Shown here: positions 1 to 64,000 of the stretch, in pieces
Layout of the letters: each line of letters starts with the position of its first letter
How positions within the stretch are numbered: position 1 is the first letter of the stretch
DNA from: Nitrospirota bacterium
GTDB taxonomy: Bacteria > Nitrospirota > Thermodesulfovibrionia > Thermodesulfovibrionales > Dissulfurispiraceae
Length of the DNA: 64,000 bases
Direction: 5' to 3'
NCBI GenBank assembly: GCA_021791055.1
Contig: JAJYXI010000006.1
Location: 1-64,000, forward strand
Made by a program: the position numbers and the translations under genes
The notes under the pieces: generated by a model
The model's database searches: none
What the model was told of the DNA's origin: nothing
Seen by the model: only the letters and a program-made list of their open reading frames with translations

Positions 1-90
1 TACAATCGGCAGAGGAAACAGGCAAAGCTGGGGTATTTAGCGCCAGTTGCTTATGAGAAAAAGTTTTATCAAACGAGGATTGCAGCATGA
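1..90 (+). CDS. IS3-family transposase, C-terminal 29 residues (partial)
   Basis: The open frame from base 1 to the TGA at 88-90 reads YNRQRKQAKLGYLAPVAYE followed by KKFYQTRIAA. The YN-R-R-x(2)-LGY-L-x-P-x-x-YE pattern is the classic C-terminal end of IS3/IS150-type integrase-fold (DDE) transposases, which cut and join the IS ends. Only the tail is present because the window starts inside the gene, so the catalytic residues and the usual orfA/orfB frameshift cannot be checked. It is inserted opposite to the MMPL exporter gene. Confidence 0.8.
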   Translation, partial: YNRQRKQAKLGYLAPVAYEKKFYQTRIAA

Positions 91-124
91 GTGAATTGGT
101 ATCCACTATTGACATCCGACCTCA
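1..124 (+). mobile_element. Right end of an IS3-family insertion sequence
   Basis: Bases 1-90 encode the C-terminus of an IS3-type DDE transposase. Read inward from base 124 on the opposite strand, the terminus starts with TGAGG and contains CAATAGTGGATAC, which resembles the terminal repeats of IS3-group elements (TGA start, AATAGTGGACAC-like core; recalled from knowledge of the family, not searched). The MMPL reading frame on the other strand loses homology exactly here. The left end and the target duplication lie outside the window, so the boundary at 124 is inferred from the terminal CA. Confidence 0.75.
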
Positions 125-1782
125 ATATTATGTCTGACCGCTATATTCGCAGTAGAATAGTTTGAGTCAACATAGCTTTTTATATCATCATCGCTCATTA
201 AAAGGAGGTATTGGGCAACAAGGTTCTTTGAATCAGGGATTTTCTGCATCTCCTTTTCCCCGCCGTGCATTTCCCTGTTAATCACCTTTATATAGTCTGC
301 TATGGAAATACTTTTATCCATCACCTTCAACCCGTCCATATATTGCTGAAGCCCTGCAATCTGCTTGAGGACATGCGGGTCTTTAATCTTATCTTCCTCT
401 CCGGCCTCTACTATGATATTGAAATTCAGCGCGCCGGACAGATCTTTATGGATGCTGGCAACACGCTGCCTTATGTAAGAGCCTTCCTTGAAATAACTTA
501 TAAAGTCTGTATTTACCTTCAGCCGGAAACAGCCGGCCAGAGCCAAACCGATGCAAAATAAAGTCCCCACGGTAATCAAGGTCTTATGCTGAGTCGGCAG
601 TTTAATAAACCAGTCTATAAAGCTGTCTATATGCCTTTTTAGGGGATTACGTTTTTTCTTCTGGAATATTCCCGGGACATTCATAAACTGCAGGAAGCTC
701 GGTATTACGATAATAGTAATAAGAAAGTTAATGGAAAGACCAAATGTAGTAACAATACCGAACTGCTTGAGTATCGTAATCTTATTGAATGCCAGTGACG
801 AAAAGCCAAAGACAGTTGTAGCAGTGGTGAGGGTGATGGGGAGTGCACATTTGGTCGCCATATACATTATGGCCTCTTTTTTATCTTTTCCAGACCTCAG
901 TCCTTCAAAGTATTCGGTTATCATATGTATGTCTTCGGTGCAGCCTATACCAATCAACAGGGCTGGGACAATGGCGGTAATTACATTCATCTGGTAGCCC
1001 ATAAGTGTCATAAACCCTAATGTTGCAAATATGCTCAACCCGCCTGTCAGGAGCGGAAGAAATGCTGCCGAATAACTCCTTAACGACAAGAGGAGAAGAA
1101 GAATAAGGAACGCGACAGACCATGGAATAAGCGTCCTTTGATCCTTCTGTATAGATGAGCTGAAGGCCACCTTTGCAACGGGATTGCCTATCTGATAGAC
1201 CTTATGATTCCCCTTGTTCTCGGCGATAAGCCTGTCGATTTCCTTAGAAAACTTATCATTGAATTTTTTGTCATTCAGGCGGTTCTCTGTAAAAATATTG
1301 ATGCCTGCAATCTTCCCTTCCTTCGATATGATGTTGTTGATAAAGACATCGTTCCTGAGGGCGTCTTCCCTTACCTGTCTCAATTCGTCCGGGCCGGAAG
1401 GAACCTGCTCAATCAGCTTATCCGTATTAAGGAAATCTCCTTCTCCCTTAATCTTATTGACAGTTGTCAGACTCTGGACTTTTGTAACACCCTCTATCTC
1501 TTTGACCTTTTCGGTGAGCGTATCTATTAAGGCAAGTGTCTCCTTTGTAAAAACATCGTCGCTGCTGTTCTGTATTACAATTACCGTGAGGGTATCGCTG
1601 CCGAACTTTTCCTTGATCTTTTCATAATATTCCCTCTCAGGGTCTCCCTCGGCCATCAGTCCTTCTGCCGATGAATCAATCTCGAGGGTTGTGATTTTTA
1701 TGGATAAAACAACAAGCATAACAGCAAGGAAGATGACAGATATGGCAGGATTCCTTACTATCCATTGCATGAATTTTGTCAT
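106..1782 (-). pseudogene. RND/MMPL-family exporter, C-terminus lost to an IS insertion
   Basis: This is an inner-membrane RND-superfamily (MMPL/HAE3-type) exporter. An N-terminal helix (about residues 13-30) is followed by a periplasmic loop, a cluster of helices at about 215-390, a helix near 402-420, and the start of a second periplasmic domain. Family members usually have 12 helices and well over 700 residues. Here the frame stops at 558 aa, in the middle of the second periplasmic domain. The last residues (EVGCQ) come from the IS3 terminus, so the second membrane half is missing. The start ATG at 1782 has an AGGGAT ribosome site. It is the last gene of an operon with a LolA-like protein and a beta-barrel protein, a common set for lipid or hydrophobic-compound export. 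Probably non-functional. Confidence 0.8.
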
Positions 1783-1803
1783 AATTTATCCCTGACCTTT
1801 AAA

Positions 1804-2628
1804 TTACTCGGGTGATTTCAGTTTTCTAAGGCTGAAAAAGTCCTCATCCAGCCCCTTATTTACATTCCTGCTCTGGACAATAAGAGAGGTCTGGTGTTCT
1901 TCCCCCAAATTCTTCATAACTATCTCATCGCTTCTCCAGACAGTGCCGGCAACATTCTTTGCATTCTTATTTTCCTGAACCTTTATGAGTTTGCCTTTTT
2001 TGTCATAATATTCTATTTTCACGGTAAAAAAGATATCCTTTCTTATCCAGAGTTTTCTTTTGCTGTAGCCGCTTTCTTTTTCTTCCTTTCCTGCAGGCAG
2101 CGCCTCTATCACAAGACAATCTTTGCCTTCTATCTGCTCGCTTCCGATTGAATTGTACTGGTGTGCGGCTAAATTCTCTGGCCTCAGGTCTTCGAATGCG
2201 AAATCCGTACCCATGAACTTATTCTTTTTCCCGCCTGAGGCGATGCGCTTCTCTTTCCCCAGTTCGGGCAGGTATAGCCACTGGTCGTCGTCACCGCCTT
2301 TCTGCTCCCATGTGAGAAGTCCTGTCCCTTTAACATCCTTTGGCTCCAAAAAGACCATCATTATCTTGTTAAGTCCAGAGCCAGCCTTCATGGAATATCT
2401 GACTATTTTTCTGTCCTTAACATTTCCTTTTTTATCAATGAGCTTCATTGCGAGGATTTCCTTCTCATCATTTGTCTGCTGAAGTTTCTTCTGTTTCTCC
2501 ATAATCTCTTTCCCTGACATTTCAGCCGCAGCATAAGGGATGCCCGCAAAAGAAGCAAAAGAAAAGCTCAGGAAAAAGACGAGCACAAAAATTTCTGTTA
2601 CCTTTTTGATTGACAGATCCTTTCTCAT
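1804..2628 (-). CDS. Outer-membrane lipoprotein-sorting (LolA-like, TP_0789-type) periplasmic protein
   Basis: The 274-residue protein has a Sec signal peptide (hydrophobic stretch about 11-33, then a likely cut near AAA-E). The body reads like the LolA/LolB-fold family often annotated as outer membrane lipoprotein-sorting protein: a WLYLPELGKEKRI segment, a DFAFEDL segment and a KLWIRKDIFF segment match that family as I know it. Such proteins are usually encoded beside MMPL/RND pumps and are thought to carry a lipid or lipoprotein cargo across the periplasm. It sits 21 bp upstream of the MMPL gene and is preceded by a GGGGG ribosome site. The cargo cannot be deduced from sequence. Confidence 0.75.
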   Translation of the reverse strand: MRKDLSIKKVTEIFVLVFFLSFSFASFAGIPYAAAEMSGKEIMEKQKKLQQTNDEKEILAMKLIDKKGNVKDRKIVRYSMKAGSGLNKIMMVFLEPKDVKGTGLLTWEQKGGDDDQWLYLPELGKEKRIASGGKKNKFMGTDFAFEDLRPENLAAHQYNSIGSEQIEGKDCLVIEALPAGKEEKESGYSKRKLWIRKDIFFTVKIEYYDKKGKLIKVQENKNAKNVAGTVWRSDEIVMKNLGEEHQTSLIVQSRNVNKGLDEDFFSLRKLKSPE

Positions 2629-2680
2629 AAATACCCCCTTATTCCTTAAAATTAATCAATTATATACAATATTGACTCAA

Positions 2681-4078
2681 TTAGAAATACCATAATACAT
2701 TTGTAAAGACACGGTCGTTGTTCCTCCATTTGCCCCAGAATGTATTTTTGTGACCGGTCATAATATCCAGTCCTATCTTCACCTTTAATTTATCCGAAAA
2801 CTTGTAAGTAAGTTTAGGCTGTATGTAGTGGTCATACTCGTCGATGTTATAGTTTCCACCTATCCTGAGGTCAACATCCTCATTGAACTTAAATACCAGG
2901 CTTCCGAGGACAGACCTTTTTAAAGGGCGGCTGTAATCCGTAGAGCTGAATCTTTTTCTGCTGTCCTTTGCATTTGTAATCCTTTCACCTGCAAATTCGA
3001 AATAAAGACTTATCTTCTCTATAAATTCGAGTCCCAAATCATCCCAGCTATAGCTCCCCCCTATTATATAGGCTAAAAAATCGTCATCGTACCCTTTGGC
3101 TGTATCTCTGTAAGCTCCCTCTGCATGCACTTCCAGCTTATCAAAGGTGGTAGCTATCGCCAAACCGTAATTACTTATCCTGTTATACTTTGGGGTATAG
3201 TGTCTTGCTGGACCGATAGTTTCCTCTTCAACAACAGGCACGCTGTCAAACCCTCTGTAATAACTCAAAGCCATGTCCCAGCCGCTGATTGTAGTTTTTA
3301 TACGGCCTGCAAACTGGCTGTTGCCAAGAGTTTTAGCTGGGAGGTCTCTTTCGTGCACTTCTCCGCTAAGATCGGACGGTATAATAACATTGTCAAAATT
3401 AGTTGTTTCACCCTCTATATTGCCTGACCATCTGTTACTCTGGCCTGGAAGACGGCTGGGCGTAAAAAACGGGATAAATACAATATCAACAGAGTAATTC
3501 CCCATGGAATATTCAACAGCCGCTGACAGGACGCCTATCTTCTCCCTGTCGGGAAAGTCCAAAAAATCATATGGATTTATATTGTCTGTAGGGTTAAAAC
3601 CCTCTGCCTTACCCCATGAGTAAATCTTCTTGCCCATATAAAGGTCTAAATTTTTGCTACGTGTTACTAAGAATCCCTCCTTAAAATTAAAATGATACTT
3701 ACGCTCCTCTGTTTCCTGTAATCTGTCTATGACCCCTGCGGTAAAGTGTCTGGTGTCTGTCCGGAGAATCGGCGTTAAAATGATACTCGTGTTTTTATCA
3801 AAATCATACTTTGCATCAAACTTCATTAGTAGTTCATGGACATATTGGGCATTGTCCTGTTTCACTTTACGGAAATGTCCAAAAAATTTATATTCAAGAG
3901 AAGCGGTAACATTCTTCTCAAAAAACTCTCTAAGACTGTTGTCACTGCTGCCTTTATCGGCTTCTGCAGTAACTGTCTCCTGCGCATATGCACAGATTGC
4001 AGAAATAAAGAACAGAATTGAGAAAATTAAAGCAACAGAAAAATTTTTGTGATGCCTCACATGCTCAGACCGTTCCAT
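2681..4078 (-). CDS. Outer-membrane beta-barrel protein (DUF1302-like)
   Basis: The 465-residue protein has a signal peptide (about residues 13-33, ending in AYAQE) followed by alternating aromatic/polar strands typical of an outer-membrane barrel. It ends in an aromatic residue (VLWYF), the usual Bam recognition signature. The segment KKIYSWGKAEGFNPTDNINP resembles DUF1302-type barrel proteins found with MMPL pumps and LolA-like proteins. It probably forms the outer-membrane part of the same export system. Its start overlaps the end of the upstream phosphoesterase gene by 22 bp, with GAAGGA directly before the ATG. A downstream GTG is an alternative start. Confidence 0.7.
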   Translation of the reverse strand: MERSEHVRHHKNFSVALIFSILFFISAICAYAQETVTAEADKGSSDNSLREFFEKNVTASLEYKFFGHFRKVKQDNAQYVHELLMKFDAKYDFDKNTSIILTPILRTDTRHFTAGVIDRLQETEERKYHFNFKEGFLVTRSKNLDLYMGKKIYSWGKAEGFNPTDNINPYDFLDFPDREKIGVLSAAVEYSMGNYSVDIVFIPFFTPSRLPGQSNRWSGNIEGETTNFDNVIIPSDLSGEVHERDLPAKTLGNSQFAGRIKTTISGWDMALSYYRGFDSVPVVEEETIGPARHYTPKYNRISNYGLAIATTFDKLEVHAEGAYRDTAKGYDDDFLAYIIGGSYSWDDLGLEFIEKISLYFEFAGERITNAKDSRKRFSSTDYSRPLKRSVLGSLVFKFNEDVDLRIGGNYNIDEYDHYIQPKLTYKFSDKLKVKIGLDIMTGHKNTFWGKWRNNDRVFTNVLWYF

Positions 4079-4812
4079 TCCTTCAAACTCACTTCGCCCA
4101 TTTTGATTTCAATGTAATAACCTGCCGCACCAATCCAGCTCCCGGTATTGGCATATTTCCTGTCTCCCTTTAAATTATATATGCCTGGACGATGCGTATG
4201 GCCAAAAATAACCGTATCAAACCCCCTCTCCATGATTTCAGCGGCTGCAGATACAATGCCGGCGCGTTCCACCGGAAAGGCATTTGTATTTCCTTTTTTT
4301 ATCGATGCCAGATGCTGCGTGATTTTATCCCAGAAATGGAAAAACCCGGGTGCGAGCTTTAACCACATGCCTGCAAATTTGGTAAGCTGGGTGTAAAGGC
4401 CTGGATGATACAAAAAAAAACGGTCATAAAGGTGTCCATGTTCTATGTGAATCCGCTTATTACCGGAGACAACATCAAGAAACGGAACCACATTAAAAAA
4501 GCCCGAATCTTCTAAAAACGCTTCAAGATATATGTCGTGGTTTCCGACTACATAATATATCTTATTTTTGCCGTTTGCCATGAAGTTTTGGATATTCTTT
4601 AATATCAATGGAAAGTCCAGCATCAATTTCGCGAAAGACATCTGCAGAAGGTCAAGACCATCTCCATTGATGCAAAGCGCTATGTTCTGTTCTGAAAGAT
4701 GCCTTAAGAAAGAGATAAAACCCTTTCCCTGGATAAAGGAGGGATTGCCTAAATGAAGGTCGGATATGATATATAAATGGTCTTCTCTCAATAATGTATT
4801 GAATCGGCTCAT
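4057..4812 (-). CDS. LpxH-like calcineurin-type metallophosphoesterase
   Basis: The 251-residue protein has the full metallophosphoesterase signature: SDLHLG (D18, H20), GDGLD (D51), GNHD (N91, H92), EHGH (H125, H127) and GHTH (H205, H207). Length and motif order match UDP-2,3-diacylglucosamine hydrolase LpxH/YbbF and related enzymes that cleave pyrophosphate or phosphodiester bonds with two metal ions. The genome also encodes LpxI (16751-17593), which does the LpxH reaction. Since this gene sits in an export operon, it may be a specialised LpxH-like enzyme rather than the main lipid A hydrolase. No membrane helix is evident. Confidence 0.75.
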   Translation of the reverse strand: MSRFNTLLREDHLYIISDLHLGNPSFIQGKGFISFLRHLSEQNIALCINGDGLDLLQMSFAKLMLDFPLILKNIQNFMANGKNKIYYVVGNHDIYLEAFLEDSGFFNVVPFLDVVSGNKRIHIEHGHLYDRFFLYHPGLYTQLTKFAGMWLKLAPGFFHFWDKITQHLASIKKGNTNAFPVERAGIVSAAAEIMERGFDTVIFGHTHRPGIYNLKGDRKYANTGSWIGAAGYYIEIKMGEVSLKEWNGLSM

Positions 4813-4841
4813 TATCTTTCCGGCAAAAGCCTCCTTTAATT

Positions 4842-5348
4842 TTAAAGACCTGCGCCTTTTAAATACTCGGTTTCCGCAATCTCTTTGCTTATTTCAGAAC
4901 GGTTTGTAGTGGAGATGCCTTTCTGTCCCAGTATCTTTTCGTTGAGAAGCCTGATTCTGCTGCTCAACTTTTGCATTATGTTGAAGGCGAATGTCGGGTC
5001 TTTTCTTATTTTTAACATAAAATTTCCTGTGTTCAGGACAATAAGATGTGTTTCTTCTCTGGCTATAACCGTTGCAGATCGTGGTTCATTTTCCAGTATA
5101 GCCATTTCACCGAAAATATCTCCGCGCTCTAATGTAGCAAGGCGAATCTGATTGCCTTCCTCTCCCTTAAGCACATCCGCAACCCCCGACTTGATAATGA
5201 ACATCTCTCTCCCTGTCTCGCCTTCCTTAATAATGGCATCTCCTTTTTGATATACCCTTATAATGTCCTTTTCACGCCACATGGAAGAATTATAGTTTTT
5301 TTGACCGGTTTTGCAATTAAGAATTGCCGGTAGTCTTAGCATGACCAT
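4842..5348 (-). CDS. Cyclic nucleotide-binding domain protein (CRP-like sensor without a DNA-binding domain)
   Basis: The 168-residue protein is one cNMP-binding (CAP_ED) domain. FIIKSGVADVLKGE, LERGDIFGEMAILENEPRSATVIA and the following helix match the phosphate-binding cassette (GE-x-A-x(5)-RSAT). After it come only about 45 residues, too few for a CRP winged helix, so this is likely a signal-input protein rather than a transcription factor. It is the first gene of the minus-strand operon leading to the MMPL exporter. The ATG at 5348 lacks a clear ribosome site; a second ATG at 5282 (MWREKD) is an equally possible start. Confidence 0.75.
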   Translation of the reverse strand: MVMLRLPAILNCKTGQKNYNSSMWREKDIIRVYQKGDAIIKEGETGREMFIIKSGVADVLKGEEGNQIRLATLERGDIFGEMAILENEPRSATVIAREETHLIVLNTGNFMLKIRKDPTFAFNIMQKLSSRIRLLNEKILGQKGISTTNRSEISKEIAETEYLKGAGL

Positions 5349-5401
5349 TTTATGTCTTTGTTTGTTAGAGAGGAAAAATTAGTCAATTCTATAAAAATTT
5401 A

Positions 5402-5410
5402 TGCTAAAAT
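5402..5410 (+). promoter_or_regulatory. Extended -10 promoter directly before the HD-GYP gene
   Basis: TGC-TAAAAT (extended -10, TGn plus TAAAAT) ends 9 bases before the ATG at 5420. No Shine-Dalgarno lies in between. Transcription would start within about 3 bases of the start codon, so the mRNA may be leaderless. The -35 region is weak. Confidence 0.4.
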
Positions 5411-5419
5411 TTAACCACT

Positions 5420-6457
5420 ATGACAACGGACAGTCCGGAGAAAATAAAACAGCTCAATACATTAATAGAATTATCTGCCCTCATTAATTCATCCCTTGAC
5501 ATTGCCGAGATAAGAAAGAGGGCTATAGAGGCTGCCACAGAGCTTGTAAATACAGAGGCGGGAAGCCTGCTGTTTTTAGATGACGAGACAGGTGATCTCT
5601 ATTTTGATGTGGCCATCGGAGAAAAGGGGGAAAAGGTCAAGACCATTCGCCTTAAAAAGGGCCAGGGAATTGCAGGTTGGGTCGCAGAGCATGATGAGCC
5701 TGTGATTATAAATGATGCCCAGAATGATCCGAGGTTCTTTAAAGGCGCCGATGAAAAAAGCGGCTTTGTGACCAAAAGCATGATATGCGTGCCTGTAAAA
5801 ACAAAGGACAAACTTGTCGGAGTGCTTCAGGCAGTAAATAAAAAGGGCGCGTCCTTTGATAATGACGACCTTGATCTGCTGACAGGCCTTTCCAATCAGG
5901 TTGCCATAGCCATAGAAAATGCGAGATTGTATGATGAATTGAGGGAGACATTCTATGCTACAATCCATGCCCTTGCAGAGACTATAGAAAAAAGGGACCC
6001 GTACACGGCCGGGCACACGAAGAGGGTTATGAATTACAGCCTTGCTATTGGAAGGATGATGGGATTTTCAAAAAAAGAAATGGAAAATCTTAAACTTTCT
6101 GCTATCCTTCATGATATAGGAAAAATTGGAATAAGAGACGATGTGCTGCTTAAAAACGATAAATTGACATCAGATGAATTTAAGAAGATAATGATGCATA
6201 CAGTATACGGCGCAGAGATTCTTAACCACATAAGGCAGTTAAAGAGCGTGGTGCCCGGAGTGAAAAACCACCACGAAAAGTATGATGGTTCAGGTTATCC
6301 TGATGGCTTAAAAGGTGATGATATTCCAGTTATAGCGAGAATCATTGCTGTTACTGACACCTTTGATGCAATGACAACAGACAGGCCTTATAGAAAAGGG
6401 TTGAGCTTTGACGCTGCCTTTGAGGAACTAAAAAAGAACGCAGGCTTCTCAGTTTGA
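5420..6457 (+). CDS. GAF plus HD-GYP domain protein (probable c-di-GMP phosphodiesterase), frameshifted at its C-terminus
   Basis: Residues about 15-175 form a GAF sensor domain (GSLLFLDDETGDLYFDVAIG, ICVPVKTKDKLVGVLQAVNK). Residues about 185-340 form an HD-GYP domain with HDIGKIG, KNHHEKYDGSGYP and DTFDAMTTDRPYRKG, the metal-binding motifs of c-di-GMP phosphodiesterases. The frame ends early at ELKKNAGFSV. The expected family ending (QFDPDVVNAFFRAYKELEIIV) continues in the next frame and stops at 6513-6515. One extra base near 6445 explains this, either a real frameshift or a sequence error. A GAF ligand probably controls c-di-GMP breakdown. There is no membrane segment. Confidence 0.85.
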   Translation: MTTDSPEKIKQLNTLIELSALINSSLDIAEIRKRAIEAATELVNTEAGSLLFLDDETGDLYFDVAIGEKGEKVKTIRLKKGQGIAGWVAEHDEPVIINDAQNDPRFFKGADEKSGFVTKSMICVPVKTKDKLVGVLQAVNKKGASFDNDDLDLLTGLSNQVAIAIENARLYDELRETFYATIHALAETIEKRDPYTAGHTKRVMNYSLAIGRMMGFSKKEMENLKLSAILHDIGKIGIRDDVLLKNDKLTSDEFKKIMMHTVYGAEILNHIRQLKSVVPGVKNHHEKYDGSGYPDGLKGDDIPVIARIIAVTDTFDAMTTDRPYRKGLSFDAAFEELKKNAGFSV

Positions 6458-6530
6458 TCCGGATGTGGTCAATGCATTCTTTAGGGCATATAAAGAGCTT
6501 GAAATCATAGTATAGCTCCGGGGAGGGGAT

Positions 6531-7298
6531 ATGAAGATAAGGGTTCTTGGTTGCTCCGGTGCGGAATTTCCCGGTCATAATCCTCCGGGGTTTTTACTGG
6601 ACGAAGAAATATTGTTTGATGCAGGCAGCCTTACAAATGTCCTTGATAAAAATGCACAGGCAAAGATAAAGGATATTTTCATTACCCATGCGCACCTCGA
6701 CCACATAAGGGGCATCTCATTCCTTGCGGACAACATAATCGTTGCAAAAAGAAGACAAAGAGTAAATATCATAAGCATGCCGTCTGTGATAAGGACAATA
6801 AAGAAGCATTTCCTTAATGATTCTCTCTGGCCTGATTTTACAATGATACCCGACTATGAAAATGCTGTTTTAAGATACAGGGAGCTAACAGCAGGAAAAT
6901 CAATAAAAATAAATGATTATAAAATCACCTCGCACAAGGTTCATCACTCTGTTCCTGCAGTGGGATACTTAGTTGAAGATGCCCGTAATAAACGATTCTT
7001 TTACACAGGCGACACAGGTCCTACTGATTCCACATGGAAGAAGATAGGAGATAAAAAGATTCATTGCCTGATAATCGAAGTCTCGTTTCCAAACAGCATG
7101 AGAGATATGGCAATATTAACAGGACATCTTACACCCCAGTTGTTGAAAGAAGAGTTGATGAAGATCAAACAGATGCCGGAGCAGATATGCATCACGCATC
7201 CAAAACCACAGCACTTCAAGGCCATTAAGAAAGAGTTGGAAAGGCTTAAGATAAAAAAACTGCGGTTGCTGAAAGATGGAGATATAATCAGGATATAA
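6531..7298 (+). CDS. MBL-fold metallohydrolase, class II cAMP phosphodiesterase-like
   Basis: The 255-residue cytoplasmic protein has the metallo-beta-lactamase motif THAHLDH near residue 50, a later HHSVPAVGY segment, FYTGDTGP and GHLT. The order THxHxDH ... GHLT is typical of class II 3',5'-cyclic-nucleotide phosphodiesterases (PF02112-like), which hydrolyse cAMP with two metals. That substrate is an inference from family resemblance. GGGGAGGGG precedes the ATG. It follows the HD-GYP gene by 15 bp after that gene's frameshifted end, so they likely form a signalling operon. Its 3' end overlaps ribE (opposite strand) by 11 bp. Confidence 0.7.
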   Translation: MKIRVLGCSGAEFPGHNPPGFLLDEEILFDAGSLTNVLDKNAQAKIKDIFITHAHLDHIRGISFLADNIIVAKRRQRVNIISMPSVIRTIKKHFLNDSLWPDFTMIPDYENAVLRYRELTAGKSIKINDYKITSHKVHHSVPAVGYLVEDARNKRFFYTGDTGPTDSTWKKIGDKKIHCLIIEVSFPNSMRDMAILTGHLTPQLLKEELMKIKQMPEQICITHPKPQHFKAIKKELERLKIKKLRLLKDGDIIRI

Positions 7299-7953
7299 AA
7301 CCCGATTGTTTGAGTGCTGACAAAAGCTCTTTGTCTTTATTCTGGCTGCTGACTGCCGACTGCTGACTGCCGGCTAAAAACTTTGCCACATATTTCCCGA
7401 GGATATCCGGCTCGAGATTGACTGTGTCTCCCACATTTTTAAACCCTATTGTCGTCAGCTTCGCTGTGTGGGGAATTATAACAACGCTGAAGGCATCCTT
7501 TAATACATCCACGACTGTCAGGCTTATGCCGTCAACTGCAACAGAGCCTTTCTCAACAAGATATCTCAATACATTATCCTGCGTTTCTATCTCGATCCTT
7601 ACAGCATTACCCAATGGAGTTTTGCTTCTTATTTTTCCTATATCTTCCACATGGCCTGTAACAAAGTGCCCGCCTATTTTTGAATTCGGCCTCAGGGATG
7701 GCTCAAGATTAACCCTGTCGCCCCTTTTCAGATTTCCAAGGTTTGTGCTCTTCAGGGTTTCAAATGAAACATCAAAGTAAAGGATATCTTTTTCGATATT
7801 TACAGCCGTAAGGCATACACCGTTTACTGCAATGCTGTCTCCGAGTGCTGCATCTTTAAGAACTTCATTGGCTCTTAAAGAAAGTCTGGCGCTCTCTGTC
7901 TTTTTCTCAAGAGAGACTATTTCGCCAAGTTCTATTATCAATCCGGTAAACAT
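7288..7953 (-). CDS. ribE: Riboflavin synthase alpha chain
   Basis: The enzyme dismutates two 6,7-dimethyl-8-ribityllumazines to riboflavin. The protein starts with the invariant MFTG-L-I and shows two lumazine-binding repeats (about 1-97 and 98-195), with GDSIAVNGVCLTA and KGSVAVDGISLTVVD in equivalent positions. The usual length is about 200-215 aa; here 221 aa because the C-terminus (GSQQSAVSSQ...) is encoded by a phased heptamer repeat at 7341-7375. No ribD, ribBA or ribH is adjacent. The gene follows lepB on the minus strand with 4 bp between them, so it is probably co-transcribed with lepA-lepB. Confidence 0.93.
   Translation of the reverse strand: MFTGLIIELGEIVSLEKKTESARLSLRANEVLKDAALGDSIAVNGVCLTAVNIEKDILYFDVSFETLKSTNLGNLKRGDRVNLEPSLRPNSKIGGHFVTGHVEDIGKIRSKTPLGNAVRIEIETQDNVLRYLVEKGSVAVDGISLTVVDVLKDAFSVVIIPHTAKLTTIGFKNVGDTVNLEPDILGKYVAKFLAGSQQSAVSSQNKDKELLSALKQSGFIS
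7341..7375. repeat. Heptamer tandem repeat (GCYGRCT)n inside the ribE 3' end
   Basis: Five consecutive 7-base units occur: TCTGGCT, GCTGACT, GCCGACT, GCTGACT, GCCGGCT. The exact 7-base phase is kept. On the minus strand they encode the Ser/Gln-rich tail of riboflavin synthase. A related AGCTNNN heptamer array lies at 48823-48877. Confidence 0.7.
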
Positions 7954-7957
7954 AGCA

Positions 7958-8563
7958 TTAATGTATCAATTTTCCTACCCTTCCGATTCTCGGCATTTTT
8001 TTCATATTATCCCATGACCAGTATATTATAAAAGCCTTGCCTTTTACTTCCTTCATGTCCACATAGCCCCAGTACCTGCTGTCGTAGCTTTGATCCCTGT
8101 TGTCTCCCATAACAAAGAGTTTATTCATGGGAACAAGATAGGGGCCAAAGTTGTCCCTCGGCTCTATGCCTCCAATGCGCACAGAGTTATCCGTGTGCTG
8201 CACATACGGCTCTTGTACGGGCTTTCCGTTGACATAGACGTTTTTGTTCCTCTCTTCGATTACATCGCCTTCAACTGCAATAACCCTTTTTATGAAGTCC
8301 CTGCTCGGGTCTTCTGGATACTTAAAGACGACAATATCCCCTCTTTTCGGTTTTGTAAAAACGAGGATCCTGTTATCGGAAAAAGGCATCTTTGTGCCGT
8401 ATATAAACTTGTTCACAAGGATATGGTCTCCGATAAGAAGGGTTTGGAGCATTGAGCCCGACGGGATCTTAAACGCCTGAACCACATATGTCCTGATAAT
8501 AAGTGCCAGTATTAAAGCGGTGCCAATGGCCTTTGTGTATTCCCAGAGTTTACTCTGTTTCAT
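7958..8563 (-). CDS. lepB: Signal peptidase I
   Basis: This inner-membrane serine protease removes Sec signal peptides. One N-terminal helix (about residues 11-30) is followed by the catalytic Ser37 in PSGSML, the general base Lys92 in IKRVIAVEGD, and the box E motif GDNRDQSYDSRYWG. I prefer the ATG at 8563 because AAGGGAGA lies at good spacing before it. An in-frame GTG at 8578 would overlap the lepA stop. With 201 residues this is the short single-helix form typical outside enterobacteria. Gene order lepA-lepB-ribE on one strand suggests an operon. Confidence 0.93.
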   Translation of the reverse strand: MKQSKLWEYTKAIGTALILALIIRTYVVQAFKIPSGSMLQTLLIGDHILVNKFIYGTKMPFSDNRILVFTKPKRGDIVVFKYPEDPSRDFIKRVIAVEGDVIEERNKNVYVNGKPVQEPYVQHTDNSVRIGGIEPRDNFGPYLVPMNKLFVMGDNRDQSYDSRYWGYVDMKEVKGKAFIIYWSWDNMKKMPRIGRVGKLIH

Positions 8564-8574
8564 TGATTCTCCCT

Positions 8575-10365
8575 TCACTCCTTCACTTGAAGAACAGACA
8601 GGAATGCCTCCTGAGGTATCTCGACCCTTCCGATCTGCTTCATCTTCTTTTTACCTTCCTTCTGTTTTTCAAGGAGCTTTCTCTTTCTTGTTATATCACC
8701 GCCATAGCACTTTGCAAGGACATTCTTTCTCAGCGCCTTTACGCTCTCCCTTGCTATAACCTTTCCGCCTATGGCAGCCTGAATGGCTATTTCAAAGAGC
8801 TGCCTCGGTATAACCTCTCTCAGTTTTTCTGCAATCTGCCTGCCCTTATAATACGCCTTGTCCTTATGCACAATCAAGGAAAGGGCATCCACAGGCTCTC
8901 CGTTAAGCACTATATCAAGTTTGACAAGATTGGATTCCCTGTATCCCAGGAATTCATAATCCATAGAGGCATAGCCCCTCGAAACAGATTTCAGCCTGTC
9001 ATAAAAATCCCAGAGTATTTCGTTTAAAGGCAGTTCATAGGTAACCATAATCCTGCCCTGACTTATGTAGTTGAATTCCTTTTGCACGCCCCGCTTTTCC
9101 TGACAGAGATCAAGTATCTGGCCGATATATGTCTGCGGCACAAATATCGTCACTTTTACATAAGGCTCCTCTATCTTTTCGAATCTCTCGGGCAAACTGC
9201 TTGGGTTGTCCACATATATCTCTTTACCGTCCATGTCTGTTACCCTGTATATGACCGTCGGCGCTGTGCTTATGAGGGAGAGCTCGAACTCCCTCTCGAG
9301 CCTCTCTTTAATTATCTCCATGTGGAGGAGCCCAAGAAATCCGCTTCTGAAGCCGAATCCGAGGGCAGATGATGTCTCAGGCTCAAAAGTGAACGAAGAA
9401 TCGTTCAGCCTCAGTTTTTCGAGGGCTGTTTTTAAATCCTCATATTGATGCGTTTCTATCGGATAAAGACCGCAAAAAACCATCGGCTTAATCTCTTTAT
9501 ATCCCGGCAGGGGTTTATCTGCAGGGCTGCTTGCATCTGTTATAGTATCTCCTATTTTTGTGTCGCCCACATTCTTTATGCCTGCAATAACATACCCCAC
9601 CTCTCCTGCTGAAAGCAGCAACGCATCTTGCATCTTGGGCGTAAATACACCCACCTTCGAGACCTCATACTCCTTATCTGTTGCCATCAGCCTTATCCTC
9701 ATACCGGGTCTTATGTTTCCGTCAAAGACCCTCACGAGGACTATAACGCCCTGATAATTGTCAAACCACGAATCAAATATTAATGCCTTTAACGGATTTT
9801 CATCGGCGCCTTTTGGATGATGTATCTTCTTTACAATCGCCTCAAGTATTTCCTTTATGCCTATTCCCTCTTTTGCGCTCGCAAGGATCGCCTCTGAGCA
9901 ATCTATGCCTATGGCATCTTCTATCTGCCCTTTAACCCTTTCCGGCTCTGCGCCTGGCAGGTCTATCTTGTTAATGACAGGGATTATTTCGTGGTTGTGC
10001 TCAACCGCAAGATAGGTATTTGCAAGGGTCTGCGCCTCCACTCCCTGTGTGGCGTCGACAACCAAAAGGCTTCCCTCGCATGATGCAAGGCTCCTCGACA
10101 CCTCGTATGAAAAATCCACATGGCCTGGGGTATCTATGAGATTCAGTATGTAAGTCTTGCCGTCATCAGCCGTATAATTCAGCCTTACAGCATGGGCCTT
10201 AATGGTAATGCCCCTCTCCCTTTCCAAGTCCATGGAATCAAGGACCTGCTCCATCATCTCCCTTGAGCTCAGGGCTCCTGTGAATTCCAGCAGCCTGTCT
10301 GCAAGTGTAGACTTTCCATGGTCTATATGGGCGATAATTGAGAAATTTCTAATATTTTTAGTCAT
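8575..10365 (-). CDS. lepA: Elongation factor 4 (back-translocating GTPase LepA)
   Basis: This ribosome-bound GTPase acts on stalled or mistranslocated ribosomes. The G1 motif [16 protein letters not shown], the switch region [15 protein letters not shown]3 [11 protein letters not shown] and G4 NKIDLPGA are present. The LepA-specific C-terminal domain ([24 protein letters not shown], and the basic end with [18 protein letters not shown]) is intact. At 596 aa it has the usual family length. It lies upstream of lepB, as in many bacteria. Confidence 0.97.
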
Positions 10366-10370
10366 AGTCT

Positions 10371-11309
10371 CTAATTAAAATTACACTCCTCAAAAACAAG
10401 TTTAGCTGCACCGATGATGCCTGCATTATCCCCTAAAGAGGATGGAATAATTTTCACCTTTGCGTAGAGCTCCTTCAATGCCCTTTTTGATGCCTCCTGT
10501 ATTGCAGAATCAACATAGATATTCCATGCACCCAAAAGTCCTCCTGTAAGGATAATTGCATCAGGGCTTAATATGTTTATTAAATTTGCAATGCCTATGC
10601 CGAGACTCTTTCCTGCCTCTCTCAGAACACTCCGCGACAGGACATCTCCATCAAGTGCGGCTTTATAGATATCCTCTGCATTAAGCTTGTAAAAGTTTCC
10701 GTTATAGAGATTTCTTAAAATACTGCTGTTTCCTTTTTCAGCCTCGGATACGGCATTCCCTATAATAGCACTTGCCGACGCATACGATTCAAGGCATCCA
10801 ACATTTCCGCATGCACACTGCTGTCCATTCGCATTTATGCTCATGTGGCCGACCTCTGCTGCGACAGATAATAGTTTATTGTTCATTACTATGCCGCCTC
10901 CTATGCCTGTTCCCAGTGTAAAGATTACAAAGCTTTTAAAATCCCTTCCTGCGCCTGCACACTTTTCTCCATAGGCAGCAGCATTTGCATCATTCTCCAC
11001 AACGATACAGGTCTTGTATCTGCTTTTAACCTCCGCCTCAAGGTTAACGCCCGTGAGCCCCTGAATATTAGGAGACCTCAGGACAATACCCTCATCTCTA
11101 TCGATTATGCCTGCAACAGCAAGCCCTATGCCGCATATCTGTTTCGAATGCTTGGAATATAAGGAATCTATAAGCTTATGCAGCACCGCAACAGGCTTTC
11201 TGCCTGTAGATTCTTTTACCTTTGATTCCACCTCGCCGCTGCTGTTAATCAATGCAGCCCTTATATTGGTACCGCCGATGTCTACGCCGATGGCATAGTT
11301 TTTTACCAT
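10371..11309 (-). CDS. ROK-family sugar kinase (glucokinase type)
   Basis: The protein begins [18 protein letters not shown], the phosphate-binding loop of ROK kinases. It has [21 protein letters not shown] with a likely catalytic Asp in the preceding END motif, EVGHMSI, and the ROK zinc motif [10 protein letters not shown]. It probably phosphorylates glucose or a related hexose with ATP; the exact sugar is not readable. The ATG at 11309 is preceded by a strong GAGGAGAAGG. A longer frame reaching 11348 only reads into the palindromic repeat at 11326-11391. It lies 5 bp upstream of lepA on the same strand. Confidence 0.88.
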
Positions 11310-11325
11310 TGCCTTCTCCTCTGTG

Positions 11326-11391
11326 CATAAGGGGGACAAGTAGCTCAAAAAATCTTGCGATTTTTTGGGGACCCCGTCTGTCCCCCTTATG
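11326..11391. repeat. Palindromic repeat element with perfect 13-bp outer arms
   Basis: CATAAGGGGGACA (11326-11338) is repeated in perfect inverse as TGTCCCCCTTATG (11379-11391). Inside lies a second hairpin, CAAAAAATC-ttgc-GATTTTTTG. The inner part resembles the AAAAGTC hairpins at 28554-28589 and 34885-34917. It lies between the ROK kinase gene and the bamA promoter region and could also fold as an RNA hairpin. Confidence 0.65.
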
Positions 11392-11529
11392 AAATCCCCC
11401 TAATTCTTTTGTTAAAAGATTTTTCCTGGAAATTTTTGGGAATCTATTTATTATACCAGACTAACAGGTTATATTTTTTGCAGATATATTTTTATCCCAT
11501 CTTTTGTGGATTTTTTTTGGCATAAATTG

Positions 11530-11538
11530 TGGTATACT
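11530..11538 (+). promoter_or_regulatory. Extended -10 promoter for the bamA operon
   Basis: TGG-TATACT (extended -10) lies 80 bases upstream of the bamA ATG in a very AT-rich stretch. No good -35 is present at 17 bp, consistent with an extended -10 class. The leader also contains long T and A runs. This is a prediction by eye. Confidence 0.45.
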
Positions 11539-11618
11539 AACCTTCAATTTAATTAAAACGCTTGTTTTTAGCAATTTAAAAAAATTCCTCAAGAAAGTTT
11601 TCCCATGGGGGAGGATAT

Positions 11619-13868
11619 ATGAAAAAGGGAGTAGTCTCTGTTGCAATATTATTACTGACTGCGCTGATAATCAGCACATCCTTTGCTGAAGAACTTCCCA
11701 TGGTAACGGCCATCGGAGTAAAGGGCTTAAAACGAATCGAAGAGGGGTCAATAAAGGCGAAGGTATCACAGAAAATCGGAGAGCCGCTTTCACAGGAAAA
11801 GACTACGGAAGATATAAAAACCATATATAAGATGGGTTATTTCGATGATGTGAAGGTTGAAATAGACCCGTTCGAAGGCGGAATAAAAGTCACATATGTT
11901 GTCAAAGAAAAGCCTACCATTGTAAGGGTAGGATTTCAGGGAAACAAGAAATTCAAGGATGACGATTTAAAAGACAAGATCGCCTTAACCACAGGCGCAA
12001 TATCAGATGTTACCCTTATTAATGACAATGCCTCGAAATTAAAGACATTCTATGAAGATGAAGGCTACTATCTCGCAAAGGTAGTGCCTGTCGTAAAAAA
12101 GGCAGAGGAAGGAGAGGTAGCTGTAACCTACCAGATAGACGAAGGTCAGAAGGTAAAAATAAAGGAGATAAAGATAGAAGGCAATAAGGCAATCTCTGCA
12201 AGCAAGATAAAAAAGGCGATGAAGACAACTGAAAGGGGTATGTTCTCCTTTATCTTAGGCGGTGGGTATTACAAGAAGGATGTGATGAGAGCCGATTTAG
12301 AGAGGATAAAAGACCTTTATTACAACAACGGATATATAAAGGTCACTGTCGGAGAACCGAATATCCAGTTGACCGATGATAAAGAAGGGATGAAAATTGG
12401 CATTCAGGTCTCTGAAGGCGAGCAGTTTAAGGTGTCCTCTGTTGAGATTGCCGGAAATAAGGCATTTTCAGAGGGAGAGCTTCGCAAGCTAATAAAGCTC
12501 TCCCCAAAGACAATCTTCAATAAAGAGATCCTGCGTAAAGATGTTGTTTCAATCACAGACCAGTACTCAAATAATGGATACGCCCTCGTCGCTGTCTCGC
12601 CAGATCTCATACCAAGCGAAGAGACAAAAGAGACTAAGGTGGTTTACAGGATTGATGAAGGTGATAAATACAGGATTGGAAGGATAGAGATATCAGGCAA
12701 TACAAAGACAAGGGATAAGGTCATAAGAAGGGAGATAAGGCTCGATGAAGGCGATACATTTAATGCCTCGGCATTAAAAAGGAGCTATGAGAGGCTTAAT
12801 AATCTGCAGTTTTTCGAGGCGGTTGAGGTCGCTCCAAAGCCAAAACCGGAAGAAAAGCTCGTTGACCTCGATGTAAAGGTAAAAGAAAAGCCAACAGGAT
12901 TTCTGAGCGTTGGCGGCGGTTACAGCTCTGTTGACAAATTCGTTGCTATGGTCGATATAACGCAGGGCAACCTTTTCGGCAAAGGGCAGTACATAAAACT
13001 CCGCGGAGTGCTCGGCGGCAGGAGCTCATTCTACGAGCTCTCATTCAGAGACCCATGGTTTATGGACAAACCCATATCATTTGGCACAAGCATTTACAAA
13101 ACCACCAGAAAGTACGGCAACTTTGAGAGAAAGGCAACAGGTCTTGAGGTCTCTTTTGGAAAGAGCTTCTGGGAATACTGGGGAGCGTCCATAGCATATA
13201 ACCTTGAAAAGGCAACGATATATAATGTCAAATCAAATGCATCCTCAACCATAAAAGACCAGGAAGGGACAAAGACAACAAGCAGCATCTCCACCTCTGT
13301 AGGAAGAGACACAAGGGACAATTACCTCGATCCATTAAAAGGCTCAAAAAACACAGCAGGACTTACATTTGCAGGTTTGGGCGGAACCAATGCCTTTCTT
13401 AAAGGTCTCCTTGACTCGAGCTGGTACTTCCCTATGTTCGATGTGACTACCATACACCTGCGCGGCAGGGCAGCATACGCAACAGGCTTATTCGGCAAAA
13501 AACTCCCTCTTTATGAAAGATATTATGTCGGAGGCATATATACGGTCCGCGGCCTTGGATACGGAGATGCAGGACCAAAGGACCCGAATGGAGAAGCCAT
13601 TGGAGGCGAGAAAGAGCTTGTGTTCAATGCAGAATACATATTCCCGATAGTGCAAGAATACAAATTCAAAGGGCTTGTATTTTTCGATGCTGGAAGGGCA
13701 TATGCAACAGGAGAGACCTTCGGGAGCGACCTTAGATATACGACAGGCGCCGGCATAAGGTGGGTTTCACCAATAGGCCCAATAAGGATTGAATGGGGCT
13801 ACAATCTCGATAAAAGGGCAGGAGAATCTTCGAGTAAGGTAGAATTTACATTCGGTTCATTCTTTTAG
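11619..13868 (+). CDS. bamA: Outer-membrane protein assembly factor BamA
   Basis: This is the central Omp85 component that inserts beta-barrel proteins into the outer membrane. A signal peptide (residues 1-23, ending SFAEE) is followed by five POTRA repeats to about residue 420; recurring patterns such as GNKKFKDDDLK, GNKAISASKIKKAM, GNKAFSEGELRKLI and GNTKTRDKVIRREI mark POTRA 2-5. The barrel has GGGYSSVDKF, the RGLGYGD loop (the conserved VRGF/Y motif) and a final Phe (FGSFF). At 749 aa it has typical length. It heads the envelope operon bamA-ompH-lpxD-fabZ-lpxA-lpxI, a very common order. Confidence 0.96.
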   Translation: MKKGVVSVAILLLTALIISTSFAEELPMVTAIGVKGLKRIEEGSIKAKVSQKIGEPLSQEKTTEDIKTIYKMGYFDDVKVEIDPFEGGIKVTYVVKEKPTIVRVGFQGNKKFKDDDLKDKIALTTGAISDVTLINDNASKLKTFYEDEGYYLAKVVPVVKKAEEGEVAVTYQIDEGQKVKIKEIKIEGNKAISASKIKKAMKTTERGMFSFILGGGYYKKDVMRADLERIKDLYYNNGYIKVTVGEPNIQLTDDKEGMKIGIQVSEGEQFKVSSVEIAGNKAFSEGELRKLIKLSPKTIFNKEILRKDVVSITDQYSNNGYALVAVSPDLIPSEETKETKVVYRIDEGDKYRIGRIEISGNTKTRDKVIRREIRLDEGDTFNASALKRSYERLNNLQFFEAVEVAPKPKPEEKLVDLDVKVKEKPTGFLSVGGGYSSVDKFVAMVDITQGNLFGKGQYIKLRGVLGGRSSFYELSFRDPWFMDKPISFGTSIYKTTRKYGNFERKATGLEVSFGKSFWEYWGASIAYNLEKATIYNVKSNASSTIKDQEGTKTTSSISTSVGRDTRDNYLDPLKGSKNTAGLTFAGLGGTNAFLKGLLDSSWYFPMFDVTTIHLRGRAAYATGLFGKKLPLYERYYVGGIYTVRGLGYGDAGPKDPNGEAIGGEKELVFNAEYIFPIVQEYKFKGLVFFDAGRAYATGETFGSDLRYTTGAGIRWVSPIGPIRIEWGYNLDKRAGESSSKVEFTFGSFF

Positions 13869-13876
13869 AGACGGTA

Positions 13877-13953
13877 ATGGGTGAATGGGTATATGTGTAA
13901 ATGGGTCAGGAATTATTCTTTACTCATTCACTCATCAACTCATTAACTAATAA
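13877..13953. repeat. Octamer repeat array, inverted arms (ATGRGTNN / ACTCATNN)
   Basis: Four 8-base units, ATGGGTGA ATGGGTAT ATGTGTAA ATGGGTCA (13877-13908), are followed after 13 bases by ACTCATTC ACTCATCA ACTCATTA ACTAATAA (13922-13953). The two halves are complementary and may fold as an imperfect hairpin between bamA and ompH. The same family occurs at 20577, 23356 and 31488. Confidence 0.75.
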
Positions 13954-13968
13954 AATTAGGAGGATAAA

Positions 13969-14502
13969 ATGAAAAAGTTTCTCGCAGTAGTAATCGCAGG
14001 ATTATTCACACTTACGGCAGGGGCAAATGCGGCATCTGCCGAGGCATTAAAAGTAGGCCTTGTCGAGCTGCAAAAGGCAGTCTTTGAATCGGATGCAGGG
14101 AAAAGGGCAAGGGCTGATTTTGATTCATTGGTGAAATCCAAGCAAGCATCAATAGAAGAAAAAGGGAAGAGCATCGAGAAGCTGAGGGCCGACATGGAAA
14201 AACAGGCAGCCGTAATATCCCCTGATGCAAAGAAGGCAAAAATAGAAGAAATTGAGCGTCTGGAAAGAGATTTCCAGAGATTAGTAGCTGATTCTCAGGC
14301 AGAGATTAAGAAGAAGGAAGGGGAGCTATTAGGAGAGATATATAAAGAATTAAGGGATGTTATCAGTAAAATAGGACAGGAAGACGGATTATCCCTGATA
14401 CTCGAGTACAACGAGGGCGGCGTCCTGTATTCCAATAAGTCCCTCGATATTACAGACAGGGTAATAAAGAGATATAACGAAGCAAAAGCAAGTAAGAAGT
14501 AA
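13969..14502 (+). CDS. OmpH/Skp-family periplasmic chaperone
   Basis: The 177-residue protein has a Sec signal peptide (MKKFLAVVIAGLFTLTAGANA) and then a VGLVELQKAVFES start, typical of the OmpH family. The middle (about residues 45-130) is a long Glu/Lys-rich coiled coil that would form the tentacles that hold unfolded outer-membrane proteins. The end (GLSLILEYNEGGVLYSNKSLDITDRVIKRYN) matches the trimer-forming beta body. It follows bamA by about 100 bp, with an octamer repeat between them, and precedes lpxD, the usual operon position of skp. Confidence 0.9.
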   Translation: MKKFLAVVIAGLFTLTAGANAASAEALKVGLVELQKAVFESDAGKRARADFDSLVKSKQASIEEKGKSIEKLRADMEKQAAVISPDAKKAKIEEIERLERDFQRLVADSQAEIKKKEGELLGEIYKELRDVISKIGQEDGLSLILEYNEGGVLYSNKSLDITDRVIKRYNEAKASKK

Positions 14503-14527
14503 GAAGTGATTTCCCACTTTCAAGGAT

Positions 14528-15535
14528 ATGAAGCTAAAAGACATAGCAACGATAATAAATGGTGAGATTATAGGTGACGGAGAAATTGAAATAAACGGTG
14601 TTGCCGGTATTTCTGATGCGAAAGACGGAGATATCACATTCCTGTCCGGCTCAAAATTATTAAAAGAACTTAAAAATAGCAGGGCAGCAGCGGTTATCGT
14701 CAAAGAGCCTGTCGAAGGAATAGAAAAACCTCAGCTAATCACTAAAAATCCTCAGCACGCCTTTGCAAAACTGCTTTCTCATTTTTATGTAAAACCTCAT
14801 CCTCGCAAGGGAATCCATAAAAATACCTATGTATCCGACAAGGCCGTAATAGGGCAGAATGTTACAATTTATCCATTCGCTTATATATCTGACGACGTAA
14901 GCATAGGCTCAGAAACTGTTATTTATCCCGGCGTATTTGTCGGCGAAGCCAGTCTCATCGGAGAGAACTGCGTAATACATCCAAATGTTACAATCAGAGA
15001 AGGTGTTTCTATAGGCAGCAGGGTTATAATCCATGCAGGCTCTGTTGTAGGCTCGGACGGCTTTGGATATGTGTTTGAAGAAGGCATGCACCAGAAGATA
15101 CCTCAGGTCGGCGGTGTCGTAATAGAGGACGATGTAGAAATAGGCGCCAATGTGACAATTGACAGGGCAACAACAGGCAATACCGTCATCGGCAAAGGAA
15201 CGAAAATAGATAATCTCGTTCAGATCGGACATAATGTAAATATTGGTAAAAATGTTATATTAGTAGCTCAGGTCGGAATCGGTGGGAGCTCTAAAATAGG
15301 TGCCGGAGCGATACTTGGTGGTCAGGCAGGGGTCGCTGACCATGCTATTGTAGAAGCAGGGACAATGGTGGGGGCAAAAGGCGGAGCTATGGGAGAAATG
15401 AAGAAAGGCATATATTCAGGAATCCTGCCAATGCCTCACAGGGAGTGGCTGAAAGCAATGGCAGTATTTGCAAAACTGCCCGAGTTGAATAAAAAGATAA
15501 AAGAACTCGAAGATAAGATTAAGGAGGAAAAATGA
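14528..15535 (+). CDS. lpxD: UDP-3-O-(3-hydroxyacyl)glucosamine N-acyltransferase
   Basis: This is the third step of lipid A synthesis: transfer of a 3-hydroxyacyl chain from ACP to the 2-amino group. An N-terminal uridine-binding domain ([24 protein letters not shown]) is followed by a left-handed beta-helix of hexapeptide repeats (about residues 100-300). The motif GSDGFGYV and the [10 protein letters not shown] segment contain the conserved His region. At 335 aa it has normal length. AAGGA precedes the ATG. The stop overlaps fabZ by 4 bp, so translation is probably coupled. Confidence 0.96.
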
Positions 15536-15972
15536 TTGACATCAGAGAAATCTTATCCATACTGCCTCACAGATATCCCTTTTTGCTTGTTGACAGGATC
15601 ATAGAATTCGAGCCGAATGTCAAGGCCGTGGGTATTAAGAATGTTACTATCAATGAACCCTTTTTTCAGGGACACTTTCCTCCTGACAACCCGATAATGC
15701 CCGGCGTCTTAATAGTAGAGGCAATGGCTCAGGTCGCAGGAATACTTGCATTTAAATCCGGTATCCATGGAAAGGCGGTTTATTTCATGAGCATCGAGAA
15801 GGTGAAGTTCAGAAAACCAGTTCTGCCCGGAGACCAGCTCAGGTTTGAGGTTCAGGTTACGCATACAAGGGGCAGCGTCTGGAAATTTTCCGGAAACGCC
15901 TTTGTGGGCGACAAGTTAATGTCCGAAGCTGAATTTACTGCCATGGTTTCGAATAAAGAGCTATCATCATAG
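15532..15972 (+). CDS. fabZ: 3-hydroxyacyl-ACP dehydratase FabZ
   Basis: This hot-dog fold enzyme dehydrates (3R)-hydroxyacyl-ACP in fatty acid elongation and competes with LpxA/LpxD for the hydroxyacyl pool. The signature is [17 protein letters not shown], then the catalytic His in [17 protein letters not shown] and the catalytic Glu in [11 protein letters not shown]. At 146 aa it has standard length. It lies between lpxD and lpxA and overlaps the lpxD stop by 4 bp, as in most Gram-negative lipid A operons. Confidence 0.96.
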
Positions 15973-15980
15973 GGGGATTA

Positions 15981-16760
15981 ATGCCAAGAGAGATACATAA
16001 GACAGCGGTAATAAGTTCAAAGGCAGAAATCAGCGATAATGTTTACATAGGACCATTCTGCATTATAGGAGATGGTGTCTCGATAAAAAAAGGAACAAAG
16101 CTCCTATCTAATGTGGTTATCGAAGGGAATACAGAGATAGGAGAGGATTGCACAATTCATCATTTTGCGACTATCGGAGTTCCTCCTCAGGACCTCAAAT
16201 ACAAAAACGAAAAGACTGGAGTGAAGATTGGGAAGAACAATATCATCAGGGAATATGTATCAATTCATAGGGCTTCTGTAGGCGGAGATGGGCTGACAGA
16301 GACAGGGGATTCAAACTTCCTTATGGCGTATGTCCATATCGCACATGACTGCAAGATCGGTAATTCTACGGTTATGGCAAATGCAGCCACCCTTGCCGGG
16401 CATGTTCATGTAGAGGACTTTGCTGTAATAGGAGGCATTGTTGCAGTCCACCAGTTCACCCGTATAGGCGCTTATGCCATGGTGGGCGGCTTCAGCGGAA
16501 TAGGACAGGACATTCCCCCGTATACAATGGCATCAGGTCCCCGTGCAAAATTATATGGACTCAATGCAATCGGACTAAAAAGGCACGGCTTTTCTGACGA
16601 GGCAATCAACAATCTCAAAAAGGCGTATAAAATCCTCTTCAGGGAAAAGCGTACGCTAAAAGAGGCATTAAAGAAGATAAAATCTGATATTCCTGAAACA
16701 CCCGAGATAAAACACCTGCTTGAATTCATAGAGAAGAACAAAAGGGGAATATGCAGATAG
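15981..16760 (+). CDS. lpxA: UDP-N-acetylglucosamine O-acyltransferase
   Basis: This is the first committed-pathway step of lipid A synthesis, adding a 3-hydroxyacyl chain to the 3-OH of UDP-GlcNAc. Hexapeptide repeats form a left-handed beta-helix (about residues 5-190). The catalytic His lies in YVHIAHDCKIG, and MANAATLAGHVHVEDFAVIGG and AVHQFTRIGAYAMVGG match the family. The C-terminal helical part (LKKAYKILFREKRTL) is complete. At 259 aa it is of usual length. The lpxI start overlaps its end by 10 bp. Confidence 0.96.
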   Translation: MPREIHKTAVISSKAEISDNVYIGPFCIIGDGVSIKKGTKLLSNVVIEGNTEIGEDCTIHHFATIGVPPQDLKYKNEKTGVKIGKNNIIREYVSIHRASVGGDGLTETGDSNFLMAYVHIAHDCKIGNSTVMANAATLAGHVHVEDFAVIGGIVAVHQFTRIGAYAMVGGFSGIGQDIPPYTMASGPRAKLYGLNAIGLKRHGFSDEAINNLKKAYKILFREKRTLKEALKKIKSDIPETPEIKHLLEFIEKNKRGICR

Positions 16761-17593
16761 GTGTAATTGCCGGGACAGGTGACCTTCCTAAAATAATTGC
16801 GAAGGACGCAAGAGAACGGGGCATCAAGGTAATTACAATAGCCCTTGAGAATCTTGCATCCTCGGACCTGAGCAAATTTTCTGATGAAATAAAGTGGATT
16901 AATGTCGGCAAGTTGGGAGAGATGATAGACACCCTGAAAGAGTTCGATGTCAAAGAAGCGATAATGGCGGGGAAGGTCTCAAAAACCCTTCTATATAAAT
17001 CAAAGATAACACCGGACTTAAGGGCGGTGAAGCTGCTGTTTTCGCTTAAAGACAAAAGCGATGATTCCATATTGAATGCGATAACAAGGGAGCTCGAAAA
17101 AGAAGGTATTCATATCATAGACACAACCGCATTCAGCCCTCACCTACTCACGCCGGAAGGCGTGCTGACAGACGACCCGCCGACAATGGATGAGTGGAAA
17201 GATATCGAATTTGGCTGGAAAATAGCAAAAGAGATAGGCAAGCTGGACATTGGCCAGACAGTCGTTGTAAAGGATCAGGCTGTGATGGCAGTAGAGGCAA
17301 TAGAAGGAACAGATGAGGCAATAATCAGGGGAGGCAAGCTGTCAGGAGAAGGTGCAGTCGTGGTTAAAGTCTCCAAACCACATCAGGACATGAGGCTTGA
17401 TGTCCCTGTTGTAGGCCTTGATACACTCAGGTCCATGATTGACATAAGGGCAAGGGTCCTTGCAGTTGAAGCGCAAAAGAGCATGCTAATAAGCAGGGAA
17501 CGATTTGCCAAAGAGGCGGAAGATGCTGGTATTTCCGTAGTTGGAATATCGCATGAAAAGATATTAAAGAAAATCTCTCACGGCAAATATTAA
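16751..17593 (+). CDS. lpxI: UDP-2,3-diacylglucosamine pyrophosphatase LpxI (DUF1009)
   Basis: This enzyme removes UMP from UDP-2,3-diacylglucosamine to give lipid X, replacing LpxH in many alpha- and deltaproteobacteria and others. The N-terminus (IGVIAGTGDLPKIIAKDAR) and the C-terminal domain (GQTVVVKDQAVMAVEAIEGTDEAI, RGG, KPHQDMRLDVPVVG) are LpxI hallmarks. At 280 aa it has family length. Its place directly after lpxA supports the role. The window also has an LpxH-like phosphoesterase in an unrelated operon (4057-4812). Confidence 0.92.
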   Translation: MQIGVIAGTGDLPKIIAKDARERGIKVITIALENLASSDLSKFSDEIKWINVGKLGEMIDTLKEFDVKEAIMAGKVSKTLLYKSKITPDLRAVKLLFSLKDKSDDSILNAITRELEKEGIHIIDTTAFSPHLLTPEGVLTDDPPTMDEWKDIEFGWKIAKEIGKLDIGQTVVVKDQAVMAVEAIEGTDEAIIRGGKLSGEGAVVVKVSKPHQDMRLDVPVVGLDTLRSMIDIRARVLAVEAQKSMLISRERFAKEAEDAGISVVGISHEKILKKISHGKY

Positions 17594-17602
17594 AACCTGT
17601 CC

Positions 17603-18607
17603 ATGTATATATCTACAATAAAAGAAGGCATAAATACTGTTCATAAAAACTGGCAACTGATACTTGTCCAGTTTGCCTCCATGCTTCTGAGCTGTATAAG
17701 CTTCTTCACCATCGTAGGAATACCCATTGCAATCGCATTCATAATGTTCGGGCTTGACCTTACGGAAATCCTGAGACTCAAAGATCTGGCAAGCGCATTT
17801 AAGGGGTCTGTCGAGCTGCTAACCAAATATTTCGCAATGGCAATAGTAGTGATACTGAGCCTTCTCATATACCTCGCATTTATTGTTGTTTTATGGATAT
17901 TCACCATCAGCGGGACAATAGGTGTTTTAAAAAACGGCATTCTAAACACAGGGCACAGATTCAACCTGAAGGAATTTTTTTCAGAAGCCAGGAATTTCTT
18001 CTTCTCCGTATTTTTCTTTTCAACCATAATCGGCCTTATCTTCATAACCCTCGCATTCATGCTCGGACTCCTCGGCGGAGGAGCGTCAACAATCATTGAA
18101 ATGGCAAAGACCCGGGAAGCAACCCTTGCCCTGTTCCTTGGAGTATTCTTCTCTCTGGTAATCCTTTCTGTCGGTGTCTTTTTGATAATAATCACGCTGT
18201 CAATAACCACGTACGGAATCGCCCATTTGGCATTTAATAAATCAAGGGCTTGGGAAACAATAAAGGAAACTGCAAGATACCTTTATTCCAGACCTTCATC
18301 CATAGGCTTTTACGCTGTTCTGCTGCTTGGATACATGATAGTGGGATTTTTAGTAATTCTAATTGGCTCGCCGTTCACTTTGATACCGGTAATCGGCCCT
18401 ATACTTTCACTGCCATATCAGCTCATCACATATGTTATACAGGGATACGTGAGTCTTATAATGCTTTCCTCAATATTTCACTATTATTACAAAACCGGCT
18501 ATTCCTTGCCGTCCCCTGCGTCCATTCAGGATTCCGATACTTCTGAGAGGATAGAAGATGAGCAAGCTCCTGCTCATGGGGAGACGGATGAGAGCAGACA
18601 AGAGTGA
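17603..18607 (+). CDS. Polytopic membrane protein of unknown function
   Basis: I do not recognise a specific function. The 334-residue protein has about six hydrophobic segments (about residues 17-50, 70-105, 130-155, 165-200, 230-260 and 265-285) and a hydrophilic C-terminal tail (about 300-334, rich in Asp, Glu and Ser). The general look (repeated long helices, Gly/Ile/Val-rich) recalls DUF4013 or glycerophosphodiester phosphodiesterase membrane-domain proteins, but this is weak. It follows lpxI by 9 bp and has no clear ribosome site. Its last 152 bp overlap the 3' end of the lipM-like gene on the other strand. Confidence 0.7.
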   Translation: MYISTIKEGINTVHKNWQLILVQFASMLLSCISFFTIVGIPIAIAFIMFGLDLTEILRLKDLASAFKGSVELLTKYFAMAIVVILSLLIYLAFIVVLWIFTISGTIGVLKNGILNTGHRFNLKEFFSEARNFFFSVFFFSTIIGLIFITLAFMLGLLGGGASTIIEMAKTREATLALFLGVFFSLVILSVGVFLIIITLSITTYGIAHLAFNKSRAWETIKETARYLYSRPSSIGFYAVLLLGYMIVGFLVILIGSPFTLIPVIGPILSLPYQLITYVIQGYVSLIMLSSIFHYYYKTGYSLPSPASIQDSDTSERIEDEQAPAHGETDESRQE

Positions 18608-19301
18608 CATTAAATGCCTTCTCGAAGGTTAATTTTATACATTCCTTAAATTTTTCCTGATCGAAATCTGCAATTAATTCCTTAAGCCCAATAATTTCCT
18701 GCTTGGAGTATTGGAGTATCGGAGTGCTGGTTTTAAAAACCGAAGTGATTTTCTCATAATCTATGGAATAGGGTATTGATCCCTGCTGCAGAAATCCGTC
18801 GTTCCATCTCTTCTGCGCCGAGCCTATGAGCTTTCTTCCGTCAAGGCTTATCTCACCATATGATGTGGATTTAAAACAGAGGGGGTTCCGCGTAAGATTC
18901 GTTCCTGATTCCCTTTCCATTTTCATTGCCACATTCAAGCCCATTTGATGCAGTGCTGATTGAAACGCAAGACTCAATTTACGATAGGTTTCTAAAAGAC
19001 CGTCTGAAAAATCTCCTTCATTCTTTGCAGAAAAGCTGTATGTAAGCTCATCTCCATGAAGGATCCCCCTGCCGCCTGTAGGTCTTCTGACAATCGGGAT
19101 ATTGTTATTGATGCAATATTGCGAGTCTATGTCTGCTATCTTCTGGAAAGAACCGAGGCTTACCGAGGGAACTTCCCATCCATATAATCTAAGGGTTGGA
19201 GGCACTTCTCCGTTTCTTACAGAGATTGCAATAGCCTCATCGAGGGCCATGTTGTATGCTGCATCGAACGCCCCTGAATCTATCAATCTCCAAACAGCCA
19301 C
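18456..19301 (-). CDS. Octanoyltransferase LipM / lipoate-protein ligase-family protein
   Basis: This is a biotin/lipoyl-ligase fold protein. RRPTGGRGILHGDELTYSF is the acyl-binding loop. NPLCFKSTSYGEI with Cys142 and RKLIGSAQKR with Lys157 match the LipM octanoyltransferases, which use a Cys as acyl acceptor to move octanoate from ACP to GcvH/E2. LplA cannot be fully excluded without an alignment. It starts at a GTG that directly follows the CooT-like gene's TGA. The last about 20 residues (after NPEW) extend beyond the usual end and overlap the convergent membrane-protein gene. Confidence 0.8.
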   Translation of the reverse strand: MAVWRLIDSGAFDAAYNMALDEAIAISVRNGEVPPTLRLYGWEVPSVSLGSFQKIADIDSQYCINNNIPIVRRPTGGRGILHGDELTYSFSAKNEGDFSDGLLETYRKLSLAFQSALHQMGLNVAMKMERESGTNLTRNPLCFKSTSYGEISLDGRKLIGSAQKRWNDGFLQQGSIPYSIDYEKITSVFKTSTPILQYSKQEIIGLKELIADFDQEKFKECIKLTFEKAFNVTLVCSHPSPHEQELAHLLSSQKYRNPEWTQGTARNSRFCNNSEILRKAL

Positions 19302-19496
19302 TCAATCTTTTGCCTCTTCCAGCACTATCTTATGCCTGAGAAGAGATATTTCCTTAACATAACCCTCAAATGTTTTTTGCTCGCCAAAGAGGTTTCTGAG
19401 ATAAATCTTACTGCCTTCAGGTATCAGGACATCCACATTTTCGAGGTAGAGCTCTTCTTTGCCGTCTTTGTAAATATATGCATTTGCCTCACACAT
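19302..19496 (-). CDS. CooT-like small nickel-binding protein
   Basis: The 64-residue protein begins MCEANAYIYKDGKEELYLENVDVL and contains an EGSKIYLRNLFGEQKTFEG segment. The MCEA start and the NLFGEQK motif match the CooT family (PF10133, RNA-binding/Ni-binding small proteins). In Rhodospirillum, CooT binds nickel for CO dehydrogenase maturation, with Cys2 as ligand. No CODH gene is in the window, so its partner is unknown. It overlaps the DUF3842 gene by 8 bp and abuts the lipM-like gene, forming a compact operon. Confidence 0.75.
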   Translation of the reverse strand: MCEANAYIYKDGKEELYLENVDVLIPEGSKIYLRNLFGEQKTFEGYVKEISLLRHKIVLEEAKD

Positions 19497-19905
19497 ACAA
19501 GTCCTCCTTAATACGTTCTATAAGTTTTTCTATCAGGTGCGGAAGCGGCTCCTTTATGATTCCTATTACTTCCACCCCTTCCTGGTTCAATGGGATCAGA
19601 AATTTTTTTGCAGGCGACGATGCTATTGCCTCGGACATCCTTGGTGTGAGCTCCCCGAGCATCCCGTTTGCCAGAACAATGCTCAACGGGCCTGTGATGA
19701 TATCAACCTTACCTGCGTTCCATATAATAGCATTTCCGCCTGTAGCCCCTTTATTTGCCCGCGCCTTCATCATGTAGCTCGTGGCAGTAGAGTTTGTTCC
19801 AAGGGCTATAATCTCGATGCTGTCCCCGAACTCTTCCCGCAAGCCCTTTATAATAAGACCCCCTATGCCGCCGCCCTGCCCGTCTATAACAGCAATCTTC
19901 TTCAT
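19489..19905 (-). CDS. DUF3842 family protein
   Basis: The 138-residue protein starts KKIAVIDGQGGGIGGLIIKGLRE, a Rossmann-like Gly-rich loop, and contains ALGTNSTATSYMMKARANKGATG and NAGKVDIITGPLSIVLANGMLGE. This matches the DUF3842 family, whose function is unknown. It is often encoded next to CooT-like genes, as here (8-bp overlap). I use the ATG at 19905; a longer frame to 19998 has a hydrophobic extension lying across the divergent promoter. A TATACT box is 7 bases upstream of this ATG, so the mRNA may be leaderless. Confidence 0.8.
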   Translation of the reverse strand: MKKIAVIDGQGGGIGGLIIKGLREEFGDSIEIIALGTNSTATSYMMKARANKGATGGNAIIWNAGKVDIITGPLSIVLANGMLGELTPRMSEAIASSPAKKFLIPLNQEGVEVIGIIKEPLPHLIEKLIERIKEDLYV

Positions 19906-19912
19906 AAAAATA

Positions 19913-19942
19913 AGTATACCCAAAACATAGGTTAAAAGACAA
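19913..19942 (-). promoter_or_regulatory. Promoter of the DUF3842-cooT-lipM operon
   Basis: On the minus strand, TTGTCT (19937-19942) is followed after 18 bp by TATACT (19913-19918). Only 7 bases separate the -10 box from the ATG at 19905, with no Shine-Dalgarno. Transcription would begin at or next to the start codon. Confidence 0.5.
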
Positions 19943-19947
19943 AATGT

Positions 19948-19953
19948 TATAAT
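19948..19953 (+). promoter_or_regulatory. -10 box TATAAT for the DUF401 gene
   Basis: A perfect TATAAT ends 5 bases before the ATG at 19959, with no ribosome site. It is divergent to, and interleaved with, the DUF3842 promoter. Either the transcript is leaderless or translation starts a little downstream. Confidence 0.4.
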
Positions 19954-19958
19954 TTCTG

Positions 19959-21173
19959 ATGCTCGATATACTGAAAATCGCCGTAGTATTCGCAGCAATC
20001 CTCATATTCCTCAGGCTGAAGTGGAACATAGGATATGTCCTGCTCCTTGCCTCAGGGTTGCTGGTAATTCTTTATCTCATGCCAATTCCAACAATATTAT
20101 CAACAATTAAATCCACTGTTACAGACCCTGTTACCATAAAGCTCTTCTTTGCCCTCACATTGATAAAATCTCTGGAACTAATCTTAAGGGAAAGACAGGT
20201 ATTGGCTAAAATGATGGAGGCATCGAGGAACCTCTTGAAAAGAAAAAAAGCGGTTATTATTTCCATGCCCATGCTTATAGGATTACTTCCATCCCTTGGT
20301 GGCGCCTACTTCTCTGCGCCAATGGTTGATGAATCGACAAAGGGTCTTAAAATGTCTCCGGAGGAAAAGGGTTTTATAAACTACTGGTTCAGGCACCCGT
20401 GGGAATATGTATTGCCGTTGTATCCGGGAATACTCCTCGCTTCAGCAATAACCAAAATTGAGCTCAGAAGTTTAATACTGGCAAATTCGACATATGCTGC
20501 GCTCATTTTGATTACAGGCTTCCTATTCAGCATGAGAAATATAAAAGATGCGGAGATGCACAGATATAAAAAATTCACCCATTCACCCATCCACTCATCC
20601 ACTCATTCACCACTTTGGAGCTTTCTGCCTGTTACGCTCATCCTCATAATGGTCATGGTGCTGCATATAGAACTCCATTATGCCCTCGGCTTTACCATAT
20701 TAATGCTTTTCGTGTTTTACAGGTTCAGCCCCAAAGAGGCATTTAGGGCCATCAGACATGGATTTACACCTGATGTTATTGTCATCGTATTCGGCACAAT
20801 GCTGTTTAAATTCACAATGGAAAACTCAGGGGCCGTAGCCCATCTGAGCCAATATTTTACAGAAAAGGGAATACCCCTGCTTCCCGTCCTCTTCATCCTC
20901 CCTTTTATCAGCGGGCTCCTCACGGGCATAACTGTTGGCTTTGTCGGCGGCACGTTCCCTCTTTTACTGAGTCTTGCAGGTGGAGCGCATCTCAATGAGA
21001 TAACCTTTGCCTTTGCATCCGGATTTGTAGGCGTATTGCTCTCTCCTGTCCATCTCTGCTTTGTGCTCACAAGAGAGTATTTCAAGGCAGACATTGCAGG
21101 GATATACAGAAAGACCATCCCGGGATGCGCAATAATAATGGCAGGGGCGCTGGGGGTGTATTTTATTTTATGA
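19959..21173 (+). CDS. DUF401 family integral membrane protein
   Basis: The 404-residue protein has about ten membrane segments. PMLIGLLPSLGGAYFSAPMVDE and GLLTGITVGFVGGTFPLL look like paired re-entrant motifs of the DUF401 family (related to the ion-transporter/GntP superfamily); the transported solute is unknown. The region ALILITGFLFSMRNIKDAEMHRYKK begins a loop in which the DNA carries an octamer repeat (20577-20608), adding a Thr/His/Ser/Pro-rich stretch. Start at ATG 19959 follows a TATAAT by 5 bases. It is divergent from the DUF3842 operon. Confidence 0.8.
   Translation: MLDILKIAVVFAAILIFLRLKWNIGYVLLLASGLLVILYLMPIPTILSTIKSTVTDPVTIKLFFALTLIKSLELILRERQVLAKMMEASRNLLKRKKAVIISMPMLIGLLPSLGGAYFSAPMVDESTKGLKMSPEEKGFINYWFRHPWEYVLPLYPGILLASAITKIELRSLILANSTYAALILITGFLFSMRNIKDAEMHRYKKFTHSPIHSSTHSPLWSFLPVTLILIMVMVLHIELHYALGFTILMLFVFYRFSPKEAFRAIRHGFTPDVIVIVFGTMLFKFTMENSGAVAHLSQYFTEKGIPLLPVLFILPFISGLLTGITVGFVGGTFPLLLSLAGGAHLNEITFAFASGFVGVLLSPVHLCFVLTREYFKADIAGIYRKTIPGCAIIMAGALGVYFIL
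20577..20608. repeat. Octamer repeats (ACYCATYC) inside the DUF401 coding region
   Basis: Four phased 8-base units occur: ACCCATTC ACCCATCC ACTCATCC ACTCATTC. They encode the HSPIHSSTHS part of a loop between membrane helices. A degenerate left arm (units starting ATGAGAAA and ATGCGGAG) may begin at 20532. They belong to the family that is otherwise intergenic at 13877, 23356 and 31488. Confidence 0.65.
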
Positions 21174-21192
21174 AACTGAATAAAGATTATCT

Positions 21193-21224
21193 TTATTGCA
21201 TAAAATAGCTATTTCTTGCAATAA
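21193..21224. repeat. 32-bp near-perfect palindrome downstream of the DUF401 gene
   Basis: TTATTGCA-ta-AAATAG is mirrored by CTATTT-ct-TGCAATAA. It could be an operator for a dimeric regulator or a weak hairpin terminator after the DUF401 gene, 68 bp before the next start. There is no T-run after it, so a regulatory site is slightly favoured. Confidence 0.45.
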
Positions 21225-21291
21225 GGCATGTTGTAGTTCTCATGTCAGAGAATACCGGAAGAAAAGATCAGCGTCAGTTGAGGAGGGATAA

Positions 21292-21654
21292 ATGCTGGAA
21301 CAACTGGTTAACGACAACAAAATGGTGGCTGAGGAGGTGCGCGCGCTCGAAGGCGCCCTTATCGAGGCAGTTGTCAGCCACATGAGGCGCGTAGCGCTGC
21401 ATTTTATCAAGAGAGGCTATGATGTGTATTACCGCTATGGCCTTCATGAGTGCATACACAAGGGAGGGATCGGCTATATTCTTATTAAAGGACTGACCGA
21501 GAAAGAGAGAGATGTGTGCAGGTTTCTGCGCTACATAAATGTGGACGACTATGATGAGTTTTTTAAAAGGATGCCTTTAGAGGAAGTCGTCAGGATCACG
21601 CAGGACAACATCGATGGGATAAAATGGTACAAATGGATAGAACACCTGCTATAG
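21292..21654 (+). CDS. Hypothetical protein, 120 aa
   Basis: I do not recognise this protein. It is a small soluble protein with a Glu-rich N-terminal helix, VVSHMRRVALHFIKRGYDVYYRYGLHECIH in the middle, and an acidic C-terminal half (YINVDDYDEFFKR). No signal peptide or membrane segment is visible. GAGGAGGG lies at good distance before the ATG, which supports it as a real gene. It follows the 21193 palindrome and precedes another small hypothetical gene on the same strand. Confidence 0.65.
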   Translation: MLEQLVNDNKMVAEEVRALEGALIEAVVSHMRRVALHFIKRGYDVYYRYGLHECIHKGGIGYILIKGLTEKERDVCRFLRYINVDDYDEFFKRMPLEEVVRITQDNIDGIKWYKWIEHLL

Positions 21655-21726
21655 CAGATGTCCACGGCAGATGAACGGCCACTGGAAGCTGCAAATTGAA
21701 TAATTCTGGAGACAAGGGGGTTAAAT

Positions 21727-22035
21727 ATGGCATGGTTTGAGGATGCATCTTATGAAGATAGATTAACAGGGTTTGAAAAAAAGGCGACAGAAATAAGGAA
21801 ATTATTATTAGGGACGCTTCTATTAGCAGAAGGCATATGGAAGGATTATTTAGAGCAAAAACCAGCAGGGATTGAAGTCCTTCAGGCCATCAAAGAGGCT
21901 GAAGAAGATTTTGTGAATAGTTCACTTGCAGATAGATTTGAAAAACTTGAAGATATTCTTGACGTGATTTACAAAAGAGCAAACAGCATATTTCTATTGA
22001 TGGAATATATTTCGAAAAATAAACAAGACGAATAA
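21727..22035 (+). CDS. Hypothetical protein, 102 aa
   Basis: I do not recognise this protein. It is a small, largely helical, acidic soluble protein (KKATEIRKLLLGTLLLAEGIWKDYLEQ; AEEDFVNSSLADRFEKLEDILDVIYKRAN). It has no signal peptide, membrane segment or metal motif. An ACAAGGGGG element precedes the ATG. It ends 37 bp before the convergent serS gene. Confidence 0.6.
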   Translation: MAWFEDASYEDRLTGFEKKATEIRKLLLGTLLLAEGIWKDYLEQKPAGIEVLQAIKEAEEDFVNSSLADRFEKLEDILDVIYKRANSIFLLMEYISKNKQDE

Positions 22036-22071
22036 AGAAAACTTGACCCCTCCATAAGGCTTCCTGAGAAG

Positions 22072-23436
<1,365 letters not shown>

Positions 23437-23442
23437 TTGATA

Positions 23443-23448
23443 TATAAT
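23443..23448 (+). promoter_or_regulatory. -10 box TATAAT before the fliK-like gene
   Basis: TATAAT ends 10 bases before the ATG at 23459, in AT-rich DNA right after the octamer array. There is no Shine-Dalgarno between it and the ATG, so the leader would be very short or absent. Confidence 0.4.
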
Positions 23449-23458
23449 AGAATTAGAC

Positions 23459-24877
23459 ATGATTAATTTCAAGATTACAGGTTTTGACAACACATTCCTC
23501 ACCATCGAAAAGCCTGCAGGGAAGGCCATATCACTCAAGTTAGGTGAGATAGTAAAGGCAGAGGTAATGGATATCCTGCCATCTGGCGGTGTGACGCTGA
23601 AGATAAAAGGAGACTTCATCACAGCAAAAACAGAGGTGCCGCTTGAAAAGGGTGCAGTTGCATTTTTTAAGGTGACCGACCTGCCTGTCGAGGGCAAGGA
23701 TTTAAAACTCCAGTTCATGGGCTATACCCCTGAATCGGCAAAAGAGCAGGAAATGCCTTTGCCTTCTTTCAGCCTTAAAGAGAGTCCGATCCCAAAGCTC
23801 ATTCAGGAACTGACAAATAGCCTTGCAGACATCAAAAAGGGCATTGCCTCCGGCGGAGAAAAGGCGGATGCAAATATTGTCAAGCTGCAAAACATTAATT
23901 CCGAAATACTAAAAGCACTGCCTACAGACATCAATTCCCTGCCGAAAGAAATTCGAACACAGCTTCAGAATCTATTGCAGGCAAGCTTAAAAGCAACAGG
24001 TGAAGGCATCCAGACAAGACTTGAGGGCTTTATAAAACAGCTTCCGGAAGGAATAAAAAATCATCCCCTTGTGCAAAATCTTACAAAAGATTTGACGGTC
24101 AGCATAGAAAAACTCTTGCAGACTCCAATGAAAAGCGTTTTGCAGGATACAGGTGTTGCCCTTGAGGCAAAGCTAAAGGCCATTGTTGAGATGTTTCAAC
24201 AGATGGAACATTCGGAAAGCCTGAAGACAGAAGCAGGAAAACAAGAAGAAGTAACAATATTGCCTCAAGGTAAAGATACTGTTACGCATGAATCCAAGCA
24301 GCCGCAGATGCAGCCTGATATATCTTCAATAAAAAAAGATTTGAAGGCAGGACTGCTTCAGCTAAAGCAGCTTGTTGTAGAAGATGGCAAAGAGACCTTA
24401 AAAGGTTTTTCCACTACAGACCTTACACCTACCCAGAGAGAAAGCGCTGTCAGGGTTATTGACGGACTCATCAAAGACATCGAGACCTTTCAGGTTCTTT
24501 CAAAAACAACAGACTCCTTTTATACATTTTTGCCCATTAGCTGGCAGGAGTTGAAGGACGGAGAAGTATCTTTCAAGCGCGGACGGAGCGATGCAAGAGG
24601 AATGTCTTATTCATGCAGGGTTAATCTCGACCTCGAAAAATTCGGAAAACTTTCGGTAATGGTAATGATGTATAACAAAGAATTCCTTGTCTCTTTCAGG
24701 GCAGAAAACTCTGGATTTCAGGCAGTTCTCAACAACAATGCAAAAGAGCTGCAGGATTCATTCATCGCAAGGGGTTTAAATCTCAAGGCAGTGAATGTTT
24801 TGGATAGTAATGACACATCTTTGGAGCAGTTTGAGAGGCTCGAATCCCTTGAAAGGACAATAAGCATCAAGGCATAG
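23459..24877 (+). CDS. FliK-like flagellar hook-length control protein
   Basis: The 472-residue soluble protein has a variable N-terminal and middle part with helical Lys/Gln-rich stretches (about residues 100-330). The C-terminal domain (about 340-465: [54 protein letters not shown]) resembles the Flg_hook fold of FliK/YlqG-type proteins that interact with FlhB. It is followed 2 bp later by an FlhB-like cytoplasmic-domain protein, as in the ylqG-ylqH pair of Bacillus. No other flagellar gene is nearby, so a non-flagellar role is possible. Confidence 0.65.
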
Positions 24878-24879
24878 TT

Positions 24880-25146
24880 ATGGCAGATACCCGTAAAAAG
24901 GCAGCGGCATTAAGGTATGACGCTAAAAAGGATGCTGCGCCGAAAGTCGTAGCAAAAGGGAGCGGCAAGATTGCAGAAAGAATACTGGAGCTTGCAAAAG
25001 CACATAATGTTCCTATAAAGGATGACCCTCAGCTTGTGGAGGTGCTTTCTACGATCGACCTTTATCAGGAGATTCCGCCTGAGCTATACAGGGCGGTTGC
25101 AGAGATACTGGCGTTTGTATACAGGATGACGAAAAAGGTGCAGTAA
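24880..25146 (+). CDS. FlhB cytoplasmic-domain homologue (FhlB/YlqH type)
   Basis: The 88-residue protein reads [28 protein letters not shown] then [39 protein letters not shown]. This is the C-terminal export-switch domain of FlhB/YscU without the membrane part. The autocleavage NPTH motif is not present: GSGKIA stands where cleavage would be followed by the conserved helix. Such stand-alone homologues substitute for the FlhB C-terminal fragment or act with FliK-like partners. It forms a two-gene unit with the preceding fliK-like gene. Confidence 0.8.
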
Positions 25147-25149
25147 TTT

Positions 25150-25279
25150 ACATTAGGATATAGCATTTTCGCTCATTCTCGAAAGGCGTCCTGCCTTTCT
25201 CCGAGGCTGAGCCAGCCCGCTTAGACATCCGTGTCACGCTTGGGCTGCCTAAGTCCGCTCAAATACTATATCCTAATGT
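25150..25279. repeat. 130-bp element with 14-bp terminal inverted repeats and internal hairpins
   Basis: ACATTAGGATATAG (25150-25163) is perfectly inverted as CTATATCCTAATGT (25266-25279). Inside are hairpins GAAAGGC-gtcct-GCCTTTC, GACA-tccg-TGTC and an outer AGCCC/GGGCT stem. There is no open frame. It could be a MITE-like mobile element or a structured RNA/terminator between the flhB-like and nth-like genes. Confidence 0.6.
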
Positions 25280-25293
25280 TTAAAATATAATTT

Positions 25294-25926
25294 ATGAAAT
25301 TATTTATCAAAATTTATAACAAACTCTACTCCTTCTATGGCCCGCAGTACTGGTGGCCGGGAGATACCCCTTTTGAGATTGCTGTAGGAGCAATACTTAC
25401 ACAGAACACCAACTGGTCAAATGTCGAAAAGGCTATTAAGAATCTCAAAGATGCAAAGGTATTATCAGCAAAGGCATTGCATGAATTGCCAATTCAAAAA
25501 CTCGCCTCTCTAATAAGACCTGCCGGATATTTCAATATAAAGGCAAAGAGGCTGAAGTCATTCATAGATTTTTTAATAGAAAACTACAACGGCAGTATGA
25601 AGAAAATAAAAAAAGAGGATATGGAGCCTCTTAGAAAAAAACTTCTTGATATTCATGGTATCGGCCCCGAGACTGCTGACTCCATTCTCCTTTATGCCCT
25701 CGATAAGCCTGTGTTTGTAATTGACGCCTATACGAAAAGAGTTCTTTCAAGGCATATGATTCTGGATTACAATGCATCGTATGACGAATATCAAAACCTT
25801 TTTCATAAAGAGCTGGATGAGGATATTCAACTCTTCAATGAATATCATGCGCTGTTTGTAAGGGTGGGAAAGGACTATTGCAAGCCGAAGCCCTTATGTG
25901 AAAAGTGCCCGCTGAATACTTTCTGA
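25294..25926 (+). CDS. Endonuclease III-family DNA glycosylase
   Basis: This is a base-excision repair enzyme of the HhH-GPD superfamily. The helix-hairpin-helix LLDIHGIGPETADSILLYAL and the catalytic Asp in VFVIDAYTKRV are present. The C-terminal Fe-S loop has only three Cys (CKPKPLCEKC); the fourth ligand usual for Nth/MutY is missing because of a TGA. A Cys codon follows three codons after that stop, in frame. At 210 aa and with the YWWPGDTPFEIAVGAILTQNT start, it matches the nth-like branch often named endonuclease III-related or 3-methyladenine glycosylase III-like. Substrate unknown. Confidence 0.85.
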   Translation: MKLFIKIYNKLYSFYGPQYWWPGDTPFEIAVGAILTQNTNWSNVEKAIKNLKDAKVLSAKALHELPIQKLASLIRPAGYFNIKAKRLKSFIDFLIENYNGSMKKIKKEDMEPLRKKLLDIHGIGPETADSILLYALDKPVFVIDAYTKRVLSRHMILDYNASYDEYQNLFHKELDEDIQLFNEYHALFVRVGKDYCKPKPLCEKCPLNTF

Positions 25927-25985
25927 TTGAACTGCCCCGTAAAAATTGCTACATTTGATTATAAATACTCTGAAAGGAGTCTACT

Positions 25986-26888
25986 ATGCACCGCAGGGAT
26001 TTCATAAAATCAGCAGCAATCACAGTGGCCGGGCTTTCAATGCCCGATGCAATCGGCAATTTTATTACCAACCTTGAGGCCGCCGAAAAAATAGACCTCG
26101 CTGTTGCCCATGGAGCATCACCTTCAAAAATCACAAAGGCTGCCATCGAAGCAATGGGCGGAATGAAAAAATTTGTTTCAAGGGGCGATATAGTTGTTAT
26201 AAAGCCGAATATGGCATGGGACAGAACCCCTGAGCAGGCAGCTAATACAAATCCCGAAGTGGTTGCAGAAGTAGTCAAAATGTGTTATGAGGCAGGCGCA
26301 AAGAAGGTTAAAGTATTTGACAGGACAGTTAACGACCCTCGGAGATGCTATGTGCAGAGCGGGATTGCAGATGCTGCAAGGGCTGCGGGTGCGGAGGTCA
26401 GCTATGTCGATGAGAGAAAGTTCAAGGAGATGAATGTAAAAGGAGAGGCTATGAAGTCATGGCCACTTTACACAGATATATTTGAGACGGACAAGGTAAT
26501 AAATATTCCTGTGGCAAAACACCACAGCCTTGCAAAACTGACAATGTCGATGAAAAACTGGATGGGTGTGATGGGCGGATCGAGGAGGCAGATACACCAG
26601 AGGCTCGATGAAAGTCTCGTTGACCTTTCAATGTTTATTAAGCCTACACTCACAATCCTCGATGCAGTGAGAATTCTTACGGCAAACGGCCCTCAGGGAG
26701 GAAATCTCGCTGATGTTAAAAAACTGGATACGGTTATAGTTGGGGTCGATCAGGTTGCGATTGATTCATTCGGTGCTACTCTTTTCGGCATGAAGGGCAG
26801 TGATCTCGGATATGTGAAGATTGCGGATAAGAGGGGCATCGGCACAATGGATATTTCAAAATTAAAGATTAGAAAAATAAATGTATAA
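25986..26888 (+). CDS. Tat-exported DUF362 domain protein
   Basis: The 300-residue protein starts MHRRDFIKSAAITVAGLS, a twin-arginine signal. The body has DIVVIKPNMAWDRTPEQAANTNPEVV, VKVFDRTVNDPRR, INIPVAKHHSLAKLTMSMKNWMGV and ILDAVRIL, which mark the DUF362 family. No 4Fe-4S motif is in the protein itself. DUF362 proteins are found with ferredoxin-type proteins, and here the next gene (a single base after its stop) is a NapH/NapG-like Fe-S membrane protein. AAAGGAG precedes the ATG. Probably a periplasmic redox partner; function unproven. Confidence 0.85.
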   Translation: MHRRDFIKSAAITVAGLSMPDAIGNFITNLEAAEKIDLAVAHGASPSKITKAAIEAMGGMKKFVSRGDIVVIKPNMAWDRTPEQAANTNPEVVAEVVKMCYEAGAKKVKVFDRTVNDPRRCYVQSGIADAARAAGAEVSYVDERKFKEMNVKGEAMKSWPLYTDIFETDKVINIPVAKHHSLAKLTMSMKNWMGVMGGSRRQIHQRLDESLVDLSMFIKPTLTILDAVRILTANGPQGGNLADVKKLDTVIVGVDQVAIDSFGATLFGMKGSDLGYVKIADKRGIGTMDISKLKIRKINV

Positions 26889-28463
26889 ATGAAAAATCTC
26901 CGGAGAATATCGCAGGGGATATTTTTAATCATCTTCCTGTTCCTTTTCATTCAGACTGAGGCGAAAGGAATAGACGAACTCGGCTATCCTGTAAAGATAT
27001 TTCTCGATTTTGATCCCCTTATTTTAACCACTACAATACTCTCAGCACACGCCGCCGCAAAGGCGTTTTATCTTTCCGCAATCACCATAATCATTACGCT
27101 CGTATTCGGCAGGATGTTCTGCGGATGGGCATGTCCATTGGGAACACTGAATAACATCGTGGGTTCCCTGAAAAAATGGCGGACTAATACTGTAAGCAGA
27201 AACTGGTACAGGGTGAAATATTACATCCTGATATTCCTGCTCGTGTCATCCGTATTCTCTCTTCAGCTTGTCGGAATTATGGATCCCATATCGCTCCTCA
27301 TAAGGTCTCTCTCTGTAAGCATCTATCCTCTATTCAATTACGGTACAAGGGCTGTGTTTGATGCTGTATACAACTCAGACATTAAAGGCCTTGTGAACCT
27401 ATCGGAATCCATATATTCAATTCTCAAAAAGGGTGTTTTATCTTTTCAGCAGCCCTTTTATGTTCAGAGTACATTTGTCGGCGCTTTATTCCTTTTCATC
27501 CTCGGATTGAATCTTGTAGAAAAGCGATTCTGGTGCAGGCACCTCTGTCCTCTCGGTGCATTTCTGGGGCTCCTTTCAAGGTTTTCGATTCTTAAAAGGT
27601 CTGTGAGCGAGGGGTGCACCTCATGCGGTGCATGTGCAAATGTATGCCAGGGGAATGCAAACCCTGATAAAAAAGAGGAATGGAGAGATACAGAGTGCTT
27701 TTATTGCTGGAATTGCGATGATGTATGTCCTCAGAATGCAGTGAGCTTCGGATTTCACCCCCCTTTGTCCCCCCTTGCTAAGGGGGGAATTAAAGGGGGG
27801 TATGGCGGACTGGATTTGGGAAGAAGGCGCGTGATTACATCAATGGCCTCAGGCGTAATTGCAGTTCCACTTTTAAGGGCTAATCCCCTCTCGAAGTCTG
27901 AATTTATAAATCAAAGACTGATCAGACCTCCAGGCTCACTCGAAGAAAAGGAATTTCTTAAGAGGTGTGTGAAATGCGGGGAATGCATGAAGGTCTGCAT
28001 TACAAATGGATTACAGCCTACGCTTCTTGAGGCGGGCATTGAAGGCATATGGTCTCCTATTCTTATTCCTAAGATAGGCTATTGCGAATATCGCTGCACA
28101 CTTTGCGGTCAGGTATGCCCGACAGGGGCGATAAAAAGATTAACATTGGAAGAAAAGGCGAAGGTGAAGATAGGACTCGCCATGATAGATAAAGGAAGAT
28201 GCCTTCCGTACGCCCATGCGCGTCCATGCATCGTATGCGAGGAGGTATGTCCCACTCCTAAAAAGGCTATATGGTTTGAGAAGGCTATCGTTAAAGACAG
28301 AAACGGGAAAGAGGTTGTTGTTCAGCAGCCAAGAGTTGACCTTGAGCTCTGCATAGGCTGCGGAATATGCGAGGCAAAGTGCCCGGTTGTGGATAAGCCC
28401 GCAATCTATGTGACGAGCATAGGGGAATCAAGGTCAAAAGAGAATAGGCTGTTGATGGATTGA
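26889..28463 (+). CDS. NapH/NapG-like 4Fe-4S membrane protein (fusion)
   Basis: The 524-residue protein starts with membrane helices and a NapH-type core: GRMFCGWACPLGTLNNIVG and FWCRHLCPLGAFLGLLSRFS, then two ferredoxin clusters (CTSCGACANVCQGNA, CFYCWNCDDVCP). A linker carries the palindromic repeat at 27757-27801 (PPLSPLAKGGIKGG). Then comes RRRVITSMASG, which looks like a buried Tat signal, and a NapG-like part with more clusters (CVKCGECMKVC, CRYTLCGQVC-like, CIGCGICEAKC). It should pass electrons from quinol to periplasmic partners, possibly the adjacent DUF362 protein. Confidence 0.82.
   Translation: MKNLRRISQGIFLIIFLFLFIQTEAKGIDELGYPVKIFLDFDPLILTTTILSAHAAAKAFYLSAITIIITLVFGRMFCGWACPLGTLNNIVGSLKKWRTNTVSRNWYRVKYYILIFLLVSSVFSLQLVGIMDPISLLIRSLSVSIYPLFNYGTRAVFDAVYNSDIKGLVNLSESIYSILKKGVLSFQQPFYVQSTFVGALFLFILGLNLVEKRFWCRHLCPLGAFLGLLSRFSILKRSVSEGCTSCGACANVCQGNANPDKKEEWRDTECFYCWNCDDVCPQNAVSFGFHPPLSPLAKGGIKGGYGGLDLGRRRVITSMASGVIAVPLLRANPLSKSEFINQRLIRPPGSLEEKEFLKRCVKCGECMKVCITNGLQPTLLEAGIEGIWSPILIPKIGYCEYRCTLCGQVCPTGAIKRLTLEEKAKVKIGLAMIDKGRCLPYAHARPCIVCEEVCPTPKKAIWFEKAIVKDRNGKEVVVQQPRVDLELCIGCGICEAKCPVVDKPAIYVTSIGESRSKENRLLMD
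27757..27801. repeat. C6/G6 palindromic repeat inserted in frame (copy 1)
   Basis: The element has ACCCCCCT, then CCCCCCTT-gct-AAGGGGGG, then AGGGGGGT, an imperfect double palindrome of 45 bp, exactly 15 codons. It encodes PPLSPLAKGGIKGG between the NapH-like and NapG-like halves of the Fe-S protein. Related copies lie at 50623-50666 and 53211-53253. Confidence 0.75.
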
Positions 28464-28470
28464 TAGGAAT

Positions 28471-28547
28471 TGGTGGCGGTGCAGGGATTTGAACCCCGGA
28501 CACTGCGGATATGAGCCGCATGCTCTGACCAACTGAGCTACACCGCC
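28471..28547 (-). tRNA. tRNA-Met (CAT anticodon)
   Basis: On the minus strand the gene starts GGCGGTGTAGCTCAG. The acceptor stem GGCGGTG pairs with CACCGCC, the D-arm is GCTCAGTTGGTCAGAGC, the anticodon stem-loop is TGCGG-CTCATAT-CCGCA, the T-loop is TTCAAAT, and CCA is encoded (28471-28473). The anticodon CAT is at 28511-28513. It fits elongator Met; a lysidine-modified Ile2 tRNA has the same anticodon and cannot be fully excluded. It is not an initiator, since the first base pair is Watson-Crick. Confidence 0.9.
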
Positions 28548-28553
28548 TCTCTG

Positions 28554-28589
28554 CCCCCAAAAAGTCTGCGACTTTTCGGGGGACCCCGT
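28554..28589. repeat. AAAAGTC hairpin repeat (copy 2)
   Basis: CCCCCAAAAAGTC-tgc-GACTTTTCGGGGG, then ACCCCGT. It is nearly identical to 34885-34917 and resembles the inner hairpin at 11346-11375. It lies just upstream of the tRNA-Met gene. Confidence 0.7.
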
Positions 28590-28653
28590 TTGGAGCGAAG
28601 GTTATTATAACAGACAGAACTTTTTTATGGCAATACAAACAAAGGGTTTAGTA

Positions 28654-28683
28654 TTGACAAAAAATAACCGATTGCTGTATTAT
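28654..28683 (+). promoter_or_regulatory. Sigma-70 promoter of speD
   Basis: A perfect TTGACA (28654-28659) is followed after 18 bp by TATTAT (28678-28683). The speD start lies about 57 bases downstream, after GAAGGGGG. Confidence 0.65.
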
Positions 28684-28739
28684 TTTTAGCTTAAAAGGAG
28701 CGGTTGCTTCTTCGATTCTAAACTGAAGGGGGTAGAGAA

Positions 28740-29147
28740 TTGCATGCTTTAGGTGCCCATCTTTTGGTAGAGTTGAGGGACTGTAATCCTGAGATTCTAA
28801 AAGACCTTGGTAAGGTGAAGGATGCGCTGGTTTCCGCTGCAAAAGAGGCCAGGGCCACAATTGTCGATGTATCATTCCACGAGTTCAATCCATTCGGGAT
28901 AAGCGGCATGGTAGTAATAGCCGAATCCCACCTCTCCATACACACATGGCCTGAATACGGTTACGCTGCAGTAGACATATTTACCTGTGGAGACATCATC
29001 AAACCCGAAGTCGCTGCCAATTATCTGATCGACCGGTTTGAGAGCAAGAACCCGTCTATTGTCGAAATGAAGAGGGGCATTCTTTCATGCTCAAACGAGA
29101 AGCTCCCGCACAAGGTATGCGATGCTGAACTCCAAATGGTTTCTTGA
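28740..29147 (+). CDS. speD: S-adenosylmethionine decarboxylase proenzyme
   Basis: This pyruvoyl enzyme makes decarboxylated SAM for spermidine synthesis. Self-cleavage occurs between Glu62 and Ser63 in ESHLSIHTWPE; the catalytic His68 and Cys83 (DIFTCGD) sit at the same positions as in class 1B enzymes such as that of Thermotoga. The start is a TTG at 28740 with GAAGGGGG before it. At 135 aa it has normal length for the small bacterial form. No spermidine synthase gene is in the window. Confidence 0.95.
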   Translation: MHALGAHLLVELRDCNPEILKDLGKVKDALVSAAKEARATIVDVSFHEFNPFGISGMVVIAESHLSIHTWPEYGYAAVDIFTCGDIIKPEVAANYLIDRFESKNPSIVEMKRGILSCSNEKLPHKVCDAELQMVS

Positions 29148-29173
29148 GCAGATAATGCCAAATGAATAACAAT

Positions 29174-29205
29174 AAAAAACCCACGGCCTAAACCGTGGGT
29201 TTTTT
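29174..29205. terminator. Rho-independent terminator, probably bidirectional
   Basis: AAAAAACCCACGG, a 6-base loop, then CCGTGGGTTTTTT: a 13-bp stem whose ends are A-runs and T-runs. It lies between the convergent speD and pgk genes and can end both transcripts. Confidence 0.9.
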
Positions 29206-29228
29206 ATCGAAGCTCCATACCTGAAAAA

Positions 29229-30458
29229 CTATTTTTTATCAGTTAGCGCCGATATCCCCGGAAGATCTTTGCCTTCCAATAACTGAAGCGATGCACCGCC
29301 GCCTGTGGATATAAATGTTATTGCATCGCTGACGCCTGCCCTGTGAACAGCATAGTCTGTATCGCCGCCGCCGACTATGGTTAGCGCGTACGCATCAGAG
29401 ACGGCATGTGCAATTGCAAATGTGCCTCTCGAGAAGGCGTCTATCTCGAACACGCCCATAGGCCCGTTCCATATAATTGTCTTTGCATCCTGAATAGCCT
29501 CTGAGAAGAGCTTTACCGATGCAGGTCCTATATCAAGAGCCCTCCATCCCTTTGGTATCTCCTGTGTCGTAACTATCTTTGTCTCTGCGCCTGGTTCAAG
29601 ACTCTGGGCAATAACACTGTCAACAGGCAGATAGAATTTCACATTGTTCTTCCTGAGCTTATCCATTATGCCCTTGGCAAGGTCCAGCATCTCTGTCTCG
29701 ACAAGGGAGTCCCCTATCTCATATCCCATTGCCTTTATAAATGTATATGCCATTCCTCCGCCTACTATGACCTTATCAACCTTGTCAGCAAGATTCTCAA
29801 GAACGCCTATCTTACCTGATACCTTTGCTCCGCCTAATATGGCGACGAAAGGTCTTACAGGGTTATCAACGACTCCTTTCAGATACTCTATCTCCTTTTT
29901 CAAAAGAAAACCTGCAGCAGAAGGGAGGAGTTTTGTAATCCCCGCTGTTGATGCATGCGCCCTGTGCGAAGCGCCAAAGGCATCATTTACATAAAAGTCC
30001 GCAAGCTTTGATAGAGCCTTTGCAAATGTTTCATCGTTTTTTTCTTCTCCCGGATGAAATCTGAGATTCTCCAGCAAAAGCACATCTCCGTCCTTCATCT
30101 TTGTTACGAGGCTTTCTGCCTGAGACCCGATGCAGTCCGGAGCGAAAACCACCTCTTTATTCAGGAGACGCTGCAGCCTCTTTGCAACAGGCGCAAGGCT
30201 GAAGCGCGGCTCTACCTTGCCCTTTGGTCTGCCAAGATGTGATGCAAGGATTACCTTTGCGCCTTCGTCTATTGCATAGTTAATAGTTGGAAGGGTGGAG
30301 CGTATCCTCCTGTCATCTGTGATGACCATGTTGTCATCGAGGGGAACATTGAAGTCAGCCCTTATAAATACCTTCTTGCCTTTTATCTGGAGGTCTTCTA
30401 TGGTGAGTTTGCCGAGTATATCCTTTATGCCGATAGATATATCGCTCTTTCTTGCCAT
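29229..30458 (-). CDS. pgk: Phosphoglycerate kinase
   Basis: This glycolytic enzyme converts 1,3-bisphosphoglycerate and ADP to 3-phosphoglycerate and ATP. It has [39 protein letters not shown], the [15 protein letters not shown] loop, [12 protein letters not shown], and the nucleotide loop GGGDTDYAV. At 409 aa it is slightly longer than average because of an N-terminal extension before DLQIKGKKV. It follows gap by 3 bp on the same strand (gap-pgk operon). Confidence 0.97.
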
Positions 30459-30461
30459 AAT

Positions 30462-31478
<1,017 letters not shown>

Positions 31479-31487
31479 TTAGTGTCA

Positions 31488-31595
31488 ATGAGATTATGAG
31501 ATTATGAGTGAATGGGTGAATGAGTGAATGAGTTAAAAACCTCACCTACTCATATACCCATCTACCCATCTACTCATATACCCATCTACTCATCG
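31488..31595. repeat. Twelve-unit octamer repeat array with inverted arms
   Basis: Left arm, six units: ATGAGATT twice, ATGAGTGA, ATGGGTGA, ATGAGTGA, ATGAGTTA (31488-31535). Right arm, six units: ACTCATAT, ACCCATCT twice, ACTCATAT, ACCCATCT, ACTCATCG (31548-31595). It fills the region between gap and the DUF1015 gene and supplies the stop codon of the latter (31586-31588). Confidence 0.8.
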
Positions 31596-32812
31596 ACTAT
31601 GAATTTATTAATAACCATTCCGGTTAAAAGTTTTGGATAGAAATATGTGGACTTGGGCGGCATCCGCAATCCGGAAAGCGCAACCTTTTCCACATCATTC
31701 ACTCCCGTCGGGTTGAGGAAAAATACCGCATCAAAGTCACCCTTCCGCACCCTCTTTATTGATTCGGTTATATCCATCTCATATGCGACATCGGTTATCC
31801 CTAAATCCTTTTTGATAATAAGCTCGTGAAGCACCACGACATCCAGTGACCTCAGAACAGAAGGCACATCTTCAAGGTCCGTCCCTTTGTATTTTAGGAT
31901 ATACCATTTTTCATTGCTGCCCAGATAAAGACCAAATGTATTTTTGCCTTCATGCGAAAGCCTCTCGACAATGTCGCACTCAAGTCCGCAGGTCTGTATA
32001 GCGAAGTCAGGCTCCAGCCTGCCCAAAACATCTTCCCTCTTTATCCCCTTTACCATCCGGTGGGTAGGGAGTACGGCAATCCCGTGGTCTGCCATGTTTG
32101 CAAGGAACATCAGTACATATTCCCACGGGCCCTCGCCCATCTCCTTCTTAAACTCCAATGCGACCTCATACCTGTGGTGTCCGTCAGCTATGAATATTGC
32201 TTTATCGGATAATTCCCTAATTATCAAGTCTATCTTTGATTCTTCGGATATTTTGTAAAGCTTATGAGTGGCTCCATCCATGTCTTTGGCGCTGATGTAA
32301 GGGGCACCTGAGATATTTTCTATGATGCCCGTTGTTATCTTTTCAGGACTATTGTACAAAGAATAAATAGGGCTTATGTTTGCGAGGCATGCCCTCATAA
32401 GGTTCAATCTGTCTGCCTTTGGCTTTGAGTGTGTTGCCTCGTGAGGATAAACTCCCCTGCCAAGCTCCTCTATCTTTACCATTGCAAGTATTCCCCTTAG
32501 TCTCTTTGTTTCACCATGCAGATTGTAATCTATTTCGTATGCGTAGAACGAAGGCTGTTCATCCCTAACAAAAACACCCTCTCTTATCCATTGCTCAAAA
32601 AAGTCTTTTGCGCGAGTGTGTCTGTTATTGCTGTCATCGTCTCCCTGAAATTCTTTTCCGAAATCTATTCTGACTATGTTATAGGGGCTTTTTTGATAAA
32701 GGACTTCTCTGTATTCAGGCGTAATGATATCATAAGGAGGAGCTATGACCTCATCTCCTGAAACCTTGGCTGGATTGTAAAAAATTCCTCTGAAAGGAAT
32801 GACTTTTGCCAT
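31586..32812 (-). CDS. DUF1015 family protein
   Basis: The 408-residue soluble protein starts IPFRGIFYNPAKVSGDEVIAPPYD and has YPHEATHSKPKADRL, IFIADGHHRYEVALEFKKE (a GHHRYE motif conserved in the family) and VAYEMDITESIKRV. DUF1015 proteins are widespread next to glycolytic or serine-pathway genes; the biochemical role is unknown. The HHRYET-type motif suggests a catalytic site. The last residues (VDE-stop) are encoded by the octamer repeat, showing that the repeat invaded the gene's end. Confidence 0.85.
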   Translation of the reverse strand: MAKVIPFRGIFYNPAKVSGDEVIAPPYDIITPEYREVLYQKSPYNIVRIDFGKEFQGDDDSNNRHTRAKDFFEQWIREGVFVRDEQPSFYAYEIDYNLHGETKRLRGILAMVKIEELGRGVYPHEATHSKPKADRLNLMRACLANISPIYSLYNSPEKITTGIIENISGAPYISAKDMDGATHKLYKISEESKIDLIIRELSDKAIFIADGHHRYEVALEFKKEMGEGPWEYVLMFLANMADHGIAVLPTHRMVKGIKREDVLGRLEPDFAIQTCGLECDIVERLSHEGKNTFGLYLGSNEKWYILKYKGTDLEDVPSVLRSLDVVVLHELIIKKDLGITDVAYEMDITESIKRVRKGDFDAVFFLNPTGVNDVEKVALSGLRMPPKSTYFYPKLLTGMVINKFIVDE

Positions 32813-32928
32813 TTCTAAAAATTAAAGTTTGAAGAGTCCAAAAATCTTCATCTCTCTTCTTGATTTTTGCATCTATATTATCATTTCAGCCATAGAAATT
32901 CAAATGCGACTGATTGACAATACGATTA

Positions 32929-32957
32929 TTGACAAACCCTTACGGAAATTCTAAACT
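32929..32957 (+). promoter_or_regulatory. Sigma-70 promoter of the chemoreceptor-like gene
   Basis: TTGACA (32929-32934), a 17-bp spacer, TAAACT (32952-32957). The start codon at 32977 follows GGGGGAG. This supports 32977 rather than an upstream TTG as the start. Confidence 0.6.
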
Positions 32958-32976
32958 TAAGCGATGGGGGAGCATA

Positions 32977-34881
32977 ATGGATGCCATAGTCAAAAAAGAA
33001 ATTATTAAAGGCATCGCCTTAGCTGCAATCCTTACTGTCTTTAATGTAAATTCCGGTTTTAATCTCACATCCGTAAGCCTGTCAATACTTTTAATTCTAT
33101 TATTCATTGCAGGAGATGCATGGATTCTGGCTCCCCTTCGAAAGAAGATATATCTTATATCCAAAACAATAGATGACCTCGCTGCAGGTGAAAAAGATCT
33201 TACAAAAAAGATTGAGATTGCCGGCAATGATGAAATATCCATGCTTGGGCAGCAATTCAATGCCTTTATAGGCCGTCTCCACAATGTAATAGGCCAATCA
33301 CTGAATACATCCAATCAGGTAGCTTCAGCATCTGCTGATCTCTCAAAGTTTTCTTCAAAGATGGCCGACGGCGCAACAGCGCAGAGCAGCCAGGCTGCAC
33401 AGATCGCTGCTGCAATGGATGAACTGAACACCACTGTAAACGAAGTTGCGAGGAATACCCAGACAGTGGCAGATTCAGCAAAACAGGCATCAGACATTGC
33501 CGAAGAAGGCGGAAAAACTGTTTTTGCCGGCATCGAGGGATTAAAAAAGGTGACTGCATCTGTTGAGAATTCATCGAAGATTATAACAGAGCTTGGACAA
33601 AGGGCTGCCTCAATAGGAGAGATCCTCTCATTAATTGAGGATATAGCAGACCAGACCAACCTGCTTGCCCTGAATGCAGCCATCGAGGCGGCAAGGGCTG
33701 GCGAGCAGGGCCGGGGATTCGCTGTTGTGGCAGACGAGGTTCGAAAACTTGCGGAGAGGACAACGAAGGCAACCAGGGAGATTTCTGCTGTAATAAAATC
33801 CCTTCAGGACAAGACAGACGATGCTGTAAAAACAATGGGACATGGCGTTAAAGAGGCTCAGGAGGCTCAGGAATTTGCTGCCAAAATATCTGGTGTCCTT
33901 GAAAGGATAGTAGAGGCTTCAAGGAATGTATCGGACACAATTCAGCAGATAGCTACTGCTGTAGAAGAGCAGTCATCGGCTACCGAGGATGTCTCCATGA
34001 ATGTCGAAAAGATATCTTCGATAACGCAGGATACAGCCAGAAACGCCATGAAGGCCTCTGATGCAAGCGTTGAATTGAACCGGCTTTCTGATGAACTGCT
34101 CAAGGAGGTGGGAAGTTTCAAAATGAATCTCTTTGGCGTCGTTCCCCTGGAAAATGCCGTTGTAATGAACAAGAAATATGCACCCCTTGTTGCATACCTG
34201 AATAATAAATTGGGTATGGATTACATAATAAAGGTTGGAAAAGATTACACAGAGGCTATCGAAGATGTCGGCACAGGCAGAGTGCAGATATCTTCGCAGA
34301 CTCCAACCACTTATATTGAAGGGAAACATAAGCACGGAATCAAACTGCTCGGCTATTTTGCAAAGGATGGTTCGCCTACCTATAAAAGTACTATTGTAGT
34401 CTCAAAAAATAGCGGGATAAGATCCATTGCTGAGCTTAAGGGGAAAAGGTTTGCCTTTGGAAGCGAAAAATCCACAGGCAGCACCCTCGTGCCCATGGCA
34501 ATGCTTGCCGAGGGAGGGATTACCCTCAATGACCTCTCCCAGCACGCCTTTCTCGGCTCCCATGATATCGTGGCAAATGCTGTATTAAAAGGAGAATTTG
34601 ATGCAGGTGGAATGATGGAATCTGTTGTGGCCGACTTTGCGGATAAGGGCATTGTGGCTATTAAAATATCCGAGCCAATCCCTCAATTCCCTATATGCGT
34701 GAATAAAGACCTTGATCCTGAATTTGTAGCAAATATTAAAGAGGCTTTGATTTCTATTACAGACAGCTCTATCTTAAAGGCCATAGATAAAGGCTACACA
34801 AAATTCCTGGAGGCAAAGGACAGCGATTTCGACGGCGTCAGGGTAATGGTAAAAAGGCTTTATAATGTGGAATACAGGTAG
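32977..34881 (+). CDS. Methyl-accepting chemotaxis-type signalling protein fused to a C-terminal PhnD-like binding domain
   Basis: The 634-residue protein has two closely spaced N-terminal helices (about residues 8-50) with almost no periplasmic loop, a HAMP region (about 52-105) and an MCP signalling coiled coil. The hairpin tip [19 protein letters not shown] is near residues 229-247. From about residue 386 on there is a periplasmic-binding-protein fold of the phosphate/phosphonate PhnD type ([58 protein letters not shown]-like). Because it follows the cytoplasmic signalling domain, this binding domain should sit in the cytoplasm. It lies directly upstream of the heme sensor kinase. It probably senses an internal anion or small molecule. 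Confidence 0.85.
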
Positions 34882-34884
34882 TAA

Positions 34885-34917
34885 ACCCCAAAAAGTCTCC
34901 GACTTTTCGGGGACCCT
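34885..34917. repeat. AAAAGTC hairpin repeat (copy 3)
   Basis: ACCCCAAAAAGTC-tcc-GACTTTTCGGGGACCC. It lies between the chemoreceptor-like gene and the sensor kinase gene and is nearly identical to the copy at 28554-28589. It may double as a terminator-like hairpin. Confidence 0.7.
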
Positions 34918-34924
34918 ATGATTT

Positions 34925-34930
34925 TATAAA
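34925..34930 (+). promoter_or_regulatory. -10 box directly before the sensor kinase gene
   Basis: TATAAA ends 6 bases before the ATG at 34937. There is no ribosome site and no good -35, so a leaderless transcript is possible. Confidence 0.35.
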
Positions 34931-34936
34931 ATTTCT

Positions 34937-36868
34937 ATGAAACTTAAAAATCTCACACTCAGCACAAAGTTTACCCTCACCGTAGGACTCATCCTGCTTG
35001 CCTTCTGCATAATATTCTCTTTCCTTCTCTACCTTCACCTAAAGAACAAGGTAATAGAAGATGCCAATGAGAAGACCCTGATCATCATAACACAGATAGG
35101 CGCTGTTGGCGATTACATTAAGAATACCTTGCGGCCGAAGATGTTCCAGATGTTTCCAAATACAGAGGACAAATTCATTGTTGAGGCCATGTCCACAACC
35201 CATGTAACCCACGAGGTCATGAAAAGATTCAATAATGACTTGAAGGATTATATCTACAGAAGGGTCTCGAACAACCCCCTTAATCAAAAGGATAAGGCCG
35301 ATGCACTTCATGAAGGGATGATTGCATTTTTCCAGAAGAACAAGGAGCAGAAGTCATGGAACGGCATAATCAAGATAGAAGGCCAGGAGTTTCTCATCAG
35401 GGTAAGGGCAATAACCGCTGAGAAAGGGTGTCTTGCATGTCATGGAGACCCATCAAAAGCGCCGAGGGGTCTTGTTAAAAAGTACGGGACTAAGAGCGGC
35501 TTCGGCTGGAAGAAGGGAGATGTAATCGGCGTTGAATCTGTAACTATCCCCCTTGATATTACACTGGGACAGATTAAGGGGATAGCCATATCCACTTTTA
35601 TATTCGGCTTTATAACCCTTCTCTTTCTCTTCATATCACTGCAGGGCGCTTTCTGGAGTCTTGTGAGCAGGCCGTTAAGCAGGTTAACCACTGTATTTAA
35701 AGGCATTGCTGATGGCACGGAACCCCTGAATCAGGATCTCACCATTACCACCCGTGATGAGATCGGAGAGTTGACAGAATCCTTTAACCAGATGGCAAAA
35801 CATCTTTATAATGCACAGGAGGATTTGAGAAAAAATGCCGAAACTCTGCGCTCTATTTTTGAAGGCATCAGCGACCCCCTTGCCCTTGTGAATCCGGACT
35901 GCACCCTCGAGATAACAAATCAGGCATACAGGGAATGGATGGCAAAGGGTATAAGTGCGGTCTTCACAAAGAAATGCCAGCCTGAAAACTGCGATGCAGA
36001 CACATCCTGTCCTGTCTGTTTTCTGGCAAAGGCAGAGAGGGAAAAGAGGGCTATTTCCGAATACTGGGAGGGCGATGACGGGCAATACTATTATGTACAT
36101 CTCTACCCGATATTCGATGACAATGGAAATGTCTTAAAGGCAGTCCATTATGTCAGGGACATAACCGATAAAAAACAGATGGAAGAACAGATGAGGATGG
36201 CCGAGAAATTGGCTGCTGTCGGTCAGCTTTCAGCAGGCGTAGCCCATGAAATAAACAACCCCCTCGGCGGAATAAGGCTCTGTTTTAATAATCTCATGAC
36301 CATGGGGATGGATGAAGAAACAAGAAAGATGCATATAGATGTTATAAACTCCGGGCTGGAGAGGATTCAGGGCATAGTAAGGCAACTCTTAGAGTTTTCA
36401 AAAAAGTCCTCCCTGAGTGTTTCGCCTGTATCAATAAACAGGCTGATAGTGGATGTGTTAAAACTGACGGAGTATCTCGTATCAAAAAAGGGCATAAAGG
36501 TCATAAAAAACCTCTCCCCGGAAATCCATGAAATAATGGTTGACCCCAACAAGATGGAGCAGGTATTTTTAAATATCATACTCAATGCAATCCATGCAAT
36601 GGATGGAAATCAGGGATCACTGACAATAGAGACCTCATCCAACAACGGCTTTTGCAAGGCATCTTTTGGAGATTCGGGCCCCGGCATACCCGACAATGTA
36701 TTGCCTTATATATTCGATCCCTTTTTCACCACAAAGGCAGTGGGAGAGGGTACAGGCCTCGGCCTTTCAGTAAGCAAATCGATAGTGGAGCAGCACAGAG
36801 GAGAGATAGTGGTGGAGACAAGCCAAAGGGGAACCAAATTTACGGTAATATTACCTGTATCAAAATGA
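34937..36868 (+). CDS. Sensor histidine kinase with c-type heme (Tll0287/DUF3365-like) input domain
   Basis: The 643-residue inner-membrane kinase has helix 1 at about residues 12-34 and helix 2 at about 213-239. Between them is a periplasmic Tll0287-like (DUF3365) domain with the heme motif C165-L-A-C168-H169. Then follow HAMP (about 240-293) and a PAS domain (about 305-415) with a Cys cluster (C347, C352, C358, C361). HisKA has the phospho-acceptor His437 in GVAHEINNPLGG, and the HATPase has DSGPGIPDNVL and GTGLGLSVS. It probably senses redox state, a gas or a ligand at the heme. The ATGA overlap with the next gene shows that it pairs with the NtrC-type regulator. Confidence 0.92.
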   Translation: MKLKNLTLSTKFTLTVGLILLAFCIIFSFLLYLHLKNKVIEDANEKTLIIITQIGAVGDYIKNTLRPKMFQMFPNTEDKFIVEAMSTTHVTHEVMKRFNNDLKDYIYRRVSNNPLNQKDKADALHEGMIAFFQKNKEQKSWNGIIKIEGQEFLIRVRAITAEKGCLACHGDPSKAPRGLVKKYGTKSGFGWKKGDVIGVESVTIPLDITLGQIKGIAISTFIFGFITLLFLFISLQGAFWSLVSRPLSRLTTVFKGIADGTEPLNQDLTITTRDEIGELTESFNQMAKHLYNAQEDLRKNAETLRSIFEGISDPLALVNPDCTLEITNQAYREWMAKGISAVFTKKCQPENCDADTSCPVCFLAKAEREKRAISEYWEGDDGQYYYVHLYPIFDDNGNVLKAVHYVRDITDKKQMEEQMRMAEKLAAVGQLSAGVAHEINNPLGGIRLCFNNLMTMGMDEETRKMHIDVINSGLERIQGIVRQLLEFSKKSSLSVSPVSINRLIVDVLKLTEYLVSKKGIKVIKNLSPEIHEIMVDPNKMEQVFLNIILNAIHAMDGNQGSLTIETSSNNGFCKASFGDSGPGIPDNVLPYIFDPFFTTKAVGEGTGLGLSVSKSIVEQHRGEIVVETSQRGTKFTVILPVSK

Positions 36869-38229
36869 AGGGTAAAATACTCATAATCGAAGACGAACCT
36901 ACCATGAGGCTGGGGATGAGCCATTTCCTCTCATCATCAGGCTATGCAGTCAAGCCCTGCGAAGATGGAGCGGATGGCCTGGCGGCAATAGAAAAAGGCG
37001 ATTTTGACATCATAATCACAGACCTTAAGCTGCCCAAATATAACGGTCTCTCAATACTTAACCATGCAAAAAAAATCTCTCCTGAAACAGGCGTGATAAT
37101 CATTACTGCATACGCAGAGGTCAAGACAGCAGTGCAGGCCATCAAGGACGGCGCCTTTGATTACATTGCAAAGCCATTCTCCAATGAAGAACTGCTCATA
37201 ACCATCGAGAGATTCATGAAGTTCCGCAGCCTCGAGGCTGAGTTGAGCCGCCTGAGGGAATCCGTGACCGAAAAGATCGGCTTTGAGAATATCATAGGCG
37301 TAAGCCCTGCCATGAAGGATGTATTTGATCGCATATCATCAATAGCAAAAACAGACGTGCCTGTCTTAATTCAGGGAGAAAGCGGTACCGGAAAGGAGCT
37401 CGTGGCAAATGCAATCCACAACCTCAGCCTGAGAAAAGACAAGCCATGCATAAAGATAAACTGTGCCGCAATACCCGAAAATCTATTTGAGTCAGAGCTT
37501 TTTGGACATGAAAAGGGCGCATTCACAGGCGCAGCAGAGGCGAGGAAGGGAAAATTCGAAATTACAGATAGCGGCAGCATATTCTTTGATGAAATAGGCG
37601 ACATGCCCATGGGACTTCAGGCAAAGCTCCTGAGGGTTATCGAAGAGCATACTGTTACCCGTCTCGGAGGCAATGAGCCGGTAAAGGTTGATGTGAGGGG
37701 AATCTATGCAACGAGCAAGAACCTGAAGGACTGCATAGCAGCAGGGAAATTCAGGGAAGACCTGTTTTACAGGATAAATGTGGTCCCTATAATAATTCCG
37801 CCATTAAGGGAAAGGAAGGAAGACATCCCCTATCTCATAGAGCACTTTTTGAAATATTTCGGCGAGAAATATGCAAAACCTGAATTAAAGGTAGCGCCCT
37901 CTGCATACAATGCCCTTCTATCATACCAGTATCCGGGAAATGTCAGGGAGCTGAAACACGCCATCGAGAGGTCAATTCTCCTTTCAAAAAATGGCTTGAT
38001 AGACCTTAAAACCCTCCCTGATGAATTTTCTGCCCAGGGAATCGGATGTGCCCAATTTAACAACCTTCCGGTTAATACGCCTCTCCAGAAAGGCGTAGTT
38101 TTCCTTGAAAGACAGATGATAATGAATGCATTAAAAGAGAGCGGCGGCAAAAAAATAGAGGCTGCCAGGAAACTCGGAATAAGCAGAAAGGTCCTCTGGA
38201 AGAAGTTGAAGGAATACAGCATTGAGTAA
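36865..38229 (+). CDS. Sigma-54-dependent response regulator (NtrC family)
   Basis: The 454-residue protein has a receiver domain (IIEDEP; phospho-Asp in IIITDLKLPKYNG), an AAA+ domain with Walker A GESGTGKELVANAIH, the sigma-54 contact loop GAFTGAAEARKG and Walker B FFDEIGD, and a Fis-type HTH (KIEAARKLGISRKVLWKKLKEY). I use the ATG at 36865, which overlaps the kinase stop; a longer frame from 36652 runs inside the kinase gene. It should activate the sigma-54 promoters at 38339 and 42607, whose upstream regions share GGGAACA sites. Confidence 0.95.
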   Translation: MKGKILIIEDEPTMRLGMSHFLSSSGYAVKPCEDGADGLAAIEKGDFDIIITDLKLPKYNGLSILNHAKKISPETGVIIITAYAEVKTAVQAIKDGAFDYIAKPFSNEELLITIERFMKFRSLEAELSRLRESVTEKIGFENIIGVSPAMKDVFDRISSIAKTDVPVLIQGESGTGKELVANAIHNLSLRKDKPCIKINCAAIPENLFESELFGHEKGAFTGAAEARKGKFEITDSGSIFFDEIGDMPMGLQAKLLRVIEEHTVTRLGGNEPVKVDVRGIYATSKNLKDCIAAGKFREDLFYRINVVPIIIPPLRERKEDIPYLIEHFLKYFGEKYAKPELKVAPSAYNALLSYQYPGNVRELKHAIERSILLSKNGLIDLKTLPDEFSAQGIGCAQFNNLPVNTPLQKGVVFLERQMIMNALKESGGKKIEAARKLGISRKVLWKKLKEYSIE

Positions 38230-38237
38230 GCCCGTCC

Positions 38238-38265
38238 GGGAACACTTGCTCCTCTAAATGTTCCC
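38238..38265. promoter_or_regulatory. Putative enhancer (UAS) GGGAACA-N14-TGTTCCC
   Basis: A perfect inverted repeat, GGGAACA (38238-38244) and TGTTCCC (38259-38265), lies about 75-100 bp upstream of the -24/-12 promoter, the usual place for an NtrC-type activator. The same half-site occurs upstream of the second sigma-54 promoter (42507-42544). It could also act as a weak hairpin after the regulator gene. Confidence 0.55.
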
Positions 38266-38338
38266 AAGCGGAAACGCAATTTCATTATATCCCTAAAATT
38301 TTCTTGTAAAAAACAATCGCTCATTCAAGTATCTTAAA

Positions 38339-38354
38339 TGGCATCGCAATTGCA
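38339..38354 (+). promoter_or_regulatory. Sigma-54 (-24/-12) promoter for the uspA-permease operon
   Basis: TGGCAT-cgcaa-TTGCA matches the sigma-54 consensus TGGCAC-N5-TTGCA with one change. The start codon of the downstream UspA gene is at 38446, about 80 bases after the expected start point. It lies right after the gene of a sigma-54 activator. Confidence 0.8.
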
Positions 38355-38368
38355 TTACATTATAATTG

Positions 38369-38406
38369 CATTTTGTAGCACAAATGTTTCGTTTTGCTAC
38401 AAAATG
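38369..38406. promoter_or_regulatory. Perfect 11-bp inverted repeat in the sigma-54 leader
   Basis: CATTTTGTAGC (38369-38379) is inverted as GCTACAAAATG (38396-38406), with a 16-base spacer. It lies just downstream of the expected transcription start and 40 bp before the UspA ribosome site GAAAGGAGGG. It could be an operator or an RNA hairpin controlling translation or stability. Confidence 0.55.
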
Positions 38407-38445
38407 GGTTGCTTGAATTTTTATCACAAAGAAAGGAGGGAAAAG

Positions 38446-38865
38446 ATGAAGATATTGGTTGCACATGATGGGTCGGATTACTCGAACAAGGCATTGAAAA
38501 AAGGGGCTGATATTGCAAAAAAGGAAAACGCTTCCCTATCGGTAGTAAATGTCGTGCCTGACCTCGGTTTTACCGACGAATTGGGCGACGACTATACCAA
38601 AACCCTTTATAGCACCTTAACGGATGAGGCAGAAAAACTGATGAAAGGAATAAAGGATGACCTTTCGAAGTCTCTGCAGGATGTAAGAACAGAGGTCAGG
38701 TTTGGGAGTCCTGCTGAAATCATTGTCGATATTGCAAATAGTGAGAAGGTCGACCTGCTCGTTGTCGGCTCCCATGGTAAACATGGCGCAAAAAAGTTCT
38801 ATCTTGGAAGCGTATCTTCCAAGGTGATTAGTCATGCACCATGCGATGTCCTTGTCGTGAAATAA
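38446..38865 (+). CDS. Universal stress protein (UspA family)
   Basis: The 139-residue cytoplasmic protein has the UspA fold: MKILVAHDGSDYSNKAL at the start, LSVVNVVPD, and the ATP-binding end VDLLVVGSHGKHGAKKFYLGSVSSKVISHAPCDVLVVK with the G-x2-G-x(9)-GS pattern. It is the first gene behind the sigma-54 promoter at 38339 and has the strong ribosome site GAAAGGAGGG. A longer frame starting at 38338 overlaps the promoter and is rejected. It probably acts as a nucleotide-binding regulator of the following permease, a common UspA-transporter pairing. Confidence 0.93.
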   Translation: MKILVAHDGSDYSNKALKKGADIAKKENASLSVVNVVPDLGFTDELGDDYTKTLYSTLTDEAEKLMKGIKDDLSKSLQDVRTEVRFGSPAEIIVDIANSEKVDLLVVGSHGKHGAKKFYLGSVSSKVISHAPCDVLVVK

Positions 38866-38912
38866 ACAATAGATGTTTTGTTATATAACTGATGAACAGG
38901 AGGAGGTAAAGG

Positions 38913-40505
38913 ATGAATGGAGAAAAAAGGTCGCCTGCAGCATTGATTGTAGGCATTATTCTGCTCGTTTACGCTCTGATTTTGAAACGCCACGAGGCAG
39001 CAGCGATTCCCGGATTTCTTATGGAGTTAATGAATTATCTCAAGGCCGGTAAAACCGTGGATACGCAGGTCGGCGTGGGAATATGGGCCGGCACAATAAT
39101 TTCATTGTTCGGGATATGGAATCTCGTCCAGCCGGCAATGAAATCCAAGTTCGATATGGTAGTAAGGGCGCCGATGGCCGGCGCCGGCATGATGATCATA
39201 CTTGCATATCTCTGCCGTTTTTATTTCGAACCGATTTTTAAGTTATGGGGTAAAGCTGCAGAGCCTGCGCTGGGTTTTAATTTTGCAACCATATTCGGCC
39301 TCAACTATATACTTTTAGGGGTTCTTCTCGGACTCGTATGGGTTAATACCATCGGCGTGCCGAAATGGATGCAGTCAGGCGTCAAGACTGCGCGATTGGC
39401 CATGAAGATGGGCGTTATCAGCCTGGGTGCCATGTACAGTATTACGGAACTGCGCTATCTCGGCGCTATGAGTTTTACAATGATCACGATATTTGTTATG
39501 GGTACAGCTATACTTGTGCTCTGGTTAAGTCAGATGATGAAGATAGCAAGACCCTTGGCCGGCGTGCTTTCTGCCGGAATAGCTGTGTGCGGCGTATCCG
39601 CAGCGGTAGCGGCAGCGCCTGTTGTAAAGGCCCGAGGCATCGATATGGCCTACTCGATAGGAATGCTGCTGCTCATAGGCGTGGTGGGGCTCTTTACATT
39701 TCCGCCTATAGCTAAAATAGTCGGTATGAATGAGTTGCAGTTCGGCGCATGGGCTGGAACAGGCATACTCAATTCCGCTCAGGTTGCGGCAGCAGCCCTT
39801 ATTTTCGACCCTCATACGATAGAAACATTGAAAGTTGCCGAGATATTCAACATCACAAGGATACTTTTCCTGCCATTTATCGTCATTATCCTCGCAATCT
39901 GGTTTGCCAAAGGCGAAGAAGAAGCAGAGGCAGGCAAAGTAAATCTTGGCAGGATTATCGTAGAGAAATTCCCGATATTCGTTTTAGGTTTTCTGATCAT
40001 GTTCGCCTTAAGTTCTACGGGTGTATTTACGCCTAAGGATCATGTCCTGTACGGAAAGCATTTCTACAGCTTCAAGATTGATGAGAAAAGGGAATTAAGA
40101 ACGAGAGACCTCAAGAAGGTCCAGGTATTTATCGAATCAGGCGCCGTTACAGACCCCAAGGTCAAGGCAGCGCTCGAAAAGCTTGTGGCCGACAGGCAGG
40201 TTACCGGCGTCGAACAGACGGATCTCGTGCTGAAGGCGCAGGACTTCACCAAAGATAAAGACCTGAAGAAGGTCTTTAAAGACGCCGACAAAAAGGTTCA
40301 GGCAAAGCCCAAGACCTTAGAGGTCATGAGAGAGTATATGATGTGGTTCTTTGCTTTCGGTCTCATAGGCCTCGGTATGCAGATTACATGGCAGACCATC
40401 CGGCAGGCGGGAGGCAAGGCCGCTACAATAGGAGTTATTGCCGGTATCACAAAGGCGGTTCTTTCCTTCTTTGTGGTCTGGCTGTTTATTAAGGGAACCA
40501 TCTAA
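38913..40505 (+). CDS. YeiH/UPF0324-type permease with a soluble insert
   Basis: The 530-residue protein has about eleven membrane segments. The signature SAGIAVCGVSAAVAAAPVVKA (about residues 220-240) matches YeiH/TauZ/CuyZ-type putative sulfate or sulfite exporters (PF03601). Typical members have about 340-350 residues; this one has an extra Lys-rich soluble part at about 372-475 before the last two helices. It is followed by a 48-residue single-helix protein, and the same arrangement recurs at 42777-44818. Sulfur-compound export is inferred only from family naming and from the neighbouring rhodanese. Confidence 0.72.
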   Translation: MNGEKRSPAALIVGIILLVYALILKRHEAAAIPGFLMELMNYLKAGKTVDTQVGVGIWAGTIISLFGIWNLVQPAMKSKFDMVVRAPMAGAGMMIILAYLCRFYFEPIFKLWGKAAEPALGFNFATIFGLNYILLGVLLGLVWVNTIGVPKWMQSGVKTARLAMKMGVISLGAMYSITELRYLGAMSFTMITIFVMGTAILVLWLSQMMKIARPLAGVLSAGIAVCGVSAAVAAAPVVKARGIDMAYSIGMLLLIGVVGLFTFPPIAKIVGMNELQFGAWAGTGILNSAQVAAAALIFDPHTIETLKVAEIFNITRILFLPFIVIILAIWFAKGEEEAEAGKVNLGRIIVEKFPIFVLGFLIMFALSSTGVFTPKDHVLYGKHFYSFKIDEKRELRTRDLKKVQVFIESGAVTDPKVKAALEKLVADRQVTGVEQTDLVLKAQDFTKDKDLKKVFKDADKKVQAKPKTLEVMREYMMWFFAFGLIGLGMQITWQTIRQAGGKAATIGVIAGITKAVLSFFVVWLFIKGTI

Positions 40506-40530
40506 TAATCATAAAGCTGGAGGTGCTTAA

Positions 40531-40677
40531 ATGGCTGAAGAGAAAGCGACGAAGGAAGAACAAAAAAAGATGGAGGAGCGGGCACTCAGCGTCTTCGCCT
40601 CTGAGAAAAAGGAAGACTTGACGGCGCTGGTAATCGCCTTTGCCCTGGCAATATTCGTGATTATTGCATTTAAGTAA
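40531..40677 (+). CDS. Mini membrane protein, 48 aa (possible permease subunit)
   Basis: The ATG at 40531 follows GGAGG. The protein has a charged, helical N-terminus (MAEEKATKEEQKKMEERAL) and one C-terminal membrane helix (TALVIAFALAIFVIIAF). It sits 25 bp after the YeiH-type permease gene and 4 bp before a UspA gene. A similar mini protein follows the second permease (44657). I do not recognise a family. A small accessory subunit, in the way KdpF relates to KdpA, is an inference from position. Confidence 0.65.
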   Translation: MAEEKATKEEQKKMEERALSVFASEKKEDLTALVIAFALAIFVIIAFK

Positions 40678-40681
40678 AGCC

Positions 40682-41188
40682 ATGTTTAAAAGAATACTTA
40701 TAGCTACGCATGGTACGGAAGGGGCTAAAAAAGCCGAGTCATATGCCATAGGGCTTGCAAGGGAATTTGGCGCGGAGATCCATGGTCTTTATGTGATACA
40801 TAAAGACCTGGGTTCGCTTGTCGGCATCGAGTGGCTGCACAATTCTCATGTGAGGATGGAGTTTTACAGGCATGCGGAATCCGAATTTAACCGCAGGGCC
40901 GAAGAAGTATTAGAAGCCTTCAGGGAGCGTGCGACAGGAATTGAAGTCACCCCAGCCATCAGGGTGGGAGATCCTGTCGAGGTTATAGCAGATGAGGCGA
41001 GGAATAAGGGAGCTGACCTTATTATTATTGGTGGCAGCAGCAATGGGAGATCAGAGGAATATAAGGCAAAAGTTTCTCTGAAAAAGCTCTCAAAGATTGC
41101 GCCATGCCCTGTCTTGATAGCAAATAACACTTCAATGATTTCGGCAAGGGAGGTGGTGTGGAGTTTAGCGAGGCAACTAAAAAATTAG
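40682..41188 (+). CDS. Universal stress protein (UspA family), second copy
   Basis: The 168-residue protein starts MFKRILIATHGTEGAKKAESYAIGLAREFGAEI and ends with the ATP-site region ADLIIIGGSSNGRSEEYKAKVSLKKLSKIAPCPVLIA, a degenerate form of the G-x2-G-x(9)-G(S/T) motif. It is longer than the first UspA because of an internal helix (HNSHVRMEFYRHAESEFNRRAEE). It is in the same operon as the first YeiH-type permease and its mini protein. Confidence 0.88.
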   Translation: MFKRILIATHGTEGAKKAESYAIGLAREFGAEIHGLYVIHKDLGSLVGIEWLHNSHVRMEFYRHAESEFNRRAEEVLEAFRERATGIEVTPAIRVGDPVEVIADEARNKGADLIIIGGSSNGRSEEYKAKVSLKKLSKIAPCPVLIANNTSMISAREVVWSLARQLKN

Positions 41189-41248
41189 CCTTAAGTCTTT
41201 GGGCTTCTCAATGACTTAATGGCTCATACTAAAGATTAGGGGGTAAAG

Positions 41249-41749
41249 ATGTTAAGGAAAACGGCGATAGCTTTAGTGTGCTTAGTATTTGCAGTTGTGG
41301 GTTTTTATAACCTCGCATCTGCTGCGGATTGGCCTGATGCCTTAATAAAGGAAGTGGAGGCGCTTAAGGCTGCTGGAAAAGATAAAAAGGACATGCCGCC
41401 AACCATAGCAGGTGTAAAGAATATTACAGGCGATGAAATCAAAAAAATGATGGACGAAAAGAAAAAGTTTGTGCTTATGGACAACAGGCTTAAGGCTGAC
41501 TATGATAAGGAGCATATTGCAGGCGCTGTGCTTCTTACTGTGGATGAACTGCTTAAAGACCCAAAACTGGCTGACAAGTATAAAAAGGATGATATGCTCG
41601 TTAATTACTGCAATGGCGTAAAATGCTGGAGATCACCGGCAGCAGTATTGCTCCTCAAGCACCTCGGATTCAAGAATATCTACTGGTATAGGGATGGCAT
41701 TCCTGATTGGATAAAGAAAGACTACCCGACGGTAGAGGGCAAGAAGTAG
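41249..41749 (+). CDS. Periplasmic rhodanese-like protein
   Basis: A signal peptide (about residues 1-26, ending ASAADW) precedes a rhodanese domain. KKKFVLMDNRLKADYDKEHIAGAVLLTVDEL is the typical rhodanese core; the active loop is YCNGVKCWRS with Cys121 and a second Cys126. Such proteins move sulfane sulfur or bind thiosulfate-like ligands in the periplasm. It closes the sigma-54-controlled operon before a strong hairpin. With the YeiH-type permeases it hints at sulfur-compound handling. Confidence 0.88.
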   Translation: MLRKTAIALVCLVFAVVGFYNLASAADWPDALIKEVEALKAAGKDKKDMPPTIAGVKNITGDEIKKMMDEKKKFVLMDNRLKADYDKEHIAGAVLLTVDELLKDPKLADKYKKDDMLVNYCNGVKCWRSPAAVLLLKHLGFKNIYWYRDGIPDWIKKDYPTVEGKK

Positions 41750-41764
41750 GGAGCCGGCGTATTC

Positions 41765-41798
41765 TTGCAGGGGCATGGAATTATACATGCCCCTGCAA
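41765..41798. terminator. Strong hairpin after the rhodanese gene (terminator-like, no T-run)
   Basis: TTGCAGGGGCATG is perfectly inverted as CATGCCCCTGCAA with an 8-base loop. It lies 16 bp after the rhodanese stop. Without a T-run it may act as an RNA stabiliser or a rho-assisted terminator. Confidence 0.6.
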
Positions 41799-41837
41799 TC
41801 AAGTCATCCAGAATTAAAATTCCAAAGCCTTTTTTGA

Positions 41838-41843
41838 TATAAA
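41838..41843 (+). promoter_or_regulatory. -10 box directly before the SRPBCC gene
   Basis: TATAAA ends 9 bases before the ATG at 41853, with no Shine-Dalgarno. It follows the hairpin at 41765, so the gene probably has its own, possibly leaderless, transcript. Confidence 0.4.
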
Positions 41844-41852
41844 ATATAACCA

Positions 41853-42449
41853 ATGCAATACATATCAGAAAGTATTAATCTTCCTGTTTCAGAAGCTACA
41901 GCATTTAAAGTCCTTTCAGACCTGAATGTAATCCTAAGGCTTTCACCTTATTTTAGCCTTAAAGGACTAAGGCATCTAACGGAAGGGGAAGCATGCAGGG
42001 GCAGTAGATATGAGGCGACCATCGAATATTACGGAAAGGAGTTGACCGAAACACATGGCATGGAGGTTCTTGAGCTTTCAAGAGATAGAAGAATTTCCTT
42101 CAAAGTAAACGATGGGATACTGAAGGAGATAAGCTTTAATATTGAAAAAGACAGTGACGGGATTCGGCTGACGCATCAGTTTTTAATTGATTCAGATGAT
42201 GAGACTATACTAAAAGGAACCTATAGCGAGCTTGTCTTCTGGCTAAGAAGCATAGGAGAATATTTAAAGTTAGCCGAGGGAGGAACTTTATGGAGAAGGT
42301 TTTTTAAGTGGTTTATGGACAGAGTGTGGTTAAGGCTTACCCTCTCTGAAAGGAAGATCGCCATTATTATTACAAAGATATCCGTGCTCGAGCTTGTTTT
42401 GCTATTGATGCTTGTGATTATATGGAACATGTTCGTAAAATCAAGATAA
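41853..42449 (+). CDS. SRPBCC (START-like) domain protein with a C-terminal membrane anchor
   Basis: The 198-residue protein begins MQYISESINLPVSEATAFKVLSDLNVILRLSPYFSLKGL, the usual N-terminus of polyketide-cyclase/START-like ligand-binding domains, and continues with alternating strands (GSRYEATIEYYGKELTETH, FKVNDGILKEISFNIE). A single hydrophobic helix (about residues 174-193) ends in KSR, so the domain probably faces the cytoplasm, anchored by its tail. The ligand is unknown. It stands between the two sigma-54-controlled operons. Confidence 0.75.
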   Translation: MQYISESINLPVSEATAFKVLSDLNVILRLSPYFSLKGLRHLTEGEACRGSRYEATIEYYGKELTETHGMEVLELSRDRRISFKVNDGILKEISFNIEKDSDGIRLTHQFLIDSDDETILKGTYSELVFWLRSIGEYLKLAEGGTLWRRFFKWFMDRVWLRLTLSERKIAIIITKISVLELVLLLMLVIIWNMFVKSR

Positions 42450-42506
42450 GAATCATTGTATTTCTTGTTCTTGAGGGGTCTGGCTGAATGTGATATGAGT
42501 ATTAAC

Positions 42507-42544
42507 GGGAACAATCATTCCATCCATGTTGCCTGATGGGAACA
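42507..42544. promoter_or_regulatory. Putative enhancer (UAS): GGGAACA copies upstream of the second sigma-54 promoter
   Basis: GGGAACA (42507-42513), then TGTTGCC (42527-42533, N13), then another GGGAACA (42538-42544). They lie about 65-100 bp before the -24 box, just as GGGAACA/TGTTCCC does at 38238-38265. Probable binding sites of the NtrC-type regulator encoded at 36865-38229. Confidence 0.55.
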
Positions 42545-42606
42545 TAATATTTTTGCTCTCTCCAAAAATTCATAATGAAATCATAATGAATTAATGACTT
42601 TATTAT

Positions 42607-42622
42607 TGGCATTGTAATTGCA
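42607..42622 (+). promoter_or_regulatory. Sigma-54 (-24/-12) promoter for the second permease operon
   Basis: TGGCAT-tgtaa-TTGCA has the same elements and spacing as the site at 38339. The permease start is at 42777, after GGAGGGAGG. The 327-bp region 42450-42776 contains no gene; it holds this promoter and the GGGAACA sites. Confidence 0.8.
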
Positions 42623-42776
42623 TAATCATATGCTGGTTTCTATTGACCTTCTTTATATCTGTAGCTATATTCAAACAAAGGAGGGGGGTGGTGTTAACGG
42701 CATAAATAATGTAGATGGCAAGACTGGGGCGAGACTTTGTAGTTATTATTAAAGTCTAAACGGAGGGAGGTAGTAC

Positions 42777-44585
42777 ATGGCAGAAAAACGTTTTGATGAG
42801 GACAAACTGGCTGAAGGGCAATGCGACAGTCCTGCAACATGTGCGGTAGAAAAGAAGGGCATAAGTGAAGATTGGCTGTCGTTGTGGCTTGGACTCTTCA
42901 TATTTGTCCTTTCTCTTTTTGCATTCGCAAAAACGGATATACTTGGATGGGGGATTTCAACAAAGGTATGGACAGATGCTTCAAAGGCAATGTCTCCTGT
43001 AGGAAAAGATTATCAGGGCGTGAAAGGTGAAATTACAAAAATTGATGGTCAGAAGGTGACCCTCAAAAAGGCGGATGGAAAAGAAGAGACCATAACGGTA
43101 AAGGAGGATACATCCGGTCTTAAGGTGGGAGACAAGTATGAGAAAAAGGGAATATCAGGTTTTGCATCCATATTGTTAACCTATCTCTTCATGCTCGTTG
43201 TGATGACTATTGGCGCTGCGGCATTGCGTGCGAATGTCGGCAAATTCATTATAGGATTCACCATTGCCTTCTGGATAAGTTATGCATGCTGGTTTATTGG
43301 CCATTATGCATATATAGCCGCAACTAACGCAAAGAAGGCAGGTGTTCCATGGTCAATGAGGCTGACAGGAGAGTCGGGTTTTATAGTCGCACTTATAGCA
43401 GGCCTGTTTGTCGGCAACTTCATGCCCGGACTTTCAAAAACCCTGAAAGAAGCGGTAAGGCCCGAACTCTATATCAAAACTGCCATTGTCCTTATGGGCG
43501 CACTTCTCGGTCTTAAGGCAGCCGAGTCCTTCAGTCTGGCATCCGCGGTTATGTTCAGGGGACTCTGTGCCATTATCGAGGCATACCTCATCTATTGGGC
43601 AATGGTCTATTTTGTTGCGAGGAAATACTTCAAGTTCAGCAAGGAATGGGCAGCGCCCCTCGCATCCGGCATATCCATATGCGGTGTGTCAGCAGCAATA
43701 GCAACAGGCGGCGCCATAAGGGCAAGGCCTGTGGTGCCTATTATGGTATCCTCGCTGGTTGTTATATTCGCTGTCCTTGAGCTCATAATACTGCCCTTTT
43801 TAGCGCAGAACTTCTTATGGAAAGAGCCGTTGGTGGCAGGCGCATGGATGGGTCTTGCAGTCAAGACCGACGGCGCAGCAGTTGCAAGCGGTGCAGTTAC
43901 CGATGCACTTATAAGGGCAAAGGCTATGACAATGGAAGGGGTAAACTATAAGGAAGGCTGGATAACAATGACTTCTACGACGGTAAAGCTGTTCATTGAC
44001 ATCTTTATCGGTGTGTGGGCATTCATCCTGGCTATAATCTGGAGTGCAGTTATAGAGCGCAAAGAGGGTGGAAAGGTTCAGGCCATTGAGATATGGCATA
44101 GATTCCCGAAGTTTGTGCTGGGGTATGCCATCACATTCTTTATACTCCTGTTAATCTGTTTACCTGCTACCAGAGCCATGGGACCTGTTGACAAAGAGAT
44201 CGGCACCATAAAAGAAGAGGTCTCCAAGGCAGAAAAGCAGCTCCCGACAGTAACAGACCCGGCAGCACAGGCAGCCTTAACCGAAAAAATCAAGGCAGGG
44301 AAGGATAAGATAAAAGGCCTGGAGGCGCAGATTAAAGAACCAAAGGCAACTATCGCATCATCTAAAACAGCAACAAGCGGAAGCAACTCATTCAGGGTGA
44401 TGTTCTTTGTCCTGACCTTCTTTACAATCGGAGTTGTATCCAATTTCAAAAAGCTATGGGAAGAGGGTATTGGCAAACTGGCTGCTGTGTATATCCTTTG
44501 CCTCTTCGGGTTTATTATCTGGATTGGTTTGATTATCTCATGGATATTCTTCCATGGTGTGAAACCGCCGATAATAACAGGATGA
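42777..44585 (+). CDS. YeiH/UPF0324-type permease, second copy, with two inserted domains
   Basis: The 602-residue protein has the same signature (APLASGISICGVSAAIATGGAI, about residues 295-316) and about eleven helices. After the first helix it has a beta-rich insert (about 63-124, GVKGEITKIDGQKVTLKKADGK), and near the C-terminus a charged coiled-coil insert (about 469-536), both absent from ordinary 340-350-residue YeiH proteins. The GAWMGLAVKTDGAAVASGAV segment is conserved in the family. It is controlled by the sigma-54 promoter at 42607 and followed by a 53-residue one-helix protein. The substrate is unknown; sulfur oxyanion export is a guess from family naming. Confidence 0.72.
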   Translation: MAEKRFDEDKLAEGQCDSPATCAVEKKGISEDWLSLWLGLFIFVLSLFAFAKTDILGWGISTKVWTDASKAMSPVGKDYQGVKGEITKIDGQKVTLKKADGKEETITVKEDTSGLKVGDKYEKKGISGFASILLTYLFMLVVMTIGAAALRANVGKFIIGFTIAFWISYACWFIGHYAYIAATNAKKAGVPWSMRLTGESGFIVALIAGLFVGNFMPGLSKTLKEAVRPELYIKTAIVLMGALLGLKAAESFSLASAVMFRGLCAIIEAYLIYWAMVYFVARKYFKFSKEWAAPLASGISICGVSAAIATGGAIRARPVVPIMVSSLVVIFAVLELIILPFLAQNFLWKEPLVAGAWMGLAVKTDGAAVASGAVTDALIRAKAMTMEGVNYKEGWITMTSTTVKLFIDIFIGVWAFILAIIWSAVIERKEGGKVQAIEIWHRFPKFVLGYAITFFILLLICLPATRAMGPVDKEIGTIKEEVSKAEKQLPTVTDPAAQAALTEKIKAGKDKIKGLEAQIKEPKATIASSKTATSGSNSFRVMFFVLTFFTIGVVSNFKKLWEEGIGKLAAVYILCLFGFIIWIGLIISWIFFHGVKPPIITG

Positions 44586-44616
44586 TAATTAATGCTTAAT
44601 TTGATGAAAAACTAAA

Positions 44617-44637
44617 AAGGGGGACAGAGTCCCCCTT
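44617..44637. promoter_or_regulatory. Hairpin between the permease and the mini membrane protein gene
   Basis: AAGGGGGAC-aga-GTCCCCCTT, a perfect 9-bp stem. It lies 19 bp before the mini-protein start and could set the ratio of the two proteins by RNA processing. Its arms resemble the outer arms of the 11326 element. Confidence 0.5.
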
Positions 44638-44656
44638 GCGCTCAAGGAGGTATTTT

Positions 44657-44818
44657 ATGCCGGAAGAACCAAGATTGGTAGACGAATTAAAGAAGATGGA
44701 ATATGAGCCGCTCCTTCCTATCGAGAAAAAGCTCATTGGATGGAGCATAGGCCTGGGGGCCGGACTGCTGGCAATCCTCGTCTGGGTAAGCTACACATTC
44801 TTCCCGGGACAGCACTGA
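44657..44818 (+). CDS. Mini membrane protein, 53 aa (possible permease subunit)
   Basis: The ATG at 44657 follows AAGGAGG at ideal spacing. MPEEPRLVDELKKMEYEPLLP is polar; then comes one membrane helix (LIGWSIGLGAGLLAILVWVSYTFF). It follows the second YeiH-type permease and ends 14 bp before a terminator, so the operon is permease plus mini protein. It is not closely similar in sequence to the 48-residue protein at 40531, but has the same size, topology and position. Confidence 0.72.
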   Translation: MPEEPRLVDELKKMEYEPLLPIEKKLIGWSIGLGAGLLAILVWVSYTFFPGQH

Positions 44819-44831
44819 GACTTCAAACCTC

Positions 44832-44870
44832 AAAAAAGCCCTGAATGGAGAATCCATTCAGGGCTTTTTT
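44832..44870 (+). terminator. Rho-independent terminator of the second permease operon
   Basis: AAAAAAGCCCTGAATGG, a short loop, CCATTCAGGGCTTTTTT. It has a perfect long stem with a T-run and stands 14 bp after the mini-protein stop. Confidence 0.92.
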
Positions 44871-44884
44871 ACTTTAAATTAACC

Positions 44885-44913
44885 TTGACAGTTACGGGCT
44901 GTATGACTAATAC
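44885..44913 (+). promoter_or_regulatory. Sigma-70 promoter of the hybrid kinase gene
   Basis: TTGACA (44885-44890), a 17-bp spacer, TAATAC (44908-44913), directly after the terminator. The kinase start is about 107 bases downstream. Confidence 0.65.
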
Positions 44914-45019
44914 TAAAGAGAAATGTCAGATATCCGATTATATTACTTAGGTTTTTTATAATAGCGATGGAGAAAGATAAGCGTTATACCAAAGGAAAAG
45001 GAGATATGGAACAGATAGT

Positions 45020-48000
45020 ATGCACGGTTTTATGGGAAACATTGCTGTAATAGGAGCAGGAAAGGGCGGAAGCGCCCTTTTGTCGGTTCTTCTAAAAGAG
45101 CCAAGTATCAATGTTGTAGGCATAGCAGACATCGATCCCGATGCACCGGGTTTTGATATAGCAAGGCAGTTAAACATCCCGATTACTACCAACCTCAAAG
45201 AGCTTGCTGCTAAAAAACCTGATATTATCGTAAATGTGACAGGAGACAGCAGCGTAACAGCCGAGATTTTAAAAATCTTGAAACGCAAATCCCCCGGCAC
45301 AGAAGTAATAGACGGGAAAAGTGCAAAACTGATATGGGATTTGTTAGAGAAACGCCGTCAGACAAAAGAAGAGGTGAAAACCCTCCTCAACGAGACAAAG
45401 GAACTGTATCGCATCGGCGTATCTCTCGTGTCTGCGGACAAACTTGAGGAGGTTCTTAATAACCTCTTGATCGAGGCTGCCCGCACTATCAATGCCCCTG
45501 CCGGAAGTATCGCCTTATGCGACGAAAAGAATGAATTCATCACATTAAAGGCATCTTATGGATTTTCATCTGACTTTTCACAGATAGTCCAATGGAAGGT
45601 TCGTGACGGTGGAATGACAGACCATATCCTTAGCAAGAGGATACCAACAGTAATATCCAATATAGACGAATACCCGTTTGCCGACAATAGAACCCTTATC
45701 AAAGAGGGGATCAAAAGCCTTGTAGCAGTCCCATTATTTGCCAATGACAAGACAATAGGCATCTTATACATTGATGACTTTAAACCCAGAGACTGGACAC
45801 AGAGAGAGATAGAGTTCCTCACACTCCTCGGCATACAGGCTGCTTATGCCATCGAGAAATTCAACCTTATCGAGACGATTTCAGAAACGCAGAATTACCT
45901 TAAGAATGTCCTCGACAACTCTGCAGATATAATCATAACCACAGATACAGAAGGAGAGATTGTTGAATTCAACAGAGGTGCATCAAGAATTTTAGGATAT
46001 TCAAAAGAGGATATCATAGGAAAGAAGGCTGAAGACCTGTGGGTACAGCCGGAAAGTAGGCGTGAAATCCTTAAGATACTCGAAAGAGAAGGGTATATAT
46101 CCAATTATGAAGCCCAGCTTCTGACAAAGGATGGACGGGTCATGGATGTGAGCCTTACCCTCTCGTATATTCTGAGCAGCAAGAAAGGGATTTTAGGAAC
46201 AGTAGGCATCAGCAAGGATATAACCGAAAAGAAAAAGCTCGAAAGGGCGATCGAAGAGAGAAATCTGGAGCTGCGCGAGCTGAATGAGAAGCTCGAAGAA
46301 AAAGTTATTGAAAGGACAAAAGACTTTGAAAAAGCAAACAGAGAGCTCGAAAGATCTAATAAATTAAAGAGTCAATTTATTGCCACAATGAGCCATGAAT
46401 TGAGGACACCGCTCAATTCAATTTTAGGCTTTTCAGAGCTCCTTATGGATGAGGTATTCGGAACGCTTACAGAAAAACAGAAGAGATATGTAAACAACGT
46501 CTACAGTTCAGGAAGCCACCTCCTGCAGCTCATCAACAACATCCTTGATATAGCAAAGATAGAATCAGGGAAGATGGAGCTTCATTATGAAGCTTTCTCT
46601 ATCCGTCAGGCCATATCGGAAGTCGAGACTGTAATAAAACCGCTTGCTGACAAAAAGAGTCAAAAATTAACCCTATCAATAGACGAAAAGGTATCCATTC
46701 TCAAAGCGGACAAGGTGAAGTTCAAACAGATCCTCTACAATCTGCTCTCTAATGCCGTAAAATTCACTCATGAAGGCGGCGATGTCTTTCTCAATGCCGA
46801 ACTTGTCGGCGGAGATGATGTATCCTATTTTGCAAAATATTCTCACATATGTCTCGGTAATGAGAGCTGCTTAATGATTTCTGTAACTGACACAGGCATA
46901 GGCATAAAGAAAGAGGACCATGAAAAGATATTCTCGGAATTCGAACAGGTTGACAGCAGTTTCAGCAGAAGATACGAAGGGACAGGTCTCGGTCTTGCAC
47001 TCACAAAAAAACTCGTTGAGCTTCACGGAGGTGCGATTTCTGTTGAAAGCGCGGAAGGCAAAGGCAGTAAATTTACAATTATTGTCCCTCTCTTCGATGT
47101 CACGGCTTTTGAAAAACAACCAAAGCTCCATGAGCCTGAGACTGTTGAGCCTGCATACGATGATGTTGATACATCAAAGAAGAGAAGGGGAGAAGCGCCT
47201 CTCATGCTTGTTGTTGAGGACGACCCTTCCACTTCGGAACTGCTGACGCTTTATCTTGCACAGGGAGGCTACAGGGTTGCCCATGCCTATAACGGCGACA
47301 CTGCTATAAGCCGCATAAGGGAATTAAAGCCTTTTGCGGTACTTCTCGATGTAATGCTGCCGGGAAAGGACGGATGGGAGATACTTCAGGAAATGAAGTC
47401 AGACCCTGAATTAAAAGACATCCCTGTAATTATATCTTCTGTTATAGATAACAGCGAATTGGGTTTTACCCTTGGCGCATCGGATTATCTCGTAAAGCCT
47501 GTGGACAGGATTACCCTTCTGAAAAAACTCGAGGAATTGAGCTTTGCCACAAAAAAGGGGAGAAGGCCTGTAAACATTCTCTGCATCGATGACCATGACG
47601 AGGTGCTGGAGCTCCTGTCATCCATCCTCGAGCCTGTAGGCTACAATGTAATCACAGCCAATTCAGGAAGACAGGGGATTGAAAAGGCAATAGCATACAG
47701 ACCCGACCTTGTTATCCTCGATCTCATGATGCCTGAGATTGACGGCTTTGAAGTGGCTCAGATACTTAAAGGCAATCCCTCTACAACGGATATTCCAATA
47801 CTCATCCTGACAGCAAAGGACCTTACAGTTGACGACAGGCTCAGACTTGCAGGGAAAATAGAAAACTGTATGCAGAAAAGCCATTTTACCAAAGAAGACC
47901 TCCTCATGCACATAAGGGACCTCGAAGCTACTTACCCTGCAAGGGCAGGGCTGCTGGATGAGGTAAGCGGGCTGTTTGACCACAGCTATTTCCAGATACG

Positions 48001-48448
48001 CCTTGCACAGGAGGTAAGCAGGGCAGGCAGATACAAAAATACATTCACGATGATAATGCTCGACCTCGACAATTTCACAGAATACATAAAGGCACACGGA
48101 ATCCACAGGGCCAATATTGTCATAAGGAAGATAGCAGAGTTCATGAGAAAGTCACTGCGAGGCTCCGACACTGTTGTTCGATACGGCATCGATGAGTTCG
48201 CAGTCATCCTCTCGAATACAATAAAAGCTCCTGCCGAGGCAGTTGCCAAGAGATTTCTTGCATATGTTGACAGTTATCCCTTCTATGGCGAGGAGGCAAT
48301 GCCACAGGGAAAGATAACCGCAAGCGTCTCGGTAATAACCTACCCTCAGGATGCCTCATCTCCTGAAGAGCTCATATTCAAGGCACACCAGACCTTGAGA
48401 AAGGCAAAAGAAAGCGGAGGGAAAAGGGTATTAGTATATGAGCAATAA
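45020..48448 (+). CDS. Hybrid histidine kinase with an N-terminal Rossmann domain, two receivers and a degenerate GGDEF
   Basis: The 1142-residue cytoplasmic protein has these domains in order. A Rossmann NAD(P)-type domain lies at about 6-120 (GNIAVIGAGKGGSALLS, VVGIADIDPDAPGFDIARQL). GAF is at about 140-280, PAS at about 290-405, then a coiled coil. HisKA has its His near residue 457 (MSHELRTPLNSILGFSELL), and HATPase_c has DTGIGIKKEDH and GTGLGLALTKKL. Two receivers follow (about 725-840 and 850-970), then a GGDEF-fold domain with RYGIDEF at about 1054-1060 instead of RYGGDEF. A redox cofactor could bind the Rossmann part. AAAAGGAG lies 17 bases before the ATG at 45020; ATG 45032 is an alternative start. 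It overlaps the next receiver gene by 11 bp. Confidence 0.85.
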   Translation: MHGFMGNIAVIGAGKGGSALLSVLLKEPSINVVGIADIDPDAPGFDIARQLNIPITTNLKELAAKKPDIIVNVTGDSSVTAEILKILKRKSPGTEVIDGKSAKLIWDLLEKRRQTKEEVKTLLNETKELYRIGVSLVSADKLEEVLNNLLIEAARTINAPAGSIALCDEKNEFITLKASYGFSSDFSQIVQWKVRDGGMTDHILSKRIPTVISNIDEYPFADNRTLIKEGIKSLVAVPLFANDKTIGILYIDDFKPRDWTQREIEFLTLLGIQAAYAIEKFNLIETISETQNYLKNVLDNSADIIITTDTEGEIVEFNRGASRILGYSKEDIIGKKAEDLWVQPESRREILKILEREGYISNYEAQLLTKDGRVMDVSLTLSYILSSKKGILGTVGISKDITEKKKLERAIEERNLELRELNEKLEEKVIERTKDFEKANRELERSNKLKSQFIATMSHELRTPLNSILGFSELLMDEVFGTLTEKQKRYVNNVYSSGSHLLQLINNILDIAKIESGKMELHYEAFSIRQAISEVETVIKPLADKKSQKLTLSIDEKVSILKADKVKFKQILYNLLSNAVKFTHEGGDVFLNAELVGGDDVSYFAKYSHICLGNESCLMISVTDTGIGIKKEDHEKIFSEFEQVDSSFSRRYEGTGLGLALTKKLVELHGGAISVESAEGKGSKFTIIVPLFDVTAFEKQPKLHEPETVEPAYDDVDTSKKRRGEAPLMLVVEDDPSTSELLTLYLAQGGYRVAHAYNGDTAISRIRELKPFAVLLDVMLPGKDGWEILQEMKSDPELKDIPVIISSVIDNSELGFTLGASDYLVKPVDRITLLKKLEELSFATKKGRRPVNILCIDDHDEVLELLSSILEPVGYNVITANSGRQGIEKAIAYRPDLVILDLMMPEIDGFEVAQILKGNPSTTDIPILILTAKDLTVDDRLRLAGKIENCMQKSHFTKEDLLMHIRDLEATYPARAGLLDEVSGLFDHSYFQIRLAQEVSRAGRYKNTFTMIMLDLDNFTEYIKAHGIHRANIVIRKIAEFMRKSLRGSDTVVRYGIDEFAVILSNTIKAPAEAVAKRFLAYVDSYPFYGEEAMPQGKITASVSVITYPQDASSPEELIFKAHQTLRKAKESGGKRVLVYEQ

Positions 48449-48824
48449 GCCCCCGAAATCCCAAAAAATACTTGTTGTTGAGGACAATCAGGTCAATCTT
48501 GAGCTGTTTATGGATCTGCTGGATGTGGGAGGATATGAATGCCTTCACACAACAAAGGGCGAAGAGGCTGTAGATATCGCAAAAAGGGAAATGCCCGACC
48601 TCATCCTCCTTGATATCCAATTGCCCGGCGTTGACGGTCTTACTGTCGGAAAAATTTTAAAATCTCAGGCTGAGACAAAAAACATAAAGGTAATCGCCCT
48701 GACTGCATATGCAATGAAAGGAGATAAAGAGATGTTTTTAGAAGAGGGGTTTGACGGCTATATACCAAAGCCCGTAAAGATGAAGGAATTCCTCGATGCA
48801 GTCGAAGAGTATCTCCGCTCATAG
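48438..48824 (+). CDS. Single-domain response regulator (DivK/CheY-like)
   Basis: The 128-residue receiver has KILVVEDNQVN (acidic pocket), the phospho-Asp in LILLDIQLPGVDGL, the conserved Thr/Ala in VIALTAYAMKGD, and Lys in YIPKPVKM. There is no output domain. The 11-bp overlap with the hybrid kinase suggests that it is its partner or a phosphate sink. Its stop lies at the start of a heptamer repeat. Confidence 0.93.
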   Translation: MSNKPPKSQKILVVEDNQVNLELFMDLLDVGGYECLHTTKGEEAVDIAKREMPDLILLDIQLPGVDGLTVGKILKSQAETKNIKVIALTAYAMKGDKEMFLEEGFDGYIPKPVKMKEFLDAVEEYLRS

Positions 48825-48877
48825 CTGGCAGCTAATAGCTGACAGCAAAAACCATGAGCTATGAGCCAAGAGCTATT
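48823..48877. repeat. AGCTNNN heptamer repeat between convergent genes
   Basis: AGCTGGC AGCTAAT AGCTGAC (48823-48843), 13 bases, then AGCTATG AGCCAAG AGCTATT (48857-48877). The 7-base phase is kept. The repeat supplies the last residues and the stop codon of the BioD/DRTGG gene on the minus strand and directly abuts the receiver stop. Confidence 0.65.
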
Positions 48878-49920
48878 TTTAAGAACCTCTTCATATCGAA
48901 TTCTTTGTCAATAATCTCCTTTGCGCGCTCTATCTTTCCTTTCTCCCTTATCCTTGCCTTTCCCATTGTGGCCTCTATCCTGTCAATCACAGTAAATGTA
49001 TCTTCTGCCACAGATATGATAGGAACGCCCTTTGTCTGCGCCTTCCCAATAACAACATCGTTTGTATAAAGTCCGCCTGTGAGGATAATGCACTTTGTGG
49101 ATGTCTCCATGGCAGCAAGCTGAATATCGGAGCGGTGTGCGCCTGTGATCACCGCCTTGTTCGGAATCCTGCTGAAATAACTAAGGGCGCTGTCCACATC
49201 CATTGCGCCTATGGAAAAGTTTTCTACAAAATCATCCAGTCTATCCTCGCAGCAGAGGACCCTGCCGTTAAGGATTTCAATAAGCTGTCTTATAGTGATG
49301 GATTCGAGAAGGCTGTCCTTAGGGAATACTCCTAATACTGTAATACCCTTCCTTTCCAGAAAAGGCTTAACAGTCTCTTTTACATGTGTAAATGCATTTA
49401 ATGGGACTTTGTTAACAATGCCGCCTATGAATCGGTCTCCCAAAAGATTGGAAGTTCCCCAAATAGTATCCATTGAGCTGTCTCCCCTCCATAATTCTAT
49501 CATTATGGTATAGGCATTTACATCCTTAATAAGGCTAAGCGCATCAATGTCGAGCGCTGTGCCTTCAAACAGATCGCCTGCGCCTCCGATAATAACAAAG
49601 TCTTTATTCTTCTGGGACTCAAGGGCATCCATTATCCGCTTTTTTACATCCTTTATCTTTCCCTCAAACAACAGGTTTTGCTCCTCATAACTGAAGACAA
49701 AAGGTGAAATAACATTAAGGCTGTCCGGCAGGGAAAGAACATCCTTTATGAACACGGCATCTGCATCGAATATATCGCGGCCCTTTTTAACAGGGGTCTT
49801 GCCGACAGGCTTGATATAGCCTACCTTATATCCCTGCTCAATAAGTTTCAATGCAAGGCCAAGGGCAAGAAAGGTCTTGCCTGTGTGGCTTCTGTTTGAT
49901 GCTATAAATATGGGAATCAT
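48859..49920 (-). CDS. BioD-like P-loop plus DRTGG domain protein (Pta N-terminal-like)
   Basis: The 353-residue protein starts IPIFIASNRSHTGKTFLALGLALKL, a P-loop of the dethiobiotin-synthase/cobyrinate-synthase type. The second half (KAVITGAHRSDIQLAAMETSTKCIILTGG, GVPIISVAEDTFTVIDRIE) is a DRTGG domain. This combination equals the N-terminal regulatory half of long phosphotransacetylases, without the catalytic PTA_PTB part. Its start overlaps the end of the ADP-forming acetate-CoA ligase gene by 4 bp, so a role in acetyl-CoA/acetate regulation is likely. Confidence 0.82.
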   Translation of the reverse strand: MIPIFIASNRSHTGKTFLALGLALKLIEQGYKVGYIKPVGKTPVKKGRDIFDADAVFIKDVLSLPDSLNVISPFVFSYEEQNLLFEGKIKDVKKRIMDALESQKNKDFVIIGGAGDLFEGTALDIDALSLIKDVNAYTIMIELWRGDSSMDTIWGTSNLLGDRFIGGIVNKVPLNAFTHVKETVKPFLERKGITVLGVFPKDSLLESITIRQLIEILNGRVLCCEDRLDDFVENFSIGAMDVDSALSYFSRIPNKAVITGAHRSDIQLAAMETSTKCIILTGGLYTNDVVIGKAQTKGVPIISVAEDTFTVIDRIEATMGKARIREKGKIERAKEIIDKEFDMKRFLKIALGS

Positions 49921-52031
49921 GTTTTCCTCCTTTCAAAAATAATCCTTGCATCGAGGGCAAATGCCCCCTTGTTCATTACCACAAGTGGGTTTACATCAAG
50001 CTCTCTTATAATCGGGAAATCCATAAGAAGTGATGATATATTCATAATTCCATTAACTATCGCCTCGACATCAACAGGCCTTTCTCCCCTTGCGCCCTTC
50101 AAGAGTGCGCTGGTCTTGACTTCATCTATCATTGAATGTGCCTCCCTCTTCGAAACAGGAGCTATTCTGAACGACACATCCTTTAAGACCTCAACATATA
50201 TCCCGCCCAGTCCGAACATTATCATATGTCCGAATGTCCTGTCGTAAGTTACTCCGAGTATCACCTCTTTGCCACCTTTAATCATTTCATAGATCATTAC
50301 ACCTTTTATTAACGCATCAGGCATGAGCCTCCTTGCGTTGGAGGTTATTTCCATAAAAGCGTCCTCTGCTGCAGCCTCAGAATTTATGTCCATCTTCACA
50401 CCGCCCACATCTGTCTTATGAAGGATATCAGGTGATGAGACCTTCATCACAACAGGGAATCCTATCCTTTCAGAAATAGCAGATGCCTCCTTTGCAGAGT
50501 GCGCCAGCGCCCGTTCAGGAAATGTGAATCCATAATTGGAAAGTATTGCCATGGCAATATCTTCGCCTGCCTCATACCTTCCTGTCTGTAACAAGTTATG
50601 GATGAGCCCTTGCACAGCCTCAAATCCACCCTTCCCCCCTTTACTAAAGGGGGGTAAGAGGGGATTATCTTCTTCTGCATGTTTCCATGTATTATAGTCA
50701 TATAGCCTTTTAAACGCCCTGACTGCTGTCTCCGGATAAGAGAAGTTCGGTATAGAGCTTGCCTTAAGCCTTTCGATAGACTCCCTAACCCGCATCTCTC
50801 CCATAAAAGAGGATATTATCGGCTTTTTTGCTGACATTGATTCATTAATAATTATTTCAGCGGTATTTTCGACATCCGTCATTGCCTGTGGAGTAAGTAT
50901 TACAATAATCCCATCCACATTTGGGTCTGTAATCGCCTTATTCAGCACAACCTCATACCTCTCTGATGTTGCATCGCCGATTATATCAACCGGATTGTAA
51001 AGGGATGCATTTTTTGGTAAAAGCGGTGTTATTGATTCTATGGCATCCCTTGACATCTGGGGAAGTTTCAAGCCAAGTTTTTCTGATGTGTCTGCTGCAA
51101 TTATGCCGGGGCCTCCCGCATTTGTGATAATTAAAAGCCTTTCTCCTGCAGGCAGCTTACCGCCCGAAAATGCAAGGGCCGTATCAAAGAGCTCCTGAAT
51201 GCCCCTTGCCCTGATAACTCCGGTCTGCTTAAATGCGGCATCAAAGGCGATCTCGGAGCCTGCAAGCGCCCCTGTATGGGATGAGGCAGCCCTTGCACCA
51301 GCCTCGGTGCCTCCTGATTTCAAGAGTATAATGGGCTTTACCTTTGTTGCCTTTTTAGCAACATTCAAGAACCTCCTTCCATCCACTACATCCTCTATGT
51401 ATCCTAAAGTCAGATCAGTCTCGGGATCATTAATAAAATACTCTATGAAATCTATCTCATTGAGGTCTGTCTTATTGCCGAGGCTTATGAATTTAGAAAA
51501 ACCCATATTGTTTCCGATTGCCCAGTCCAGTATGGCTATGCCGAGGGCTCCTGATTGCGAGAAAAAAGCGTTCCTCCCCTTCGGAAGCATGCCCGCTGCA
51601 AAGGTTGCATTCATACTGTTGGCTGTATTGATAATGCCGAGGCAGTTAGGACCAAGAATGCGGATATTTTTGTCCCTGCTGATCCTTCCGATTTCTTCTT
51701 CAAGCCTTACACCTTCCGGCCCTGTCTCCTTAAATCCTGCGCTTAAAATCACTGCTGCCCTGACTCCAGCGGCAGCACAATCGATAAGTGTCTCGGGTAC
51801 AAAACGGGCAGGAACCGCTATAACTGCAAGGCCGACATCTTCGCCTATATCCGATGACTTCTGAAAAGCCTTAAATCCAAGTATTTCAGAGGCAGACGGA
51901 TTTACCGGATATAACCTGCCTTTATAATCAAATCTAACAAGATTGTTTAATACAGCACCGCCGACTTTTTTCAGATCTCTCGACGCACCGATGACTGCAA
52001 TTGATTCAGGGCTAAAAAGGGATTCGAGCAT
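49917..52031 (-). CDS. Acetate-CoA ligase (ADP-forming), fused alpha and beta subunits
   Basis: The 704-residue enzyme converts acyl-CoA, ADP and Pi to acid, CoA and ATP. It has a CoA-binding domain (SIAVIGASRDLKKVGGAVLNNL, ILGPNCLGIINT), a ligase domain with the His region SGALGIAILDW and SSHTGALAGSEIAFD, and a C-terminal ATP-grasp domain (GFPVVMKVSSPDILHKTDVGGVK, EVILGVTYDRTFG). The linker between the two halves (about residue 465) carries the C6/G6 repeat (PLLPPFSKGGKGG). It provides substrate-level ATP in fermenters and syntrophs, and lies in an operon with the DRTGG protein. Confidence 0.92.
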   Translation of the reverse strand: MLESLFSPESIAVIGASRDLKKVGGAVLNNLVRFDYKGRLYPVNPSASEILGFKAFQKSSDIGEDVGLAVIAVPARFVPETLIDCAAAGVRAAVILSAGFKETGPEGVRLEEEIGRISRDKNIRILGPNCLGIINTANSMNATFAAGMLPKGRNAFFSQSGALGIAILDWAIGNNMGFSKFISLGNKTDLNEIDFIEYFINDPETDLTLGYIEDVVDGRRFLNVAKKATKVKPIILLKSGGTEAGARAASSHTGALAGSEIAFDAAFKQTGVIRARGIQELFDTALAFSGGKLPAGERLLIITNAGGPGIIAADTSEKLGLKLPQMSRDAIESITPLLPKNASLYNPVDIIGDATSERYEVVLNKAITDPNVDGIIVILTPQAMTDVENTAEIIINESMSAKKPIISSFMGEMRVRESIERLKASSIPNFSYPETAVRAFKRLYDYNTWKHAEEDNPLLPPFSKGGKGGFEAVQGLIHNLLQTGRYEAGEDIAMAILSNYGFTFPERALAHSAKEASAISERIGFPVVMKVSSPDILHKTDVGGVKMDINSEAAAEDAFMEITSNARRLMPDALIKGVMIYEMIKGGKEVILGVTYDRTFGHMIMFGLGGIYVEVLKDVSFRIAPVSKREAHSMIDEVKTSALLKGARGERPVDVEAIVNGIMNISSLLMDFPIIRELDVNPLVVMNKGAFALDARIIFERRKT
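50623..50666. repeat. C6/G6 palindromic repeat inserted in frame (copy 2)
   Basis: AATCC-acccttCCCCCCTTTA-ct-AAAGGGGGGtaagagGGATT, imperfect palindrome. It encodes PLLPPFSKGGKGGF in the interdomain linker of the acetate-CoA ligase. Related copies lie at 27757-27801 and 53211-53253. Confidence 0.75.
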
Positions 52032-52115
52032 AAAATAAGTCTACCCGGTAATGACCATACGGTCAAGGGGAATATAAGGGGTGTGCTTGACACTGTTGCT
52101 GCAAAATGATAGTCT

Positions 52116-53126
52116 TTGGATAAAACTAGCCATTCTTATACCGGGTGTAAAAGATTGAGGCTTAAATCTCAGATAAGTGAGTATTTCAGAATCGACAAGG
52201 AATTAATAATTATCTTCCTCCTTGTGGCCATCACAGGAGTCATCTTCTTTTTTGTGTCCACCCAGAGGGCCTTTTTGAACTTCTTCTATCTTCCGGTGCT
52301 CATCGGCGCCTATTTTTTCGGCAGACGCTACGCCACCCATTCTGCAGTATTGTCAATAATCATGATTTCTGTAATTGCCTATGTGTATCCGTCGAGCTTC
52401 GCATTTTCTTCTGATGAGGAACTGTATAAATGGCTGGATATTGTTACATGGGGAGGATTTCTTTTTATTACCGGTTATTGCATGGGACTCCTCTTTGAGA
52501 AAAAAGAACAGGCCAAAAAGGAGATAAAAAACACCTATAGGGGAATCATAGAGATGCTTTCTCTAATAATAGACTCCGTGGATAAACAGACACAAAACCA
52601 TTCTTACAGGGTCTCTGTAATTGCTGAAATGATAGCGAAAGAGATGGGTTGCCATGAAGCTGAAGTAGAAAATATCAGGATTGCCGCTCTGCTTCATGAC
52701 ATTGGGAAAATAGGCGTCAGTGCAGAAATCCTTCACAAAATCGGAAAGCTGTCCGAGGAAGAAAGGGAACGTATAAAAAGCCATACCACGCTGGGCGCAG
52801 ATGTGCTTGAGCCTGTTGGAGGAAGGGTTCTACAGCTCCTGCCATTAATCCTTCATCATCATGAAAATTACGATGGCAAAGGGTATCACGGCCTTATCGG
52901 GGAGGGCATTCCCCTTGGAGCGAGGATTATAGCGGTTGCCGATGTTTACGATGCACTTACTACAGACCGCCCATACCGTACAGGACTTTCGCCTCTGCAG
53001 GCAAGAAAAGAGATCGTGACAAATTCCGGAACACATTTTGACCCTGATGTCGTAAAGGTATTTGACTCAATATTTCATAAGCTCGATTCCGAACTGCCAC
53101 TGCTTCCAACAAAGTTAGAATTTTAG
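52116..53126 (+). CDS. Membrane-anchored HD-GYP domain protein
   Basis: About four N-terminal membrane segments (about residues 30-130 from this start) precede an HD-GYP domain. [42 protein letters not shown] and [17 protein letters not shown] provide the metal-binding residues of c-di-GMP phosphodiesterases, but the third residue of GYP is His (GYH). TTGACA at 52087-52092 with TAGTCT 17 bp later places the transcription start near 52122, so the TTG at 52155 is a more likely start than the TTG at 52116. It is divergent from the ligase operon. Confidence 0.82.
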
Positions 53127-53849
53127 TAAAAGCGGGTCTTCAATCCCAGCTTCTTCAAAGCCCTTTGCCCTGAAAAGACAGCTATCACATTTCTCGCATG
53201 GTACAAAATTACTCCCCCTAAGCCCCCCCTTAACAAGGGGGGGATGGGGGGGTAAAGGTTGCGGGTCATAACAGCTCCATGTGAGGGAATAGTCGAATCC
53301 CAGTTCTGCACCCTTTCTTATTATCTCTCCCTTTGTCATATAAAGGAGTGGAGCCTTTATGCTAAATCTAATCCTTCCTTCCACAGAAATCTTTGTTGCA
53401 AGGTTTGCCATGTCTTCGAATGCCTTTAGATATTCAGGACGGCAGTCAGGATAGCCGCTGTAGTCCACTGCATTTGCGCCAATAAAAATATCCGATGCCC
53501 CAAGCACCTCTGCCCACCCGAGGGCAAAGGAGAGGAAGATGGTATTGCGTGCAGGAACATAAGTAACGGGAATATGTCCTATAGGACTTATGTGACCTAT
53601 TTTCTTTGGTACTTCAATATCAGCCGTTAATGCCGAGCCTCCGATCTCTCTGAGGTCAAAATTTATTATCAAATGTTTTTTTGCACCGAGACTCTCTGCC
53701 ACCGATTTTGCAGACTCAAGCTCTATCTTATGGCGTTGAGCATAATCAAAGCTCAATGCATAAAGCTCGTAACCTTCTGCCTTTGCAATGGCTGCAGTTG
53801 TCGAGGAATCAATCCCGCCGCTTAAAAGGACAACCGCTTTTTTGCTCAT
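53115..53849 (-). CDS. queC: 7-cyano-7-deazaguanine synthase
   Basis: QueC makes preQ0 from 7-carboxy-7-deazaguanine, ATP and ammonia for queuosine. PP-loop [55 protein letters not shown] and the C-terminal zinc Cys group (WSCYD ... CEKCDSC) are present. The zinc loop is stretched by about 15 residues ([13 protein letters not shown]) encoded by the repeat at 53211-53253, between the first Cys and the other three. Its 5' end overlaps plsY by 4 bp. Confidence 0.92.
53211..53253. repeat. C6/G6 palindromic repeat inserted in frame (copy 3)
   Basis: ACTCCCCCTAAGCCCCCC then CTTAACAAGGGGGG and a further G7 run: the same double-palindrome layout as at 27757 and 50623. It encodes [13 protein letters not shown] inside the queC zinc-binding loop. 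Confidence 0.75.
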
Positions 53850-54430
53850 ACCTTCTGCCCTATCTTGCTCTCTGTCCCCTGTATAAGCCGCTTAATGTTG
53901 GCTGCATGTCTTATATATATTAAGACAGTAATTGCGGCTGCAATTATCATCTTTTCCTTTGAATAATCTATCATATAAATACTTAATGGCAATAAACCGA
54001 AGGATACAAGTGCGCTTAAAGAAGAGTATCTTGTCCATTTGGCTGTTAAAAGCCACAGCACTATTGTGAAAATCGCAACATACGGCGAAAAAGCGAGCAA
54101 GACCCCAATACTCGCTGAAACCCCTTTCCCGCCTTTAAATTTGAGGAATAAAGAGAAGTTGTGGCCTAATATGGCAGAAAGGCCTACAATTCCTGCATCT
54201 AATGTATCGAGTGCAAGCGTCTTTGCAATTGCCACGGGTACTGCGCCTTTTGCGATATCTCCAAGTAGGGTGAATAAGGCTGCCTCTTTGCCGACTGCCC
54301 TGAGGACATTGGTTGCGCCTATATTTCCGCTGCCGACCTTTCTTAAATCAATGCCCTTGCTCTTTGCGATCAATAATCCGGTCGGGATAGAGCCTATAAT
54401 GAATGAGATTATTATTAATGCAGGCATCAT
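53846..54430 (-). CDS. plsY: Acyl-phosphate:glycerol-3-phosphate acyltransferase
   Basis: This integral membrane enzyme makes lysophosphatidate from acyl-phosphate. It has about five helices and the PlsY motifs [35 protein letters not shown], the [21 protein letters not shown] core and a helical C-terminus. At 194 aa it has the usual length. It overlaps pgsA by 4 bp and queC by 4 bp, forming a tight operon of phospholipid, queuosine and Kdo genes. Confidence 0.95.
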
Positions 54431-54966
54431 TGAATCTGCCTCCAGAAAGAGACCGTATATTTGACACCAGATACCAATGCGAGCATGAGGGCGATATAAA
54501 TAAGAACAATCCCGACATCATAAAAATCTATTGCACCTATGCCTCCGGGTAAAAGCAGGAGTATTATTGATGTCATCTGGGTTGCGGTCTTTAGCTTCCC
54601 TCCAGTCTCGGCAGGAATGACAATATTCTTTGAAAGGGCAACAACCCTTAACGCTGTTACAACAAACTCCCTGACGATAATAGTTATTGCTATCCATGCA
54701 GAAAGCCTAACCATATCAACGAGCAGTATAAGCGCAGAAATAACGAGGAATTTATCTGCTATGGGGTCAAGTATTATTCCGAACTTTGTTATCTGTCCTG
54801 ACCTCCTTGCAAGATAACCGTCAAGAAAGTCTGTTGCAGATGCGATTAAAAAAATGGTTATGCCCAGCAGAGGGCTCTGCGGTGTTATGAGGATGAAAAA
54901 CGGTATTAATATTATCCTGCTGAATGTGAGGATTGTGGGGAGATTAAGCTTGATAGTACTCATCAA
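54427..54966 (-). CDS. pgsA: CDP-diacylglycerol-glycerol-3-phosphate 3-phosphatidyltransferase
   Basis: This CDP-alcohol phosphatidyltransferase makes phosphatidylglycerol-phosphate. The catalytic motif D-x2-DG-x2-AR-x(8)-G-x3-D-x3-D is visible as SATDFLDGYLARRSGQITKFGIILDPIADKF. It has about five membrane helices and 179 aa, normal for the family. It overlaps kdsC and plsY, so it is co-transcribed with both. Confidence 0.94.
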   Translation of the reverse strand: MMSTIKLNLPTILTFSRIILIPFFILITPQSPLLGITIFLIASATDFLDGYLARRSGQITKFGIILDPIADKFLVISALILLVDMVRLSAWIAITIIVREFVVTALRVVALSKNIVIPAETGGKLKTATQMTSIILLLLPGGIGAIDFYDVGIVLIYIALMLALVSGVKYTVSFWRQIQ

Positions 54967-55483
54967 CCAACTCTTTCCACTTTCCGTTTGACTTCAGTAT
55001 GAGGTCGCATATCTCCCTGACCGCTCCTCTGCCCCCGCGATTTTGTGTAACAATCATAGCCTCTGCCTTTGTCTCTTCTGTGGCATCCGCAACAGCGACA
55101 GAGAGTGCAACCCTTTTAAAGATGGGAATATCAACGATGTCATCGCCGATGTATGCAATTTCCTTGTCAGTTATGCCCATCTTTTCTATGAGATGCTCAT
55201 AAGCAACAGACTTTATATGGCACCTCTGGTAAACCTCGGTTATGCCGAGCTCGTGAGCCCTTCTTTCAACGACCTTCGAATGCCTTCCTGTGATTATAGC
55301 TACCTTAATCCCTGCCTTTTCGAGCATCTTTATACCGTGTCCGTCCCTTACATGGAATGCCTTGAACTCATTGCCCTCATTGTCGAGGATAATGCTCCCG
55401 TCCGTTAGAACACCGTCCACATCGAGGATTAGGAGTTTTATGTTTTTTGCGATAGCTTTTATTCTGCCTTCTGTCTTTTTCAC
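54944..55483 (-). CDS. kdsC: 3-deoxy-D-manno-octulosonate-8-phosphate phosphatase
   Basis: HAD-type phosphatase that removes phosphate from Kdo-8-P. The nucleophile Asp lies in ILDVDGVLTDGSII, followed by FHVRDGHGIKMLEKAG, IITGRHSKVVERRA and AYIGDDIVDIPIFKRV; the tetramer-type HAD without a cap. It is 179 aa. It overlaps kdsD by 4 bp and pgsA by 23 bp. Together with kdsA and kdsD it covers Kdo synthesis except kdsB, which is not in the window. Confidence 0.95.
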   Translation of the reverse strand: MKKTEGRIKAIAKNIKLLILDVDGVLTDGSIILDNEGNEFKAFHVRDGHGIKMLEKAGIKVAIITGRHSKVVERRAHELGITEVYQRCHIKSVAYEHLIEKMGITDKEIAYIGDDIVDIPIFKRVALSVAVADATEETKAEAMIVTQNRGGRGAVREICDLILKSNGKWKELVDEYYQA

Positions 55484-56448
55484 ACTATCCCCTGTCTCAA
55501 AATATCATGCAGATGTATTATTCCCCTTGCCCTTCCATTATCATCAGGAACTACAATGGATGTGATTGAATGCTTCTCCATTATAGATAAAGCCTTTACT
55601 GCGAGCTCATCCTCTGATACGGTCTTTGGATTTTTTGTCATTACCTCTCCTGCCTTCATATCAAAGAACGGCTTCCCCCATTTCTCTATGCCTCGCCTCA
55701 AATCTCCGTCAGTGACAATTCCGAGAATTTTGTTGTCATTGTCAGCGACTATGGTAACTCCAAGCCTCTTTGAAGATATTTCGACAGTGGCCTCTATCAT
55801 CAGGATATCTGGAGATACGATGGGTAAGGCGTCACCTGTATGCATGAGGTCTTTTACCTTTATGAACAGCTTTTTCCCAAGACTGCCGCCGGGATGGAAG
55901 AATGCAAAATCCTCTTCCTTGAATCCCCTCTTTATAAGAAGCGCTACTGCCAATGCGTCTCCCATCGCCAGCGTGGCTGTTGTTGATGCTGTGGGAACAA
56001 TGCCCAATGGACATGCCTCTTCTTTTACAGAAACATCGAGTGCAGCATCCGCGGTCTTTGAAATCGTTGAGTCGTGATTACCCGTCATCGAGATTAATCC
56101 AACATTGAATCTCTTTAAAAAAGGTATCAACCCCACAAGCTCTTCTGTCTCTCCGCTGTTTGATATGGCGATTATCACATCATCCGCTGTTACCATGCCG
56201 AGGTCTCCGTGGCTCGCCTCCGCAGGATGCATAAAAAATGCAGGGGTGCCTGTTGATGCGAGGGTAGCAGCAATCTTCTTGCCCACAAGCCCTGACTTGC
56301 CCATGCCTGTTACAACAACCCTGCCCTTGCTGTTGAAAATTATCTCGACTGCCTTTTCAAAATTACTGTTTAATTTTTCTGTAAGGGCAGATACGGCATC
56401 AGCCTCTATCTTTAAGACCCTCTTTGCTATATCAAGAATATTGTCCAT
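55480..56448 (-). CDS. kdsD: D-arabinose-5-phosphate isomerase
   Basis: This enzyme converts ribulose-5-phosphate to arabinose-5-phosphate, the Kdo precursor. The SIS domain (VVVTGMGKSGLVGKKIAATLASTGTPA, MHPAEASHGDLGMV, ISNSGETEEL) is followed by two CBS domains (about residues 205-320). At 322 aa it has family length. It is in the kdsA-x-kdsD-kdsC operon. Confidence 0.94.
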   Translation of the reverse strand: MDNILDIAKRVLKIEADAVSALTEKLNSNFEKAVEIIFNSKGRVVVTGMGKSGLVGKKIAATLASTGTPAFFMHPAEASHGDLGMVTADDVIIAISNSGETEELVGLIPFLKRFNVGLISMTGNHDSTISKTADAALDVSVKEEACPLGIVPTASTTATLAMGDALAVALLIKRGFKEEDFAFFHPGGSLGKKLFIKVKDLMHTGDALPIVSPDILMIEATVEISSKRLGVTIVADNDNKILGIVTDGDLRRGIEKWGKPFFDMKAGEVMTKNPKTVSEDELAVKALSIMEKHSITSIVVPDDNGRARGIIHLHDILRQGIV

Positions 56449-56454
56449 TTGTAA

Positions 56455-56943
56455 TCACCATGTAAATTGACACCTCAGCCATCCTGGAGGAATCCCCTTC
56501 CTGCGGGCCTCGTCTTCAAGTTTATTCAGCTCTCTCCCTGCTTCCTTAAGCTGCTTTTTGGCTCTGGCTAAATCCTTTTGGGATTTCTTAATGCCCTTTT
56601 TCTTCTTGGCATCCAGCAAGTCTGTGCCTTCTGTTTCTGAAAGCCTTTTCTCTGTCTCCTTGATATCAGCCTGTGCCTTTTCTATCTTTTTTCTATATTT
56701 TGTCGCCTCTTTGCACCAGTATTCCTTTTCTTTCTGCTCTTTCAGTTTTGCCGCCTCTTCTTTTCTTGTTTCGGCCTTGTTCGGCTTTGTGCTTGAACTT
56801 TTGTCGTCCGATGGATTTTTATATTGCTCGATATCTTTATTGGAAAAATACGGCGATTTCTCTTGCTGATTTCCACTGACAGTAACAGAAAACAATCCCG
56901 TGATGCAGATTATTGTTAAGATGGCTATAAATTTCGATGGCAT
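56455..56943 (-). CDS. Periplasmic coiled-coil protein of unknown function
   Basis: I recognise no family. The 162-residue protein has a signal peptide (about residues 4-24, ending TVSGN) and then a Lys/Glu-rich region with a coiled coil (about 85-145, KKIEKAQADIKETEKRL, ARAKKQLKEAGRELNKLEDEAR), ending in PPGWLRCQFTW. Two Cys (in YWCKEA and LRCQF) could form a disulfide. It lies between kdsA and kdsD with very short spacing (1 bp and 6 bp), so it belongs to the Kdo operon. Confidence 0.7.
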   Translation of the reverse strand: MPSKFIAILTIICITGLFSVTVSGNQQEKSPYFSNKDIEQYKNPSDDKSSSTKPNKAETRKEEAAKLKEQKEKEYWCKEATKYRKKIEKAQADIKETEKRLSETEGTDLLDAKKKKGIKKSQKDLARAKKQLKEAGRELNKLEDEARRKGIPPGWLRCQFTW

Positions 56944-56944
56944 T

Positions 56945-57766
56945 TTATTGTCCCTTTACTGCGCTGTATATGGCTTTAATGGTTTTTAACAGTTTCTCCG
57001 ATTCATCCAATTTTATCATATTAGGCCCGTCGCATAATGCCTTATCAGGCTCTGGATGCACCTCCATGAATAATCCGTCAACACCAACAGCAACTGCAGC
57101 CCTTGCCAAAGGTTCAGCGAACTCCCCCTGTCCCCCCGAGCAGCTTCCCTGCCCTCCCGGAAGTTGAAGGCTGTGTGTCACATCAAATATCACAGGATAG
57201 CCAAAGGAACGCATTATAGGAAACGCCCTGAAATCAACAACGAGATTGTTATATCCAAACGACGTGCCTCTTTCTGTGATGAATAGATTTTGATTGCCTG
57301 TGGATGTAAATTTATTAATAATATTCTTTATATCCCACGGCGCAAGGAATTGACCTTTCTTGATATTTACAGGCTTCCCTGTCTTTGATGCCGCAAGTAT
57401 CAAATCGGTCTGCCTGCAGAGAAAAGCCGGTATCTGTAACACATCGAGCACTTCTGATGCAGGTTTGACCTCATCTAAAGAATGGACATCGGATATTACA
57501 GGGATATTAAATTTATTCTTGACATCGGAAAGTATTTTTAGCCCTTTGTCAATGCCAGGGCCTCTGTAGGAATTTATGGCTGTCCGGTTTGCCTTATCGT
57601 ATGAGCTTTTGAATATAAAGGGAAGCCCGACATTACTGCATATCTCCCTTAGCTTTTCTGCCGTGTAAAAGGTTATGTCTTCATTTTCAATTACACATGG
57701 ACCTGCAATAATTAATGGGGGATTATTATTTCCTATGCTTATGTTATTAACTTTTACTTCTATCAC
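56945..57766 (-). CDS. kdsA: 2-dehydro-3-deoxyphosphooctonate aldolase (Kdo-8-P synthase)
   Basis: This enzyme condenses phosphoenolpyruvate with arabinose-5-phosphate. PPLIIAGPCVIENEDITFYTAEKL, FKSSYDKANRTAINSYRGPG, DVHSLDEVKPASEVLDVLQIPAFLCRQTDLILAA and TERGTSFGYNNLVVDFRA are KdsA signatures; LCRQTDLI has the Cys near the start of metal-type enzymes (Cys at FLCRQ rather than Asn). The VFDVTHSLQLPGG loop and EVHPEPDKALCDGPN complete it. At 273 aa it has usual length. First gene of the Kdo operon. Confidence 0.95.
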   Translation of the reverse strand: MIEVKVNNISIGNNNPPLIIAGPCVIENEDITFYTAEKLREICSNVGLPFIFKSSYDKANRTAINSYRGPGIDKGLKILSDVKNKFNIPVISDVHSLDEVKPASEVLDVLQIPAFLCRQTDLILAASKTGKPVNIKKGQFLAPWDIKNIINKFTSTGNQNLFITERGTSFGYNNLVVDFRAFPIMRSFGYPVIFDVTHSLQLPGGQGSCSGGQGEFAEPLARAAVAVGVDGLFMEVHPEPDKALCDGPNMIKLDESEKLLKTIKAIYSAVKGQ

Positions 57767-57782
57767 GATTAACCTTTCAAGT

Positions 57783-58112
57783 CTATTGAATGAATTCTAT
57801 TTCAAATGCCAATACACCATGAGCCGGCTCGTTGTGCATTCCTTCCAATAATTTCTGAAGCGCTTCTTGATTGTTTTTTGCTTCAGGAACTATTTTCCTG
57901 CGATCTTCATGCGCGAGCAAATCAGATAGGCCAGGGTATGCACGGATTTTTTTAACCCTAACCTTTGCTGAGCTGTAGCGGATAATATCACCCTTTTCCA
58001 CATCTGCATATGGCTTGGCATTGACCCTTACATCTATAGTCTTACGCCCTTCCCTGATGGCTTCTTCCCACTGCGGCTTGATTTCAAAATGAAGCGGTGC
58101 CTTGGATGTCAT
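57783..58112 (-). CDS. ASCH domain protein
   Basis: The 109-residue protein reads LHFEIKPQWEEAIREGRKTIDVRVNAKPYADVEKGDIIRYSSAKVRVKKIRAYPGLSDLLAHEDRRKIVPEA. The G-x-K-T-x(2)-RVN and GDIIRY pattern with the basic barrel edge is the ASCH (PUA-like) fold, which binds RNA or hydrolyses modified cytidines. AAAGGAGG precedes the ATG. It opens a small accessory stretch after the Kdo operon. The function is unproven. Confidence 0.82.
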   Translation of the reverse strand: MTSKAPLHFEIKPQWEEAIREGRKTIDVRVNAKPYADVEKGDIIRYSSAKVRVKKIRAYPGLSDLLAHEDRRKIVPEAKNNQEALQKLLEGMHNEPAHGVLAFEIEFIQ

Positions 58113-58249
58113 AAATGCCTCCTTTTGTTAAAACTGGAGAGATATTTGACTATTATACCAGAAGGGTATCAGGATTTCTTGCTTGAAAGAGGGGTTGATT
58201 TAAGATATGTTTAGGATAGCTATGAAAAAAATACTGTGAGGAAGACAGC

Positions 58250-58591
58250 ATGTCTGATAATTTGTCATTAAAAAAAGAACTCAAGGAAAAATTCATCAGG
58301 GAATTTACACCCTCGGAGAAGCTGTTTTTCCTGAGAAAGGCCAAAGAGGCCATTGATATCAGGTGTTACCAGCCTGGCGAAGATCTCTTTCATTACTGTT
58401 ATTTCCTCACACTGAAAGAACGTCTCAGGGGCATCAGTCCGCAGGATGATGGATATTTGAGGTTCCTTCTCGTGGAGACAAAAAGGAATATACAAGAGGA
58501 GATAAAGTTGTATGAAGAGAGGTTGGAATTAACGAAACAGCCTGTCCCTGATAAGACAGGCAGCAGATTCATAGAATTTCTGTCTGAGTAA
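58250..58591 (+). CDS. Hypothetical protein, 113 aa
   Basis: I do not recognise this helical soluble protein (LKKELKEKFIREFTPSEKLFFLRKAKEAIDI, then YYFLTLKERLRGISPQDD-like, VETKRNIQEEIKLYEERLELTKQ). It contains two Cys (IRCYQPG, HYCYF) without a clear metal motif. GAGGAAGACAGC precedes the ATG. It is followed 1 bp later by a 49-residue HTH-like protein, so the two form a mini operon. Confidence 0.6.
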   Translation: MSDNLSLKKELKEKFIREFTPSEKLFFLRKAKEAIDIRCYQPGEDLFHYCYFLTLKERLRGISPQDDGYLRFLLVETKRNIQEEIKLYEERLELTKQPVPDKTGSRFIEFLSE

Positions 58592-58592
58592 G

Positions 58593-58742
58593 ATGCTGTC
58601 TTACGAGAAATTAGGTGAGTTGATGGGTAGAGACCCTGAGCAGTTAATGAATTGGTTGAGTGGGAGGATAAGTCCTTGTAAGGGAAATATCCAAAAGATT
58701 GAGCGTTTTCTGAGTGCATTCCAAGTCAAGATTTCTGTCTAA
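58593..58742 (+). CDS. Mini HTH protein, 49 aa
   Basis: The 49-residue frame starts one base after the previous stop: MLSYEKLGELMGRDPEQLMNW, then LSGRISPCKGNIQKIERFLSA. The pattern L-G-x-L-M-G-x(2)-P-x(2)-L-x-x-W-L-S-G and the second helix NIQKIERFL look like a XRE-type HTH, where a lone HTH would normally be about 60 residues. No Shine-Dalgarno, so translation would be coupled to the upstream gene. Its end overlaps the convergent 232-residue gene by 17 bp. Confidence 0.5.
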   Translation: MLSYEKLGELMGRDPEQLMNWLSGRISPCKGNIQKIERFLSAFQVKISV

Positions 58743-59424
58743 GAACATTTTTCCCGCGTCTGATTAATCTATTCATATCATGTTTACTCAGACAAAAAAT
58801 TGCACCCGCAGTCCCCTCAACCATATGAGACTTATCGATTCCTAATATGTCTGCCAAGGAAGCAAACAATTCATTCAGGCTCTCATAGGATAAGTAAAAC
58901 AACCGATTGTGAAAAGGACCATATAAAAAGCCAATATCATACCACAGACCGTTTTTCCCCTTCTCCTTTTCCAAGGCAACCCATATCTTATCTCTGCAAA
59001 ATCTCAGATGACGTCCTTTAACAACATAAAGCTGGCTTATCAAACTCTCTAAAAAAATATTCTTGTTCCTTTGGCTTTCCTCATCCATCAATGATTGCAA
59101 ATAACCGCCCAAATAAACCTTACCCCGCATGTTTGATACGCTACACTCAATGATATATTTCATCGGATCCAATTGTGCTAATCGGTTCAGAGCGACGGAA
59201 TTCAGGTTTAGTTCAAATCTATCATTCTTATCGTATTTGTCATCTCCAGTCTTTGTTTCTTCGGTAACGTGAATACTGAATCTTCCTTGCTCAAATAGCC
59301 ACGTAAGGTGAGATAAAGGACGTTCTTTCGGAAAACCCAAAACAAGTCCGTCTCTTGTTTCGTTCATGAAACAAAGAGTTTCATTCCGATGTTTGATTTT
59401 AACCAACTGTTTTTTCTTTGACAT
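58726..59424 (-). CDS. Hypothetical protein, 232 aa
   Basis: I do not recognise this protein. It is soluble, with a basic N-terminus (MSKKKQLVKIKHRNETLCF), many beta-type segments, an IIECSVSNMRGKVYLGGYL stretch and a helical C-terminal part rich in Arg (KHDMNRLIRRGKNVLRQKS). A TATAAT-like box (59436-59441, minus strand) is just upstream. A GC-rich patch (about 59441-59520) with no gene lies between it and the hicA gene. It may be an accessory gene of recent acquisition. Confidence 0.55.
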   Translation of the reverse strand: MSKKKQLVKIKHRNETLCFMNETRDGLVLGFPKERPLSHLTWLFEQGRFSIHVTEETKTGDDKYDKNDRFELNLNSVALNRLAQLDPMKYIIECSVSNMRGKVYLGGYLQSLMDEESQRNKNIFLESLISQLYVVKGRHLRFCRDKIWVALEKEKGKNGLWYDIGFLYGPFHNRLFYLSYESLNELFASLADILGIDKSHMVEGTAGAIFCLSKHDMNRLIRRGKNVLRQKS

Positions 59425-59544
59425 ATGATGTTCATATTATAACCCGCGGGGCTTGGGCGAGCCTTGCTGAGTATAGCAGAGCGATAGCGATGCATTGCGT
59501 TCCCTTGCGGATGCTGGCATGAAATTGAAATTCGATTTGTCGTT

Positions 59545-59775
59545 TTAATCTTCAAGGAGTTTTAAGAAATCATCTTTTGTCAGTTCCGCATCCCTGAGAA
59601 TTTTTGATAAAAGACCCGGCCCGATTGTTTCTCCCGAATGCACTGGAACCACTGTTGCTCTTCCATCAGGATGCTTTAGGAAGACATGACTGCCTCTCTG
59701 TCTATCAATAACGAAACCACTTTTTTTGAGAGTTGATAGGATTTCTTTCCCGGTTAAGGAGGGAAGTTTGCTCAT
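59545..59775 (-). CDS. hicA: HicA-type toxin (mRNA interferase)
   Basis: The 76-residue protein reads TGKEILSTLKKSGFVIDRQRGSHVFLKHPDGRATVVPVHSGETIGPGLLSKILRDAEL. It has the dsRBD-like HicA fold with catalytic His in GSHVFLKH and is typical of YcfA/HicA toxins that cleave mRNA. It starts 4 bp before the hicB stop. The order here is antitoxin first (hicB then hicA), the reverse of the E. coli arrangement. Confidence 0.9.
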   Translation of the reverse strand: MSKLPSLTGKEILSTLKKSGFVIDRQRGSHVFLKHPDGRATVVPVHSGETIGPGLLSKILRDAELTKDDFLKLLED

Positions 59776-59981
59776 ATAGCAATTTTCTGGACACCGACGA
59801 GATGTGTCGAGGGGTATCCCTCTCCATAAACTTCAAGGCAAAGCTGAATAGCCTCTTTAATCCTTTCCATCAATGTGTCAAGAGACTTTGCCTGTGTGTG
59901 ACATCCTTTGAGTTCAGGAACTTCTGCAATATAATATCCTTCTTCATCTTGTTCTATAATGACAGTAAATTCTTTAGTCAT
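59772..59981 (-). CDS. hicB: HicB-type antitoxin (short, no DNA-binding domain)
   Basis: The 69-residue protein starts EFTVIIEQDEEGYYIAEVPELKGCHTQAKSLDTLMERIKEAIQLCLEV, the RNase H-like HicB antitoxin fold. The C-terminal ribbon-helix-helix or HTH of longer HicB proteins is absent, so autoregulation may need another protein, possibly the DUF433 protein upstream. It overlaps hicA by 4 bp and lies 21 bp after the DUF433 gene. Confidence 0.9.
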   Translation of the reverse strand: MTKEFTVIIEQDEEGYYIAEVPELKGCHTQAKSLDTLMERIKEAIQLCLEVYGEGYPSTHLVGVQKIAI

Positions 59982-60002
59982 TGTCTCTCCTCCACAAAAG
60001 AA

Positions 60003-60221
60003 TTAATGTTCACGAGTCATTTTAGCGCCGTAGGTGACGGCAACTCTAATATCCTCTTTTTCCAGAAATGGATAGCCCTCTAATAATTCTTCAACTGTAG
60101 AGCCTGCTGCGAGCATGCCGAGGATATGCTCCACAGCTATTCTCATCCCGCGGATAATTGGCTTTCCTCCAAAAATTGCAGGATTGAAAGTTATGCGTTT
60201 TAGAAGATCTTCATTTTTCAT
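60003..60221 (-). CDS. DUF433 family protein (antitoxin-like)
   Basis: The 72-residue protein reads [60 protein letters not shown], the DUF433 HTH-like fold often encoded with DUF5615 (PIN-like) toxins. No such toxin is adjacent; hicB-hicA follow instead. I use the ATG at 60221 after AGAGGAAAA; a longer frame up to 60326 runs into the comM gene region. Possibly a shared or orphan antitoxin. Confidence 0.8.
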   Translation of the reverse strand: MKNEDLLKRITFNPAIFGGKPIIRGMRIAVEHILGMLAAGSTVEELLEGYPFLEKEDIRVAVTYGAKMTREH

Positions 60222-60276
60222 ATTGTTTTTTCCTCTTTGGCTGTTTATAACAATAATACCATCTTTAAGGAAAGTC

Positions 60277-61809
60277 TCAAACCTGCCCTCTGTCCAGCGT
60301 CCTGTACTGTATTGCCTCTGAGACATGGTGGCTGTGGATGTCTTCAGAGCCCTCTAAATCAGCGATTGTCCTCGATACCTTCAATATTCTTGAATATGCC
60401 CGTGCGCTTAAGCCGAGCCTCTGCATGGCCGTATCAAGAAGGCCATGGGCGTCCTCTGTGAGCTTGCAGTGCTTTTTCATATGCCTTGTCTTCATCTGGC
60501 CGTTGGCAAATATCTTATCATCCTTGAATCTCTTTAACTGTTTTTCCCTTGCCTCTGTCACCCTCTGCCTTATAACCTCCGACCTCTCCCCGACATAATC
60601 GTTAGACAATTCCTTATAAGCAACGGCAGGCACATCTACATGAATATCGATGCGATCCAGTAATGGGCCTGAAACCCTTGACCTGTACCTGCTTATCATC
60701 CGCGGAGTGCATGTGCATTGATGCCGTGAGTCTCCGAAGTAGCCGCATGGGCATGGGTTCATTGCAGCGACGAGTACAAATTGTGCCGGATATGTGACAC
60801 TGGCAACCGCTCTTGATACGGTAACTATTCCGTTTTCGAGGGGCTGCCTCAAAACTTCCAAAACATTTCTTTTAAATTCAGGTAGTTCATCTAAAAATAG
60901 TATTCCGTGATGTGACAGAGACACCTCTCCGGGTCTTGGTGTCTGCCCGCCTCCAATTAAAGCAACATCTGAAATTGTATGATGCGGCGAACGAAAGGGT
61001 CTCGTTGCCAAAAGCGACTGCCCGTTTTTCAAAAACCCTGCAACGCTGTGAATCTTTGTCGTCTCAAGCGCCTCTTCAAAGGTCATTGGCGGAAGGATTG
61101 TCGGCAGCCTCTTAGAAAGCATTGTCTTGCCGCTTCCCGGAGGGCCTATCATCAGCATATTGTGAGAGCCTGCTGCAGCCACCTCCATTGCCCTTTTTGC
61201 ATGTTCCTGCCCTTTTACATCAGAGAAATCATCCTCGTATATTGCGCTTTCTGTCACTGCTGTATTTATGTCTATGACAAACGGCTCTTTCCCTGATATT
61301 CCCCCTAAGAACTCTATAACCTCAGGAAGGCTCTCAATGCCGAAGGTATCTATTCCATTCACGACTGCTGCCTCTGCTGCATTTTCCTTTGGCAAAATAA
61401 CGCCCTTCAATCCGAGCCTTTTTGCCTCTAAAGCTATTGGCAGCGCTCCCCTGATTGGTTTTATCTTCCCGTCAAGGGAAAGCTCTCCGGCAAGTATATA
61501 GTCTCCAAGTGAATTTGTTGTGATTGCTTCTTCCGCCGCTATTATTCCTATTGCAATGGGGAGGTCTAAAGATGAGCCCTCTTTTTTCAAATCCGCAGGA
61601 GCAAGGTTTACGGTAATCTGTTTTAAAGGAAAATTAAAGCCTATATTTTTCAGGGCAGCCTTTATCCTGTCTTTACTCTCTTTTACGGCAGCGTCGGGGA
61701 GTCCGACCATAGAGAAATGGGGAAGCCCTTTAGATGTGATGTCAACCTCTACTTCGACTAAGTGCGCATCAATGCCTATGACATAAGCACTTAGAGCCCT
61801 GGATAGCAT
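60277..61809 (-). CDS. YifB/ComM-family Mg-chelatase-like AAA+ ATPase
   Basis: The 510-residue protein has an N-terminal Lon-like (LonC) domain (LSRALSAYVIGIDAHLVEVEVDI, GLPDAAVKESKDRIKAALKNIGF) and an AAA+ MCM/Mg-chelatase core with Walker A MIGPPGSGKTMLSKRL and sensor motifs LFLDELPEFKRNVLEVLRQPLENG, and the MNPCPCGYFGD signature of the YifB family. In competent bacteria ComM is a branch-migration helicase for DNA uptake. Its start overlaps the end of the radical SAM gene by 41 bp. Confidence 0.9.
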   Translation of the reverse strand: MLSRALSAYVIGIDAHLVEVEVDITSKGLPHFSMVGLPDAAVKESKDRIKAALKNIGFNFPLKQITVNLAPADLKKEGSSLDLPIAIGIIAAEEAITTNSLGDYILAGELSLDGKIKPIRGALPIALEAKRLGLKGVILPKENAAEAAVVNGIDTFGIESLPEVIEFLGGISGKEPFVIDINTAVTESAIYEDDFSDVKGQEHAKRAMEVAAAGSHNMLMIGPPGSGKTMLSKRLPTILPPMTFEEALETTKIHSVAGFLKNGQSLLATRPFRSPHHTISDVALIGGGQTPRPGEVSLSHHGILFLDELPEFKRNVLEVLRQPLENGIVTVSRAVASVTYPAQFVLVAAMNPCPCGYFGDSRHQCTCTPRMISRYRSRVSGPLLDRIDIHVDVPAVAYKELSNDYVGERSEVIRQRVTEAREKQLKRFKDDKIFANGQMKTRHMKKHCKLTEDAHGLLDTAMQRLGLSARAYSRILKVSRTIADLEGSEDIHSHHVSEAIQYRTLDRGQV

Positions 61810-62692
61810 TCCTTTTTATAAACCTCTCTTCTATATCTCGGATTATCTGCTGCCTTGTTTTTCCCCAAAGGGGTGCAATAAGGATATCATCAGGAGCGGT
61901 GGCAAAGAGCCTCTGCAGAACGACTTCAGGAGACAGGCGTTCAATAAAATTCACAAGGAAGTCGAGATACTCTTCGTATTCGAATGTATGAAAAGGCTCC
62001 CTCGCATACTGCCCGGCAAGGACAGTATCCTTCACTATCTGAAGCTGGTGTATCTTTAAAAATCCAACAGGAAACCCTGAAATCTCATCAGCCATTGCAA
62101 GCATCTCTTCCTTTGTCTCTGTCGGAAATCCAGCGATAATATGTGCGCCGATATGGATACCGCGGTCTTTTGTCATATCTAAGGCATCAAGGAATGTCTG
62201 ATAGTCATGCCCTCTGAGGATGTAGTCAAGCGACTTGTCGTATATGGACTGGAGTCCGTACTCTACAAGGATAAAATAATCTTTCGCAAGGCTCTGGAGC
62301 AGTTCTATCTTTTCTTCGTCAATGCAGTCAGGCCTTGTGCCTATGGCAAGGCCTATTACTGAAGTCCCGGATAATGCCTCCCTGTAAAGCTGTTCCAGTT
62401 CTTCCACCGATGCGTATGTATTGGTGTAAGGCTGGAAATACACGAGGAATTTCTTCGCCTTATACCTCCCTGAAAGATACCTTATCCCGTTTCTTATCTG
62501 CTCTTTGATGGAAAGCTCCGGCTTGCATCTAAAAGGCCTGAAGCTGTCGTTGTTGCAGTATATGCAGCCTGTCACTCCAAGGGTGCCGTCCCTGTTTGGA
62601 CAGGTGAAGCCTGCATCTACATTCACCTTGTAGACTACCGTACCGAACCGCTTTTTCAGATATGGGCCGAATGCATTATATCTTCGGGTCAT
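61769..62692 (-). CDS. TIGR01212-family radical SAM protein (YhcC-like)
   Basis: The 307-residue protein has the radical SAM Cys motif in FTCPNRDGTLGVTGCIYCNNDSF (C-x(11)-C-x2-C type, as in the Elp3/YhcC-like group) and GLAIGTRPDCIDEEKIELLQSL, EYGLQSIYDKSLDYILRGHDYQTFLDA and GAHIIAGFPTETKEEMLAMADEI. This matches the TIGR01212 family, whose function is unknown. It lies directly upstream of, and overlapping with, the comM-like gene. Confidence 0.88.
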   Translation of the reverse strand: MTRRYNAFGPYLKKRFGTVVYKVNVDAGFTCPNRDGTLGVTGCIYCNNDSFRPFRCKPELSIKEQIRNGIRYLSGRYKAKKFLVYFQPYTNTYASVEELEQLYREALSGTSVIGLAIGTRPDCIDEEKIELLQSLAKDYFILVEYGLQSIYDKSLDYILRGHDYQTFLDALDMTKDRGIHIGAHIIAGFPTETKEEMLAMADEISGFPVGFLKIHQLQIVKDTVLAGQYAREPFHTFEYEEYLDFLVNFIERLSPEVVLQRLFATAPDDILIAPLWGKTRQQIIRDIEERFIKRNAIQGSKCLCHRH

Positions 62693-62740
62693 TCTTAATT
62701 ATTGATTTTTGTCAACCTTAATGTCAAATAATACGGGATT

Positions 62741-62749
62741 TGGTATAAT
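62741..62749 (+). promoter_or_regulatory. Extended -10 promoter of the aldolase gene
   Basis: TGG-TATAAT (perfect extended -10), with ATGTCA 17 bp upstream as a weak -35 (62721-62726). The start codon at 62778 has GAGGAGGG in front. Confidence 0.55.
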
Positions 62750-62777
62750 TATTTCAAAAATTTCCGAGGAGGGTCTT

Positions 62778-64000
62778 ATGTCTATACAAGGGCTGAAAGA
62801 TATTATCGAAATCAAAGACGGTTCTGTTTATGTAAAAGACAAAAACACTGCCAGAAACCTCATGGACAGCCTTATTTATGATGCAGTTTTTGAATCAGAT
62901 GACGAAAAAAGAAAGGCAAAATTTGTGTTTGTCAAGGAAGTCGCAAAGGCATGCGGTGCAGTGCCTGCGTCCATTCAGGGTCTCTATGAGGAGATGGGAA
63001 GGAATTATCCGGGATTCACCGTTCCTGCAATTAATATCAGGGGACTCACATACGATGTGGCAAGGGCAATATTCAGAAAGGCGCTTGAAATGAAGGTCGG
63101 CGCCCTTATATTCGAGATTGCACGGTCGGAGATCGGATACACAAAACAAAAGCCTCTGGAATATACAACAGTCGTCCTTGCTGCAGCAGTAAGAGAGGGC
63201 TTTGAATGCCCTGTATTTATACAGGGGGATCACTTCCAGCTTGTAAGGAAGAATTACCTGAGTGGTCCTGATCTCGAAACAAACTATGTAAAAGGGCTTA
63301 TAGCAGAGGCAGTAGAGGCTGAGTTCTATAATATAGACATCGACTCTTCCACTCTTGTTGACCTCGATAAGCCTACGACAAAGGAGCAGCAGAGGCCGAA
63401 TTTCGAAAAGACCGCAGAGCTGTCAGAACATGTCAGACAATTACAGCCGCCTGGCGTGGAAATATCAATAGGCGGTGAGATCGGCGAGATAGGCGGCAAA
63501 AACAGCAATCCCGATGAATTAAGGGCATATCTTGACGGATTTAAAGAGACCTTTAAAGGCGTAAAAGGCCTGAGCAAGCTCAGTGTGCAGACAGGCACAA
63601 GCCACGGCGGGGTTGTCCTTCCTGACGGAAGCCTTGCAAAGGTAAAGATAGACTTCGATACATTGAGATTATTGTCAGACCTCGCAAGAAAGGAATACGG
63701 TCTTTCTGGATGCGTACAGCATGGGGCGTCAACACTGCCTGAGGATGCCTTCAATATGTTTCCCGAGACAGGCACTTCGGAGGTGCATCTTGCGACAGGA
63801 TTCCAGAATATTATCTATGACAGCAAACACCTCCCTGCAGAATTTAAAAACGAGGTATACGATTATCTGAAACAGGAGTGCGCAAAAGAGAGGAAAGAAG
63901 GACAGACAGACGAGCAGTTCTTCTACGGTGTGCGGAAAAAAGGTTTCGGCCCGATAAAGAAGAAGTGGTGGGACCTGCCAGCAAGCGTAAAAGAGCCGAT
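62778..64000 (+). CDS. Class II fructose-bisphosphate aldolase family protein (partial, runs off the window)
   Basis: The frame from the ATG at 62778 stays open to the last base (407 codons). It has VFIQGDHFQ (zinc His), FYNIDIDSSTLVD, ISIGGEIGEIGGKNS (the Gly-rich Glu loop), SVQTGTSHGGVVLPDG (second zinc His) and SGCVQHGASTLPEDAFNM, all in class II FBA order. The protein is longer than ordinary FBA (about 300-360 aa) and resembles the large class II/tagatose-type group. It probably works in glycolysis/gluconeogenesis; the sugar cannot be fixed by eye. Confidence 0.85.
   Translation, partial: MSIQGLKDIIEIKDGSVYVKDKNTARNLMDSLIYDAVFESDDEKRKAKFVFVKEVAKACGAVPASIQGLYEEMGRNYPGFTVPAINIRGLTYDVARAIFRKALEMKVGALIFEIARSEIGYTKQKPLEYTTVVLAAAVREGFECPVFIQGDHFQLVRKNYLSGPDLETNYVKGLIAEAVEAEFYNIDIDSSTLVDLDKPTTKEQQRPNFEKTAELSEHVRQLQPPGVEISIGGEIGEIGGKNSNPDELRAYLDGFKETFKGVKGLSKLSVQTGTSHGGVVLPDGSLAKVKIDFDTLRLLSDLARKEYGLSGCVQHGASTLPEDAFNMFPETGTSEVHLATGFQNIIYDSKHLPAEFKNEVYDYLKQECAKERKEGQTDEQFFYGVRKKGFGPIKKKWWDLPASVKEP

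Follow-up and report, generated by a model that had tools for sequence, protein, structure and literature searches.

Tandem palindromes upstream of two sigma-54 promoters as candidate enhancers of an adjacent NtrC-type regulator in a Nitrospirota bacterium

The DNA analyzed here (the window) comprises 64,000 nucleotides of a Nitrospirota genome (assembly GCA_021791055.1, contig JAJYXI010000006.1, positions 1 to 64,000). Genes for a sensor histidine kinase and a response regulator are followed by two sets of palindromic sites, two -24/-12 promoter sequences and genes for Usp-domain proteins and transporters, all on the forward strand:

34937..36868 (+), sensor histidine kinase, TM-periplasmic Tll0287/DUF3365 (sCache_heme)-TM-HAMP-PAS-HisKA-HATPase (Pfam)
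36862..38229 (+), NtrC-type response regulator, REC-AAA+ with GAFTGA-Fis HTH ...LGISRKVLWKKLKEY (PF00072, PF00158, PF25601, PF02954)
38227..38244 (+), predicted enhancer 1 dyad 1, TAAGCCC-gtcc-GGGAACA (position and period kept in homologous loci)
38259..38276 (+), predicted enhancer 1 dyad 2, TGTTCCC-aagc-GGAAACG (profile match, E=1e-5)
38339..38354 (+), predicted sigma-54 promoter 1, TGGCATCGCAATTGCA (-24/-12 sequence; rpoN in genome)
38446..38865 (+), UspA-family protein, predicted target operon 1 (PF00582)
38913..40505 (+), YeiH-like transporter TrA, predicted target operon 1 (PF03601, 162 bits)
40682..41188 (+), second Usp domain protein, predicted target operon 1 (PF00582; gene order conserved)
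41249..41749 (+), rhodanese domain protein, hydrophobic segment at the N-terminus, probably in operon 1 (PF00581; gene order conserved)
41853..42449 (+), protein without Pfam match, with C-terminal TM segment (kept in order with TrA)
42496..42513 (+), predicted enhancer 2 dyad 1, TGAGTAT-taac-GGGAACA (left half degenerate)
42527..42544 (+), predicted enhancer 2 dyad 2, TGTTGCC-tgat-GGGAACA (profile match, E=0.008)
42607..42622 (+), predicted sigma-54 promoter 2, TGGCATTGTAATTGCA (-24/-12 sequence; rpoN in genome)
42777..44585 (+), longer YeiH-like transporter TrB, predicted target 2 (PF03601, 71.1 bits)

The kinase matched PF11845 with 126 bits (cut-off 24.1) as well as HAMP, PAS_4, HisKA and HATPase_c, and its CLACH heme-c motif lies between two TM segments at residues 6-37 and 212-244. 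It therefore has the composition of an sCache_heme sensor kinase, PF11845 with CxxCH and TM helices on either side; CxxCH was found in 32 of the 35 kinase ORFs listed, the window kinase among them. The regulator combines a receiver aspartate, aligned at position 54, with a GAFTGA-containing AAA+ domain (GAFTGA was present in 43 of 45 aligned proteins) and a Fis-type HTH, the domains of an NtrC-type two-component bacterial enhancer-binding protein. The class is further marked by a -24/-12 sequence at the target and by rpoN, which the genome encodes (440 bits). The scores place the regulator outside NtrC proper (TIGR01818, 440.3 bits versus a cut-off of 558.6) and outside the AtoC equivalog (NF008469, 463.9 bits versus 714). 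TrA and TrB both lie in the wider PF03601 family; against the YeiH subfamily model TIGR00698 they scored 79.7 and 38.2 bits, below its cut-off of 232.6.

An exact sequence check located GGGAACA at 38238-38244, 42507-42513 and 42538-42544, TGTTCCC at 38259-38265 and TGTTGCC at 42527-42533, and placed the -24/-12 sites at 38339 and 42607. All copies and both promoter sites were thus where the original prediction had put them, including the third copy. That prediction had also taken the inverted repeat at 38238-38265, GGGAACA-N14-TGTTCCC, as the unit bound by the regulator. Homologous loci in related genomes were aligned by gene with phmmer, and their intergenic DNA was compared side by side. What is conserved is a pair of 18-bp palindromes, TGTTCCC-N4-GGGAACA, arranged in tandem and repeating every 30-34 bp (mode 33), about three helical turns. 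The pair usually begins at the regulator stop codon, and the -24/-12 sequence follows. In locus L240, which belongs to a different class of this phylum, counting from the sequence gave a period of 44 bp, or four turns, with N4 unchanged. GGGAACA-N14-TGTTCCC was rejected as the operator unit on account of its variable spacer, 12-16 in length but 26 in L240, whereas the N4 within each dyad is constant in the loci compared. The inverted repeat is present, but it represents the inner halves of two tandem palindromes.

In the window, dyad 1 of enhancer 1 overlaps the stop codon of the regulator gene, and the two dyads are spaced 32 bp centre to centre in enhancer 1 and 31 bp in enhancer 2. The outer half-sites of both enhancers are weak, matching at 2-5 of 7 bases: TAAGCCC and GGAAACG in enhancer 1 are degenerate, and the outermost half of enhancer 2, TGAGTAT, matches at only 2 of 7.

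To follow the arrangement across the order, 176 genomes were searched with a sequence-only profile trained on 12 loci of other genomes, the window being excluded. Orthologues of the regulator were found in 43 of these genomes (587-1005 bits). The search gave 13 new loci after exclusion of the training set and the near-identical G011 of the same genus, and 10 of them were directly 3' of a regulator orthologue. The other three were L180, L182 and L185; the dyads of L180 are weak, and 41 bp from them a promoter-like site precedes a Usp gene. A further weak match was on contig 95 of G017 (E=0.04). The profile misses variant operators, so the absence of a match in other genomes is not proof of absence. 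By inspection, tandem dyads adjoin the regulator orthologue in 31 of the 43 genomes, a count that takes in G001 (degenerate dyads and no clear -24/-12 at the locus), G139 (one clear dyad), G020 and G007 (variant operators) and G029 (dyads about 190 bp further on). Of the remaining 12, one (G151) is broken, and the 11 genomes of genus g62 have no dyads there. A tRNA-like sequence directly follows the regulator gene in 10 of the 11; after the regulator gene of the eleventh, G110, neither a tRNA nor a dyad pair was visible. Directly upstream of the TrB orthologue, tandem dyads were found in G013, G003, G004, G167 and G027. These counts are not independent because the loci are related by descent. 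The same arrangement stands beside the regulator in many genomes of the order, therefore the control circuit looks real.

In genus g62, where the regulator gene is elsewhere, the operator lies upstream of transporter or Usp genes and reads TGTTAC-N6-GTAACA. Seven of the 11 genomes had one or two exact copies of this sequence and the remaining four had none; the backward control pattern occurred 0 times except for a single copy in one genome. In all seven, a copy precedes either a PF03601 gene or a Usp gene that is itself followed by one. The HTH of the g62 regulators reads SRKA/TLWEK in 10 of 11, versus SRKVLWKK; in G113 the HTH is broken. The operator TGTTTC occurs with the helix GRKALWKK in G020, and TGTTAC occurs with SRKVLWSK in G007. 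TGTTTC-N6-GAAACA was also tried as a general variant, and it was retained only for G020 because a clear excess over the control was limited to G020 and G125, with a marginal one in G110. The co-variation of operator and helix is the strongest evidence that the window-type regulator, and not a neighbour, would read the dyads.

The same observation bears on whether another regulator, of NtrC type or a repressor, binds the dyads while adjacency reflects operon conservation only. The genome does encode at least one further NtrC-type protein (L146). However, the operator follows the helix of the present regulator even where the two genes are far apart, and on contig 33 a related pair of kinase and regulator (319 bits), with the promoter TGGCATAACTATTGCC before a PF03601 gene, has a different HTH and lacks the dyad pair. 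We therefore consider binding by another regulator improbable.

The repeat at 38238-38265 could alternatively act in RNA, as a terminator hairpin or as a 3' stabilizer of the regulator mRNA. It begins 9 nt past the stop codon, and its predicted fold is somewhat more stable than those of shuffled sequences (-16.3 kcal/mol, z -2.6), but no T-run follows and the repeat is not in the list of terminator-like sequences. In g62 the dyads precede transporters far from the regulator gene, the best matches within 42507-42544 are a dyad with one mismatch and a direct repeat of GGGAACA, and the half-site co-varies with the regulator helix. A role as an RNA hairpin is, on these grounds, slightly less credible still than binding by another regulator.

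Rarity in the window genome (2.55 Mb, 87 contigs) was examined at several levels. The original prediction had called for a genome scan for TGGCAY-N5-TTGCA with GGGAACA upstream; the promoter pattern occurred 8 times, and GGGAACA was within 150 bp upstream only at the two window promoters. The pairing GGGAACA-gap-TGTTSCC was found at three places, two of which are the window sites, so the worry that the motif is common in random intergenic DNA was not borne out for the paired motif. Dyad 2 of enhancer 2 is the best match of the genome to TGTTCCC-N4-GGGAACA, with one mismatch, and dyad 2 of enhancer 1 is among five matches with up to two mismatches. The 12-locus profile gave exactly two matches at E<=0.05, both at the reported sites (E=1e-5 and 0.008). 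Chance clustering of the 7-mer near two promoters can be practically dismissed: the window shows no enrichment of GGGAACA by itself (11 copies versus 7.5 expected), but the independently trained profile scores just these two sites, more than 30 genomes show this arrangement, and the held-out search already contradicts a chance origin.

For 41 promoters from 24 genera, the spacing between the end of dyad 2 and the -24 T was collected. For most, the -24/-12 site was the best-scoring one downstream, chosen irrespective of distance; spacings for L137, L140, L141 and L240 were counted by eye and then checked. The distances were 38-41 bp (7 promoters), 50-53 (26), 61-65 (6) and 72-74 (2), forming classes of about 39, 52, 62 and 73 bp in steps of about one turn. 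Both window promoters, with 62 bp each, fall in the 62 class. Clustering in phase was tested against uniform spacing on the six values outside the modal class, after collapsing by genus, and gave P=0.0025 at 10.5 bp and P=0.006 at 11 bp. Dependence on the face of the helix has been reported for a two-site sigma54-NRI system (PMC7408454), and the spacing phase found here fits a short loop in which the activator would face the polymerase.

The best explanation, to which we assign a probability of about 0.88, is that both dyad pairs are enhancers of the adjacent NtrC-type regulator, which would drive RpoN-dependent transcription of the UspA/YeiH-like operon 1 and of the second YeiH-like gene. Conservation beside the regulator, co-variation of operator and helix, and phasing support the enhancer reading of the original prediction with the tandem palindromes as its sites, and from them we infer that the regulator binds the dyads and activates both promoters. 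The heme-c Cache kinase would phosphorylate the response regulator, of which one phosphorylated dimer would occupy each palindrome. Two dimers would seed an AAA+ oligomer or ring able to remodel the sigma54-polymerase; it would reach the RpoN-polymerase by way of a short loop of DNA whose helical phase is set, and the promoter would open. The output would be the operon for UspA, a YeiH-like exporter and rhodanese, together with the second YeiH-like exporter. Published work on other sensors of the domain family suggests NO or the periplasmic redox state as the kinase signal, and comparison with YeiH makes sulfite or a related anion the probable substrate of export. Both the NO/redox input and anion export are put forward tentatively, because TrA and TrB score under the YeiH cut-off and the signal is taken from other proteins. 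It is possible, though we lean against it, that throughout the order and beyond a c-type-heme Cache kinase sensing NO or periplasmic redox drives a dedicated regulon of sulfite-type anion exporters, with a tandem operator kept in helical register with the promoter and co-evolving with the recognition helix; nature would then offer a series of spacings in steps of roughly one turn and of shifts in operator specificity.

At enterobacterial glnA, tandem palindromic NtrC (NR-I) sites lie about three turns apart, and the NtrC operator is TGCACY-N5-GGTGCA. The window resembles this system in its tandem palindromes upstream of a -24/-12 sequence and in an AAA+ GAFTGA activator with a Fis HTH. It differs in the operator, TGTTCCC-N4-GGGAACA, in a spacing closely quantized across species, and in that neither the sensor nor the targets are connected with nitrogen.

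Among systems mapped by experiment, the closest is the stress system DVU3303-DVU3305 of D. vulgaris. There a kinase and a sigma54-dependent regulator control an operon whose products are UspA-domain and membrane proteins, among them DVU3299, a putative anion transporter; Thermodesulfovibrio yellowstonii is reported to have an orthologue of DVU3305 (PMC3333781, PMC10102598). The likeness, a kinase and a sigma54-type regulator with UspA and anion-transporter genes, is drawn from the published description. The window regulator carries GAFTGA, whereas DVU3305 carries GAFSGA (PMC4641369), and a Lon-type partner like DVU3303 was not recognized by eye among the window ORFs at 30-52 kb. If DVU3305 uses the same operator, the present regulon would extend that of DVU3305; if not, it would be a separate one.

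In Salmonella, YeiH is required for sulfite resistance and is under the control of YeiE, a sulfite-binding LysR protein (PMC12880088). The window likewise has YeiH-like membrane proteins that are predicted to be regulated, but through a sigma54 activator, and they score below the YeiH subfamily cut-off. A member of the sCache_heme (DUF3365/Tll0287) family that is joined to a signalling module showed stable NO binding in vitro and behaved as an NO sensor (PMC12889525), and the window kinase similarly has a periplasmic Cache domain with CxxCH, here fused to a kinase. As far as its accessible text goes, that paper mentions neither sigma nor sulfite and names no comparable operator or target. A description of the regulon was not found in open papers, where a word search for the operator sequence gave unrelated ones. 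For sensors of the heme-Cache class no operator, spacing rule or target list was found described; the present analysis supplies all three for one such sensor and ties it to YeiH-like exporters, about whose control and substrate little is known.

The TGTTCCC, TGTTAC and TGTTTC variants with their matching helix changes make HTH recognition directly testable, and the natural spacing series (about 39, 52, 62 and 73 bp) does the same for enhancer phasing. In the spacers of the same 41 promoters, IHF-like sequences with one mismatch were found in 16, versus 6 in shuffles; this moderate enrichment is suggestive only of IHF-assisted looping.

The window's genome (G000) carries a second, related system of HK, NtrC-type regulator and PF03601 protein on contig 33 (L146). 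Its NtrC-type regulator scored 319 bits, with an HTH different from that of the window regulator. The promoter of this system is TGGCATAACTATTGCC, and the TGTTCCC dyad pair was absent from the locus. Judged from these sequences, the system is a paralogous circuit, the operator of which would be other than the TGTTCCC dyads.

Tandem dyads of the TGTTAC type were found at 1501-1518 of L267 (G124, contig 12), with a -24/-12 site 41 bp downstream. The site is followed by ORFs, one of them transposase-like by appearance, and the locus is possibly a further regulon member carrying an inserted element.

Both the kinase and the regulator of G113 look broken (L227). The regulator has an internal stop and its HTH was missing from the alignment, and no CxxCH was detected in the kinase. 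Despite this appearance, the TrA-like promoter of the same genome (L141) retains tandem dyads of mixed type. In G138, an in-frame TGA (L052, 7503-7507) divides the TrA homologue into two ORFs, reflecting either an assembly error or a pseudogene.

Directly 3' of TrA in the window, 40531-40677 encodes an ORF of 48 aa with one hydrophobic segment, perhaps a small transporter subunit. A similar small ORF is located before the TrA homologue in L137 (~6446-6610). Where the operon 1 transcript is predicted to begin, ATTTTGTAGCA...TGCTACAAAAT forms a perfect inverted repeat (38370-38405), which folded better than most shuffled sequences (z -2.2).
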